Positions 1 to 50,288 of a stretch of DNA of 50,288 nucleotides are shown here, in pieces; position 1 is the stretch's first letter, and each line of letters opens with the position of its first letter. The notes beneath the pieces were generated by a model that saw nothing but the letters and a program-made list of their open reading frames with translations, was not told where the DNA came from and did no database searches. Position numbers and translations under genes: made by a program. Source of the stretch: Actinomycetota bacterium (GTDB lineage Bacteria; Actinomycetota; Geothermincolia; Geothermincolales; RBG-13-55-18); assembly GCA_030019255.1 (NCBI GenBank), contig JASEFK010000016.1:1-50288 (forward strand). The letters run 5' to 3'.

Positions 1-1
1 C

Positions 2-790
2 AAGTCCCTTCAGCACGAACAGGTCACCGTGTTCATGGGCGTTCCCACCATGTACGTCTATATCCTCAACCACCCCCTCATCTACCAGTACGACCTGAGC
101 TCGGTGAGGCTGTGGACCTGCGGCGGTGCGCCTTTCCCGCGTGACGTCATGGAGCGCTGGAATAACGAGCTGGGGAGCCGCATCTATGAGGGGTACGGGC
201 TGACCGAGACCGCTCCCCTGGTGACCATGCAGCCCCTGGAGGGGACCTACAAGCTGGGTTCCATAGGGGTGCCCCCGGAGGACGTCGAGGTGAAGGTGGT
301 CGACGAGGAGGGTAGAGAGCTGGAGAGAGGAGAGGTCGGGGAGATCATCGTCCGCGGCCCCAACGTGATGAAAGGCTATTACAACAAGCCGGAGGAGACG
401 GCCAAGGTCCTGAAGGACGGCTGGCTGTACACCGGGGACATGGCCTACATGGACAGCGACGGGTATCTGTTCATCGTGGGGCGCAAGAAAGACCTCATCA
501 TTCGCGGAGGCTTCAACATCTACCCGCGGGAGATCGAGGAGGTCCTCGTCTCTCATCCCCTCATCTCCGAGGCCGCGGTGGTGGGTGTGCCCAACAAGTA
601 CCTGGGCGAGGAGGTCAAGGCCTACGTAAAGCTCAAGCCCGGGTCCAACCTCACCGAGGAACAGGTCCTTGAATACTGCGAAGAGAAATTGCCCTATTAC
701 AAGACCCCCAAGTTCGTGGTCTTCGTCAAGTCCTTCAAGAAGGACCCCTCGGGACAGATCCTCAAGGACCTCATCGAGGAGGAGGGCTGA
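2..790 (+). CDS. Acyl-CoA ligase (AMP-binding family), 5' truncated by the window edge
   Basis: C-terminal 262 residues of an ANL-superfamily acid-CoA ligase; the reading frame is already open at base 2, so the N-terminal half lies outside the window. The enzyme class activates a carboxylic acid as acyl-AMP and transfers it to CoA. Visible motifs, in order, are GYGLTETAP (the A5 adenine-binding motif), YTGDMAYMDSDGY (A7 region, ribose-binding Asp), GRKKDLIIRGGFNIYPREIE (A8 hinge, where the C-terminal lid begins) and KDPSGQILK near the end (A10 catalytic Lys). The RGGFNIYP hinge is typical of medium/long-chain fatty acyl-CoA ligases, but the substrate cannot be read from this part. The nearest downstream gene, a DedA protein, starts about 145 bp later and is probably a separate unit. 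Confidence 0.93.
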   Translation, partial: KSLQHEQVTVFMGVPTMYVYILNHPLIYQYDLSSVRLWTCGGAPFPRDVMERWNNELGSRIYEGYGLTETAPLVTMQPLEGTYKLGSIGVPPEDVEVKVVDEEGRELERGEVGEIIVRGPNVMKGYYNKPEETAKVLKDGWLYTGDMAYMDSDGYLFIVGRKKDLIIRGGFNIYPREIEEVLVSHPLISEAAVVGVPNKYLGEEVKAYVKLKPGSNLTEEQVLEYCEEKLPYYKTPKFVVFVKSFKKDPSGQILKDLIEEEG

Positions 791-922
791 AAAGACGCCA
801 CGGGGATAGGTGCATAGCCCCTCTGTAAATCGCCGGGATGCTCGAGGCCTCTTCCAGTTCACGCCGGCAACGACGAAGGCCCTGAGGAGCTTCCCGGAAG
901 GCCCCTTCCAGCGGATACCGTG

Positions 923-928
923 TATAAT
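923..928 (+). promoter_or_regulatory. Perfect TATAAT -10 element just before dedA
   Basis: A perfect TATAAT hexamer ends 6 bp before the ATG at 935, so transcription would be expected to begin at or within a base or two of that ATG. There is no recognisable -35 hexamer at 16-18 bp spacing and no clear Shine-Dalgarno before 935. This arrangement is that of leaderless mRNAs, which are common in Actinomycetota. It argues against the in-frame GTG at 920, which would lie upstream of the -10 box. Confidence 0.5.
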
Positions 929-934
929 GGGGGC

Positions 935-1564
935 ATGCAAGGCTCCCTCGTCGACCGGATACTGGATTTTTTCATGCCCCTTTTCTCCTACTGGGGTTAC
1001 GCCATCGTCTTCGGAGGGGTGTTTCTGGAGAGCCTCTTTCTCACTGGGTGGATCGCTCCCGGTACCATGGTACTCCTCCTGGCCGGCTTCTACGCCGCTC
1101 ACGGGGAATTAAATCCGCTCATGGTCACCGCCACCGCCGTGGTGGCTGCCCTGCTGGGGGACCTGATAGGTTTCTTTATTGGGCGCCGCCTGGGACGGGG
1201 CCTCATATCCAGGTACCGGGACCGGCCCCGGGTAATGCTGGGCTTGGACAGGGGCCAGAGGTATTTCCGCCGCTATGGGGGCCTGACCGTTATCCTGGGC
1301 AGGATGCTCTCCGGGGTGGATGCCTTCATCCCGGTCACCGCGGGCATCAACCGGATGTCCCTCGGAGCCTATCTGGGTTTCGATATACCGGGCATCATCC
1401 TCTGGAGCGCCCTCTTCACCTGCCTGGGATATTTCCTGGGAACCCAATGGAGGACCATAGACCGCATCTTTGACGCCCTGGGCTGGGGCCTCCTGGCCCT
1501 CCTGGCCATGGTCGCCGCCGCCTGGTACCTGGCCCGGCGCCGGGCGGAACGGCTGACGGAGTAA
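935..1564 (+). CDS. DedA family membrane protein
   Basis: A 209-residue polytopic membrane protein of the DedA/SNARE-associated (VTT) family. Members support lipid-carrier flipping or recycling and membrane homeostasis. Family marks are the acidic residue in GVFLESLF near the N-terminus, the G-D-x-x-G-x-x-x-G-R-x-x-G motif (LLGDLIGFFIGRRLG) around residue 70, and the arginine/proline re-entrant segment LGRMLSGVDAFIPVTAG at about residues 124-140. The usual form of that last motif is GRFIPGVRTFxPxxAG, so this protein is a somewhat divergent member: SGVDAF replaces PGVRTF and loses the second arginine. There are roughly five hydrophobic segments and a basic C-terminus (ARRRAERLTE). The start at 935 is preferred because of the TATAAT element immediately upstream; a GTG at 920 is in frame. 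Confidence 0.85.
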   Translation: MQGSLVDRILDFFMPLFSYWGYAIVFGGVFLESLFLTGWIAPGTMVLLLAGFYAAHGELNPLMVTATAVVAALLGDLIGFFIGRRLGRGLISRYRDRPRVMLGLDRGQRYFRRYGGLTVILGRMLSGVDAFIPVTAGINRMSLGAYLGFDIPGIILWSALFTCLGYFLGTQWRTIDRIFDALGWGLLALLAMVAAAWYLARRRAERLTE

Positions 1565-1976
1565 ACCGTCCCGCCGGACATCCTCCCGCGGGTCCTCCCG
1601 CGGGGCGGTATGCCCGGATGATTTCCGCGGAGGAAACCTGTCCCGCCTAGCGTCGTGAGCGGGCAAGAAGGGAAGAGGGGTTCCATTACCGCCCGTTCCG
1701 TTTATTCGCTGAGTATCCGTGGAGTGATCGCGCACGATAAGAAGGGGAAAGGTGAAGAAAGGTACCCTTGCTGAAGGTGTTGTCGGAAGGTATCCGCTAC
1801 GGGTATTTACTGGTGCGCGCGTCTCTTCGTGGACGGGCGAGAAGGGAAACGGGGTACCCTTGCTGAAATTTTCGTTCGAAGCAGGAGCTTCGCCCGGTTG
1901 TTTTGCGCGGAGGGGGGCACCGTGTTAAAATATCGCCAATTTTAGGCGTCTCAGCGGGTTTCGGTCCAGATTTCGG
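1565..1976. repeat. 412-bp gap with imperfect and perfect direct repeats
   Basis: No gene is supported here. The segment holds a perfect tandem 12-bp repeat (TCCTCCCGCGGG at 1581-1592 and 1593-1604), an imperfect 34-bp direct repeat (1651-1684 and 1825-1858, 27 of 34 identical, centred on GGGC-GAGAAGGGAA-GGGG), and a perfect 15-bp direct repeat GGTACCCTTGCTGAA (1761-1775 and 1853-1867). The second 34-bp copy runs directly into the second 15-bp copy. The repeats lie between dedA and the ion-transport module. They may be remnants of a small dispersed element or binding sites; nothing in the sequence decides between these. Confidence 0.55.
1903..1931 (+). promoter_or_regulatory. Candidate promoter for the Mnh/Mbh-type module
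   Basis: TTGCGC (1903-1908), 17 bp, then TAAAAT (1926-1931). The -10 matches consensus at 5 of 6 positions, the -35 only at its first three. It is the best promoter-like pair before the first gene of the cluster, leaving a leader of about 40 nt. Confidence 0.35.
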
Positions 1977-2516
1977 ATGAACATCGGGAGCAGGGAATTG
2001 ACCAGCGGTCGCGCACTTCGAAGCAAGCTGCTTCTCTTCGTCCTTCTCCTGGCCTTCTGGATCGTCCTCACCGCCTCCCTGGCCCTGCATGAACTGGTCA
2101 TGGGCGCGGTATGTGCGGCCTTCGTGGGGACCCTGACCGTCGCCCTTCTGGGTAGGGCCCTCGATCCGTGCATCACCCCCGCGGTTCTCCTCCGCCTCCC
2201 GGTCTTCATGGTGCGGCTGGTGTGGGAGATCATCAAGGCCAACATCGACGTGGCCAAGATAATCATCGATCCGCGCCTGCCCATCGATCCGCGCATCGTG
2301 GAATATCGAACCTATCTTCCCGGGGACCTCCCTCGCACGGTGTTCTCCGACTCCATAACCCTCACTCCGGGAACGGTGACCGTGGAGCTTGAGGGCGACG
2401 TCCTCAACGTGCATTGCCTCTGTCCTTACCACGAGGAAGGACTTGCCGGCCTGGAGGCACTGGTGGCCTGGCTCTTCGGGGTGAAGGGAATGAGTCAGGG
2501 GGAAGAAGATGGATAA
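1977..2516 (+). CDS. mnhE: Na+/H+ antiporter subunit E (MnhE/MbhA-like)
   Basis: A 179-residue membrane protein of the MrpE/MnhE/MbhA family, a small structural subunit of Mrp antiporters and of the ion-translocating half of membrane-bound hydrogenases. Two or three hydrophobic segments occupy residues 17-60 and 70-95. They are followed by the diagnostic cytoplasmic part: NIDVAKIIIDPRLPIDPRIV, then TLTPGTVTVELEGDVLNVHC, both strongly conserved in MrpE. It is the first gene of an uninterrupted run (E, F, G, DUF4040, B, C, D). The ATG at 1977 lacks a clear ribosome-binding site. A TTG at 1998 has GGAG seven bases upstream and would give 172 residues, closer to the family norm, so the start is uncertain. 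The stop overlaps the next gene by 8 bp. Confidence 0.9.
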   Translation: MNIGSRELTSGRALRSKLLLFVLLLAFWIVLTASLALHELVMGAVCAAFVGTLTVALLGRALDPCITPAVLLRLPVFMVRLVWEIIKANIDVAKIIIDPRLPIDPRIVEYRTYLPGDLPRTVFSDSITLTPGTVTVELEGDVLNVHCLCPYHEEGLAGLEALVAWLFGVKGMSQGEEDG

Positions 2517-2781
2517 GTTACTCACCGCCATCGCGCTGGTCATAGGCCTTAACGCCTTCATCTGCCTTTACCGGGCCGCGGTGGGGCCCACCACCCAGGA
2601 CCGGGTGCTGGGGGTGAACATCGTGGGCACCAAGACCTTGGTGGTGGTCGTCCTGGTCACCTATATCCTGGCCGAGAACTACTTCCTGGACGTGGCCATC
2701 GTTTACGCCCTGCTGCTCTTCGTGGTCACCGTGGCCCTCAGCCGTTACCTGGAGGCGGAGGGCTGGAAGGAGGCGGGTTGA
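2509..2781 (+). CDS. mnhF: Na+/H+ antiporter subunit F (MnhF/MbhB-like)
   Basis: A 90-residue protein with three transmembrane helices and the MrpF signature: a first helix running into YRAAVGPTTQDRVLGVNIVG, then hydrophobic segments with a conserved acidic residue (FLDVAIVYALL). MrpF/MbhB is a small structural subunit of the multi-subunit cation/proton antiporter. It overlaps mnhE by 8 bp and abuts mnhG, so translation is probably coupled. Length and order match the MbhA-MbhB-MbhC block. Confidence 0.92.
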   Translation: MDKLLTAIALVIGLNAFICLYRAAVGPTTQDRVLGVNIVGTKTLVVVVLVTYILAENYFLDVAIVYALLLFVVTVALSRYLEAEGWKEAG

Positions 2782-2783
2782 GG

Positions 2784-3110
2784 ATGGCCAGGGATATCGT
2801 GGCCGGCGTCTTTTGCTGCATCGGGACCCTCTTTTTCATCCTGGGAACCACGGGACTTTTGCGTATGCCCGACCTCTTCACCCGCCTGCATCCCTCCACC
2901 AAGTGCGATACCCTGGGGGCCTGCTCGGTGATCCTGGGCATGGCGGTGCACAACGGGTGGTCCTGGGACCTGCTGAAGCTGGTGTTCATCGCCTGTTTCC
3001 TGCTGCTCTCCAGTGCCACCTGCGGGCACGCCATCGGCCGTTCCGCCCTGCGCCGGAACATACCTTACTGGAAGAAAAAGGAAGTGACGGAAGATGGGCA
3101 CGGCGCTTAA
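2784..3110 (+). CDS. mnhG: Na+/H+ antiporter subunit G (MnhG/MbhC-like)
   Basis: A 108-residue protein with three transmembrane helices of the MrpG/MbhC family. The marks are GTLFFILGTTGLLRMPDLFT, then RLHPSTKCDTLGACSVILG, which is the family's diagnostic arginine-rich loop with the Lys/Asp pair. The ATG at 2784 has AGGAGG ten bases upstream; an in-frame TTG at 2778 would overlap mnhF and is also possible. The 3' end overlaps the next gene by 17 bp. Confidence 0.92.
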   Translation: MARDIVAGVFCCIGTLFFILGTTGLLRMPDLFTRLHPSTKCDTLGACSVILGMAVHNGWSWDLLKLVFIACFLLLSSATCGHAIGRSALRRNIPYWKKKEVTEDGHGA

Positions 3111-3339
3111 CCTGGTTCTCATCCTCCTGCTTCTGGCCACCGCCGTCCTGGCGGTTACCGCCAGGGATCTTTTGGCAGCGGTGATCATCTTCTCCGTGTA
3201 CAGCCTCATCATGGCCCTCATGTGGCAGAGGCTGCAAGCTCCCGACCTGGCCCTCACCGAGGCGGCGGTGGGGGCGGGGGTGACCACCGTGCTCTTCGTC
3301 ATCACCATCTTCAAGACCCGGAGGAGGGAGGAGGAATGA
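3094..3339 (+). CDS. DUF4040 / MbhD-like antiporter subunit
   Basis: An 81-residue protein with about three transmembrane helices, matching the MbhD/DUF4040 family. In Mrp antiporters this domain is fused inside the C-terminal part of MrpA; in hydrogenase-type complexes it is a separate gene, as here. Conserved features are AVTARDLLAAVIIFSVYSL and LQAPDLALTEAAVGAGVTTV, the latter with the Asp/Glu pair on the ion path. It overlaps mnhG upstream and its TGA overlaps the ATG of the next gene (ATGA). Confidence 0.9.
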   Translation: MGTALNLVLILLLLATAVLAVTARDLLAAVIIFSVYSLIMALMWQRLQAPDLALTEAAVGAGVTTVLFVITIFKTRRREEE

Positions 3340-4085
3340 AGCGCGTCGCCTCCCTGCTCTTCATCGTCGCCCTGGCGGTACTGCTCCTCTACGTGGTGGC
3401 CGGCATGCCCCCCATGGGGGATCCGGACAATCCTACCGCCACCCACGTCATCCCCCGCTACCTGGAGAGGGCGGAGGAGGAGACCCATACGGTCAACGTG
3501 ATAACTGGGATTATCCTTAATTACCGCGGATACGACACCATGGGGGAGGTGACGGTGATCTTCTGCGCCCTGGCCGCCGTGCTGGCCGTGCTGGGGAGGG
3601 AGAGAAGGGGGGTGATACACGGTTTCGTGGACCGTTCGGAGGTCCCCTCCTCCACCATCGTGAAGACCATGGTGCGCTTCATGGTCCCCTTCATCATCCT
3701 CTTCTCCGTGTATACCATCCTTCACGGCGAGACCTCGCCGGGGGGTGGCTTCCAAGGAGGTGCCGTCATCGGGGGAAGCATGATCATCTTCACCACCATC
3801 TTCGGGCTCTACGAATCCTCGAGGAGGATACCCCTCAAGGTGCGCGCTTCCCTGGAGGGGGCGGCGGTGATGGGCTTCTTCCTGGTGGGGGCCCTGGGGC
3901 TGGTGGGCGGGGGAAATTTCCTGACCTACGCCTGGCCAAGGGTGTCCCGGAGCCTGCACCCCTCGCTGGTGGTGTGGCTGACCGTTCTGGTGGAGGTGGG
4001 TATCGGCCTAGGAGGGGCCATGGTGCTCACCTCCATACTCTTCGCCATGATCCGGGAGGAGGAGGAAATTGCGCCTTCTTCATAA
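3336..4085 (+). CDS. mnhB: Fused MbhE/MnhB-like antiporter subunit
   Basis: A 249-residue membrane protein combining two parts that are separate in hydrogenase operons. Residues 1-90 resemble MbhE (the last piece of MrpA), with VNVITGIILNYRGYDTMGEV as the diagnostic segment. Residues 105-245 are MnhB/MrpB: MVPFIILFSVYTILHGETSP, then GGGFQGGAVIGGS, then two more helices. The Asn/Arg/Asp/Glu set in the first motif and the His-Gly-Glu-x-x-Pro-Gly-Gly-Gly-Phe-Gln-Gly loop are conserved in these families. Start ATG 3336 overlaps the DUF4040 stop, and the end overlaps mnhC by 17 bp. No frameshift separates the parts, so this is a genuine fusion. Confidence 0.88.
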   Translation: MKRVASLLFIVALAVLLLYVVAGMPPMGDPDNPTATHVIPRYLERAEEETHTVNVITGIILNYRGYDTMGEVTVIFCALAAVLAVLGRERRGVIHGFVDRSEVPSSTIVKTMVRFMVPFIILFSVYTILHGETSPGGGFQGGAVIGGSMIIFTTIFGLYESSRRIPLKVRASLEGAAVMGFFLVGALGLVGGGNFLTYAWPRVSRSLHPSLVVWLTVLVEVGIGLGGAMVLTSILFAMIREEEEIAPSS

Positions 4086-4452
4086 CTATCATTACGCGGC
4101 GGCTATGATCCTCTTCTGCTTGGGGCTATATACGGTCATCGTGCGCCGCAACATCATCAAGAAGCTCATCGGCCTGAACATCATGGAGACCTCGGTCTTC
4201 TTCTTCTACATCTCCCTGGGATACCTGGATGGAGGCATCGCTCCCATCCGCACCGGCGGGGCCGACCCCTCCCGCATGGTCAACCCCATCCCCCAGGCCC
4301 TCATCCTCACCGGCATCGTGGTGGCGGTGAGCGTGACCGCCCTTGCCCTGTCCATGGTCATCCTCCTCTACCGCCAGTATGGCACCCTGGACGTGGACCG
4401 GCTCATGCGGGAGGAGGAGCCGGAGGCCGCGGAGAGCGGGAAGGGGGATTGA
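4069..4452 (+). CDS. mnhC: Na+/H+ antiporter subunit C (MnhC/NuoK-like)
   Basis: A 127-residue protein with three helices of the MrpC/MbhG/NuoK family. The segment KKLIGLNIMETSVFFFYISL carries the conserved membrane glutamate. NPIPQALILTGIVVAVSVTA is the family's second signature (the Pro-x-Ala-Leu-x-Leu-Thr-Gly-Ile-Val motif). A TTG start at 4069 sits just after the GGAGGAGGAA segment that ends the previous gene, overlapping it by 17 bp. The acidic tail (EEEPEAAESGKGD) is cytoplasmic. Confidence 0.92.
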   Translation: MRLLHNYHYAAAMILFCLGLYTVIVRRNIIKKLIGLNIMETSVFFFYISLGYLDGGIAPIRTGGADPSRMVNPIPQALILTGIVVAVSVTALALSMVILLYRQYGTLDVDRLMREEEPEAAESGKGD

Positions 4453-4453
4453 G

Positions 4454-5938
4454 TTGGGGGCCTGGAGGCACTTTCCCATCTTCATGATCACCGTGCCCCT
4501 CCTGGGGGCGGTGCTCCTGCCCTTCCTGGGATACGTGAGGGAGAGATGGGTTCCCTACGCCGCCCTCCTTCCCCTGGGGACATCCACCCTGCTGGGGATA
4601 CTTCTCATCGGCCGGATACCTTCCGATGGTTATCTCAGCTATCACATGGGAGGATGGGAGCCGCCCTTCGGCATCGAGATCCGGCTGGACTACGTGGGCC
4701 TGTTCCTGATGCTGGTGGTGTGCGGCATAACCTTTCTGGCCCTGGTATATTCGCGACACTACATCGAAAAAGAGGTCAGCGGCGGACGGCGCACCGCCTA
4801 TTACGTACTGTACCTGCTCATGTCCGGTGCCATGCTGGGTTTCGTGGCCACCGGGGACATCTTCAACCTCTTCGTGTTCATGGAGATCCTGGCCCTCTCC
4901 TCCTATGCCCTGGTGGCCATAACCGGCAACCGCAACGCGGTGCGCGCCGCCTTCAAGTACATCCTCATGGGGGCACCCTCCTCCATCATGGTCCTCCTGG
5001 CCATAGGGTTCCTCTATTCCGTCACCGGGACCCTGAACATGGCCGACCTGGCCGGGCGCATCGCCGAATCGGGTTACACGGAGGTGCTCATCGTCTCCTA
5101 CATCCTCCTGGTGGTGGGATTCGGGGTCAAGGCGGCCCTTTTCCCCCTGCACATGTGGCTCCCCGACGCCCACTCCATCGCCCCCTCGCCCATCAGTGCC
5201 CTCCTCTCCGGGCTCTTGGTGGAGGTATGTGCCTTCGCCTTGGTGCGCATCACCTTCTCCATCTTCACCCTCCGGGCCTCGGACCTGGTGATGGGGACGG
5301 CGGACGCGGTGGGCGTGGCGGCGGCGGCGGCGGTCCTCTACGGGGGAATCATGGCCATCCTGCAGAAGGACCTTAAGATGATGATCGCCTATTCCACGGT
5401 GAGCCACATCGGCTACATATTCCTGGGCCTCACCGCCTTCACTGCGGAGGGGCTGACCGGGGCCATGTACCACATGCTGGATCACGGCCTGGCCAAGGCC
5501 TGCCTGTTTTTGTGTGCCGGAAACTTCATCTACCTGAAGGGATACCGGAGGATAGAGGATCTGAAGGGGGCCTGGAGCCAGATGCCCTGGACCTGCTTCG
5601 CCTTCGCCCTGGCCTCCCTTTCGGTCATCGGCATCCCTCCCACGGCGGGGTTCATCAGCAAATGGTACCTCATCCTGGGGAACGTGGAGGGGGGCAAGTG
5701 GCTGTACGCGGCGGTGCTGCTTGCGGGAAGCATCCTGGCGGCCGTTTACTGCCTCCGGGTCCTTTATTACATGTTTTTCCAGGCGGGTAAGGAGGGCGCC
5801 TGGGAGGAGTACTGGCATGACGCGCCGCCGGCCATGCTGGCGCCGGTCTGGGCACTCTCCCTGGCCACGCTCTTCTTCGGCGTCTTCTCCTCCCTGCTGA
5901 TACCATCGTTGCTCAAGGCTGCGACGTATTTATTATGA
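4454..5938 (+). CDS. mnhD: Proton-conducting antiporter subunit D (MnhD/MbhH/NuoN-like)
   Basis: A 494-residue protein of the NuoL/M/N-MrpA/D antiporter family with about 14 helices. The key membrane residues of the family can be located: Glu144 in FMEILALSSYALV (TM5), Lys226 in GVKAALFPLHMWLPDAH (TM7) and Lys403 in AGFISKWYL (TM12). The second lysine, normally present in the TM8 segment LLSGxxxKxGAY, is replaced by glutamate here (Glu257 in LLSGLLVEVCAF). The other two paralogues in this cluster keep it. The TTG start at 4454 has AGGGGG six bases upstream and lies 1 bp after the mnhC stop; ATG 4484 is an alternative. It completes the E-F-G-DUF4040-B-C-D order. Confidence 0.92.
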   Translation: MGAWRHFPIFMITVPLLGAVLLPFLGYVRERWVPYAALLPLGTSTLLGILLIGRIPSDGYLSYHMGGWEPPFGIEIRLDYVGLFLMLVVCGITFLALVYSRHYIEKEVSGGRRTAYYVLYLLMSGAMLGFVATGDIFNLFVFMEILALSSYALVAITGNRNAVRAAFKYILMGAPSSIMVLLAIGFLYSVTGTLNMADLAGRIAESGYTEVLIVSYILLVVGFGVKAALFPLHMWLPDAHSIAPSPISALLSGLLVEVCAFALVRITFSIFTLRASDLVMGTADAVGVAAAAAVLYGGIMAILQKDLKMMIAYSTVSHIGYIFLGLTAFTAEGLTGAMYHMLDHGLAKACLFLCAGNFIYLKGYRRIEDLKGAWSQMPWTCFAFALASLSVIGIPPTAGFISKWYLILGNVEGGKWLYAAVLLAGSILAAVYCLRVLYYMFFQAGKEGAWEEYWHDAPPAMLAPVWALSLATLFFGVFSSLLIPSLLKAATYLL

Positions 5939-5957
5939 GCGGATAAGGGGGTAGTCG

Positions 5958-7472
5958 ATGCGAGAGAGCACCTTTTCGGTAGTCCCACTGGTAGCCGTTC
6001 TGCTGCCCTGGATTTCGCTGCTGGCCATCCTGGCCTTCCCCAAGCGGGCGGAAAAACTGCGGCTGTGGTTGTGTTTCCTGGGTTCGCTGGCCACCTTCGG
6101 GGTGGTGCTCTCCATACTTCCGGGCATCCTGGACGGCAACACCTACACCATCAAGCTGGCCAGCGTGGTGGAGAACCTGGAGATGCGCCTCACCGTGGAC
6201 ACCCTGGGATATTATTTCGGCCTCATCCTGGCCTTCCTGTGGATGTTGGCCACGGTTTACTCCATCAGCTACATAGACCACAAACACAACCGCTTCTTCG
6301 CCTTCATGGCCCTGTGCGAGTCCTTCATCCTGGGCTGCGCCTTTTCGGCCAACATGTTCACCTACTTCATCTTTTACGAGATGATGACCTTCGGGTCCTA
6401 TCCCCTCATCATCCACGAGGAGACCACCATGGCCCGCCGTGCGGGCTACAAGTACCTGGTTTACGCCATTGCCGCGGGCACGGTGCTCTTCTTCGCCATC
6501 GTGGCCCATTATTTCTGGGGAGACGGGCAGCTGGCGTTCTCTAGGTACGGGGTGCTGAGCCTGGAGATGGCCTCCAAGGCGGCCCTGATGACCGTCTTCT
6601 TCACCTACCTCGCCGGATTCGGCGTCAAGGCGGCCATCATGCCCCTGCACGGATGGGTACCGGACGCCCATCCCGCGGCGCCCTCTCCGGCAAGCGCGCT
6701 GCTCTCGGGCGTCATCCTCAAGGCGGGAGCCTTCGGGATCATTCGGGTGTGCTTCAACGTCTTCGGGGTAGACCTGATGCGGGAGCTGAAGGTCTACCCG
6801 GTGATGGCCGTGCTGGCCTGCATCACCATCGTGGTGGCATCGGTCTTCGCCCTGACCCAGGACAACCTCAAGCGGCGCCTGGCCTACTCCAGCATCGGGC
6901 AGGTCTCCTACATCATCCTGGGGCTGTCCATGCTGGCCCACGACGGGGCCCTGGGCGGGGTTATGCACCTCACCCACCACGCCCTCATGAAGGGTTGCCT
7001 GTTCCTCTGCGCTGGGGTGATCCTGGTGAAGACGGGCAAGAAGAACATCAGTGAGATGGCCGGCATCGGTTACCAGTTGCCCATCACCATGATCTGCTTC
7101 TCGGTTTGCGCCCTGGCCATGATGGGTACGCCGCCCTCGGTAGGGTTCGTTACCAAGTGGCTGCTGGGAAGCGGTTCCCTGGAGGCGGGGCTTCCGGTGT
7201 ACATTGTCGTGCTCCTGGTGAGCGCCCTGCTCAACGCAGCCTATTTCCTGCCCATTATCTACATCGCCTTCTTCCGTTGGGAGGGTGACGAGCTCGACGA
7301 GCACGGGGAGAGACACCATCCCAAGCTGGTCTTCGGCAAGGAGGCCGACCACAAGCTGGTGGTCCCGGTGGTCATCCTGGCCGCCCTGGTGGTCGTCGTG
7401 GGCATCTGGAGCAACGTGCCCGGCTTCCCCTATTCGCTGGTCAGCAAGGTGGTCAACATCATCTTCCGCTGA
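5958..7472 (+). CDS. Second NuoL/M/N-type proton-conducting subunit
   Basis: A 504-residue antiporter-type membrane subunit with about 14 helices, paralogous to the preceding gene. All expected charged residues are present: Glu141 in FYEMMTFGSYPL, Lys224 in GVKAAIMPLHGWVPDAH, Lys255 in LLSGVILKAGAFGIIR, and Lys400 in GFVTKWLLG. HHALMKGCLFLCAG is the typical broken-helix region. It starts 19 bp after mnhD, with GATAAGGGGG-type purines upstream of ATG 5958. Subunits of this kind pump H+ or exchange Na+/H+ in complex I, Mrp and group 4 hydrogenases; the ion cannot be assigned from sequence. Finding a second and third pump beyond the MnhD homologue enlarges the usual seven- or eight-subunit module. 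Confidence 0.9.
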   Translation: MRESTFSVVPLVAVLLPWISLLAILAFPKRAEKLRLWLCFLGSLATFGVVLSILPGILDGNTYTIKLASVVENLEMRLTVDTLGYYFGLILAFLWMLATVYSISYIDHKHNRFFAFMALCESFILGCAFSANMFTYFIFYEMMTFGSYPLIIHEETTMARRAGYKYLVYAIAAGTVLFFAIVAHYFWGDGQLAFSRYGVLSLEMASKAALMTVFFTYLAGFGVKAAIMPLHGWVPDAHPAAPSPASALLSGVILKAGAFGIIRVCFNVFGVDLMRELKVYPVMAVLACITIVVASVFALTQDNLKRRLAYSSIGQVSYIILGLSMLAHDGALGGVMHLTHHALMKGCLFLCAGVILVKTGKKNISEMAGIGYQLPITMICFSVCALAMMGTPPSVGFVTKWLLGSGSLEAGLPVYIVVLLVSALLNAAYFLPIIYIAFFRWEGDELDEHGERHHPKLVFGKEADHKLVVPVVILAALVVVVGIWSNVPGFPYSLVSKVVNIIFR

Positions 7473-7563
7473 GAGGTGAGCTGCCTTGAACCTTTTCGAC
7501 TGCGGAGCCGGAGAGAACCTGGGGGTTATCAACGGGTTTTTCGCTGAGGGGTGAGTTCCGGGA

Positions 7564-9708
7564 GTGCACGAGGAGAAGTTAGCCGTCCTGTCCTTCAGCC
7601 TCTTGCCAGCGCTGGCTTTGCTCCTCCCCCTCCTGGGGGCGGTGGGGGCGGCCGCGGGAGGAGAGAGGAAGCCCCGCTGGCGTAACTGGTCGGCGGTGCT
7701 GAGCACGGGAAGCACGGTGGCGGTGGTGGCTTCCCTCCTGGCGCGAGTGGTGGGGAAAGGTCCGGTCTACTTCGAGCTGGGCTTCCTGCGCCTGGGGGAG
7801 AAGTTCTCCTGTGGGCTGGAGGTGGACGCCGTGGGGGCTTTCTTCGCCTTCTTCGCCTCCATCCTGTGGTTCGCCGCCTCGGTGCACGCCTTCCGGTACA
7901 TGGATCACGAGCACAAGCGTACCCGCTTCTTCCTCTTCATGCTCCTTACCGAGGCCGCCACCCTGGGGGTCTTCATGGTGCAGGATTTTTTCAGCCTTTA
8001 TCTCTTTTTCGAGGCCATGGGCTTTCTGGCCTACCTCCTGGTCATCCATTCCGAGACCCCCCGGGCTCGAGCCGCGGCGGCCAAGTATATAGGCATGACC
8101 GTTATCGGGGGGCTGAGCCTCATCGGGGGCATATTCCTCTACCTGGGGTATGCGGGGACCACTTCTTTCCGGCCCCTCGTGGAGAGCGCCTGGCTCACCG
8201 GTCCCTTCAAGGTGGTGGCCCTCGTCCTGCTCATCGCCGGCTTCGGGGTCAAGGCGGGCATGGTGCCCCTGCACATCTGGTTGCCCGACGCCCATCCCGC
8301 CGCGCCCTCTCCGGCCAGTGCCCTGCTCTCCGGGGTGATGATCAAGGCGGGTGCCTACGGCATCCTGAGGACGGTGCTCAGTTTCCTGCAATCACCGGCA
8401 GCCCACGGTGCTGAGGGGCACGCCGCGGCGGGGCATGGGGCGGAGGGAGCCGTCCACACCGCCGGTGGCCTGGCCGCCGACGTGCGCATGCTGGGGTTCG
8501 CCGTCATCTGGATCGCCGTGGCCACCATGTTCATCGGCATGCTCCTGGCCCTGGTGCAGAGGGACATCAAGCGCACCCTGGCCTATTCCAGCGTCAGCCA
8601 GATGGGCTACATCCTCTTCGGACTGGGATGCCTGGGGTACCTGGGCGCGGAGGGGGCCATGGGCATGGGTGGAAGCCTTTACCATATCATCAACCATGCT
8701 TTCTTCAAGGGCTGTTTCTTCCTAGCCGCGGGTTCCGTCCTCTTCTGTGCCCACGAGCTGGACATGTTCAAGCTGGGCGGACTCTGGAGGCGCATGCCCC
8801 TGACCACGCTCTTCTGGTGTATCGCCGCCCTGGGCATCATGGGCATACCCCTGGGAAACGGGTTCGTCTCCAAGACCCTGCTCCACCACGCCATACTCGA
8901 GTCCCACCACCTGGCGGAGGGCGCCCGCCTGGCCACCGCGGGTTGGGTGAAGGCCGCTGAAATCATGTTCATCATTACCAGCGGCGGTACCATCGGCTAC
9001 ATCACCAAGATGACCTACTACACCTTCTTTCGGAGGCCGGACCCGGAGCACGCCTCCCACCTGGAGCACGTCCGGGAGGCCCCTGGGTGGATGCTGGCCG
9101 GCTCGGGGCTGCTGGCGGCGGGGGTTCTCTTCAACGGGCTTTTCCCGGGCCTGCTCCTGCGGCGGCTGGTGGGACCGGCGGCGGGCACGGTGCCGGGCCT
9201 CGACGCCCACTACGTGGAACACTTGGCCCATACCCCCATCTTCCTGTGGTCCAACATCAGGGAGATCTTCATCCCCTTGGCCATCGGCCTCGGCGTCTTC
9301 GTGCTGGGGGCCTGGCCGGACCTGCTGAAGGTGCGCAGGCGGGGACCGGACCTCTTCCAGTTCCGGCTGCCGCGCTGGCTGGGAGTGGATTTCTGGTACC
9401 TGGCCGCGGCACGGGGTTCCCTGAGACTCCTCTTCTGGGGAAAAAGGACCTACGCGCCGGTGAAGGAGGGCGTTGTCTCCCTGTGCAGGAGGGGTGCCGA
9501 GGCCGCCGTTTACGCGGTGAGGGAGGTTATCTATCCCTCACTGACCGCGCGTCCGGTCTCCTGGGTGAGCCGGCAGGCGATCCAGCTATACGGGAACGCA
9601 CGGAGGGAGCTCTTGCCCCGCATTCGCGAGTACCAGGGGGACATCGCCGTGGGCGCCCTGGTCATAGCCGTATCCCTCACCCTCTTCTTGATCATGCGCC
9701 TGATGTGA
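7564..9708 (+). CDS. Third NuoL-type proton-conducting subunit with long C-terminal tail
   Basis: A 714-residue NuoL/MrpA-type subunit. The antiporter core is intact: Glu150 in FFEAMGFLAYLLV, Lys230 in GVKAGMVPLHIWLPDAHP, Lys261 in LLSGVMIKAGAYGILR, and Lys437 in GFVSKTLLH. Residues about 277-302 form a His/Ala/Gly-rich loop (AAHGAEGHAAAGHGAEGAVH) not usual in the family. After residue about 540 comes an extended tail with a hydrophobic segment near 570-585, a basic amphipathic region (600-690) and a terminal helix ending GALVIAVSLTLFLIMRLM. This could act like the lateral helix plus anchor of NuoL. The next gene encodes a free-standing version of the tail. The start is GTG 7564, with GAGGGGTGAG upstream. 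Confidence 0.9.
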   Translation: MHEEKLAVLSFSLLPALALLLPLLGAVGAAAGGERKPRWRNWSAVLSTGSTVAVVASLLARVVGKGPVYFELGFLRLGEKFSCGLEVDAVGAFFAFFASILWFAASVHAFRYMDHEHKRTRFFLFMLLTEAATLGVFMVQDFFSLYLFFEAMGFLAYLLVIHSETPRARAAAAKYIGMTVIGGLSLIGGIFLYLGYAGTTSFRPLVESAWLTGPFKVVALVLLIAGFGVKAGMVPLHIWLPDAHPAAPSPASALLSGVMIKAGAYGILRTVLSFLQSPAAHGAEGHAAAGHGAEGAVHTAGGLAADVRMLGFAVIWIAVATMFIGMLLALVQRDIKRTLAYSSVSQMGYILFGLGCLGYLGAEGAMGMGGSLYHIINHAFFKGCFFLAAGSVLFCAHELDMFKLGGLWRRMPLTTLFWCIAALGIMGIPLGNGFVSKTLLHHAILESHHLAEGARLATAGWVKAAEIMFIITSGGTIGYITKMTYYTFFRRPDPEHASHLEHVREAPGWMLAGSGLLAAGVLFNGLFPGLLLRRLVGPAAGTVPGLDAHYVEHLAHTPIFLWSNIREIFIPLAIGLGVFVLGAWPDLLKVRRRGPDLFQFRLPRWLGVDFWYLAAARGSLRLLFWGKRTYAPVKEGVVSLCRRGAEAAVYAVREVIYPSLTARPVSWVSRQAIQLYGNARRELLPRIREYQGDIAVGALVIAVSLTLFLIMRLM

Positions 9709-9712
9709 AAAA

Positions 9713-10153
9713 ATGACAATGGTGGAGGAGACCATGCGGGCCATGTTGGGATTGACGGCGACCAACAACCTGGGGAGGGACCTTTTCGCGGCCTTCATCG
9801 CCGCCCTGGCCGGGATGGCGGTGCTCCTCTACGCCGCGGCTTCCGATCTCTTCGACCTGAAGTTCTTCAAGTTCGACCCCTTTTCCCTGCGCTATCCCCG
9901 GGAGGCGCGTATCGAGTACTGGTACGTGCGGGCGGCCAGGAGATTTCAAGCCTTCCTGGCCAGCGGGGGATGGAGTTATGCCAAATTCAAGAAGAGGGCC
10001 AAGGTGGCCTTCAAGAGAGACTGGAGGAGGTTCCGGCGAGAGACGCGCCGCATGCTGCCCGAGGCCGCCCGGCGGTTGAACCGGGACATCGCCCTGGGCG
10101 CCCTGGCCATAGCCGTGGCCCTGGTGGCCTTGCTGATCATGAGGCTGGTCTGA
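9713..10153 (+). CDS. Small membrane protein, stand-alone paralogue of the tail of the preceding subunit
   Basis: A 146-residue protein of no named family that I recognise. Residues 20-40 form a hydrophobic segment, 50-120 a strongly basic amphipathic stretch (FKKRAKVAFKRDWRRFRRET), and 124-146 a terminal helix. Its layout and sequence parallel the C-terminal region of the 714-residue neighbour: the last 18 residues are GALAIAVALVALLIMRLV against GALVIAVSLTLFLIMRLM, and upstream WYVRAARR matches WYLAAARG. It starts 4 bp after the neighbour's stop, so it is almost certainly cotranslated. A role as a peripheral helix or spacer in the same complex is inferred, not shown. The ATG at 9713 follows a weak ribosome-binding site; ATG 9719 is also possible. 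Confidence 0.75.
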   Translation: MTMVEETMRAMLGLTATNNLGRDLFAAFIAALAGMAVLLYAAASDLFDLKFFKFDPFSLRYPREARIEYWYVRAARRFQAFLASGGWSYAKFKKRAKVAFKRDWRRFRRETRRMLPEAARRLNRDIALGALAIAVALVALLIMRLV

Positions 10154-10277
10154 ACGGCTGAAGAAATAAATCGCCGGTCGCTTCCAGAGATCATTTCATT
10201 AATTGCCATGAGGGTGGCCTGAAGGGCCGAGGAAGGAGATTCGGGGGACGAAGAAAGGGATGACGTGGAGGGTGATC

Positions 10278-10511
10278 ATGGGCAAGAGAGTCGCGGTTCT
10301 GGTTCTCGCGGTCGTCCTGCTGCTCGTGGCCGGCCTTTCCGTGGCGCAGGCGGAGGGGAAGGAGGCCGGAGAGGGCGAAGGAGGGGGCTCGGTAAAGCTG
10401 GTGGTGACCATAGCCGCCATCTGGCTGGCCATCCTGGCCGCGGTGATCACCGTGGTGGTGGTCACCCGGCGCAAGGCGGGAGAGGAAGACCGGCAGAGCA
10501 AGGAAGGATGA
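10278..10511 (+). CDS. Small membrane protein with signal-like helix, unknown function
   Basis: A 77-residue protein, not recognised. It has an N-terminal hydrophobic helix with a signal-peptide look (basic MGKR, then VAVLVLAVVLLLVAGLSV, then AQA as a possible cleavage site), a short acidic/glycine-rich linker (EGKEAGEGEGGGS), and a second transmembrane helix (residues 40-61) ending in a basic stop-transfer (TRRKAGEEDRQSKEG). If the signal is cleaved, the mature product is a tiny single-pass protein. ATG 10278 is preferred over ATG 10260 because GGAGGG lies five bases upstream. Its place after the antiporter module suggests an accessory subunit. Confidence 0.6.
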   Translation: MGKRVAVLVLAVVLLLVAGLSVAQAEGKEAGEGEGGGSVKLVVTIAAIWLAILAAVITVVVVTRRKAGEEDRQSKEG

Positions 10512-10517
10512 GGGGGT

Positions 10518-10621
10518 TAAACCTTTGTAGTTCCGCATTAAATGGCTTGACCGGAATGGTTTAAGCAATACCCGCATAAGGGACTGAACCTTTACAGCTG
10601 TGGATTCAACGGCTTGAGCCC
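10518..10621. repeat. Intergenic imperfect direct repeat with inverted repeat
   Basis: Between two small membrane-protein genes, AACCTTT...GGCTTGA occurs twice, at 10521-10553 and 10588-10620. Both copies are about 33 bp with roughly 70% identity and start AACCTTT. A 7-bp inverted repeat, TTAAACC (10518-10524) and GGTTTAA (10559-10565), brackets the first copy. There is no T-tract of a terminator. This could be an operator or a relic of local duplication. Confidence 0.45.
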
Positions 10622-10665
10622 AGTGTGATACGGTTGGAAGGTTAGATCCGAGGGAGGTATAGGAA

Positions 10666-11094
10666 ATGAACGACAAGCAATCCGGCGCGGCGCGATGGCT
10701 GACCGCCCTGGCGGTGGTCTTCATACCCCTGTCCATCATCATCCTCATCTCCGGTTCCTGGCTGGCCAATTTCACCTCCAACCAGTGGACGCGCTACCTC
10801 CTCTTCGCCTCCTGGGTAACCCTGACCCTCTCCATCGTCCTGGGGGTGGTGAACATGGTGGGCCGCGCTGGAGACGGCAGCCCTTCTGCGGGAACGGAGG
10901 AGAGCGAAGGAGAGGGGGGAGGTGAGGGGGAAACCGTATCCGGCGCAGCCCCCTCGGGCATGGACATGGAGAGATACAGGGTGGAACAGGCTCTGCTCCT
11001 GGGCCAGGCCACGGCCTTTCTCCTGGGCCTCTTCCTCTACGTGGCTTTCATCTCCTGGATGGTCCTCCCCAAGATCGGCTTGGCCGGCCTGTGA
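10666..11094 (+). CDS. Three-helix membrane protein, unknown function
   Basis: A 142-residue protein, not recognised as a family. Hydrophobic segments lie at about residues 12-33, 43-65 and 112-135. Helices 2 and 3 are separated by a low-complexity acidic loop of Gly/Glu/Ser (residues 68-95). The ATG at 10666 has GGGAGG upstream (GGGAGGTATAGGAA). It lies 150 bp after the preceding small gene and 26 bp before the UPF0280 gene, so it may belong to either unit. Orientation and membrane character link it loosely to the ion-transport module. Confidence 0.6.
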   Translation: MNDKQSGAARWLTALAVVFIPLSIIILISGSWLANFTSNQWTRYLLFASWVTLTLSIVLGVVNMVGRAGDGSPSAGTEESEGEGGGEGETVSGAAPSGMDMERYRVEQALLLGQATAFLLGLFLYVAFISWMVLPKIGLAGL

Positions 11095-11120
11095 GATCCA
11101 GGGCATGAAAGAACCAGGGC

Positions 11121-11855
11121 ATGAGGGAATATATCCACCGCTTTTACCGCCGGCAAATGTGGGCGGAAGGCCTGGTCTCCTTTCAGGTCAGGATAAAGGA
11201 GAGCGACCTTTTCATCTGGGCGGTGCGCGATCTGCGCCGGGAGGCCCGTGACTCGCTACTGCGGCATCGCTCCCTGTTGGAGGAGTTCATGGCCCGCCAG
11301 CCCCCCTTCGCCACCACCTTCCTCCCTTACCCGGTTCCCGAGGACGCCCCGGGTATCGTGCGGTGCATGGCGGAGGCGGCGGCCCGCGCGGGCGTGGGTC
11401 CCATGGCCGCCGTGGCGGGTGCGGTGGCCGAGATGGTGGGCCGGGACCTCCTGCCCCTGTCGCCGGAACTGATGGTGGAGAACGGCGGGGATATCTTTCT
11501 CCGTTCGAGGATGGAGAGGCGCATAGGCGTCTTCGCCGGGGAATCCCCCTTCAGCGGGCGCCTGGCCCTGGTGGTGGGACCCACGCCTCCCGAAGGGCTG
11601 GGGATATGCACTTCCTCGGCCACCGTGGGGCCGTCGTACAGCGCCGGGGCAGCCGACGCCGCCCTGGTGGTGGCGGAAACCGCCAGCCTGGCTGACGCTG
11701 CCGCCACCGCCCTGGGAAACCGGGTCAAGTCTCCCGAAGACATGGAGGAGGCTCTGGCATACGTGGCCGGCCTGGAAGGGGTATCAGGCTGCCTGGTCAT
11801 CATGGGGGACAGGCTGGGGGTCAGGGGAGACCTCCGGCTGGAAAAAACCGGATAG
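11121..11855 (+). CDS. UPF0280 family protein (ApbE-superfamily fold)
   Basis: A 244-residue protein of the UPF0280 family, distantly related to ApbE, the flavin transferase that attaches FMN to membrane subunits of ion pumps. Recognisable segments are GPMAAVAGAVAEMVGRDLL, ENGGDIFLRS (the Asn-Gly-Gly-Asp motif), LGICTSSATVGPSYSAGAAD and the late ALGNRVKSPED. The length is normal for the family. Biochemical function of UPF0280 proteins is not settled; similarity to ApbE and the location just downstream of an ion-translocating module make a flavin-related role worth testing, but this is inference. The start ATG 11121 overlaps no gene. Confidence 0.85.
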   Translation: MREYIHRFYRRQMWAEGLVSFQVRIKESDLFIWAVRDLRREARDSLLRHRSLLEEFMARQPPFATTFLPYPVPEDAPGIVRCMAEAAARAGVGPMAAVAGAVAEMVGRDLLPLSPELMVENGGDIFLRSRMERRIGVFAGESPFSGRLALVVGPTPPEGLGICTSSATVGPSYSAGAADAALVVAETASLADAAATALGNRVKSPEDMEEALAYVAGLEGVSGCLVIMGDRLGVRGDLRLEKTG

Positions 11856-14194
<2,339 letters not shown>

Positions 14195-14290
14195 CCGCGC
14201 GGGCGACCGGGGTATATCATGGGCCTGAATGTAAGCGAGCCCCCTTATTTCATGGGAATCGAGGCGATGTAAGAAGCGGAGGATGTTTCG

Positions 14291-14572
14291 ATGATCACCG
14301 AGAAGGACGTGGAGTACGTGGCCTGGCTGGCCCGCCTGGAGCTGACCGCGGAGGAGAAGGAGCGGTTCACACGGCAGCTGGGGCAGGTCCTGGAGCACGC
14401 GGAAAAGATAAAATCGCTTGATACCTCGGACGTTGAGCCTACCTCCCACGTGGTTCCCCTGCGTAACGTCATGCGTGAGGACGTCGTGGAGCCGGGGCTG
14501 ACGCAGGAGGAGGCCCTCTCCAACGCTCCCCGCCGCGAGGGCGGGTACTTCGTGGTCCCCAGGATTGTATGA
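14291..14572 (+). CDS. gatC: Asp/Glu-tRNA(Asn/Gln) amidotransferase subunit C
   Basis: A 93-residue GatC, the small subunit that wraps around and stabilises GatA in the GatCAB amidotransferase. Features are VEYVAWLARLELTAEEKERF at the N-terminus, then QVLEHAEKIKSLDTSDVEPT, and the C-terminal belt ending EGGYFVVPRIV, all conserved. A ribosome-binding site (GGAGGATG) lies before ATG 14291. It is the first of the gat genes, with a membrane-protein gene between it and gatA. Confidence 0.95.
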   Translation: MITEKDVEYVAWLARLELTAEEKERFTRQLGQVLEHAEKIKSLDTSDVEPTSHVVPLRNVMREDVVEPGLTQEEALSNAPRREGGYFVVPRIV

Positions 14573-14573
14573 G

Positions 14574-15284
14574 GTGGTGGGGAGGCCGGTGAGCCCCATC
14601 CTGCTCCTCGCCACCGCCTCGGTGCTGGCGGGAATCGCCCTCTGGTTCCGCTTCCGGAGCGGGGTCAGGGGGGAGATCGGCCTCTGGTTTCTGCTGTGGC
14701 TCCTGGCCGCCGCCCTCTCCGCGGTTTTCTCCGCGGTGTCCTGGTGGGTCGGGGACCGGACGGTGAGCCTGTCCTTTTTCCAGGCCACCTCGGTGCTCAT
14801 GGTGGCGAGCGCCTTCTTCGTCTTCCTCTTCGCGCGTTCCTTCGGGAGGAACGTCGATTACCGGGCCTATTTCTGGTCCCTGCCCTTGCAGCTGGCCGCC
14901 GCCGCCGCGCTGGCAAACGGGCATTCCATGTTCTCCCGGCGGAGCCGGGCCTGGGTCCTGGACAACTCCTCTCCGGCGGCCTGGATCGTGGCGGCGGCGC
15001 TCCTTATATATTCATTGCTGGCCATCTATTATATAGCCGTCCTCCTCAGGGAACTGCGCCGGGAGGGTCACGGCGAGGAGGCCCAGAGGATGGGCGTCAT
15101 CCTGGCCGCGCTGCTCATCCTCTTTTATGCTAATGTCCTGGGCGGCATCCTGGGGGCTCGGGGATGGTGGGAGGCGCGCGTGCCCCTGGTGGAGCTGGCC
15201 GACCTGGCGGGGGCGCTGGTCCTCGCCTGGGGGGTGGCGGGAAGGCGGTGGAATCGGAGCGAGTCCACGGAGTCGATGGAATAA
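14574..15284 (+). CDS. Multispanning membrane protein between gatC and gatA, unknown function
   Basis: About 236 residues with roughly seven hydrophobic segments and no motif I recognise. The layout resembles the seven-helix sensor membrane domains found at the N-termini of some signalling proteins, but no output domain follows. Several in-frame starts exist: TTG 14565 (inside gatC), GTG 14574 (1 bp after the gatC stop, AGGA nine bases upstream) and GTG 14589 (GGGGAGG three bases upstream). All imply translational coupling to gatC. A membrane protein inside a gatCAB locus is unusual, and gatA follows only after 147 bp containing a hairpin. Function is not inferable. Confidence 0.65.
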   Translation: MVGRPVSPILLLATASVLAGIALWFRFRSGVRGEIGLWFLLWLLAAALSAVFSAVSWWVGDRTVSLSFFQATSVLMVASAFFVFLFARSFGRNVDYRAYFWSLPLQLAAAAALANGHSMFSRRSRAWVLDNSSPAAWIVAAALLIYSLLAIYYIAVLLRELRREGHGEEAQRMGVILAALLILFYANVLGGILGARGWWEARVPLVELADLAGALVLAWGVAGRRWNRSESTESME

Positions 15285-15384
15285 AATGGTAGAATCATGC
15301 GAGATGTCCCGTGAATTGCATGGCTTCCACCTTCACGGGAACGGAAGCGGTGGGATTAAATGGTAAAGCCATACGATGCATCTT
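15279..15384. promoter_or_regulatory. Hairpin flanked by degenerate direct repeats before gatA
   Basis: A perfect 9-bp inverted repeat, TCCCGTGAA (15307-15315) and TTCACGGGA (15332-15340) with a 16-nt loop, lies between the membrane-protein gene and gatA. It is flanked by two copies of a degenerate 24-bp sequence containing AAATGGTA (near 15279-15302 and 15353-15376; about 18 of 24 identical). No T-tract follows the hairpin, so an operator or RNA-processing element is as likely as a terminator. Confidence 0.4.
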
Positions 15385-15431
15385 TTAGGTGGTGTGCTTC
15401 CTTCATGTCGAAGGCGGAGGCGAGGGGATAA

Positions 15432-16901
15432 ATGGGAGAACTGTACGAAGCCAAGGCTTGGGAACTGAAAGAAATGCTTCGCCGGAGGGAGGTCTCCGCC
15501 GTGGAGATCTTGCGCTCGGTGAAGACTCGCGTGGAGGAGGTGGAGGAGCGCGTCCGTTCCTACATCACCCTCACCCTGGAGGAAGCGGAGAAGGCGGCGC
15601 GGGAGGTGGACGCCGCCCTGGCCGAAGGTCGGGATCCCGGACCGGCGGCGGGAATCCCCATGGCCGTGAAGGATGTGCTCTGTACCCGGGGCATCCCCAC
15701 CACCTGCGGCTCTCGCATCCTGGAGAATTACGTCCCGGTCTACGACGCGACGGTGGTCCACCGCCTGCGCCAGGAAGGCCTGACCATGGTAGGCAAGGCC
15801 AACATGGACGAATTCGCCATGGGGTCCTCCACCGAGAATTCCGCCTTCGGCCCCACCCGCAACCCCTGGGACCTGGAGAGGGTGCCCGGCGGCTCCAGCG
15901 GCGGCTCGGCGGCGGCGGTGGCCGCCGGCGAGGCAGTCTGGGCCCTGGGCTCGGACACCGGTGGGTCCATCCGTCAGCCGGCCTCCTTCTGCGGCCTGGT
16001 GGGGTTGAAGCCCACCTACGGGCTGGTGTCCCGGTACGGGTTGGTGGCCTTCGCCTCCTCCCTGGACCAGGTGGGTCCCATAACCCGGGACGTGCGAGAC
16101 TGCGCCCTGCTCCTGTCCCTCATCGCCGGGCACGATCCCCGGGACTCCACCTCCCTCCAGGTCGAAATTCCCGACTACCTGAAGGGCATCGAGGGAGGCA
16201 TAGAGGGGATGAGGGTGGGAGTGCCGCGGGAGCTCATGCAGGAGGGCCTCACCACCGGGGTGAGGGAATGCGTGGAGCGCTGCCTGGACATTTTCCAGGA
16301 ACTGGGAGCCGAGGTGGAGGAGGCCACCCTGCCCCACCTGGATTACGCCCTGAGCGCCTATTACATCATCGCCCCCGCCGAGGCCAGCTCCAACCTGGCC
16401 CGCTACGACGGGGTGCGTTACGGGCTGCGGGTAGAGGGGGAGGACATGCTGGAAATGTACGGAAAGACCCGGGCCAGCGGTTTCGGGGCCGAGGTGAAAC
16501 GGCGCATCATGCTGGGCACCTACGCCCTTTCCGCCGGGTACTACGAGGCCTATTACGGCCAGGCCCAGAAGGTGCGTACCCTCATCCTGGGCGATTTCCG
16601 AAGGGCCTTCGAGCGCTACGACGTCCTGGTAAGTCCTACCTCCCCCACCCCGGCCTTCCGCCTGGGGGAGAAGGTCGAGGATCCGCTGGCCATGTACCTC
16701 TCCGACGTGTACACCATACCTGTGAACCTGGCGGGCATCCCGGCGGTGAGCATCCCCTGCGGCCTGGAGGACGGCCTCCCCGTGGGGCTCCAGATCATGG
16801 GCAAGGTTCTGGACGAGGCCACCCTGCTCCGCGTGGCTTGGGCCATGGAGGAGGCCATCGGTTTCCGGGAAAGGCCGCCGGCCGGAAGGGGGGTGGGATG
16901 A
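15432..16901 (+). CDS. gatA: Asp/Glu-tRNA(Asn/Gln) amidotransferase subunit A
   Basis: A 489-residue amidase-signature enzyme that releases ammonia from glutamine for transamidation of Glu-tRNA(Gln) and/or Asp-tRNA(Asn). The Ser-cisSer-Lys triad can be placed: Lys80 in [11 protein letters not shown], Ser155 in [10 protein letters not shown] and Ser179 in [10 protein letters not shown]. Ammonia-channel and substrate motifs such as [13 protein letters not shown] and [13 protein letters not shown] follow. The ATG at 15432 is the only start that keeps the normal N-terminus ([18 protein letters not shown]). The stop overlaps the gatB start by 4 bp. Confidence 0.97.
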
Positions 16902-18358
16902 TGGGCGATTACGAGGCGGTCATAGGGCTGGAGATCCACGCCGAGCTGAAGACGCGTTCCAAGATGTTCTGCCCCTGCGACGCCTCCTTCGGAGGGGAGC
17001 CCAACACCAAGACCTGCCCGGTATGCCTGGGCCTTCCCGGTGTCCTTCCGGTGCTCAACCGGCGGGCGGTGGAGCTGGCCGTGCGCCTGGCCCTGGCCCT
17101 CAACTGCCGGATAGCCGACCGGTGCATCTTCCACCGCAAGAACTACTTCTATCCCGACATGCCTAAGAACTACCAGATATCCCAGTACGATCTGCCCCTG
17201 GGCGTCGGCGGTTACCTGGACTTGGAGACGGAGGACGGACCCTTCCGGGTGGGCATCACCCGGGTGCACATGGAGGAGGACACCGGCAAGACGGTGCACG
17301 CCAGCGAGAGCGGGCGCATCCACGGCTCGGAGTACAGCCTGGAGGATTTCAACCGGGCCGGGGTGCCGCTCCTGGAGATCGTCACCGAGCCGGACATACG
17401 CACCCCGGAGCAGGCCCGCCTCTTCATGCAGGAGCTGAAGAGCATCATGGAGCACCTCGAGGTGTCCGACTGCAAGATGGAGGAGGGAAGCCTGCGCTGC
17501 GACGCCAACATCTCCCTCCGCCCCAGGGGCTCTTCGGAGCTGGGGGTCAAGACGGAGATAAAGAACATGAATTCCTTCCGGGCCCTCTACCGTGCCCTGG
17601 ATTACGAGATTTCAAGGCAGAGGGAAATACTGGAAAACGGCGGCGAGATCGTCCAGGAGACCCGCCACTGGGACGCGGACGCCAACGTGACCACGCCGCT
17701 GCGGACCAAGGAATACGCCTACGACTACCGCTACTTCCCGGAACCCGACCTGGTCCCCCTGGAGCTGGATCGCGGGTTCATCGAGGAGGTGAGGTCCTCT
17801 CTCCCGGAGCTTCCGGCGGAAAGGCGCCGCCGTTTCCGCGAGGAATACGGGCTTCCCGTACATGACGCCGCCCTCCTCACCTCCTCCAAGGCCATGGGAG
17901 ATTACTTCGAGTCCACCGTGGCCGCGGGAGCCCCGCCCAAGGCGGTGAGCAACTGGATGATGGGCGAGATATCCGCCTTCCTCAACGCGAGGGCCCTGGA
18001 GATCGGGGACCTCAAGGTGACGCCGGACCGGCTGGCGGAGCTCATCTTCCTGGTGGAGAGGGGGACGGTGAGCGTCACCATGGCCAAGTCGGTGCTCGAG
18101 GATATGCTGGAGAGTGGCCGGCGTCCCATGGAGGTGGTGGAGGAACGGGGCATGGCCCAGATAAGCGACCGCGGGGAGCTGGAGCGCCTGGTGGAGGAAG
18201 TATTGGTAGAAAATCCCAAGGTGGTCGAGGATTACCGCAAGGGCAAGGAGAAAGCCCTGGGCTTCCTGGTGGGCCAGGTCATGCGCAGGACAAAGGGCAG
18301 GGCCAACCCGCAGATGGTGAACGAGATCCTGGCCGTAAAACTAAGGGAAGACGGATGA
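16898..18358 (+). CDS. gatB: Asp/Glu-tRNA(Asn/Gln) amidotransferase subunit B
   Basis: A 486-residue GatB, the kinase and transamidase subunit that phosphorylates the tRNA-bound Glu or Asp and binds tRNA. It shows the start motif [14 protein letters not shown], the zinc-binding cysteines in FCPCDAS and [11 protein letters not shown], the [13 protein letters not shown] segment, and the cradle and C-terminal YqeY-like tail domain ending [16 protein letters not shown], which contacts the tRNA elbow. ATG 16898 overlaps the gatA stop; the next codon (16901) is also ATG. No GlnRS or AsnRS gene is in the window, so the substrate range is open. Confidence 0.97.
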
Positions 18359-18375
18359 AGCATATGAGGTAGAGG

Positions 18376-19281
18376 ATGGATAGGGGCAGGTTCTGTCCAC
18401 GCTGCGGAAAGGAAGCCCGTGAAGGAGATTCCTTCTGTACCGCGTGCGGTGCCGACCTTCGGGGGGGTGGAGATGACCGGCCGGCCGAGGCTGAGCGGGC
18501 GGCGGTAGCGAAGCAGGCAGTGGATGGGGGAGATTCGTCGCTTGCCCGGCCCCTGGGAGCGGAGGCGGCGGCCGCGGCTCCCGGCGTCGCCCCCGGCGCG
18601 TCGGGGAGGAAGCGCCTGGCCCTGGTCCTGGGAATGATCGGTGGGGTGCTCCTGGTCGCGGGGGCCGTGCTCCTGGTGCTTTACCTCGCCCTTTGGAGGG
18701 GAGGAGGCGACGTCGGAGACCCGTTATCCCTGGCTCGGAAATACATGCGGGCCCTGGAGGAAAAGGACGTCGAGGCCATGGAGGAATGTTTCGACCCGTA
18801 TTATTTGACCGCCGAGGATCGAGCGAACCTGGAGGATTTGGGGCTGGATACGCGTGGAGTGTTCGAATGGGCGATGTCCTTGGTGAAGGTCAGCTTTTCG
18901 GACGTGAAGTTGAGGGTGGAACACGAAGATGCCCAGAACGCAGTGGTGGTCACCACCGCTGGGAGCCTTTCCTTCTCCGTCTTGGGTTGGAACAAGGATT
19001 TCGACCTGGGAGTGGATCCCATGCGGTTCAGAATGACGAAGAGGGAGGGCAGTTGGTACCTCACCGAGGACCCCATCAACGAGATCATGGATGAGAATCT
19101 AAGTCCCGAAGAGGAAATGGAACTGTTCGAGGATTCCGATATCCGGGGGCTTTTGGAAGAGCTGATGAAGGATATGGGTCTCGACGACCGGGAGCTTCAA
19201 GATCTTAAGGAACTGTGGCGGGAGATGGAGGAACGGCTGCAGGAAAAGGATGAGGGAAGCCCCGCGGAAGTGGTCACCTGA
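18376..19281 (+). CDS. Zinc-ribbon membrane-anchored protein with extracytoplasmic domain
   Basis: A 301-residue protein. Residues 7-24 form a C4 zinc ribbon (Cys7, Cys10, Cys21, Cys24 in FCPRCGKEA...FCTACGADL). A disordered Ala/Gly-rich linker precedes one transmembrane helix at about residues 76-100. The rest is probably outside the membrane: residues 110-225 have the look of an NTF2-like/DUF4878-type domain (LARKYMRALEEKDVEAMEEC, ending GSWYLTED), followed by a very acidic helical tail. Such zinc_ribbon-TM-NTF2 proteins are common in high-GC bacteria without a known role. It starts 17 bp after gatB, so cotranscription is likely. Confidence 0.72.
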   Translation: MDRGRFCPRCGKEAREGDSFCTACGADLRGGGDDRPAEAERAAVAKQAVDGGDSSLARPLGAEAAAAAPGVAPGASGRKRLALVLGMIGGVLLVAGAVLLVLYLALWRGGGDVGDPLSLARKYMRALEEKDVEAMEECFDPYYLTAEDRANLEDLGLDTRGVFEWAMSLVKVSFSDVKLRVEHEDAQNAVVVTTAGSLSFSVLGWNKDFDLGVDPMRFRMTKREGSWYLTEDPINEIMDENLSPEEEMELFEDSDIRGLLEELMKDMGLDDRELQDLKELWREMEERLQEKDEGSPAEVVT

Positions 19282-19662
19282 GGAAACCCCCCTCATCATG
19301 CCCGGCACGCTCCCGGGCTTTGAATGGATCTTGGTTGCTCCGCCTTTACCTCCCGTGCGCCATCCGCCACGGTCGCCGGAAGTGACCCCTACCTCGGTTG
19401 GTCGGTCCATGCTTTTTAATGCGTTTCCAGCCCGGCCCACTGGGTTCCGGAAGCGGGGAAACGCATGAGGACCGGCTTCTCCGCATTGCGAAACGCCGAA
19501 CCCACCTGGCCCGCCGGGTGCCGTGGGAGTGGAAACGGCGGACAAGGGCATGAAGCGGAGATAAAGGAAGGCGGGCGCGCGCCCGCCTTCTCTATCGCCT
19601 CCTGGTTTAACGGATCCCGGGGATGGAGTCGCCTGGAGGCAACTCCCTCTTGCCCGGAGGGT
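19282..19662. other. 381-bp convergent intergenic region with stem-loops
   Basis: Lies between the 3' ends of the zinc-ribbon gene (+) and gcvH (-). No gene is supported. It holds a perfect 10-bp inverted repeat, ATGCGTTTCC (19419-19428) and GGAAACGCAT (19457-19466), enclosing a GC-rich 28-nt loop, and further on the terminator palindrome annotated separately. Confidence 0.5.
19567..19590. terminator. Bidirectional terminator palindrome between convergent units
   Basis: A perfect 24-bp palindrome, GAAGGCGGGCGC followed by its exact complement. On the minus strand it is followed by CTTTATCT, a modest U-rich tail suited to ending the lpdA-gcvH transcript. On the plus strand it is followed by TCTATC. 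It sits 73 bp beyond the gcvH stop. Confidence 0.7.
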
Positions 19663-20046
19663 TCAGCTTTCCTCGGAGACCAGCTTCTCATAGGCCGCGG
19701 CGTCCAGGAGGTCATCAACCCCGGAGGGGTTGCCGAGCTTCACCTTGACCATCCACCCGGCGCCATAACAGTCCTCGTTGATGATCTCCGGAGCCTCCAC
19801 AACTTCCTGGTTGACCTCCTCGATAACCCCGTTCACCGGGCTGTAGACGTCGGATACCGACTTCACCGACTCGATCTCCGCGTAGGGCTCACCGGCCTTG
19901 ACCTCCGTGCCCACCTCGGGAAGCTCGAGGAAGACGATCTCGCCCAGCTGGTCCTGGGCGTAGTAGGTGATACCCAGGGTGGCCATGTCTCCCTCGATCC
20001 TGGCCCACGCGTGCTCGGGATGGTACTTCAGATCCTCCGGGTACAT
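19663..20046 (-). CDS. gcvH: Glycine cleavage system H protein (lipoyl carrier)
   Basis: A 127-residue GcvH. The lipoyl-lysine is Lys62 in EIESVKSVSDVYSPVNG. The N-terminal YPEDLKYHPEHAWARIEGD and the GITYYAQDQLGEIVFLELP strand pattern are standard for the family, as is the length. It carries the aminomethyl group from the P protein to the T protein during glycine cleavage, and is re-oxidised by lipoamide dehydrogenase, whose gene lies 166 bp upstream on the same strand. GcvP and GcvT genes are not in the window. In some bacteria GcvH also serves as donor for lipoylation of other enzymes. Confidence 0.96.
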   Translation of the reverse strand: MYPEDLKYHPEHAWARIEGDMATLGITYYAQDQLGEIVFLELPEVGTEVKAGEPYAEIESVKSVSDVYSPVNGVIEEVNQEVVEAPEIINEDCYGAGWMVKVKLGNPSGVDDLLDAAAYEKLVSEES

Positions 20047-20212
20047 CTGTCTTCACCTCCAGTCCGTACGGTTACGACGATGCCATCATATCCCAACCTC
20101 ATTCTCCGCGCCACATCTTTTCCGGGTAGCTGGGCGGGTTCGGGTGGAGGGGTGGATATCCGCCGATGACCCCGCCGTCGTCGACGCCGACGCCCGGGAT
20201 GATCACGCCTGC

Positions 20213-21622
20213 CTACTTCCTTGCGGGAGCGGCGTGGATGGCGCGGTCGTGGGCCGCCTCCGCCGCCTCCATGATGGCCTCGGCCAGGCTGGGGTGGGCG
20301 TGCACCGTGCGCCCCATGTCCTCCGCCGTGACCCCCATGCGGATGGCCAAGGCCACTTCGTGGATGAGGTCCGAGGCATGGGGCCCCATTATCTGGCACC
20401 CGAGGACCTTGTCCGTGGAGGCGTCCACCACCAGCTGGACGAAACCCTGGCCCTTGCCCATGGCCAGCGCCTTGCCCAGGCCGCCGAACATGAAGCGGCC
20501 GATGCGGGTTTCGATGCCCCGCTCCTCCGCCTTGGCCGGGGTCAGGCCCACGCTGGCTATCTCCGGCTCGGTGAATATGCAGGCTGGCACCACGTCGTAG
20601 TCCATCCTGGATTCCAGACCCATGGCGTTCTCCGCGGCGCAGATGCCCTCAAAGGAGGCCACGTGGGCCAGGAGTATACCTCCCACCACGTCGCCGATGG
20701 CGTAGACGCCGGGTACGCTGGTCTCCATACGCTCGTTGACCACGATCTCGCCCCGCTTGCCCAGCTCTACGCCGACCTCCTCCAGGCCCAGGCCGGAGGA
20801 GTTGAGAGAGCGACCGATGGAGACCAGGAGCTTCTCCGCCTCCAGTATATCGCCGGTGGAGAGCCTGGCCTTCACGCCGTCGGGACGGTACTCCACCATC
20901 TCCTCGATGGTCACCTCGGTCAGGATCTCGATGCCCTTCTTGTTGAGGATGCGCTTCATCTGCTGGGAGATGCGCTCGTCCTCGGTGGGCAGGATGCGGG
21001 GCATGAGCTCCACCATGGTCACCTTGGTCCCCAGGGCGTTGTAGATGGTGGCGAACTCCGAGCCCACCACCCCGCTGCCCACGATGATCAGGGACTTGGG
21101 TATCTCGGTGAGCTCCAGCCCCTCCGTGGAGGTGAGGATGGCCGGCTGGTCGAAGTCGAAGGTGGGAAGCCGGGCGGGCTCGGAGCCGGTGGCGATGATC
21201 ACCTTCTCGGTCTCGATGATCTTTTCCCCTTCCTCCGTCTCCACGATGACTTGGTTGGGGGAGGCGAGCCTTCCCGTGCCCTTCACCACCTCCACCTTGT
21301 TCGCCTTGAGCAGCTGGGCGATACCGTTGCGTAGCTGGGCGCTGACCTTGTCCTTGCGTTCCACCATGGCCTTAAGGTCAGGGACGGGTTCGCCGACCCG
21401 GACCCCGTACTCGTGCGCTTCCCTTATGGTCTCCACCACCTCGGCGCAGGCCAGCATGGCCTTGGTGGGGATGCACCCCCGGTTGAGGCAGGTTCCTCCC
21501 AGGAGGTCCTTCTCCACCAGGACCACGCCGCTTCCCAGCTGGGCCGCCCGGATGGCCGCCACGTAGCCCCCGGGGCCCCCGCCGATGATCACCAGTCTGG
21601 CCTGTTGCTTCTCGGCTGCCAT
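20213..21622 (-). CDS. lpdA: Dihydrolipoyl dehydrogenase
   Basis: A 469-residue flavoprotein (E3/L protein) that re-oxidises dihydrolipoyl groups and reduces NAD+. It shows the FAD-binding IIGGGPGGYVAAIRAAQLG, redox-active Cys45/Cys50 in GGTCLNRGCIPTK, NAD-binding IIVGSGVVGSEFATIYNALG, FAD site VYAIGDVVGG, and the catalytic His443-Glu448 pair in VHAHPSLAEA. ATG 21622 has GGAGGAGATC directly before it, which settles the start against upstream in-frame codons. Its only nearby lipoyl protein is GcvH, so it probably serves glycine cleavage, though a shared role with 2-oxoacid dehydrogenases elsewhere is possible. It is divergent from the aconitase-like operon. Confidence 0.96.
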   Translation of the reverse strand: MAAEKQQARLVIIGGGPGGYVAAIRAAQLGSGVVLVEKDLLGGTCLNRGCIPTKAMLACAEVVETIREAHEYGVRVGEPVPDLKAMVERKDKVSAQLRNGIAQLLKANKVEVVKGTGRLASPNQVIVETEEGEKIIETEKVIIATGSEPARLPTFDFDQPAILTSTEGLELTEIPKSLIIVGSGVVGSEFATIYNALGTKVTMVELMPRILPTEDERISQQMKRILNKKGIEILTEVTIEEMVEYRPDGVKARLSTGDILEAEKLLVSIGRSLNSSGLGLEEVGVELGKRGEIVVNERMETSVPGVYAIGDVVGGILLAHVASFEGICAAENAMGLESRMDYDVVPACIFTEPEIASVGLTPAKAEERGIETRIGRFMFGGLGKALAMGKGQGFVQLVVDASTDKVLGCQIMGPHASDLIHEVALAIRMGVTAEDMGRTVHAHPSLAEAIMEAAEAAHDRAIHAAPARK

Positions 21623-21787
21623 GATCTCCTCCTTCGGACATAGTTCCGGCTGACGGGAAACGGTCCTTGTATCGCGTGCGCCCCCGGTTCGCGTCCGGGC
21701 GCGCATCCAAGCTATTTTATCACGCGGAAAAGGGAAAATGGCCACCGGAAGCGGGTTCGGCGGCCCGCCTGCGGAGAGGCGAAGCCC

Positions 21788-21816
21788 TTGGCAAAAAACC
21801 GGCGGTCATGAATAAT
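21788..21816 (+). promoter_or_regulatory. Near-consensus promoter of the aconitase-like/IDH operon
   Basis: TTGGCA (21788-21793), 17 bp, AATAAT (21811-21816); each hexamer matches consensus at 5 of 6 positions. Expected start about 21823, giving a 70-nt leader. This leader contains a tight hairpin, GACGCC-GCAAG-GGCGTC (21843-21859), and the 14-bp sequence GGGGAACGCCGTGG (21830-21843) also present before ilvD. Confidence 0.65.
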
Positions 21817-21891
21817 GTGGGGGAACGTTGGGGAACGCCGTGGACGCCGCAAGGGCGTCGGAAGTCGCGAGGATCGCCGGAGGACACCAGG

Positions 21892-23145
21892 ATGGGTTTG
21901 ACCATCACCGAGAAGATCTTCTCCGCCCACCTGGGGCGCGAGGTGCGCGCCGGGGAGCTGGTGGTGGCCGAGGTGGACTTCATGATGGGCCAGGACGGCA
22001 CCTCCCCCTTGGCCATCCGGGCCTTCGAGGAGATGGGGGGTCGCAGGGTGCGGCATCCCTCCCGGGTGGTGCTGGTCATCGACCACAGCGCTCCCAGCCC
22101 CCTGGAAGGAGTTTCCAACCTGCACGCCATGATGCGCCGCTTCGCCGCCGAGCAGGGGGTGGGCCTCTACGACGTGGGATGCGGGGTGTGCCACTGCCTT
22201 CTCCCGGAACAGGGTCACGTGGTTCCGGGGGACATCGTGGTGGGGGCGGATTCCCACACCACCACCTACGGGGCCATTAACGTCTTCTCCACTGGGGTGG
22301 GGTCCACGGACCTGGCCGCGGCCATGCTCAGCGGGAGCCTGTGGTTCAAGGTGCCGGAGACCCTGAGGCTGGAACTGCGGGGAACCCTGAAGCCGGGGGT
22401 CTACTCCAAGGACGTGGCTCTCTTCCTGGCTGGGAAGCTCACCGCCGACGGGGCCACCTACCTGGCGGTGGAGTACGGGGGCGAGATCGTCTCCTCCCTG
22501 TCCGTGGAAGCCCGTTTCACCCTCTCCAACATGGCCGTGGAGATGGGAGCCAAGGCCGGCCTCATGGAAGCGGACGAGAAGGTCATGAAATGGCTTTCCG
22601 GCAGGGCTTCGCGAGCCCCGCGCCCGGCATCGCCTGACCCCGACGCCTCCTACCGGGAGGTCCTGGAGTTCGACCTCTCGGACCTCGGTCCCCAGGTGGC
22701 GGTGCCCCACCGGGTGGACAGCGTGAAACCGGTGGAGGAGGTGGAGGGCATACCCATCCAGGAGGCGGTTATCGGGACCTGCACCAACGGAAGGCTGGAG
22801 GACCTCGAGGAAGCGGCGCGCATCCTGGCCGGGAGGAGGGTGAGCCCGGAGGTCCGTCTGGTAGTGGCCCCGGCATCGCGCCAGGTGCTCCTGAGGGCTA
22901 TGGAGAAGGGCGTCATCCAGAGGCTGGTGGAGGCGGGGGCGGCCCTGGTGACCCCGGGCTGCGGGCCCTGCGTGGGTACCCATAACGGGGTGCCCGCCGA
23001 CGGGGAGAACGTCATCTCCACCGCCAACCGCAACTTCAAGGGGCGCATGGGCAACGCCAAGGCCTTCATCTACCTGGCCAGCCCGGCCACGGTGGCCGCC
23101 AGCGCGGTGGCAGGGAAGATAACCGATCCCCGGCGCATGTTGTGA
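21892..23145 (+). CDS. Aconitase/homoaconitase-family large subunit (LeuC-like, set A)
   Basis: A 417-residue large subunit of the archaeal-type isopropylmalate isomerase/homoaconitase family, a [4Fe-4S] hydro-lyase. The three cluster cysteines are in IGTCTNGRLED and TPGCGPCVG. Other marks are TITEKIFSAHLGREVRAGEL and VGADSHTTTYGAINVFSTGVGSTD. It is paralogous to leuC at 34869, with the same length class. The partner small subunit and a decarboxylating dehydrogenase follow at once. Because a second, more ordinary LeuCD-LeuB set exists downstream, and because the dehydrogenase here resembles NAD-isocitrate dehydrogenase, aconitase (citrate/isocitrate) activity is more likely than isopropylmalate isomerisation; dimethylmalate or homoaconitate chemistry is not excluded. 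ATG 21892 lies 8 nt after GGAGG. Confidence 0.85.
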   Translation: MGLTITEKIFSAHLGREVRAGELVVAEVDFMMGQDGTSPLAIRAFEEMGGRRVRHPSRVVLVIDHSAPSPLEGVSNLHAMMRRFAAEQGVGLYDVGCGVCHCLLPEQGHVVPGDIVVGADSHTTTYGAINVFSTGVGSTDLAAAMLSGSLWFKVPETLRLELRGTLKPGVYSKDVALFLAGKLTADGATYLAVEYGGEIVSSLSVEARFTLSNMAVEMGAKAGLMEADEKVMKWLSGRASRAPRPASPDPDASYREVLEFDLSDLGPQVAVPHRVDSVKPVEEVEGIPIQEAVIGTCTNGRLEDLEEAARILAGRRVSPEVRLVVAPASRQVLLRAMEKGVIQRLVEAGAALVTPGCGPCVGTHNGVPADGENVISTANRNFKGRMGNAKAFIYLASPATVAASAVAGKITDPRRML

Positions 23146-23167
23146 GGAGAAGGGCGGGTGTCTTGAG

Positions 23168-23677
23168 ATGGCCGAGAACCTGGTCTTGCGGGGCAGGGCC
23201 CACGTCTTCGGGGACGACCTCAACACCGATTACATCATCTCCGGTAAGTACAAGTTCAAGACCCTGGACATGGACGAGCTGGCCCGCCACTGCATGGAGG
23301 ACCTGGACCCGGAGTTCGTGAAGAAGGTACGGCCCGGGGATTTCATCGTCGCCGGGAGCAACTTCGGGTGCGGTTCCTCGCGGGAGCAGGCTCCCCTGGT
23401 CATCAAGCACGCCGGGGTGGCCGCCGTGCTGGCTCGTTCCTTCGCCCGCATCTTCTTCCGCAATGCCATCAACAAGGGATTGCCGGTGGTGGAATGCGAC
23501 ACCTCGGGCATCCGGGACGGGGACGAGCTGGAGGTGGACCTGGGGGCGGGGAGGGTGACCAATCTCACCCAGGGAACGACCATGGACGTCGTGCCCCTGC
23601 CCCCGGTGATGATGGACATCCTCCGCGAGGGGGGGCTTACGGCCTACCTCAAGAAGCACAGCGGATTCAAGCTGTGA
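23168..23677 (+). CDS. Aconitase/homoaconitase-family small subunit (LeuD-like, set A)
   Basis: A 169-residue swivelling-domain subunit partnering the gene 22 bp upstream. Family marks are DDLNTDYIIS, GSNFGCGSSREQAPLVIK and ARIFFRNAINKGLPVVE. The substrate-specificity loop at residues 28-32 reads Tyr-Lys-Phe-Lys-Thr. The downstream LeuD has Tyr-Leu-Thr-Ala-Thr at the same positions. In characterised methanogen enzymes this loop separates isopropylmalate isomerase from homoaconitase, so the difference suggests that the two sets act on different substrates. Two lysines in the loop would suit an extra carboxylate, as in citrate. Confidence 0.85.
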   Translation: MAENLVLRGRAHVFGDDLNTDYIISGKYKFKTLDMDELARHCMEDLDPEFVKKVRPGDFIVAGSNFGCGSSREQAPLVIKHAGVAAVLARSFARIFFRNAINKGLPVVECDTSGIRDGDELEVDLGAGRVTNLTQGTTMDVVPLPPVMMDILREGGLTAYLKKHSGFKL

Positions 23678-23775
23678 TATTCTCATATCCTTCGTTTTAC
23701 CTTCCCCGGGCTGCCTAAGCGGGGGAGGCCAGGGTGGCCGGAAGAGAGGCCGCTTCGGGACAAGGGAGGTTCGAG

Positions 23776-24774
<999 letters not shown>

Positions 24775-24875
24775 GGCGGCGCGGGGAACGCCGTGGGGTA
24801 CAGACCAACGCCTTCGGTGTCTTCACGCCGGAGCAGAGTCCGGGAAGGATCTGCGGCCCGAAGGGAAAGAATGCC

Positions 24876-24904
24876 TTGACGGTTCCCCGCAATATCTAAA
24901 TAAT
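24876..24904 (+). promoter_or_regulatory. Near-consensus promoter upstream of ilvD
   Basis: TTGACG (24876-24881), 17 bp, AATAAT (24899-24904), both 5 of 6 to consensus. Expected start about 24911, leader about 58 nt with a small CCAC/GTGG hairpin. A 9-bp inverted repeat, GCGGGGAAC (24781-24789) and GTTCCCCGC (24882-24890), places its second arm inside the spacer, so a protein bound there would block the promoter. No leader peptide rich in branched-chain codons and no T-box motif was seen. Confidence 0.65.
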
Positions 24905-24968
24905 ACAAAGAACAACCACTTTTACGTGGACTCGCGGTATTTCATACCCTCTTTCCAGGAGGAAAACC

Positions 24969-26645
24969 TTGGAACTCAGGAGCCAAGCCGTAAAGAAAGG
25001 CTTATCCAGGGCTCCCCACCGGTCGCTTCTCAAGGCCGACGGCTTCATCGACCGGGAGATAGACCAGCCCTGGGTGGGCGTTGCCTGCGCCGCCAACGAG
25101 GTGGTGCCGGGGCACCTGCACCTGCAGCAGGTGGCCGAGGCGGTGAAGGCCGGGGTGCGCATGGGCGGGGGGACCCCCATGCAGTTCGGGATCATCGGCA
25201 TATGCGACGGCATCGCCATGGGACACGCGGGCATGCGCTATTCCCTGCCCTCCCGGGAGGCCATCGCCGACAGCATCGAGCTCATGGCGCAGGCCCACGG
25301 CTTCGACGCCTTGGTGCTCATTCCCAACTGCGACAAGATCGTCCCCGGCATGCTCATGGCCGCGGCCCGCCTCAACCTCCCCACCGTGGTGGTGAGCGGG
25401 GGACCCATGCTGGCCGGGAGGCATGCCGGCAGGGACGTGGACTTCATCACCGTCATGGAGGCCCAGGGCGCGGTGGAGGCGGGACTCATGGATTCCGCCG
25501 AGCTGGCCCGCCTGGAGGAGGCGGCCTGCCCCGGGTGCGGGAGCTGCGCCGGGCTTTTCACCGCCAATTCCATGAACTGCCTCACCGAGGCGGTGGGGCT
25601 GGGACTGCCGGGGAACGGGACGGTGCCCGCCCCCCATGCCCGCCGCATACGGCTGGCCAAGGAGGCGGGATTGGCGGTGATGGAGATGCTGCGCAAGGAC
25701 CGGCGTCCCCTGGATATTATTACCAAAGCCTCCCTGCGCAACGCCCTGGCCGTGGACATGGCCATCGGCGGTTCTTCCAATACCATCCTCCACCTCCTGG
25801 CCCTGGCCTACGAGGCGGGAGTGGAGATCGACCTGCGGGAGATCCAGGAGGTATGCGACGCCGTCCCCAACCTGGCGCGCATAAGCCCCGCCGGCGGGGG
25901 CCGTTATCACATGCAGGACCTGGACGAGGCGGGAGGCATCCCGGCGGTGATGGGGGAGCTTTTAAAGAAGGGGCTTATAGACCCCGAGGTTCCCTGCGTG
26001 GCCGCCGATCGCTTGGGGGACCTCCTGGAGGGGAAGGGCACCCTGAACCCGGAGGTCATCCGCCCGGTGGAAGATCCTTACATGCCCACGGGGGGGCTGG
26101 CCGTCCTGTGGGGGAACCTGGCCCCGGAGGGGGCGGTGGTCAAGCAGTCGGCGGTGCCAGACAACCTCCTGCGCCACCGCGGCCCGGCCCGGGTCTTCGA
26201 CGCCGAGGAGGAGGCCGTGGAGGCCATGCGTTCGGGAAGGATACGGGAGGGCGATGTGGTGGTCATCCGCTACGAGGGCCCGCGGGGAGGTCCGGGCATG
26301 CGGGAGATGCTCAACCCCACCGCCACCCTGGCCGGCATGGGGATGGCGGAGAAGGTGGTGCTGGTGACCGACGGCCGCTTCTCCGGGGGAACGCGAGGCG
26401 CGGCGGTGGGGCACGTGTCCCCCGAGGCCGCCCAGGGAGGACCCATCGCCCTGGTGAAGGAGGGGGACGTCATAGAGCTGGACATCCCCGCCCGGGCCAT
26501 ACGGCTGGAGGTTCCGGAGGAGGAGCTCGAGGAGCGCCGGAAGGCCTGGAACCCGCCGCAGCCGCGCGTTCGCACGGGATACCTGGCGGAGTACGCGCGC
26601 CGGGTCTCCAGCGCCAGCCGGGGTGCCGTCCGGCTGAGGGAATAG
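24969..26645 (+). CDS. ilvD: Dihydroxy-acid dehydratase
   Basis: A 558-residue Fe-S dehydratase making 2-keto-isovalerate and 2-keto-3-methylvalerate in valine/isoleucine synthesis. Cluster cysteines appear in [12 protein letters not shown] and [33 protein letters not shown] and [12 protein letters not shown] are further family marks. Length is typical. The start is TTG 24969 with AGGAGG six bases upstream. It is the first gene of the ilv group, with its own promoter and 194 bp downstream of the dehydrogenase. Confidence 0.96.
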
Positions 26646-26662
26646 AGCGGCGGGATAACCGT

Positions 26663-26827
26663 ATGACAACTTTTTCCAGTTGGAGAAGCGCCGAGGAGGA
26701 GCTGGTAGCGGAGTCGCGCCGGATGGTTTTGCGGGCGTTAAGCCGGGGGGAGGAAGACAGGGAGGGAAGGAAGAGGTTTGACCGGAGGCCCGCCGGGAGG
26801 CGCGGGACGGAAAGCGGAGAACGCTGA
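26663..26827 (+). CDS. Possible 54-residue ORF between ilvD and ilvB
   Basis: An ATG at 26663 opens 54 codons ending 10 bp before the ilvB start. The predicted product is hydrophilic and Arg/Glu-rich (from SAEEELVAESRRMVLRALSR onward), without hydrophobic segments. It is not a typical attenuator leader: there is no run of Leu, Val or Ile codons. The ribosome-binding site is weak. It may be a real small protein, a translational-coupling device or chance; no family is recognised. Confidence 0.25.
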   Translation: MTTFSSWRSAEEELVAESRRMVLRALSRGEEDREGRKRFDRRPAGRRGTESGER

Positions 26828-26837
26828 CGGGAAGGTG

Positions 26838-28592
26838 ATGCAGGTGAAGATGACCGGGGCCCAGGCGTTGGTTCGCTCCCTGGAGGAGGAGGGCGTGGAG
26901 ATCATCTTCGGGATACCCGGAGGGGTCCTCCTGCCCGTCTTCGACGTGCTCTACGACTCCCCCATCCGCAAGGTGCTCACCCGGCACGAGCAGGGAGCCG
27001 CCCACGCCGCCGACGGGTACGCCCGGGCCACGGGCCGGGTGGGAGTATGCATGGCCACCTCCGGTCCCGGAGCCACCAACCTGGTCACTGGAATCGCCAC
27101 CGCCTACATGGATTCCATACCCCTGGTAGCCATCACCGGGCAGGTGGCCACCAACCTCATCGGCACCGACGCCTTCCAGGAGGCGGACACCACGGGGATC
27201 ACCATGCCCATCGTCAAGCACAACTACCTGGTCAAGGACCCCGCGGACATCCCCGACGTAGTACAGGAGGCCTTCTACATCGCCCGCACCGGACGCCCGG
27301 GGCCGGTGCTCATCGACCTGCCGGTGGACGTATCGCGGGGAGAACTGCAGTACCGGCGCCGTGAGCACCCCGTGCTTCCCGGCTACAAGCCCACCCTCAA
27401 GGGGCACAAGAAGCAGATCCGCCTGGCGGCGCGGGCCATCCTCGAGGCCCGCAACCCGGTCATCTACGCCGGGGGCGGGGTCATCACCTCCGGGGCCTCC
27501 GCCGAGCTCAAGAAGCTGGCCGAGGAGAACGGCATCCACGTTACCCACACCCTGATGGGCAAGGGGGCCTTCCCGGAGAGCCACCCCCTTTCCATGGGAA
27601 TGCTGGGCATGCACGGCACGCGCTGCGCCAATTACGCCATGTGCGAGACGGACCTGGTCATCGCCGTGGGGGCCCGCTTCGACGACCGCATCACCGGCAA
27701 GCTCTCCGAGTTCGCCCCCAAGGCCCGGGTCATCCACATCGACGTGGACCCGGCGGAGATAAGCAAGAACGTGCGGGCCCACATCCCCATCGTGGGGGAC
27801 GCCAGGCAGGTCCTCAAGGACCTCAACGCCGCTATCCGGGAGATGCGTTCCGAGGTGCAGGCCCCGGACCGCTCGGAGTGGAACGCCCTCATCGAGGGAT
27901 GGAAGAAGAAGTATCCCCTGACCTACGACCGCGACTCCGGGACCCTCAAGCCCCAGTACGTGGTGGAGAGGATACATGCCCTCACCCGGGGGGAGGCCAT
28001 CGTGTGCACCGAGGTGGGTCAGAACCAGATGTGGGCCGCCCAGTACTACAAGGTGGACAAGCCCCGCCGCTTCATCTCCTCCGGGGGGCTGGGGACCATG
28101 GGTTTCGGCCTCCCGGCGGCCATCGGTGCCCAGCTGGGAAAGCCTGGGGAGGTGGTCTTCGACATCGCCGGGGACGGGAGCGTGCAGATGACCATCCAGG
28201 AGCTGGCCACGGCGGTGCTGGAGGGCGCGCCGGTGAAGGTGGCTATCCTCAACAACGGTTACCTGGGGATGGTCCGCCAGTGGCAGCAGCTCTTCTATCA
28301 CGGCAAGTATTCCTGTTCCTGCCTGGAGAGGGAGAGGACCCCGGATTTCGTGCTCCTGGCCGAGGCCTACGGGGCCAAGGGTATCCGGGTCAAGGACCCG
28401 GAGATGGTGGACCAGGCCATCCTGGAGGCCCTGGAGGCGCCCTGCCCGGTGCTCATCGACTTCTGGGTGGACCCGGAGGAGAACGTCTATCCCATGGTGG
28501 CTCCCGGGGCGCCCCTCTACGACATGATCGGGGACCTGCTCTACCCGGTGGAAAAGGTGCACCCCGAAAAGGCCGAGGAGCCCTTCCTGTAA
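26838..28592 (+). CDS. ilvB: Acetolactate synthase, large (catalytic) subunit
   Basis: A 584-residue thiamine-diphosphate enzyme condensing pyruvate with pyruvate or 2-oxobutyrate, the first common step of valine/isoleucine synthesis. It shows catalytic Glu51 in RHEQGAAHAADGYARATG, the FAD/central domain, and the ThDP motif GDGSVQMTIQELATAV with the Asn-Asn of ILNNGYLGMVRQWQ. ATG 26838 gives the usual short N-terminus before MTGAQALVRSLEEEGV. A TTG at 26778 with purines upstream is in frame but adds a non-conserved arginine-rich leader. ilvN follows after 24 bp. Confidence 0.96.
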   Translation: MQVKMTGAQALVRSLEEEGVEIIFGIPGGVLLPVFDVLYDSPIRKVLTRHEQGAAHAADGYARATGRVGVCMATSGPGATNLVTGIATAYMDSIPLVAITGQVATNLIGTDAFQEADTTGITMPIVKHNYLVKDPADIPDVVQEAFYIARTGRPGPVLIDLPVDVSRGELQYRRREHPVLPGYKPTLKGHKKQIRLAARAILEARNPVIYAGGGVITSGASAELKKLAEENGIHVTHTLMGKGAFPESHPLSMGMLGMHGTRCANYAMCETDLVIAVGARFDDRITGKLSEFAPKARVIHIDVDPAEISKNVRAHIPIVGDARQVLKDLNAAIREMRSEVQAPDRSEWNALIEGWKKKYPLTYDRDSGTLKPQYVVERIHALTRGEAIVCTEVGQNQMWAAQYYKVDKPRRFISSGGLGTMGFGLPAAIGAQLGKPGEVVFDIAGDGSVQMTIQELATAVLEGAPVKVAILNNGYLGMVRQWQQLFYHGKYSCSCLERERTPDFVLLAEAYGAKGIRVKDPEMVDQAILEALEAPCPVLIDFWVDPEENVYPMVAPGAPLYDMIGDLLYPVEKVHPEKAEEPFL

Positions 28593-28616
28593 GGCAATAA
28601 GGGGGAGGCGGAGGCG

Positions 28617-29093
28617 ATGAAACATACCTTGTCCGTGCTGGTGGAGAACAAGCCCGGAGTGTTGGCCAGGGTGGCCGAGCTTTTCGCCCGCCGCGGCTTC
28701 AACATCGACAGCTTGGCGGTGGGGACCACGGACCGGCCGGACATCTCCCGCATGACCATCGTGGTGGACGTGGCGGAACACTCCCTGGAGCAGGTGCGCA
28801 AGCAGCTGCACAAGCTCATCAACGTCATAGAGATAGTGGACCTGGACCCCGAGACCTCGGTGGCCCGGGAGCTGGTGCTGGCCAAGGTCAAGGTGGACAA
28901 GGACACCCGCTCCGAGGTCATCGAGATCGTGGACATCTTCCGGGGAAACATAGTGGACGTCTCCCCGGAGAGCATCATCGTGGAGGTCACCGGGAGCTCC
29001 CAGAAGCTGCAGGCCTTCGAGGACCTGGTGCGCCCCTACGGGATAAGGGAACTGGTGCGCACGGGCAAGGTGGCCCTGCCCAGGGGCAAGTGA
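28617..29093 (+). CDS. ilvN: Acetolactate synthase, small (regulatory) subunit
   Basis: A 158-residue regulatory subunit (IlvN/IlvH) that activates IlvB and confers valine feedback inhibition. The N-terminal ACT domain reads [20 protein letters not shown], then [20 protein letters not shown]. The C-terminal half ([20 protein letters not shown]) is the second ACT-like domain. Length is typical of the two-domain bacterial form. ATG 28617 follows GGGGGAGGCGGAGGCG. Confidence 0.96.
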
Positions 29094-29133
29094 GCGGAGG
29101 ACGGAGAACGGAATCGGAGCCGGGAGGTTGGAG

Positions 29134-30129
29134 ATGGCGGAGATCTACTACGATAAGGACGCGGACCTTTCCCTCCTGGAGGGCAAGACGGTGGCGATCA
29201 TCGGCTTCGGGAGCCAGGGACACGCCCACGCCCTGAACCTGCACGACTCCGGGGTCAGGGTGGTGGTGGGCCTGCGCGAGGGAAGCCCCTCGCGGGAAAG
29301 GGCCCGGGAGGCGGGCCTGGAGGTGGCCGGCATCGCCGAGGCGGCGGAGGCCGGGGACATCGTCATGATGCTGGTCCCCGACCAGGACCACCGCGAGGTC
29401 TATGAAAAGGGCGTGAGGCAGGGGCTCAGGGAGGGCAACGCCCTCTTCTTCGCCCATGGCTTCAACGTCCACTACTTCCAGGTTATTCCACCCGGGTACG
29501 TGGACGTGGTCATGGTGGCCCCCAAGGGCCCGGGTCACATGGTGCGCCGCATGTTCCAGCAGGGCAGCGGCGTGCCCTCCCTGGTGGCCGTGCACCAGGA
29601 TTACACCGGGCAGGCCCTGCAGCTGGGGCTGGCCTACGCCAAGGGGCTGGGAGCCACCCGGGCGGGGGTCATCAGGACCACCTTTAGGGAGGAGACGGAG
29701 ACCGACCTCTTCGGGGAGCAGTGCGTGCTCTGCGGCGGGGTTACCGAGCTCATCCGCGCCGGTTTCGATACCCTGGTGGAGGCGGGTTACCAGCCGGAGA
29801 TCGCCTACTTCGAGTGTCTCCACGAGCTGAAGCTCATCGTGGACCTCATCTACGAGGGAGGCATCTCCTTCATGCGCCATTCCATCAGCGACACCGCGGA
29901 ATACGGGGACATGACCCGGGGGCGGAGGATAATCACCGGGGAGACGCGCCGGGAGATGAAGCGCATCCTGGAAGAGATTACCAGCGGGGAGTTCGCCCGG
30001 GAGTGGATACTCGAGAACCAGGCCGGGAGGCCGGTATACAACTCCCTGCGCCGCCGGGACGCGGAACACCTCATCGAAAAGGTGGGGAAGGAGCTGCGTT
30101 CCATGATGAGCTGGCTCCGGGAGAAGTGA
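29134..30129 (+). CDS. ilvC: Ketol-acid reductoisomerase
   Basis: A 331-residue class I (short) KARI, converting acetolactate or acetohydroxybutyrate to the dihydroxy acids with NAD(P)H and Mg2+. The dinucleotide motif [17 protein letters not shown] lies at residues 24-40, followed by [16 protein letters not shown], the loop that sets cofactor preference. [16 protein letters not shown] and [18 protein letters not shown] (metal-binding Asp/Glu) follow. ATG 29134 has GGGAGG six bases upstream and gives the canonical start [15 protein letters not shown] 29128 would add two residues. Confidence 0.97.
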
Positions 30130-30306
30130 GTGGAAGGAACGCCGGATACCAGAGGGATCGGGGAAACGGAGCGGACAAGGTCTTTAAGGGGTTCGGGAAT
30201 TCGGCGGCGTCAAGGGCCGTGTACCGCGTGGTGGAGCCCGAGGTTCGGGTTGCCGGAATTCTCAAGGTATCCTGGAGGGAGAAGAACGGAAAGGACGTGA
30301 GAGAAG

Positions 30307-31482
30307 ATGATCCGCAAGGAGTACCTGCTCACCCCGGGGCCCACCCCCATACCCTCCGAGGTGAGCTTAGTGCAGGCGGAGCCCATCATCCACCACCGAA
30401 CCCCAGCCTACACCGAGCTCTTCGTGCGCCTGGTGGAGGGCCTTAAGAAGGTTCTGCTCACCGAGAACGACGTCCTCATCTTCGCCGCCTCGGGGACCGG
30501 AGCCATGGAAGGGGCGGTGGCCAACTGCTTCAGCCCGGGAGACCGGGTGCTGGTGGCCGCGGGGGGCAAGTTCGGGATGCGCTTCGCGGAGATAGCCAGG
30601 GTCTACGGACTGGAGGTGGAGCTCTACGAGTATCCCTGGGACGAGGCGGCGGACCCGGAGGTCATCGCCCGTTACCTCCGGGAGAAGCCGGACATCAAGG
30701 GGGTCTTCGTGACCCACAGCGAGACCTCCACCGGAGTGGTCAACGACATACGGGCCGTGGGGGAGGTGGTGAGTGGGACACCGGCCATCCTGGTGGTGGA
30801 TTCCATAAGCGGGGCCGGGGCCCTCGAGCTGCGCACCGACGAATGGAAGGTGGACGTGCTGGTCACCGGGTCCCAGAAGGCGCTGATGACCCCGCCCGGG
30901 CTGGCGGCGGCGGCGGTGAGCCCCAAGGCCTGGGAATACGTGGAAAGGGCGGAGTCGCCGGCTTATTACTTCTGTTTCAAGAAGGCCCGCAAGAAGTACC
31001 TGTCCGATTCCCCGGAGACCCCCTTCACCCCGGCGGTGAGCTTGGTCAAGGCCATGTCTACGGCGGTGGACCTGCTTCTTTCCGAGGGACTGGAGGCGGC
31101 CTGGGAGCGCCACCGCGTTCTGGCCCTGTGCACCCGCGCCGCGGTGCAGGCCCTGGGCCTGGAACTCTTTCCCAAGGTCCTGGAACGCGCCTACGCGGTC
31201 ACCGCGGTCAAGGTCCCGGAGGGCATCAAGGGCGGGGACATAGTCCGCCACATGAACCGGGTGCACGGAGTGATCATCGCCGGCGGGCAGGACCGCCTGA
31301 AGGGCAAGATCTTCCGGTTCGGGCACGTGGGATACTACCACTTCTTCGACATGGTGACGGCGGTGGCCGCCCTGGAGCTCACCCTGAGGTCCCTGGGGTA
31401 TCCCGCGGAGCCGGGCTCGGGCGTGGCGGCCATGGAGAAGCTATACTGGGAGTTGACGGAGGGAAGAGCTGGCTCCGGTTGA
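30307..31482 (+). CDS. Class V aminotransferase (serine-pyruvate / alanine-glyoxylate type)
   Basis: A 391-residue PLP enzyme of the serine:glyoxylate/alanine:glyoxylate aminotransferase family. It shows LLTPGPTPIPSEVSL at the N-terminus, FAASGTGAMEGAVANCF, and PLP-Lys191 in VTGSQKALMTPPGL. The C-terminal small domain ends with FRFGHVGYYHFFDMVTAVAA. It stands 158 bp upstream of serA on the same strand. This pairing is also known in other bacteria, for example Thermotoga, and suggests that it transaminates 3-phosphohydroxypyruvate in place of SerC. Glyoxylate or pyruvate amination remains possible. ATG 30307 follows GGACGTGAGAGAAG, a weak ribosome-binding site. Confidence 0.88.
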   Translation: MIRKEYLLTPGPTPIPSEVSLVQAEPIIHHRTPAYTELFVRLVEGLKKVLLTENDVLIFAASGTGAMEGAVANCFSPGDRVLVAAGGKFGMRFAEIARVYGLEVELYEYPWDEAADPEVIARYLREKPDIKGVFVTHSETSTGVVNDIRAVGEVVSGTPAILVVDSISGAGALELRTDEWKVDVLVTGSQKALMTPPGLAAAAVSPKAWEYVERAESPAYYFCFKKARKKYLSDSPETPFTPAVSLVKAMSTAVDLLLSEGLEAAWERHRVLALCTRAAVQALGLELFPKVLERAYAVTAVKVPEGIKGGDIVRHMNRVHGVIIAGGQDRLKGKIFRFGHVGYYHFFDMVTAVAALELTLRSLGYPAEPGSGVAAMEKLYWELTEGRAGSG

Positions 31483-31646
31483 GAGGCCGCTTTAGGCCGG
31501 CGCTCCGCGGGGCATCCGCCTGGAGCTTCCGCGGGCGGAGGCGGGCAGGCGCCAGGGGCCGGGCCGCAAGGCGGCTGAAAGCGGGGATAAGAACGATGGA
31601 AGGTATACGCAGTTCATAGGGAGGTACGGAAAAAAGGAGGATGGGT

Positions 31647-33230
31647 TTGGCTCGCGTCCTGGTCAAGGAGAAGATCGCGGAGAGCGGGATCGAGCTCCTG
31701 CGCAGGGATTTCGAGGTGGATTATCTCCCGGACATGTCGCGGGAGGAGATGCTCCGTCGCATCGGGGAGTACGAGGCCCTCATCGTGCGTAGCGCCACCA
31801 AGGTGGATGCCGAGGTCATCCAGGCGGCGGAACGCATGAAGGTCATCGGCAGGGCCGGTGTGGGCGTGGACAACATCGACGTTGAGGCAGCCACCAAGAG
31901 GGGCATCATGGTCATCAACGCCCCCCAGAGCAACATCATCTCCGCCGCGGAACAGACCATGGCCCTCCTCCTAGCCATGTGCCGCTACATCCCCGACGCG
32001 GTCAACTCCCTGCGCGAGAGGTGCTGGGACCGCAAGAGGTTCGAGGGCGTGGAACTCTACCAGAAGGTCATGGGTATCATCGGCCTGGGGCGCATCGGGA
32101 CCCTGGTGGCCCAGAGGTGCCTGGCCTTCGGGATGCGGGTGCTGGCCTACGACCCCTACATCTCCGAGGAGAAGGCGCGGCGCCTGGGGGTGGAGCTGGT
32201 CTCCAGTCTGGACGAGCTGCTGGCCCAGGCGGACTTTATCTCCGTCCACCTTCCCAAGACCAAGGAGACCTACCATCTCCTCGGCGAGGAGGAGTTCGCC
32301 AAGATGAAGGACGGCGTGCGGGTTCTCAACGTGGCCCGTGGGGGGATAATCGACGAGGACGCCCTATACCGGGCCCTGGAGTCGGGGAAGGTGGCCGGGG
32401 CAGCCCTGGACGTCTTCGAAAACGAGCCGGCCACGGAATGCCCTCTGGTGGTACACCCCAAGGTCATCGCCACCCCGCACCTGGGAGCCTCCACCCAGGA
32501 AGCCCAGGACCGCGCCGGGGTGATGATCGCCGAGCAGGTGGCGGCGGCCCTCAAGGGGGAGTTCGTGCCCAACGTGGTCAACCTGCCGGTGCCCGCAGAG
32601 GTGGACGAGACGGTGCGCCTCTTCCTGCCCCTGGCGGAGAAGCTGGGCCTGCTCCTCACCCACCTGGTGGAGGGCCACGTGGACGAGATAGAGCTGGAGT
32701 ACCTGGGCGAGCTGGCCAACCACGAGACCGGGGTGCTCACCGTGGCCACCCTCAAGGGCTTCTTCGAGAAGATCGTCTTCGAGCCGGTCAACTACGTGAA
32801 TGCGCCCCTCTTCGCCAAGGAGAAGGGGATAGCCGTGCGGGAAACCAAGTCGGAGCAGACCCGCGATTACGTGAATCTGATCATGGTGCGCGGCCGCCGC
32901 GACGGGAGCGAGGTGGCGGTGGGGGGGACGCTGGTGGGCCTCTCCAACGCGGAGCGCTTCGTCCACGTCTACGAGTACGACATCGACCTGGGCCCCTCGC
33001 GGTACATGGCCTTCTTCCGCTACGCGGACGTCCCGGGGATGATCGGAAAGATTGGCACCATCCTGGGCGATCACAACATCAACATCGCCCACATGCAGGT
33101 GGGAAGGAAGAAGATCGGCGGGGAGGCGGTGATGGGGATAAACGTGGACGTCCCCATCCCCGACGAGGTCATGGAGGAGATCCGGCGCGTTCCCAAGGTG
33201 CGGGATGGAAAGTTCATCCAGTTGTGGTGA
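31647..33230 (+). CDS. serA: D-3-phosphoglycerate dehydrogenase
   Basis: A 527-residue long-type SerA, the first enzyme of phosphorylated serine synthesis. Domains are the substrate/NAD-binding D-hydroxyacid dehydrogenase fold (GRAGVGVDNIDVEAATKRGI; IIGLGRIGTLVAQRCLAFGM; the catalytic Arg in LNVARGGIIDEDAL; HLGASTQEAQ), the intervening ASB domain at about 320-445, and a C-terminal ACT domain from about 450 (FFRYADVPGMIGKIGTILGD) for serine feedback. A GGAGG sits directly against ATG 31641, leaving no spacing. TTG 31647 has six bases of spacing and gives the usual MARVLVKE start, so it is preferred. Confidence 0.95.
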   Translation: MARVLVKEKIAESGIELLRRDFEVDYLPDMSREEMLRRIGEYEALIVRSATKVDAEVIQAAERMKVIGRAGVGVDNIDVEAATKRGIMVINAPQSNIISAAEQTMALLLAMCRYIPDAVNSLRERCWDRKRFEGVELYQKVMGIIGLGRIGTLVAQRCLAFGMRVLAYDPYISEEKARRLGVELVSSLDELLAQADFISVHLPKTKETYHLLGEEEFAKMKDGVRVLNVARGGIIDEDALYRALESGKVAGAALDVFENEPATECPLVVHPKVIATPHLGASTQEAQDRAGVMIAEQVAAALKGEFVPNVVNLPVPAEVDETVRLFLPLAEKLGLLLTHLVEGHVDEIELEYLGELANHETGVLTVATLKGFFEKIVFEPVNYVNAPLFAKEKGIAVRETKSEQTRDYVNLIMVRGRRDGSEVAVGGTLVGLSNAERFVHVYEYDIDLGPSRYMAFFRYADVPGMIGKIGTILGDHNINIAHMQVGRKKIGGEAVMGINVDVPIPDEVMEEIRRVPKVRDGKFIQLW

Positions 33231-33249
33231 GGACGGGGAGGAAAACCAG

Positions 33250-34836
33250 ATGGCCGAGAGAATCTACATTTTCGATACCACCCTGAGGGACGGTGAGCAG
33301 GCGCCGGGTATCAGCCTCAACCAGCGGGAGAAGGTGGAGATCGCCGAGCAGCTGGCCCGCCTGGAGGTGGACGTCATCGAGGCCGGTTTTCCCGTCTCCA
33401 GCCCCAGCGAATTCGAGGCGGTGAAGGCGGTGGCCAAGACGGTCAAGGGACCGGTCATCTGCGCCCTGGCGCGCACGGAGCGCAACGACATCGACTGGGC
33501 CTGGGAGGCCATCATGTTCGCCGAAAGGCCGCGCATCCACACCTTCATCTCCACCTCCGAGTACCACATGAAGTACCAGCTGAAGAAGACGCCCAAGCAG
33601 GTGCTGGAGCTGGCCCGGGACGCCGTGGCCTACGCCCGCAAGTACGTGGAGAACGTGGAGTTCTCGGCCATGGACGCGACCAGGAGCGACCCCAAGTTCC
33701 TCTACCAGGTGTACGCGGCGGCCATCAAGGCGGGGGCCACGGTCATCAACATCCCGGACACCGTGGGCTACGCCCTTCCCGACGAGTTCGCCGAGCTGGT
33801 GAAGGGGATCATGGAGAACGTCCCGGGCATCGAGAACGTGCTGGTCAGCGTGCACTGCCACAACGACCTTGGGCTGGCGGTGGCCAATTCTTTGGCCGCG
33901 GCACGGGTGGGGGCCCGCCAGATCGAATGCGCGGTGAACGGCCTGGGGGAGCGGGCGGGCAACGCTTCCCTGGAAGAAATTGTCATGATCATCAACACCC
34001 GCAAGGACTACGTGGACCTCACCACCGGGGTCAACACCCGGGAGATCTACCAGACCTCCCGCCTGGTGTCCATGCTCACCGGCTACAACGTGCAGCCCAA
34101 CAAGGCCATCGTGGGGGACAACGCCTTCGCCCACGAGTCGGGCATCCACCAGGACGGGGTACTCAAGCACCGCGTGACCTACGAGATCATCCACCCCGAG
34201 GATGTGGGCCTGGTGGAATCCGAGATCTACCTGGGCAAGCATTCCGGCCGCCACGCCCTGAAGGCCAAGCTGGAGGAAATGGGCTTTTACCTGGACGACA
34301 AGGGGCTGGAGAGGGCCTTCATCCGCTTCAAGGAGCTGGCGGGGAAGAAGAAGGAGATCACCGTCAAGGACCTGGAGGCCATCGCCCTGGACGAGATCCG
34401 CACCCTGGAGGAGCTCTTCCAGCTGGAGTACATGCAGTCCTCCTCGGGGACCGGGGCCATCCCCATCGCCGCCGTGAAGCTGAGCCGGGAGGGCAAGAGC
34501 TACGAGGCCACGGCCACCGGGGACGGGCAGGTGGACGCGGTGTGCAAGGCCATCGCCAAGGCCACCAAGGTCAAGGCCAAGCTGGTCTCCTACCAGGTGC
34601 AGGCCATCACCAAGGGGCTGGACGCCATGGGGGACGTGACCATCAAGCTGGACATCGACGGGCACGAGGTGGTGGGCCGGGGGGTGAGCCCGGACATCAT
34701 CGAGGCCAGTGCCCGCGCCTACATAAACGCCATCAACCGCGGCATCCAGAAGGGCCTCCTGGAGAAGAAGAAGCTGGCCCGCAAGGCCAAGGCGGGCACG
34801 CGGAGCAGGACGGCGAGTAAGAAGGCCGGTTCCTGA
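33250..34836 (+). CDS. leuA: 2-isopropylmalate synthase
   Basis: A 528-residue LeuA, condensing 2-ketoisovalerate with acetyl-CoA, the committed leucine step. The TIM barrel begins IFDTTLRDGEQAPGISLNQR. The metal-binding His-x-His is in VSVHCHNDLGLAVANSLAA, followed by CAVNGLGERAGNASLEEIVM and HESGIHQDGVLK. A linker and the C-terminal leucine-binding allosteric domain (from about residue 390: SGTGAIPIAAVKLSREGKSY) are present, so feedback inhibition is expected. The tail is Lys/Arg-rich. ATG 33250 follows GGGGAGGAAAACCAG, 20 bp after serA. Confidence 0.96.
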   Translation: MAERIYIFDTTLRDGEQAPGISLNQREKVEIAEQLARLEVDVIEAGFPVSSPSEFEAVKAVAKTVKGPVICALARTERNDIDWAWEAIMFAERPRIHTFISTSEYHMKYQLKKTPKQVLELARDAVAYARKYVENVEFSAMDATRSDPKFLYQVYAAAIKAGATVINIPDTVGYALPDEFAELVKGIMENVPGIENVLVSVHCHNDLGLAVANSLAAARVGARQIECAVNGLGERAGNASLEEIVMIINTRKDYVDLTTGVNTREIYQTSRLVSMLTGYNVQPNKAIVGDNAFAHESGIHQDGVLKHRVTYEIIHPEDVGLVESEIYLGKHSGRHALKAKLEEMGFYLDDKGLERAFIRFKELAGKKKEITVKDLEAIALDEIRTLEELFQLEYMQSSSGTGAIPIAAVKLSREGKSYEATATGDGQVDAVCKAIAKATKVKAKLVSYQVQAITKGLDAMGDVTIKLDIDGHEVVGRGVSPDIIEASARAYINAINRGIQKGLLEKKKLARKAKAGTRSRTASKKAGS

Positions 34837-34868
34837 CCGGCCGGGATGCCGCACCGCGCGAGGAGATC

Positions 34869-36134
34869 ATGGGTCAGACCATCACCGAGAAGATACTCGC
34901 CGCCCACGCCGGCCGGGAGGAGGTCCGGCCGGGGGAGCTCCTCAACGTGGCCGTAGACCTGGCCCTGGCCAACGACATCACCGCCCCCCTGGCCATCGAG
35001 GCCTTCCGGTGCATGGGGGCGGAGAGGGTCTTCCACCCCGGGAAGGTGGTGCTGGTGCCCGACCACTTCACCCCGGCCAGGGACATCGCCGCGGCGCGCA
35101 ACTGCGCCCTCCTGCGCGAGTTCGCCCGCGAGCAGGGGCTGGAGTTCTATTACGAGATAGGCCGGGTGGGAATCGAGCACGTGCTCCTGCCCGAACAGGG
35201 ACTGGTGCTTCCTGGGGACCTGGTGGTGGGGGCCGATTCCCACACCTGCACCTACGGTGCTTTGGGAGCTTTTTCCACCGGGGTGGGCTCCACCGACCTG
35301 GCTATGGCCATGGCCCTGGGGGAGATCTGGCTGAGGGTGCCGGAGAGCATGCTCTTTGAGTACGTGGGCGAGCTGCCGCGGTGGATAGGCGGGAAGGATC
35401 TCATCCTGCACACCATCGGGATCATCGGTGTGGACGGGGCGCGCTACCGGGCCATGGAGTTCACCGGGCCGGCGGTGGAAGCACTTTCCATGGATTCCCG
35501 CTTTGCCATGGCCAACATGGCCGTGGAGGCGGGGGCCAAGAACGGCATCTTCAGGGCGGACGGCAGGACCTTGGCCTGGCTGGAGGGTAGGGCGCGCCGC
35601 TCCTTCCAGGTTCTGGAAAGCGACCCCGACGCCCATTACGTGGAGCGACTGACCATAGACGTGAGCGCCCTGGAGCCCCAGGTGGCCCTGCCCCACCTCC
35701 CCTCCAACGTGCGCCCGGTATCCGAGGTGGGGGAGGTGGAGGTGGACCAGGTGGTCATCGGCTCCTGCACCAACGGGCGGCTGGAGGACATGGAGGTCGC
35801 CGCCTCCATCCTCCGGGGGCGCAAGGTGCACCCCCGGGTGCGGGCCATAGTCTTCCCGGGGACCCAGGCCGTTCTCCTGGAGATGGTGCGCCGCGGCTGG
35901 ATGGAGGACTTCCTGGAGGCGGGAGCGGCGGTGAGCACCCCCACCTGCGGGCCTTGCCTGGGAGGGCATATGGGGGTGCTGGCCGAGGGGGAGAGGGCGG
36001 TGGCCACCACCAACCGCAACTTCGTGGGGCGCATGGGGCACCCGGGAAGCGAGGTCTACCTTTCCGGTCCGGCGGTGGCCGCGGCCTCGGCGGTGGCGGG
36101 AAGGATAGTCCACCCGGAGGAGGTGGCGGGATGA
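34869..36134 (+). CDS. leuC: 3-isopropylmalate dehydratase, large subunit
   Basis: A 421-residue archaeal-type LeuC, large subunit of the [4Fe-4S] isomerase. Cluster cysteines lie in IGSCTNGRLEDME and PTCGPCLGGHMG; GADSHTCTYGALGAFSTGVG is the family signature. It is a close paralogue of the set A gene at 21892. Its position between leuA and leuD-leuB makes the leucine role firm, and the same enzyme probably serves citramalate isomerisation for isoleucine. The stop overlaps the leuD ATG by 4 bp. Confidence 0.94.
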   Translation: MGQTITEKILAAHAGREEVRPGELLNVAVDLALANDITAPLAIEAFRCMGAERVFHPGKVVLVPDHFTPARDIAAARNCALLREFAREQGLEFYYEIGRVGIEHVLLPEQGLVLPGDLVVGADSHTCTYGALGAFSTGVGSTDLAMAMALGEIWLRVPESMLFEYVGELPRWIGGKDLILHTIGIIGVDGARYRAMEFTGPAVEALSMDSRFAMANMAVEAGAKNGIFRADGRTLAWLEGRARRSFQVLESDPDAHYVERLTIDVSALEPQVALPHLPSNVRPVSEVGEVEVDQVVIGSCTNGRLEDMEVAASILRGRKVHPRVRAIVFPGTQAVLLEMVRRGWMEDFLEAGAAVSTPTCGPCLGGHMGVLAEGERAVATTNRNFVGRMGHPGSEVYLSGPAVAAASAVAGRIVHPEEVAG

Positions 36135-36655
36135 GCGAGGGAATGGTCCTGGAGGGCGACGCCTGGCGCTACGGGCGGGACATCGACACCGACGTGATCA
36201 TACCCGCCCGCTACCTCACGGCTACCACCGCGGAGGAGCTGGGGGCCCATTGCCTGGAGGACCTGGACCCGGCCTTCGCGCGCAAGGTGAAGCCGGGGGA
36301 CATCCTGGTGGCGGAGGAGAACTTCGGCTCCGGGTCCTCGCGGGAGCACGCCCCGCTGGCCATCAAGGGATGCGGCGTCTCCTGCGTCATCGCCTCCTCC
36401 TTCGCTCGCATCTTCTACCGCAACGCCATCAACGTGGGGCTGCCCATCCTGGAGTGCCCCGAGGCGGTGGCGGACACCAGCACCGGGGACCGGCTTCGAG
36501 TGGACCTGGAGGCGGGCACGGTGGAAAATCTAACCACTGGTAATAGATTCCAGGCCCAGCCCTTCCCGGATTTCATGCAAGAGATCATCTCCCGGGGCGG
36601 CCTGGTGGAATACGTGCGGGAGCGCCTGCAGGAGAGGAAAGCGGGAGGCGCCTGA
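36131..36655 (+). CDS. leuD: 3-isopropylmalate dehydratase, small subunit
   Basis: A 174-residue LeuD. It shows DIDTDVIIPARYLTAT, EENFGSGSSREHAPLAIK and ARIFYRNAINVGLPILE. The substrate loop at residues 28-32 is Tyr-Leu-Thr-Ala-Thr. ATG 36131 overlaps leuC. The last 20 codons include one copy of a 30-bp sequence repeated 101 bp further on, in the spacer before leuB. Confidence 0.94.
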   Translation: MSEGMVLEGDAWRYGRDIDTDVIIPARYLTATTAEELGAHCLEDLDPAFARKVKPGDILVAEENFGSGSSREHAPLAIKGCGVSCVIASSFARIFYRNAINVGLPILECPEAVADTSTGDRLRVDLEAGTVENLTTGNRFQAQPFPDFMQEIISRGGLVEYVRERLQERKAGGA

Positions 36656-36723
36656 AAGGAGCAACGGGAGGGCGAGAAGCGAGAGGTTGATAGCGGGGCG
36701 GCCTGGTGGAATACGTGCGGGAG
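36593..36723 (+). repeat. Perfect 30-bp direct repeat at the leuD end and in the leuD-leuB spacer
   Basis: The 30 bases at 36593-36622, inside leuD and encoding RGGLVEYVRE, recur exactly at 36694-36723 in the non-coding spacer, 101 bp away. The sequences on either side do not match clearly. This looks like a recent partial duplication of the leuD 3' end and makes up a quarter of the 118-bp spacer. Confidence 0.9.
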
Positions 36724-36773
36724 ATAGGAATCGAAGGCCCCATATAGGAAACGAGGAAAGGAAAGCAGAGGTC

Positions 36774-37832
36774 ATGTACAGGATAGCGGTGATCCCGGGT
36801 GATGGCACCGGACCGGAGGTGGTGCGGGAAGGAGTGAAGGCCCTGGAGGCGGCGGCGGAGGTGGCCGGATTCGACTTCCAGACCACCTTCTTCGATTTCG
36901 GGGGGGAGCGCTACCTGCGCACCGGCTTAACCCTCACCGACGAGGAGCTGGAGGAGCTGCGCACTTTCGATGCCATCTTCCTGGGGGCCATTGGGCACCC
37001 GGACGTGAAACCCGGTATCCTGGAGCAGGGCATCCTCCTGAAAATACGCTTCGGCCTGGACCAGTACATCAATCTCCGTCCGGTCAAGCTCTACCCGGGG
37101 GTGGACTGCCCCCTCAAGGACAAGGGCCCGGAGGACATCGATTTCGTGGTGGTGCGGGAGAACACCGAGGGCCTCTACGCCGGGACGGGTGGGTTCCTGC
37201 GCAAGGGGACCCCGGACGAGGTTGCCGTGCAGGAGAGCGTGAACACCCGCAAGGGGGTGGAGCGCTGCATCCGTTTCGCCTTCGAGTACTGCCGGCGCCG
37301 GGACAGGGAGCGCAAGGTCACCTTGTGCGGGAAGACCAACGTGCTCACCTACGCCTGGGACCTGTGGGAGCGGACCTTCCACGAGGTGGCGGCGGAATAC
37401 CCGGACATCTCCACGGACTACGCCCACGTGGACGCCATCTGCATGTGGTTCGTCAAGAACCCGGAGTGGTTCGACGTGGTAGTCACGGACAACATGTTCG
37501 GCGACATCATCACCGACCTGGGGGCCATCATCCAGGGGGGAATGGGCATCGCCGCCGGGGGGAACCTCAACCCCGAGGGCGTCTCCATGTTCGAGCCCAT
37601 CGGGGGCTCGGCCCCCAAGTACACCGGCAAGAACGTCATCAACCCCCTGGCGGCCATCTGCGCCGTGCAGATGATGCTGGACCACCTGGGGGAGAGGGAG
37701 GCCGCGGAGCGGGTGGAGCGCGCCGTCATGCGGGTCTGCGAGCGGGACCTCCTCTCCCTGTCGGCGGGGAAGATGGGCAAGTCCACCACGGAAGTGGGAG
37801 ATCTTGTCGTAAAATACATCCGTGAAGGTTGA
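36774..37832 (+). CDS. leuB: 3-isopropylmalate dehydrogenase (tartrate-dehydrogenase-like LeuB type)
   Basis: A 352-residue decarboxylating dehydrogenase. It shows [40 protein letters not shown], and a specificity helix [19 protein letters not shown], which is the Leu-rich form expected of LeuB and quite unlike the gene at 23776. The metal site is in [20 protein letters not shown]. This subgroup is close to tartrate/D-malate dehydrogenases, but the leuACD context fits isopropylmalate and probably methylmalate (isoleucine) oxidation. ATG 36774 follows GGAAAGGAAAGCAGAG. Confidence 0.9.
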
Positions 37833-37943
37833 GCCGGCGGGGGCCGAGATCGAATCCCGGCCGGTTGGGTTATCCCGTGGGAAGCGGCGCCGTGGGAGAC
37901 CCGGAGAAAGGACGCCAGGATCAGGTAGCGGAAGGAGTAGCCT

Positions 37944-38861
37944 ATGCCCATCCCGGAAGTGGAGAAGATCTGGATGGACGGGGAACTAGTGGACTGGAAG
38001 GAGGCCAAGGTCCACCTGCTTTCCCATTCCCTGCATTACGGCTCGGGGGTCTTCGAGGGCATCCGCGCCTACGAGACCCCGCGCGGGGCGGCAGTATTTC
38101 GCCTCACCGACCACCTGAAGAGGCTCTTCCGCTCCGCCGCCATCTACCGCATGTCCATCCCCTATTCCCTGGAGGAGCTGGTGGAGGCCACCAAGGTGGT
38201 CATACGGGCCAACGGCCTCAAGAGCTGCTACATACGCCCCATCGCCTTCCGCGGGTACGGGGAGATGGGGCTGCATCCCCAGGCGGCGCCGGTCAACGTG
38301 GCCATCGCCGTGTGGCCCTGGGGCGCCTACCTGGGCGAGGAGGGGATAAGGAACGGCGTGCGGGCCAAGATCTCCTCCTTCCGCCGCAACGACCCCAACG
38401 CCATACCCCCCGCGGCCAAGGCCACCGGCCAGTACCTCAACTCCATCCTGGCCAAGATGGAGGTCACCGAGGCCGGCTACGACGAGGCCATCCTCCTCAA
38501 CCAGCACGGGTTCGTGGCCGACGGAGCGGGGGAGAACGTCTTCGTGGTGCGCAACGGCTTCCTCTACACCCCGCCCACCTCCTCGGGGGCCCTGGAGGGC
38601 ATCACCCGGGACTCGGTCATCCGCATCGCCGAGGATTTCGAGATCCCCTTCCGGGAGAAGGAGCTGGTGAGGACGGACCTCTATCACGCCGACGAGGCCT
38701 TCTTCACCGGAACGGCGGCGGAGATCGTGCCCATCCGCGAGGTAGACGACCGACCCCTGGGTGAGCCGGGCCCCGTCACCCGGCGCATCCAGGAGAAGTT
38801 CTTCGCCATCGTCAAGGGTCAGGACGGGGATTACGACCACTGGCTGGAATACGTGGATTGA
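37944..38861 (+). CDS. ilvE: Branched-chain amino acid aminotransferase
   Basis: A 305-residue fold-type IV PLP aminotransferase, last step of valine, leucine and isoleucine synthesis. It shows [39 protein letters not shown]-Lys159 in [34 protein letters not shown], and the phosphate-binding [13 protein letters not shown] and [12 protein letters not shown]. The length matches the IlvE family. ATG 37944 lies 111 bp after leuB. Confidence 0.96.
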
Positions 38862-38973
38862 GGGCCGGCCATAGCCGGGAAGGAGGCGGGACGGCCTCGG
38901 GTCGACAGGACGGGATGTACGAGCCGGGCCGGAGACCATCACCCCGGCGGCCGCTTATGATTCCGGGAAAGCC

Positions 38974-40551
38974 ATGATGGAAAAAACGGTTAAGCTGTAC
39001 GACACCACCCTGCGTGACGGAGCCCAGATGGAGGGGGTATCCCTCTCCGTGGAGGACAAGCTCAAGATCCTCCATCGCCTGGACGAGTTCGGCGTGCACT
39101 ACGTGGAGTGCGGTTACCCGGGCTCCAACCCCAAGGACGAGGAGCTCTTCCAGCGCCTCAAGGGGGTGGACCTGAAAAATGCCGTTCCCGTGGCCTTCGG
39201 TTCCACCCGCAAGGCCATGATCGGCGCGGACAAGGACCGCCAGCTGGAGGACCTACTGCGGGCCGACACGCCGACGGTGTGCATAGTCGGAAAGACCTGG
39301 GAACTTCACGTGCGCACCGCCCTGCGCACCGGGCTGGACGAGAACCTCTTCATGATTGCCGATTCCGTGGAGTACGCCAAACACCACGGCCGGGAGGTCA
39401 TCTACGACGCGGAACACTTCTTCGACGCCTACAAGAGCAACCCCCGCTATGCCATGGATACGGTGCGGGCGGCGGTGGAGGCCGGGGCGGACTGGGTGTG
39501 CCTCTGTGACACCAACGGGGGGACCCTGCCCTGGGAGGTGCAGCGGATAATCTCCGAGGTCAGGGACAAGATCCCGGTGCCCATCGGCATCCACGCCCAC
39601 AACGACAGCGAGTGCGCCGTGGCCGTCAGCCTCACGGCGGTCATGGAAGGAGCTTCCATGGTGCAGGGCACGGTGAACGGTTACGGGGAGCGCTGCGGGA
39701 ACGCCAACCTGTGCTCCATCATCCCCGCCCTGGTGCTCAAGATGGGCATCCCCGCGGTGTCCATGGAGAGCCTGGCCGGGCTGACCGAGCTCTCCCACTA
39801 CGTGAGCGAGATCGCCAACATCAAGCCCGATTCCCACCAGCCTTACGTGGGCCAGAAGGCCTTCGCCCACAAGGGGGGCCTACACGTGAGCGCGGTGATG
39901 CGCGACCCGGAGACCTACGAGCATATCCGCCCCGAGTTGGTGGGCAACATGCAGCGCATCGAGGTCTCCGAGCTCTCCGGGAAGTCCACCATCATCATCA
40001 AGGGGAAGGAGCTGGGCTACGACCTCGGCCGTCACCCGGAGAAGGTGCAGGAGATCCTGGACATGATCAAGGAGATGGAGCACCGCGGTTACCACTTCGA
40101 GGCCGCCGACGGCTCCTTCGAGCTGCTCATGCGCCGCGCCCTGGGGATGCACAAGGTCTTCTTCCGGCTGGAGAGTTTCCGGGTGATCATGGAGAAGCGC
40201 GAGGACGGAAAGGTGGTCACCGAGGCCACCATCAAGGTGCACGTGCGGGGGAAGCGCATCATCGCCACCGCGGAGGGGAACGGCCCGGTCAACGCCCTGG
40301 ACAACGCCCTGCGCCTGGCCATCGGACGGGCCTACCCGGAGCTTCAGGACATCGACCTCCAGGACTACAAAGTCATCATCCTCAACCCGGAGAAGGCCAC
40401 CGCCGCCGTCACCCGGGTACTCATCGAGACCGGGGACGGGGAGAAGACCTGGGGGACCATCGGGGTCTCCGAGAACATCATCGAGGCCTCCTGGCAGGCC
40501 CTGGTGGATTCCATCGAGTACGGACTTTTGCACAAGAAAGCCCAACCATGA
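38974..40551 (+). CDS. cimA: (R)-citramalate synthase
   Basis: A 525-residue member of the citramalate synthase (CimA, TIGR00977-like) branch of the LeuA family, condensing pyruvate with acetyl-CoA to start isoleucine synthesis without threonine. It shows LYDTTLRDGAQMEGVSLSVE, ECGYPGSNPKDEELF, the metal-binding HAHNDSECAVAVSL, VQGTVNGYGERCGNANLCSI and HKGGLHVSAVMRDPETYEH. The C-terminal allosteric domain spans about 395-525. These motifs separate it clearly from leuA at 33250. Its TGA overlaps the ATG of the next gene. Confidence 0.94.
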   Translation: MMEKTVKLYDTTLRDGAQMEGVSLSVEDKLKILHRLDEFGVHYVECGYPGSNPKDEELFQRLKGVDLKNAVPVAFGSTRKAMIGADKDRQLEDLLRADTPTVCIVGKTWELHVRTALRTGLDENLFMIADSVEYAKHHGREVIYDAEHFFDAYKSNPRYAMDTVRAAVEAGADWVCLCDTNGGTLPWEVQRIISEVRDKIPVPIGIHAHNDSECAVAVSLTAVMEGASMVQGTVNGYGERCGNANLCSIIPALVLKMGIPAVSMESLAGLTELSHYVSEIANIKPDSHQPYVGQKAFAHKGGLHVSAVMRDPETYEHIRPELVGNMQRIEVSELSGKSTIIIKGKELGYDLGRHPEKVQEILDMIKEMEHRGYHFEAADGSFELLMRRALGMHKVFFRLESFRVIMEKREDGKVVTEATIKVHVRGKRIIATAEGNGPVNALDNALRLAIGRAYPELQDIDLQDYKVIILNPEKATAAVTRVLIETGDGEKTWGTIGVSENIIEASWQALVDSIEYGLLHKKAQP

Positions 40552-41318
40552 AGATAGCCAGGTACCTGCACAAGGGACATACACATTTCGGGATCCTGGA
40601 GGACGGCCTGCTCCACGAGCTGGAACGCACACCCTTCACCGGCATAAAGGAGGTGGGGAGGACCTGCCGCCTGGAGGAGGTGGAGCTCCTCGCCCCGGTG
40701 TTTCCCCAGAAGATAATCGCCGTGGGCCTGAATTACCGCGACCACGCCGAGGAGCTGGGTATGCCCATCCCCGACGAGCCGGTGCTGTTCATGAAGCCAC
40801 CGTCCTCGTTGCTCGCCCATGGCGGGGAGATCGTCTATCCCTCCATGAGCAGGAGGGTGGATTACGAGGCGGAACTGGTCCTGGTGTGCGGGCGGGAATG
40901 CCGTAACGTGAGCGTCGAAGAGGCCACCGCCTGCATCCTCGGTTACACCTGTGGCAACGACGTTACCGCCCGCGACCTGCAGGCCAGGGACGGGCAGTGG
41001 ACGCGGGCCAAGAGCTTCGACACCTTCTGTCCCCTGGGGCCCTTCATCGAGACGGAGGTGGATCCCGCGGAGCTCACCGTGGAGCTGCGCCTCAACGGGG
41101 AGGTACGCCAATCGTCTCCCGCCTCCAACATGATCTTCTCCCCGGCGGAACTCCTCAGCTTCACCTCGCGCGTCATGACCCTCTACCCGGGGGACGTGAT
41201 CATGACCGGCACCCCTCCCGGGGTAGGGGAGATGCGCCCCGGCGACGTGGTGGAGGTGGTCATCGAGGGCGTGGGGACCCTGCGCAACACGGTGATCTCC
41301 GCATCTGATTCCCGGTGA
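40548..41318 (+). CDS. Fumarylacetoacetate hydrolase (FAH) family protein
   Basis: A 256-residue FAH-family metal enzyme. After a short N-terminal domain comes the catalytic fold: IIAVGLNYRDHAEELGMPIP, FMKPPSSLLAHGGEI, DYEAELVLVCG (metal-binding Glu/Glu) and GNDVTARDLQ. SPAELLSFTSRVMTLYPGDV and MTGTPPGVGEMRPGD close it. Relatives act as acylpyruvases, oxaloacetate decarboxylases or oxaloacetate tautomerases, or in catabolic C-C cleavage; the exact reaction cannot be told. The 4-bp overlap with cimA implies cotranslation and hints at a housekeeping task on 2-oxoacids in this pathway (inference). Confidence 0.9.
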   Translation: MKIARYLHKGHTHFGILEDGLLHELERTPFTGIKEVGRTCRLEEVELLAPVFPQKIIAVGLNYRDHAEELGMPIPDEPVLFMKPPSSLLAHGGEIVYPSMSRRVDYEAELVLVCGRECRNVSVEEATACILGYTCGNDVTARDLQARDGQWTRAKSFDTFCPLGPFIETEVDPAELTVELRLNGEVRQSSPASNMIFSPAELLSFTSRVMTLYPGDVIMTGTPPGVGEMRPGDVVEVVIEGVGTLRNTVISASDSR

Positions 41319-41340
41319 TCCGGAAGGCTTCGAGGATCAC
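41315..41340 (+). terminator. Candidate hairpin at the end of the amino-acid array
   Basis: GTGATCC (41315-41321) and GGATCAC (41334-41340) form a perfect 7-bp stem overlapping the FAH-gene stop codon, with a 12-nt loop. No T-run follows, so Rho-independent termination is uncertain, but the position at the last gene of the run is suggestive. Confidence 0.35.
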
Positions 41341-41834
41341 GCCGTTCCGCCTCCCTTAGGACCTCCGATCGGGAGCGGGTTGGCCGAATCCCTGGCACTT
41401 TTTCGTCCTCGGAAATGGCATGGCTGATGTGCATGACGCCGGAAGCGCCCGCTGCACGATCTAGGCATGGTAAATATTCCCTACCTTCATGAATTGAGCT
41501 TGATCGTGTCGTTCATTCCAGCCCCCCGGTTTCCGCCGGCGAAAACTGGGAAAGCCGGGCGATCCATGTACGCCACGTTGGTGGAGGTGGCCGGTCCGCG
41601 GGAAAGGCGGCAGGAGAAGCCGGTGCCGTAGAGAAGCAACCTGTCATGGTCCCCTTCGTCTTTCCTTACTCCCTTCCGGCGAGGTCGAAAATATGGGCGC
41701 CGGAACTTGTCGCTCGAAAGCGGTGAAGCCCTCGTCCCGATCTTCCTTCCCGGATTTCGAATAACGATTCGTGGATTAATATAAAGCGGATGGTATGGAT
41801 GCACCGGGAGAATTTAGGTGAAGGAAGGGTCGGA
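41341..41834. other. Long gap with no supported gene
   Basis: Nearly 500 bp between the FAH gene and the next membrane protein, with lower GC than its surroundings in places. No coding sequence with family resemblance or a good ribosome-binding site appears in either strand. A TATAAA element at 41780-41785 may be a -10 box for the downstream gene; its best -35 (TTCGAA at 41756-41761) is poor. Confidence 0.4.
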
Positions 41835-43073
41835 TTGAGAAACGGGGGGCGCAAGCCGGGAATACCAGAAAACGGCAATTTCAGCGGCGAACTGTCTTCC
41901 GGCCGTGACGGAGGATCGTGGAGGCTTGCCATCCACCTGGCCCGGCGGGAGAAGCGACTCTGGCCGGCGGCCATTCTCCTCTCCGTGGGCCTTTCCGAGA
42001 GCTGGCGCGTTCTCTTCGGCTGGGAGCCGCAAGGAGTGGGAGAGACGGCGGCCAGATGGGTTAGGAGCGGGGCGGGGAAAGGATTCCCGGACGCGGCCGT
42101 CCTGGTGCTCGTGAGCCTGACCATTTTCGTTTTCCTGCGGGCGGGTGGTTACCTAGGGGAGGCAGTGCTGATACGACAGATTGCCGGTTCCGGGGGTGCC
42201 GCTGGCGGGAACTCTCCTCCCGGGTATGGCGTGGGTGCGCCGGGAGGTCCTCCTTCTCGGATGGGGAGGGAGGAAGGTAAGGGAGGCGCCTCTCGGGCGG
42301 AACCGGGGGGAATTCACTCGGGTGAGGTGGAAACCTTTTTCTGGATCGACCGCATGCCCGGCGCGGAGCGGGGCAATGAAGTTCGGTTCGGCGGCGCGGA
42401 GGAAACAGCCGCGGAATGCGGTAGGGCTCTTTTCGGAGCGCCGGGCGAGGAGTTCGCTTCCTCCGAAAAACGGGGCGTCGATCTTACTTTCAAGGATGCC
42501 TTGCGCCGGAGCAGGAAGCGTTTGCCTGAACTGGCCCTCACCTTGTTGCCCTGGGATGCCGCCCGGGTGGCGGTCGTTTCCCTGGCATCACTCCTGGTCC
42601 TCCTCTGGGGCAGGTGGGATCCCCATCTCCACTTAATATTTCCGTATCTCCTGGCCCTTTTCCTCTGGTTGGTGCTTTTGCTGGCGGTGTACGTCCCCCT
42701 GGGAATCCCAGTGATCCTGGCCGCGCGCCAGGTGGTAATAAATGGAATGAAGCCCCCGCAAGCTTGGAGGGAGGGGTGGAGCCTTTTCCGGAACGAGACG
42801 CCACGCTGCCTTTTGGTGTGGCTGCAGGCCCTGGCCGCGGATGTCGCCTTCCTTGCCCTGGCCTGGCCCCTTTCCCTTTTGTTGATCTGGGCGGCGGAAA
42901 GGGCGGCGGAGGCACTCAACCCCTCCATCCTGGAGTGGCTGGCCCGAGCTCCCCTCTACCTCATCCTGGCCGCCGCCCTACTGCTGGGCCAGGTGGTGAC
43001 AAAGACCTATAAATCCTCCCTATGGACCATATTTTTCCTTTCCAGATCATCATCTGCGCCTGTGGTATCATAA
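41835..43073 (+). CDS. Multispanning membrane protein with low-complexity central region
   Basis: About 412 residues, no family assigned with confidence; the layout resembles the glycerophosphodiester-phosphodiesterase-type membrane domains found alone in many Gram-positives. N-terminal hydrophobic segments lie near residues 40-60 and 87-105. A glycine/charge-rich, probably disordered stretch covers about 120-210, and then comes FKDALRRSRKRLPELALTLL, typical of such proteins, with four or five C-terminal helices. TTG 41835 has GGAAGGG five bases upstream; ATG 41790 is in frame but has no ribosome-binding site. It ends 55 bp before gltX. Confidence 0.65.
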   Translation: MRNGGRKPGIPENGNFSGELSSGRDGGSWRLAIHLARREKRLWPAAILLSVGLSESWRVLFGWEPQGVGETAARWVRSGAGKGFPDAAVLVLVSLTIFVFLRAGGYLGEAVLIRQIAGSGGAAGGNSPPGYGVGAPGGPPSRMGREEGKGGASRAEPGGIHSGEVETFFWIDRMPGAERGNEVRFGGAEETAAECGRALFGAPGEEFASSEKRGVDLTFKDALRRSRKRLPELALTLLPWDAARVAVVSLASLLVLLWGRWDPHLHLIFPYLLALFLWLVLLLAVYVPLGIPVILAARQVVINGMKPPQAWREGWSLFRNETPRCLLVWLQALAADVAFLALAWPLSLLLIWAAERAAEALNPSILEWLARAPLYLILAAALLLGQVVTKTYKSSLWTIFFLSRSSSAPVVS

Positions 43074-43128
43074 ATCCCGTCGCGCGAACCATTTCATCGC
43101 ATGTCTTCAGACAGGAGGTGGACGAGGA

Positions 43129-44568
43129 TTGCGCCTGCGTTTCGCGCCCAGCCCCACCGGTTACCTGCACGTGGGAGGGGCCCGCACGGCCCTCTACAAC
43201 TGGCTGCTCGCCCGCCAGTCGGGAGGTTCCTTCATCCTGCGCATCGAGGACACCGACCTCTCCCGCTCCACGGAGGAGGCCATCGAGGCTATCATGACCG
43301 ACCTGCGCTGGCTGGGGCTGGACTGGGACGAGGGCCCGGACGCCGGTGGCGACCACTGGCCCTATCGCCAAACAGGGCGCTACGCCCTGTACCACGACGC
43401 AGCCCGCCGGCTGCTCCGGGAGGGCTACGCCTACCGGTGCTTCTGCTCCCCGGAAGAGCTCAAGGAGAGACGGGAGAAGGCCTTGCGCGAGGGGCGCAAC
43501 CCCATGTACGACCGCCGCTGCCGCCGCATCCCCGAGGAGGAGGCACGGCGCATGGAGGAGGAGGGGCGTCCCTACGCCCTGCGCTTCCGGGTCCCGGAGG
43601 AGGGGGAAACGACGGTGCACGACCTGGTGCGGGGGGAGGTGGTCTTCCGCAACCGGGAGATCGAGGACTTCGTGCTCCTGCGTAATGACGGCACGCCCAC
43701 CTACAACCTGGCGGTGGTGGTGGACGACATCGACATGCACATCACCCACGTGGTGCGGGGGGATGATCACCTCTCCAACACCCCCAAGCAGCTCCTCATC
43801 TACCGCGCGCTGGGGAAGGAACCCCCCGCCTTTGCCCACCTCCCCATGATCGTGGGCACGGACGGGAAGCCGCTCTCCAAGCGGCATGGCGACGTGGCCG
43901 TGGGATACTACCGGGAGGCCGGTTTCCTCCCCGAGGCCATGCTCAATTTCCTGGCCCTCCTGGGGTGGTCGCTGGACGATTCCACTACCCTCATGAACCT
44001 GGACACCCTGGTGACCAACTTCAGCCTGGAGCGGGTGTCCTCCAAGCCGGCGGTGTGGGACACGGACAAGCTTTACTGGATGAACGCCCAGTACATCATG
44101 GCCATGGGGGACCACGAGCTGGCGGAGGCCATGCGACCCTTCCTGGTGCGGGAGGGGCTGCTCGGGGAGGACGACCGGGAGGGCATGGAGAGGCTGCGCC
44201 GCGCCGCTCCCCTCGTCCGGGAGAGGATAAAGGTGCTCTCCGACGCGGTCCCCCTGCTGGCCTTCCTCTTCCGGGAGGTGGAGACGGCGGAGGATTCCCT
44301 GGGGTTCCTGGAGGGAGAGGAGAACCGCGCCGTGCTGCGCGAGGCGGGAAAGCGCCTGCTGGAGCTGGAAGATTTTAACGCCCGGGACATCGAGGCCCTC
44401 CTGCGTTCCATGGTGGAGGAGATGGGGCTGAAACCCCGCAAGGCCTTCCAGCCCATCCGGGTGGCGGTCACCGGAAGCAGGGTGAGCCCGCCCCTCTTCG
44501 AATCCATGGAGCTGCTGGGGCGGGAGAAGTGCCTGCAGCGCATCGCCCGTGCCCTGGACCGTTCCTGA
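43129..44568 (+). CDS. gltX: Glutamyl-tRNA synthetase
   Basis: A 479-residue class I synthetase charging tRNA(Glu), and tRNA(Gln) too if non-discriminating. The HIGH-type motif is in FAPSPTGYLHVGGARTALYN (His14) and the KMSKS-type loop is PLSKRHGDVAV with Lys251. GDDHLSNTPKQLLIYRALG and the C-terminal anticodon-binding helices follow. The TTG start at 43129 leaves no residues to spare before the first strand and has AGGAGG ten bases and GAGGA directly upstream. Presence of gatCAB, and of tRNA-Gln and tRNA-Glu 2.3 kb downstream, fits a non-discriminating enzyme; this is inference. Confidence 0.96.
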   Translation: MRLRFAPSPTGYLHVGGARTALYNWLLARQSGGSFILRIEDTDLSRSTEEAIEAIMTDLRWLGLDWDEGPDAGGDHWPYRQTGRYALYHDAARRLLREGYAYRCFCSPEELKERREKALREGRNPMYDRRCRRIPEEEARRMEEEGRPYALRFRVPEEGETTVHDLVRGEVVFRNREIEDFVLLRNDGTPTYNLAVVVDDIDMHITHVVRGDDHLSNTPKQLLIYRALGKEPPAFAHLPMIVGTDGKPLSKRHGDVAVGYYREAGFLPEAMLNFLALLGWSLDDSTTLMNLDTLVTNFSLERVSSKPAVWDTDKLYWMNAQYIMAMGDHELAEAMRPFLVREGLLGEDDREGMERLRRAAPLVRERIKVLSDAVPLLAFLFREVETAEDSLGFLEGEENRAVLREAGKRLLELEDFNARDIEALLRSMVEEMGLKPRKAFQPIRVAVTGSRVSPPLFESMELLGREKCLQRIARALDRS

Positions 44569-44715
44569 GAGGAAGCGACTTCCACGTCAAGGCCTGGAGG
44601 GCCTCCCGCCTCGCGGGTTTGGGAAATCCCCGGCCGGGGAAGGAGCCCCGGGAGCGGGAATTCTGCGGGGGATTCGGCCGGGACCTGTTTTTCGGATGTT
44701 AAGAAGGAGAGCCGC

Positions 44716-45477
44716 ATGCGTTACCGGTGGTTGGGAACGGCCGGGTTCGAGCTTCTCAGCGGAAGGACCAGCATCCTGATCGATCCCTACCTTACCCGGA
44801 ACCCGAGGGCCCGCCCCGAACAACCGTTCCGACCCGAGGACCTGGGGCACGCGGAGGCTATCTTCCTCACCCACGGCCACTTCGACCATACCCTGGACGT
44901 TCCAGAACTGGTGGATATTTCCAGGGCCGTCGTTTACGCGTCGGCCGCGGTATGCGCTTCCCTGGCCGCCCGGGGCGTGCCCTGGACCCGGCTGCGCGTC
45001 CGGTGGCCCGGGGAAGCGGCCGAGGTGGCCCCCTTCCGGGTGACCGCCGTCCCCGCCTGCCACGTCACCTTCGATGCGCGGCTGGTTCTTACCACCCTGT
45101 GGAGGTGTCGCATGGAACTGGTGGACCTGGCGCGCCTGGGAACCTCCCGTTATCCCACCGGTGAGGTGCTGGGCTGGCTGGTGGAGGCGGAGGGCAGGAC
45201 CCTCCTCCACCTGGGAAGCGCCTGCATGACCTGGATTCCCGACTGCAGGGTGGACGCCTTCCTGGTGCCGGTGCAGGGAAGGACGGACATCTGTTCCGTG
45301 GCCGCAGGCCTGGTGGACCGCGTGCGACCGGCCACGGTCATCCCCCACCACCACGACGATTTTTACCCGCCCCTCAGCCAATACGTGGACCTGGAGCCCT
45401 TCCTGGCGGAGATGCGAAGGAGGCATCCGCGGGCCAGGGTGAGGATCCCGGTCATCAACCGGCTCGAGGAATTGTAA
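44716..45477 (+). CDS. MBL-fold metal-dependent hydrolase (UlaG/L-ascorbate-lactonase-like)
   Basis: A 253-residue metallo-beta-lactamase-fold protein. It opens with MRYRWLGTAGFELLSGRTSI and LIDPYLTRNP, as in UlaG-type hydrolases. The metal site is THGHFDHTLD (His53, His55, Asp57, His58), with later ligands probably in PACHVTF, LLHLGSACM and VIPHHHDDFYPP. The substrate is unknown: relatives cleave lactones, phosphodiesters or N-acyl ethanolamine lipids. ATG 44716 follows AAGAAGGAGAGCCGC. It stands alone, 147 bp after gltX, and is closed by a terminator hairpin. Confidence 0.86.
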   Translation: MRYRWLGTAGFELLSGRTSILIDPYLTRNPRARPEQPFRPEDLGHAEAIFLTHGHFDHTLDVPELVDISRAVVYASAAVCASLAARGVPWTRLRVRWPGEAAEVAPFRVTAVPACHVTFDARLVLTTLWRCRMELVDLARLGTSRYPTGEVLGWLVEAEGRTLLHLGSACMTWIPDCRVDAFLVPVQGRTDICSVAAGLVDRVRPATVIPHHHDDFYPPLSQYVDLEPFLAEMRRRHPRARVRIPVINRLEEL

Positions 45478-45484
45478 TCCTTTC

Positions 45485-45505
45485 ACGGCCGAAAACGCCG
45501 TTTTT
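45485..45505 (+). terminator. Rho-independent terminator after the MBL-fold gene
   Basis: ACGGC (45485-45489), 7-nt loop, GCCGT (45497-45501) followed by TTTT, starting 8 bp beyond the stop codon. The T-run overlaps the -35 box of the next promoter. Confidence 0.55.
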
Positions 45506-45532
45506 GACCACGCGTCCCGCAGCGGGGATAAT
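45504..45532 (+). promoter_or_regulatory. Near-consensus promoter of the YhdH-type gene
   Basis: TTGACC (45504-45509), 17 bp, GATAAT (45527-45532); each hexamer matches at 5 of 6. The predicted start near 45539 leaves a leader of about 160 nt before the ATG at 45699. Confidence 0.7.
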
Positions 45533-45536
45533 GTAA

Positions 45537-45698
45537 TTGCGCCGGGTTCGGTGCACACGGCGCAAGGAAAGGGAAACCGGAGAGTCCGGCCGGGAAGTGC
45601 CGCCGCTTCCGGGCGTCGGCGCGAGGGGTTCGGAAAGGGCGGTAAGAGTTCGAAGACGTTATAAGTTCAAGGACGCGGAAAGGTAGAGGAGGGGTGAG
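45537..45698 (+). ncRNA. Structured 5' leader, candidate cis-regulatory RNA
   Basis: Three hairpins follow one another right after the predicted transcription start. These are TTGCGCCG/CGGCGCAA (45537-45565, 8 bp perfect, 13-nt loop), CCGGA-GAG-TCCGG (45577-45589) and GGAAGTG-CCGC-CGCTTCC (45593-45610, with one G-U pair). After them comes a purine-rich stretch with three near-copies of GTTCGAAG/GTTCAAGG, then the ribosome-binding site GAGGAGGGG. No known riboswitch class was recognised. High GC makes chance hairpins possible. Confidence 0.35.
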
Positions 45699-46712
45699 AT
45701 GGGCAAGACATTCCGGGCCATCGTGGTTCGCGAGCAGGAGGACGGGACCTTCACCCGCAGCATCGAGACCAGGGACACCGACGAGCTCCCCCCGGGCGAG
45801 GTGTTCATCCGGGTGCACTATACCTCGGTGAACTACAAGGACGCCCTCTCGGCCATAGGTAATCGCGGGGTGACTAAAATTTATCCCCACACCCCAGGCA
45901 TCGACGCCGCCGGGGTGGTGGAGGAGAGCTCCAGTCCAAACTTCAAGCCGGGGGAGGAGGTCCTGGTCACCGGCTACGACCTGGGCATGAACACCTCGGG
46001 AGGGATGGCCGAGTATATCCGCGTCCCCGCCTCCTGGGTGGTCAGGCTTCCGGCCGGGTTGACCCTGAAGGAATCCATGATCTATGGCACGGCGGGCTTC
46101 ACCGCCGCTCTCTCGGTATACAAGCTCACCGGGGCCGGGGTCGGACCGGATGCCGGCGAGGTGCTGGTGACCGGCGCCAGCGGGGGCGTGGGCTCCCTGG
46201 CCCTGCGCTTTCTGGCCAAGCTGGGCTACCAGGTGGTGGCCGCCGCCGGGCTGGTGGACGAGTCCGAGTATCCCCAGGTGGAGGAGAAGCTTAAGTCCCT
46301 GGGTGCTTCCAGGGTCATCCCCGCCTCGGAGGTGAACGACACCTCGGGCAAGCTCCTCCTCAAGGGGATTTGGCCCGGCGCCGTGGACACGGTGGGCGGC
46401 AACGTCCTGGCCACGGTGGTAAAGCAGGCCGCCTACCTTGGGGTGGTGACCACCTGCGGGAACACCGGCGGGCACGAGCTGAACCTGAACGTGTATCCCT
46501 TCATCCTGCGCGGGGTAACCCTCATCGGCATCGATTCCGTGGAATGTCCCATGGACCTGCGCCTCAAGGTGTGGGAGAAGATGGCCGGGGAGTGGAAGCC
46601 CGACAATCTGGAGGATTTCGCCACCGAGATAACCCTGGAGCAGGTGGAGGAGAGGTTCCAGCTGCTCCTGAACAAGAAGTCCCAGGGACGCGCCGTGGTG
46701 CGGGTCCAGTAG
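45699..46712 (+). CDS. YhdH/AcuI-type NADPH-dependent oxidoreductase
   Basis: A 337-residue zinc-independent MDR-family reductase of the YhdH/YhfP/AcuI group, whose characterised members reduce acryloyl-CoA or quinones with NADPH. It shows HYTSVNYKDALSAIG, TPGIDAAGVVEESSSPNFKP, GYDLGMNTSGGMAEYIRVP, and the nucleotide-binding VLVTGASGGVGSLALRFLAK. The C-terminal GIDSVECPMDLRLKVWEKMA is group-specific. The structural-zinc cysteines of alcohol dehydrogenases are absent. ATG 45699 is preceded by AGAGGAGGGGTGAG. It stands as a single gene with its own promoter, the tRNA genes having another. Confidence 0.9.
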   Translation: MGKTFRAIVVREQEDGTFTRSIETRDTDELPPGEVFIRVHYTSVNYKDALSAIGNRGVTKIYPHTPGIDAAGVVEESSSPNFKPGEEVLVTGYDLGMNTSGGMAEYIRVPASWVVRLPAGLTLKESMIYGTAGFTAALSVYKLTGAGVGPDAGEVLVTGASGGVGSLALRFLAKLGYQVVAAAGLVDESEYPQVEEKLKSLGASRVIPASEVNDTSGKLLLKGIWPGAVDTVGGNVLATVVKQAAYLGVVTTCGNTGGHELNLNVYPFILRGVTLIGIDSVECPMDLRLKVWEKMAGEWKPDNLEDFATEITLEQVEERFQLLLNKKSQGRAVVRVQ

Positions 46713-46829
46713 TTCCCCCGGATGGAAGGCGGCCTCTCTCGGCGGAAGGCAAGGGAGAGCGCAAGGAAGGACTCGGTGCGCGGTATCGTTTCCACCTGAG
46801 AGGTGTCGTAGGATGCCGTATCACGGCGG

Positions 46830-46858
46830 TTGAGAGGAAGCAGTGCTTGTGTTATCAT
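46830..46858 (+). promoter_or_regulatory. Promoter of the tRNA-Gln/tRNA-Glu unit
   Basis: TTGAGA (46830-46835), 17 bp, TATCAT (46853-46858). Expected start about 46865, 11 bp before the mature tRNA-Gln 5' end. Confidence 0.7.
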
Positions 46859-46875
46859 ATCCCCCGGAATTTAGT

Positions 46876-46949
46876 TGGGGGATCGTCTAATGGTAGGACG
46901 CGAGACTCTGGATCTCGTTGTGAGGGTTCGAATCCTTCTCCCCCAGCCA
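46876..46949 (+). tRNA. tRNA-Gln (anticodon CTG)
   Basis: A complete cloverleaf of 74 nt including an encoded CCA. The acceptor stem is TGGGGGA/TCCCCCA, the D-arm contains GTCTAATGGTAGGAC, the anticodon stem is CGAGA/TCTCG with loop CTCTGGA, and the T-arm is GAGGG-TTCGAAT-CCTTC with one G-U pair; the discriminator is G. The anticodon CTG reads CAG. The weak first pair (T1-A72) is the known identity feature of bacterial tRNA-Gln, and the GatCAB amidotransferase uses it for recognition. Confidence 0.96.
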
Positions 46950-46969
46950 GAACTGAATATGGAATGCGT

Positions 46970-47047
46970 GGCGCATTAGTCTAGTTGGCCTAGGACGCCG
47001 CCCTCTCAAGGCGGAGATCGCGGGTTCGAATCCCGCATGCGCTACCA
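46970..47047 (+). tRNA. tRNA-Glu (anticodon CTC)
   Basis: A complete cloverleaf of 78 nt including CCA. The acceptor stem is GGCGCAT/ATGCGCT, with a G1-T72 wobble that is unusual. The D-arm contains GTCTAGTTGGCCTAGGAC, the anticodon stem is CCGCC/GGCGG with loop CTCTCAA, and the T-arm GCGGG-TTCGAAT-CCCGC. The discriminator is A. It follows tRNA-Gln by 20 bp and shares its promoter and terminator. Confidence 0.95.
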
Positions 47048-47052
47048 AGTCC

Positions 47053-47080
47053 AAGGCCCCAGAAGGGGCCTTATATTTCC
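47053..47080 (+). terminator. Rho-independent terminator of the tRNA unit
   Basis: AAGGCCCC (47053-47060), AGAA tetraloop, GGGGCCTT (47065-47072): a perfect 8-bp stem followed by ATATTTCC, 6 bp beyond the tRNA-Glu CCA end. Confidence 0.85.
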
Positions 47081-47305
47081 TCGGAATAAACCATGGCTAT
47101 CTCCGGGAATGCGCGCGGCCGTTTGGGACACAAGCGAAAGAGGCGGACGGTGTCCCTTACGGGTGATGACTCGGACGGCTTCGGGGAAGAAGGGGCAGGG
47201 CACGGCTACTCGACAAGGGGTCGGAAGGCGGGAGAAGTTTCCACCCGCCTCGTAGGCCACCATATCCGGGAAGACCGCGTAGCCCCCATGCACATTATAT
47301 CCTGC

Positions 47306-48274
47306 CTAGCAGGCCATGTCGGCGATATGGCGGGCGCGGCGGCGGCGCTCCCGGCTGAGGCGGTAATAGACCCGCCCCACCGCTTCGATGAGGCGGAACT
47401 GGTTCATGGCCCAGGGAACCGGGAAGGCCCAGCGCCCCCCGGCTGGATGGACCTCCCCTTTCCGGCGCGCGGGGTCCATCCGCACCTCCTCCACGATGAC
47501 CCCTTCCTCGTCACCCAGCCGGGCGAGGATGGAGCCGTCGGAGTCCGCAATGCAGGTGTAGCCGGGGAAGGAAGACCTCTGGGTGAGGAAGGGGAGCCCC
47601 GGTATGGGTGAGACCCAGGGCCCGCGCTTGTTGACCATGACCACCGGGATGCCCAGCATGCGGGCATAGAAAGGCGCCAGTTCCCTCAGGCGCCGGTTGT
47701 ATTCCTCCACCGACCGGCGGGGGAAAAGGGGGTTGGGCATGGGGGAGGGCGCGGAGTGGGGCATGAGCAGGAGGTCCGGCTGGACCGTGCACATCAGCCG
47801 GGGCAGGTAGGAGAGCTGGTTCTCGTAGCAGATTCCCACTCCCAGGCGCCCCAGCCCGGTTTCGATGACGTGCGGACCGGCCTCCCCCCGGGTGAAAAAG
47901 GCCTCGGCGAAGGCCGGGGTCTGCTTGCGCACCCGGCCCGCCTCTTCCCCATCCGGGCCGGTGACCACAAAGCTGTTGTAGAAGTCCTCGCCCTCCGCCT
48001 CCAGGTAGCTGGTTCCCAGCCAGACGCCCAGCCTCCGGGATGTCTCCCGCAGCCAGTGCATGGTGGGCCCCTCCCGGGGCTCAGCGACCTCCCATATCTC
48101 CTTCGTGTATACGTATCCGGTGGGCATGAACTCCGGGAGGACCACCAGCCGGGCCCCGCGCTCCGCGGCCTCCTCCACCAGGCGAGTGGCCCGCTCCAGG
48201 TTCCCCTCCAAGTCCCCGTTGGCCGATTCCATCTGCACCGCCCCCACCCGAAGTGTCCTCGCCTGCATCCCCAT
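47306..48274 (-). CDS. Carbon-nitrogen hydrolase (nitrilase superfamily)
   Basis: A 322-residue nitrilase-fold enzyme. The Glu-Lys-Cys triad is Glu48 in LVVLPEFMPTG, Lys117 in GRVRKQTP and Cys149 in GVGICYENQLSYLP. The superfamily includes aliphatic amidases, omega-amidases, N-carbamoyl hydrolases and nitrilases; the sequence around the cysteine (ICYEN) is not the nitrilase CWEN type, so an amide is more likely. The C-terminal 40 residues are basic and amphipathic (RLSRERRRRARHIADM) beyond the usual core and may bind membrane or partner. ATG 48274 has GGGAGG six bases upstream. Isolated gene, so the substrate is open. Confidence 0.88.
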   Translation of the reverse strand: MGMQARTLRVGAVQMESANGDLEGNLERATRLVEEAAERGARLVVLPEFMPTGYVYTKEIWEVAEPREGPTMHWLRETSRRLGVWLGTSYLEAEGEDFYNSFVVTGPDGEEAGRVRKQTPAFAEAFFTRGEAGPHVIETGLGRLGVGICYENQLSYLPRLMCTVQPDLLLMPHSAPSPMPNPLFPRRSVEEYNRRLRELAPFYARMLGIPVVMVNKRGPWVSPIPGLPFLTQRSSFPGYTCIADSDGSILARLGDEEGVIVEEVRMDPARRKGEVHPAGGRWAFPVPWAMNQFRLIEAVGRVYYRLSRERRRRARHIADMAC

Positions 48275-48375
48275 GACTAACCTCCCGTTGACGATGAGCC
48301 AGTTTCCGTATACCGCGATTCACAAGAACCTACGTCGGATTTTTCGCCGATCATCGATCTTCTCCCTCGACTGAA

Positions 48376-48585
48376 TTCCAGGCGCCGGGTGGAAGCTCCC
48401 GCATGCCGCTCATCTCAACTTGTATAACGGGCATCCGGCCCGCCCTGGAGGAGGAGGTAAGGTTGGGGAAACCGGCGGTGATCGATGCGGTCATCGACTA
48501 CCAGGTGAACCTGGAGCCGCCGATCTTCCAGACCTACCTCGAGGTGGCCCTCATGGGATGCGATCTTTCCGGCTGCAACCCCTGA
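48376..48585 (+). pseudogene. C-terminal remnant of a thiamine-diphosphate-dependent enzyme
   Basis: About 50 codons (48430-48585) encode RPALEEEVRLGKPAVIDAVI followed by DYQVNLEPP, which is the characteristic last strand-helix region of acetolactate-synthase-like ThDP enzymes. Just upstream, in another frame (about 48384-48404), RRVEAP resembles the preceding conserved Val-Glu-x-Pro step, so a frameshift seems to separate them. The remainder of a roughly 550-residue gene is missing and the nitrilase gene occupies its place. This appears to be a decayed fragment left by a deletion or rearrangement. It is not derived from the ilvB of this window, whose C-terminus differs. Confidence 0.5.
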
Positions 48586-48603
48586 ACCTACCTCGCCTAC
48601 GGT

Positions 48604-49350
48604 TCAGTCGATCATGATGCCGCCGTCCAGGATGAGGGTCTGGCCGGTCATGTAGGTAGCGTCCTCGATCAGGAAGGCCACCGCCTTGGCTACCTCCTCC
48701 CCGGTCCCGAAGCGGCGCATGGGAATGCGGGGGATGACCTTGGCCTTGTAGTCCTCGGGCATCCAGCCGATCATCTCCGTCTCTATGTAACCGGGGGCGA
48801 TGGCGTTCACCCGGATGCCGTGGCGGGCCACCTCCCGGGCCAGGCAGACGGTGAAACCGCTGACCCCTCCCTTGGAAGCGGCGTAAGCTGTCCCCCCGGC
48901 CATACCGATCATGGAGACGATGGAGGAAATATTTACCACGCAGCCCGGGGCCTGCCTGCGCAGCATGTCGGCGATGCAGTGCTTGGCCATGTAGAAGTAA
49001 CTGAAGAGGTTGACGCGCAGGACCCTCTCCAGGTCCCGGTTCTCCAGGGACTGGATGGGGGAGAGGTGGATCATGCCCGCGTTGTTCACCAGGATATCCA
49101 CTCCGCCCAGCTCCTCTACGCAGCGCTCTACCACCAGGCGGGCGCCCTCCTCGGTGGCCAGATCGGACTGCACCATCAGCGCCCGCACCCCCATGGCCTC
49201 CGCCCGTTCCCGGACCTCGTTGGCGGCGTCCACCCGGCTCTGGCAGCAGACCACCACGTTGGCCCCGCGTTCCGCCAGGTGCAGGGCTATGGCCCGGCCG
49301 ATGCCCCGGGAGGAACCGGTGACGATGGCGTTGCTTCCCCGTATCATCAT
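48604..49350 (-). CDS. Short-chain dehydrogenase/reductase (FabG-like)
   Basis: A 248-residue classical SDR. It has the cofactor motif VTGSSRGIGRAIALHLAERG (residues 10-29), NNAG at 89-92, the catalytic Ser in VVNISSIVSM (142/143), and Tyr156 and Lys160 in AYAASKGG. IRVNAIAPGYIETEM and the terminal TGQTLILDGGIMID are typical of FabG-type 3-oxoacyl reductases and related 3-hydroxyacyl dehydrogenases; the substrate is not determined. Start ATG 49350 (or 49347) has AAAGGAG upstream. Its 3' end faces the ThDP-enzyme remnant. Confidence 0.93.
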   Translation of the reverse strand: MMIRGSNAIVTGSSRGIGRAIALHLAERGANVVVCCQSRVDAANEVRERAEAMGVRALMVQSDLATEEGARLVVERCVEELGGVDILVNNAGMIHLSPIQSLENRDLERVLRVNLFSYFYMAKHCIADMLRRQAPGCVVNISSIVSMIGMAGGTAYAASKGGVSGFTVCLAREVARHGIRVNAIAPGYIETEMIGWMPEDYKAKVIPRIPMRRFGTGEEVAKAVAFLIEDATYMTGQTLILDGGIMID

Positions 49351-49387
49351 ACGCTCCTTTCTGGTCTACCTTCCTAGACGGATAATA

Positions 49388-50134
49388 TTAAACCTTGCGG
49401 GCCAGAGCGGTGAGGGAACTGCCCAGGGGAAGACCCGTCCAGGAGGCCATGCGGGCCTCCAATTCCAGCAGGCGGGCGAGGGCCCGGTTGAGGGGCGGCG
49501 GTGGGAGGAAGAGGTCGGAGGCCGCTTCCTCCTCGGGGAGGCCGCGGGTCAGAAGGCGGCGGACGGCGATCACCGGCAGCAGGAAGAAGACGAAGTAGGT
49601 TGCCTTTATCAGCCGTAGCTCCGCCGCCTCCAGCATTTCCAGGAGCCGGGAACGCGTGTAACGCCGGGCTCCGCCCACGGCCAGGTCGTGGCCCCCGCGC
49701 AGGAAAGGAAGCGCGGGCAGGTTGAGAAGGAGGTACCCGCCGGGAGCCAGGACCCGGCCCATCTCCCGCAGGGCGGCCAGGTCGTCCTTCACCTCGCGGT
49801 GGTAGATGACGTTCAGGGAGAGCACCAGGTCGAAGGAGGCGTCCGGGAAGGGCAGGTATTCCACCGAGCAGCAGAGCAGCTCCTCCAGCCCCCTTTCCCC
49901 GCAGCGCATGAGGGCCGCTTCGCTGGCGTCCAGGGCCACCAGCCGCCGGGGCCGGTAACGGTTCCGCAGCCAGGCGGTCAGGCCGCCGGTGCCGCATCCC
50001 GCATCCAGGACCCTTCCCCGCGCCGCCTCCGGGCAGTGGGCGTCGAGGAGACGGGCGTAGAGCGAGCGGTGCCCCAGGTACCACCAGTGGGTGTCTTCCA
50101 GCCGGTAGAGAGCCTCGTATTCCTCCTTCTTCAA
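49388..50134 (-). CDS. SAM-dependent methyltransferase (class I)
   Basis: A 248-residue Rossmann-fold methyltransferase. Motif I is VLDAGCGTGG (residues 42-51), followed by VALDASEAALMRCGERG (motif II), ASFDLVLSLNVIYH (motif IV) and GRVLAPGGYLLLNLPAL (motif VI). The N-terminus MKKEEYEALYRLEDTHWWYL is common among methyltransferases near glycosyltransferase or lipid-modifying genes. A C-terminal hydrophobic stretch, YFVFFLLPVIAVRRLL, suggests membrane association. The substrate cannot be inferred. It ends 38 bp before the start of the SDR gene, so the two are probably one unit read from the window's right edge. Confidence 0.9.
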   Translation of the reverse strand: MKKEEYEALYRLEDTHWWYLGHRSLYARLLDAHCPEAARGRVLDAGCGTGGLTAWLRNRYRPRRLVALDASEAALMRCGERGLEELLCCSVEYLPFPDASFDLVLSLNVIYHREVKDDLAALREMGRVLAPGGYLLLNLPALPFLRGGHDLAVGGARRYTRSRLLEMLEAAELRLIKATYFVFFLLPVIAVRRLLTRGLPEEEAASDLFLPPPPLNRALARLLELEARMASWTGLPLGSSLTALARKV

Positions 50135-50288
50135 GGCCGCGCTCCTTCGCTTGGTGGACGTTCCGAAGAGGCGGTTCGTGTAGCCTCGCGACGGCGCATG
50201 GTGTGACCCGGTTGGTTTCCGCCTCCCGGGACACCGGTAGCGTCAAGGATTTTGTGTCAGCCACCTAGCCTTCCTCCTCCCATCCCAG

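Follow-up and report, generated by a model that had tools for sequence, protein, structure and literature searches.

A probable stand-alone group 3 Mrp cation/proton antiporter with three pump subunits in an actinobacterial genome

The window, i.e., the whole stretch of 50,288 nucleotides that was analyzed, belongs to a Ca. Solincola-type actinobacterial MAG that is 98.8% complete (all sequences of this analysis are from MAGs). It starts at a contig end (C16:1), inside an acyl-CoA ligase gene, and contains the following genes:

1977..2516, plus strand: MrpE/MbhA homologue, 179 aa (Pfam MNHE, E 1e-31; closest solved relative MBS MbsA, 6u8y_A)
2509..2781, plus strand: MrpF/MbhB homologue, 90 aa (Pfam MrpF_PhaF; MbsB, 6u8y_B)
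2778..3110, plus strand: MrpG/MbhC homologue, 110 aa (Pfam PhaG_MnhG_YufB; MbsC, 6u8y_C)
3094..3339, plus strand: MbhD/DUF4040 subunit, 81 aa (Pfam MbhD; MbsD/MbhD relatives)
3336..4085, plus strand: MbhE-MnhB fusion, 249 aa (Pfam MbhE and MnhB; closest solved relative MbsE, 6u8y_E, which is built in the same way)
4069..4452, plus strand: MrpC/MbhG/NuoK-type subunit, 127 aa (Pfam Oxidored_q2; MbsG, 6u8y_G, E 2e-30)
4454..5938, plus strand: pump 1 (D1), MrpD/MbhH type, 494 aa (Proton_antipo_M, E 3e-65)
5958..7472, plus strand: pump 2 (D2), antiporter type, 504 aa (Proton_antipo_M)
7564..9708, plus strand: pump 3 (D3), MrpA-N/NuoL-like, 714 aa (Proton_antipo_M)
9713..10153, plus strand: stand-alone lateral-helix (tail) protein, 146 aa (similar to the end of pump 3)
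10260..10511, plus strand: small accessory membrane protein, signal/TM type, 83 aa (position kept in the family)
10666..11094, plus strand: small accessory membrane protein, 142 aa
11121..11855, plus strand: UPF0280-type protein, 244 aa (NCBIfam NF003323, 281 bits against a cut-off of 271)

The genes from 1977 to 10153 overlap or almost touch; promoter and terminator scans gave little beyond the shuffled background. Pfam and NCBIfam searches confirm the subunit identities and agree with the order MnhE-F-G-DUF4040-(MbhE+MnhB)-C-D read in the first-pass annotation, all frames of which are found where it placed them, including the two additional NuoL/M-type pumps, the tail protein and the two small membrane proteins that extend the run to 11094. 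Neither small membrane protein has a family match (none that is significant for the first), although the second has a homologue in one sister family too (L069/L104). The UPF0280-type gene directly follows the module throughout the family.

The small subunits correspond to the cation path of Mrp complexes. The aspartate D31 of the MrpF homologue pairs with D35 of Anoxybacillus flavithermus MrpF and is kept in 13/13 sequences, as is the LTPGT proline of the MrpE ferredoxin-like domain. The DUF4040 subunit corresponds to the initial section of the C-terminal domain of MrpA, and its E56 equals E706 of MrpA, just as D66/E70 of the MbhE part (numbered from codon 2) equal D792/E796 (14/14 in both cases). 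Together with P131 of the E subunit and H38 of the G subunit, these residues are family-invariant and agree with the Na+-path residues named for Mrp (PMC7419157); overall, the counterparts of MrpA-C, F, E and G keep the Na+-path residues of the solved Mrp complexes. The exception is the MrpC-type subunit, in which a NIMET motif, also found in most other free-standing loci, takes the place of the histidine pair, and E40, T41 and F44 are invariant within the family (14/14 sequences). Because the cation-binding histidines H37/H40 are replaced by T41/F44, with E40 beside them, the predicted cation site is MBS-like and unlike that of canonical Mrp.

In pump 1, which matches MbhH (6cfw_H) with E 4e-70, the TM5 Glu and the TM7 and TM12 Lys are present; pump 2 has MbhH and MbsH' as relatives, and its key Glu and Lys residues are invariant among 16 sequences. 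Across all three pumps, the TM5 Glu and the Lys of TM7, TM11 and TM12 are kept. The AlphaFold2 model of pump 3 (pTM 0.79) has MrpA and NuoL as top PDB matches, and its C-terminal extension consists of a terminal TM, a 47-residue lateral helix, modeled with low confidence (pLDDT about 40), and a final TM. In the tree of pumps, D1, D2 and D3 each fall into a clean clade of their own, and the branching runs parallel in all three, suggesting that they were inherited jointly.

For most of its length, the tail protein can be aligned to D3 residues ~568-714 (29% identity, E 2e-11), and from this similarity it appears to be a second copy of the pump 3 end in an MbhI-like layout. It has no Pfam match, its profile yields only chance matches in the PDB and its AlphaFold model is poor (pTM 0.27). 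It is kept in family loci with intact flanks. Given that pump 3 has a modeled fold of the MrpA-N/NuoL kind, lateral helix included, and that the tail protein copies this end, MrpA is split rather than missing, its parts being pump 3 with the lateral helix, DUF4040 and the MbhE domain. The earlier statement that the locus lacks a long MrpA subunit is thus literally true, but the MrpA parts are present as separate genes.

A search of the same lineage recovered the same gene run in all 15 family genomes. NuoB, NuoD or NuoH neighbors are absent wherever the flanks are visible, and in none of the class loci with visible flanks do mbhI-N or nuo genes carry the run further. In the sister families f4 and f5, it lies in unrelated neighborhoods, again without NuoB, NuoD or NuoH neighbors. 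Relatives in other actinobacterial classes are free-standing loci with four or five pumps, compared to three in Geothermincolia, and throughout this three-, four- and five-pump series the channel residues are intact in nearly all pumps. Some distant matches in the phylum adjoin long ORFs that on visual inspection resemble DabA (L132 2-3871, L131).

Possible redox partners were sought with PF00346, PF01058, PF00146 and PF00361 in the host genome and with PF00146 and PF00346 in the family genomes. NuoH (PF00146) was detected neither in the host nor in any of the 15 family genomes. Genome-wide, the host's Proton_antipo_M (PF00361) matches are the three ORFs of the module only, and no further antiporter-model protein was recognized. 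Two NuoB-type (PF01058) matches in the host are small subunits of NiFe hydrogenases in other gene contexts, and the PF00346 match belongs to a separate, degenerate operon on contig C3 that is discussed below. The identity of the subunits, the intact key residues, the conserved operon and the lack of a redox partner in the operon and the genome are observed.

Group 3 Mrp systems are defined by the lack of a single long mrpA, with mrpD sometimes present in multiple copies (PMC8415708). Here, homologues of MrpB, C, D, E, F and G are encoded in one operon with several mrpD-type pumps and no single long mrpA, the TM5 Glu and the TM7 and TM12 Lys are intact, and neither the operon nor the DNA directly flanking it in relatives encodes a redox module. 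The locus differs from group 1 and 2 Mrp in having neither an MrpA that joins its N and C domains in one long chain nor MrpC H37/H40, from MBH, MBS and Ehr in that no NuoB/C/D/H-like redox module is linked to the ion module, and from respiratory complex I in the family-wide absence of NuoH. On these sequence grounds, the cluster is very probably a group 3 stand-alone Mrp that couples proton movement to that of a monovalent cation in the opposite direction, Na+ being the likeliest. Of the two possibilities raised in the first-pass annotation, the free-standing antiporter with three channels is thereby well supported, and no characterized complex turned up that has the same composition.

The identity of the cation is where another reading fares best. 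A stand-alone Mrp moving K+ or another cation instead of Na+ would accommodate the MrpC ligands that differ from those of Na+/H+ Mrp complexes, and some Mrp complexes are indeed K+ or Ca2+ antiporters (PMC5703873). However, the remaining Na+-path residues are kept, and the same MrpC glutamate occurs in MBS, a reported Na+ pump (PMC8415708), so that we regard this reading as rather unlikely.

The other possibility of the first-pass annotation, coupling to a redox module encoded elsewhere, is disfavored. Under this reading, the module would be the ion-pumping half of a redox complex that receives electrons from a formate dehydrogenase or from an operon on contig C3. Most family members encode a selenocysteine formate dehydrogenase (NuoE/F/G-like) in the same orientation, a few kilobases upstream of the run; since the window starts at the contig end, these genes would lie outside it. 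FDH-Ehr complexes have also been proposed elsewhere (PMC6349859). The linkage is broken, though, in one member of the same family (G008) and in f4 and f5, and the formate dehydrogenase is set aside as a partner because the link breaks in these other lineages; as the run sits in unrelated neighborhoods in the sister families, the association is probably only synteny. The C3 operon, the only candidate remnant of a group 4 hydrogenase-like complex, has divergent, degenerate NuoH/antiporter/NuoD-like genes; NuoB and the NiFe ligands are missing, a pump subunit of its own is present, and the distribution is patchy, its NuoD-like gene not being found in G001, G002, G009 and G080 (96-99% complete, all with the module). 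With NuoH missing from every family genome as well, a redox half of this kind is very improbable.

That the cluster belongs to a DAB-like inorganic carbon uptake system, with the NuoL-like subunit working with DabA, is hardly credible: apart from the DabA-like ORFs beside some distant phylum matches, inspection of the window and of the family and class loci revealed no DabA-like gene, and the cluster has the complete set of Mrp cation-path subunits, which DAB does not need. The degenerate hydrogenase-like operon of the lineage could hint that the cluster, too, is a decayed, non-functional remnant of an Mbh-type hydrogenase. This is extremely improbable, as the frames are intact, the catalytic residues are invariant and the synteny is complete across the divergence of the family.

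Under the preferred reading of a group 3 stand-alone Mrp, we propose that all subunits assemble into one membrane complex that would swap a monovalent cation, presumably Na+, for protons and transfer no electrons. E, F, G, DUF4040, MbhE-MnhB and C would form the cation path, and D1, D2 and the MrpA-N/NuoL-like D3, in a row, three channels for protons. This row would be clamped by the D3 lateral helix and, in like manner, by the tail protein as a further clamp of that type. Cation movement would be driven by the proton-motive force, or the reverse. In the host, which encodes Rnf-type genes and two V/A-type ATPases, the complex would interconvert the gradient of Rnf-type complexes with that used by the ATPases.

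To our knowledge, the number of protons moved per antiporter-type subunit of complex I and Mrp, and the role of the lateral helix, are unsettled in the field. A redox-free antiporter that occurs with three, four or five pumps would let pump number be altered with no electron transfer involved. We suggest, tentatively, that evolution has varied pump number in redox-free Mrp, extra pumps changing the H+/cation ratio and the longer row being held by a lateral helix in two copies; if true, the series would be a natural one for measuring the contribution of each antiporter-type subunit in Mrp and complex I. Furthermore, an MBS-like ion module would here operate apart from its redox half, and the bacterium concerned has Rnf-type genes and no complex I.

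Among known systems, the group 1 and 2 Mrp complexes (A. flavithermus 6z16, B. pseudofirmus 7qru, Dietzia 7d3u) share all subunit domains and most Na+-path residues with the cluster, and pump 3 models closest to MrpA, but they have one long MrpA, two pumps and the MrpC histidine pair. Aphanothece halophytica mrpCD1D2EFGAB, a Na+/H+ antiporter in E. coli (Fukaya et al., 2009, as summarized in PMC5703873), is by that description likewise free-standing and group 3, with three antiporter-type subunits (A, D1, D2), whereas its gene order differs, mrpA is retained and the summary reports no separate lateral-helix protein. The comparison with Mbh drawn in the first-pass annotation holds, in that Pyrococcus furiosus MBH (6cfw) shares the mbhA-H order, MbhH is the best solved sequence relative of pumps 1, 2 and 3, and MbhI, as is the case for the tail protein, provides a lateral helix from a gene of its own; MBH differs in its NiFe hydrogenase module and single pump. 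Two systems are closer. The stand-alone Mrp of P. furiosus (Pf1147-53, mrpEFGBB'CD), also group 3 (PMC8415708), shares the order E-F-G-(MbhD/E/F domains)-C-D and has neither an energy-input module nor a one-gene MrpA; it has a single pump and fuses MbhD+E, whereas the cluster has three pumps, one of which bears a lateral helix, an additional lateral-helix protein and fused MbhE+F. P. furiosus MBS (6u8y), the closest solved relative for E, F, G, DUF4040, MbhE-MnhB and C, has the same MbhE-F fusion and the same C-subunit glutamate, but carries the redox module MbsJ-N, of which the window has nothing, and has MbsH and MbsH' as its pumps (TM15-16 being present in MbsH'), one fewer than the cluster. 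Group 3 Mrp, to which the cluster very probably belongs, is an already named class; new are the MBS-like build with three pumps, the duplicated lateral helix and the free-standing relatives with four or five pumps.

The reading frames proposed in the first-pass annotation were all found at the coordinates it gave, on one strand and mostly with overlaps of a few bases. The Pfam and NCBIfam models identify in this run MnhE, MrpF, MnhG, MbhD (DUF4040), an MbhE-MnhB fusion, a NuoK/MrpC-type subunit and three Proton_antipo_M proteins, with E-values from 1e-15 to 1e-65, and the gene order is kept in all family loci with intact flanks; given these E-values and the kept order, the run is far beyond chance. 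Neither the tail protein (146 aa) nor either of the small membrane proteins matched a known family. In loci L069 and L104 of a sister family, the genes from DUF4040 to pump 3 are present, MrpE, F and G are absent, and the C and MbhE-MnhB subunits are divergent. In Dehalococcoidia bin423 (locus L068, 7339-8154), the gene preceding MrpC starts SecF-like and matches MnhB only in part, a sign of either fused genes or faulty assembly. A single MAG (G010) carries two full module copies with flanks (L037 on contig C8 and L038 on C25), probably reflecting two mixed strains or species.

Sequence searches place pump 1 nearest to MbhH and MrpD, and MbhH is also the first match of pumps 2 and 3. The best fold matches of the pump 3 model (pTM 0.79) are Bacillus MrpA and NuoL; past the pump domain, the model shows a TM helix at 562-587, then a long helix at 608-654 with a low pLDDT of about 40, and further C-terminal helices that end with the last TM. 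Because the tail protein aligns with this C-terminal end of pump 3 (29% identity, E 2e-11), it is predicted to be a second lateral-helix piece. The separate MbhI of MBH has a similar layout and is compared in PMC8415708 with the TM15-16 end of MbsH'. All three pumps retain the Glu of TM5 and the Lys of TM7, TM11 and TM12, and F, DUF4040, MbhE, E and G retain the residues of the Mrp cation path named in PMC7419157. The histidines of MrpC are replaced by the motif NIMET, with a glutamate, which does not vary within the family and also occurs in most other free-standing loci and in MBS.

The first-pass annotation saw no redox module, and this is borne out at the genome level, all genomes compared being MAGs. 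The window makes up the entire contig C16; the genome it belongs to has 2.93 Mb in 43 contigs and is 98.8% complete. NuoH was found neither in this genome nor in any of the 15 family genomes, all of which have the module pumps (in 14 of them pump 3 is full-length or nearly so), and no nuoB, nuoD or nuoH follows the E-to-D3 run in the sister families (L105-L109, L124, L125), where the run is surrounded by quite different genes. The Proton_antipo_M model detects in the own genome only the three ORFs of the window; it misses a very divergent pump-like protein on contig C3. Both NuoB-type proteins of this genome belong to NiFe hydrogenases as their small subunits; one is followed by its large subunit and RnfC/RnfD-like genes, and the other is of the short, soluble type.

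The window begins within an acyl-CoA ligase gene, so that whatever precedes this gene is missing from the contig. In most relatives (the named ones, found with pump 2 as query, are Ca. Solincola and Ca. Geothermincola MAGs of Actinomycetota), a formate dehydrogenase (NuoF + NuoG-FdhA type) lies ahead of this ligase, with a TGA (selenocysteine) read through within the catalytic motif CARLUHSS; one neighbouring-family genome has NuoE and NuoF genes at this position. Downstream of the module are a UPF0280-type gene, then ligA and gat genes. Given that the formate dehydrogenase link is missing in the sister families and in G008 of the window's own family (L035), it is best read as local synteny, comparable to ligA and gatCA. 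The UPF0280-type gene (11121-11855), ApbE family-like by eye, lies 3' of the module in the family and one sister family.

The other candidate partner is an operon elsewhere in the genome:
C3 171,423-175,869 (G000:C3:~171420-175869; locus read L026, 9421-13869): three genes, whose products have 329 aa, 541 aa (antiporter-like) and 481 aa (weakly matching NuoD).
Profile searches found its NuoD-like gene in 18 of the 31 class genomes and not in G001, G002, G009 or G080 (96-99% complete, all with the module); the operon is therefore rejected as an obligatory partner. In the sister family f4, the operon has a still recognisable NuoH, together with NuoB-like and NuoCD-like subunits that match hydrogenases weakly, and in the window's family the hydrogenase ligands are lost. 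It appears to be a group 4 hydrogenase-like complex that is losing NuoB and the metal ligands in the latter. Operons of this type are also found at L149 (4953-9103), L148, L150, L151 and L152; they encode divergent proteins resembling NuoH, antiporters and NuoD, are joined in sister families by a NuoB-like gene, and have no adjacent ferredoxin-like subunit.

Pump-2-like matches at E <= 1e-60 occur in 86 of 396 genomes sampled phylum-wide, some of them from complex I or other systems. The fully read free-standing runs have three pumps in class relatives, four in L111, L112, L117, L121 and L122, and five in two loci, with the key residues present in nearly all pumps:
L114 4494-13639: free-standing Mrp run with five pumps, TM5 Glu and TM7/TM11/TM12 Lys intact in all five.
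L128 7560-17062: free-standing Mrp run with five pumps, the same residues intact in all five.
In the tree, pumps 1, 2 and 3 form separate clades, which branch in parallel for the window's class and a single Dehalococcoidia genome. The fourth pump branches from inside the pump 2 clade, and the fifth clusters with additional pumps from complex I loci in the same phylum. At L113 (8574-12721), the pump-2-type gene is present as two near-identical tandem copies, accompanied by a membrane protein of 165 aa; the pair reflects either recent duplication or the assembly.

Besides one Rnf-like cluster, the own genome has RnfC/RnfD-like genes at two further sites, behind hydrogenase or formate dehydrogenase genes (gene names were read from the sequences by eye, except for PF03116 matches). 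At these sites, the RnfC/RnfD-like pair lies directly 3' of a NiFe hydrogenase (L156, 3168-8914, contig C4) and of a formate dehydrogenase (L157, 7106-13863, contig C14), which possibly form Rnf-coupled complexes. Two different V/A-type ATPase operons are present on contig C2 (L153, L154), with rotor subunits of 77 aa (Q...ET) and 170 aa; the Q...ET pattern is often found in Na+ types. We infer the module's ion and transport direction, as well as a physiological role between Rnf and the ATPase, where Mrp would keep the Na+ gradient, the H+ gradient and the cytoplasmic pH in balance.

Group 3 Mrp systems are defined by the lack of mrpA and the presence of mrpD, at times in multiple copies, and the stand-alone group 3 Mrp of P. 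furiosus, a Na+ user, has the order E-F-G-B-B'-C-D (PMC8415708). The three-pump Mrp of Aphanothece (mrpCD1D2EFGAB) is reported as a working Na+/H+ antiporter (PMC5703873). Given this definition and these precedents, the window encodes a known kind of Mrp in a new build that combines MBS-like small subunits, three pumps and, as predicted, a doubled lateral helix.
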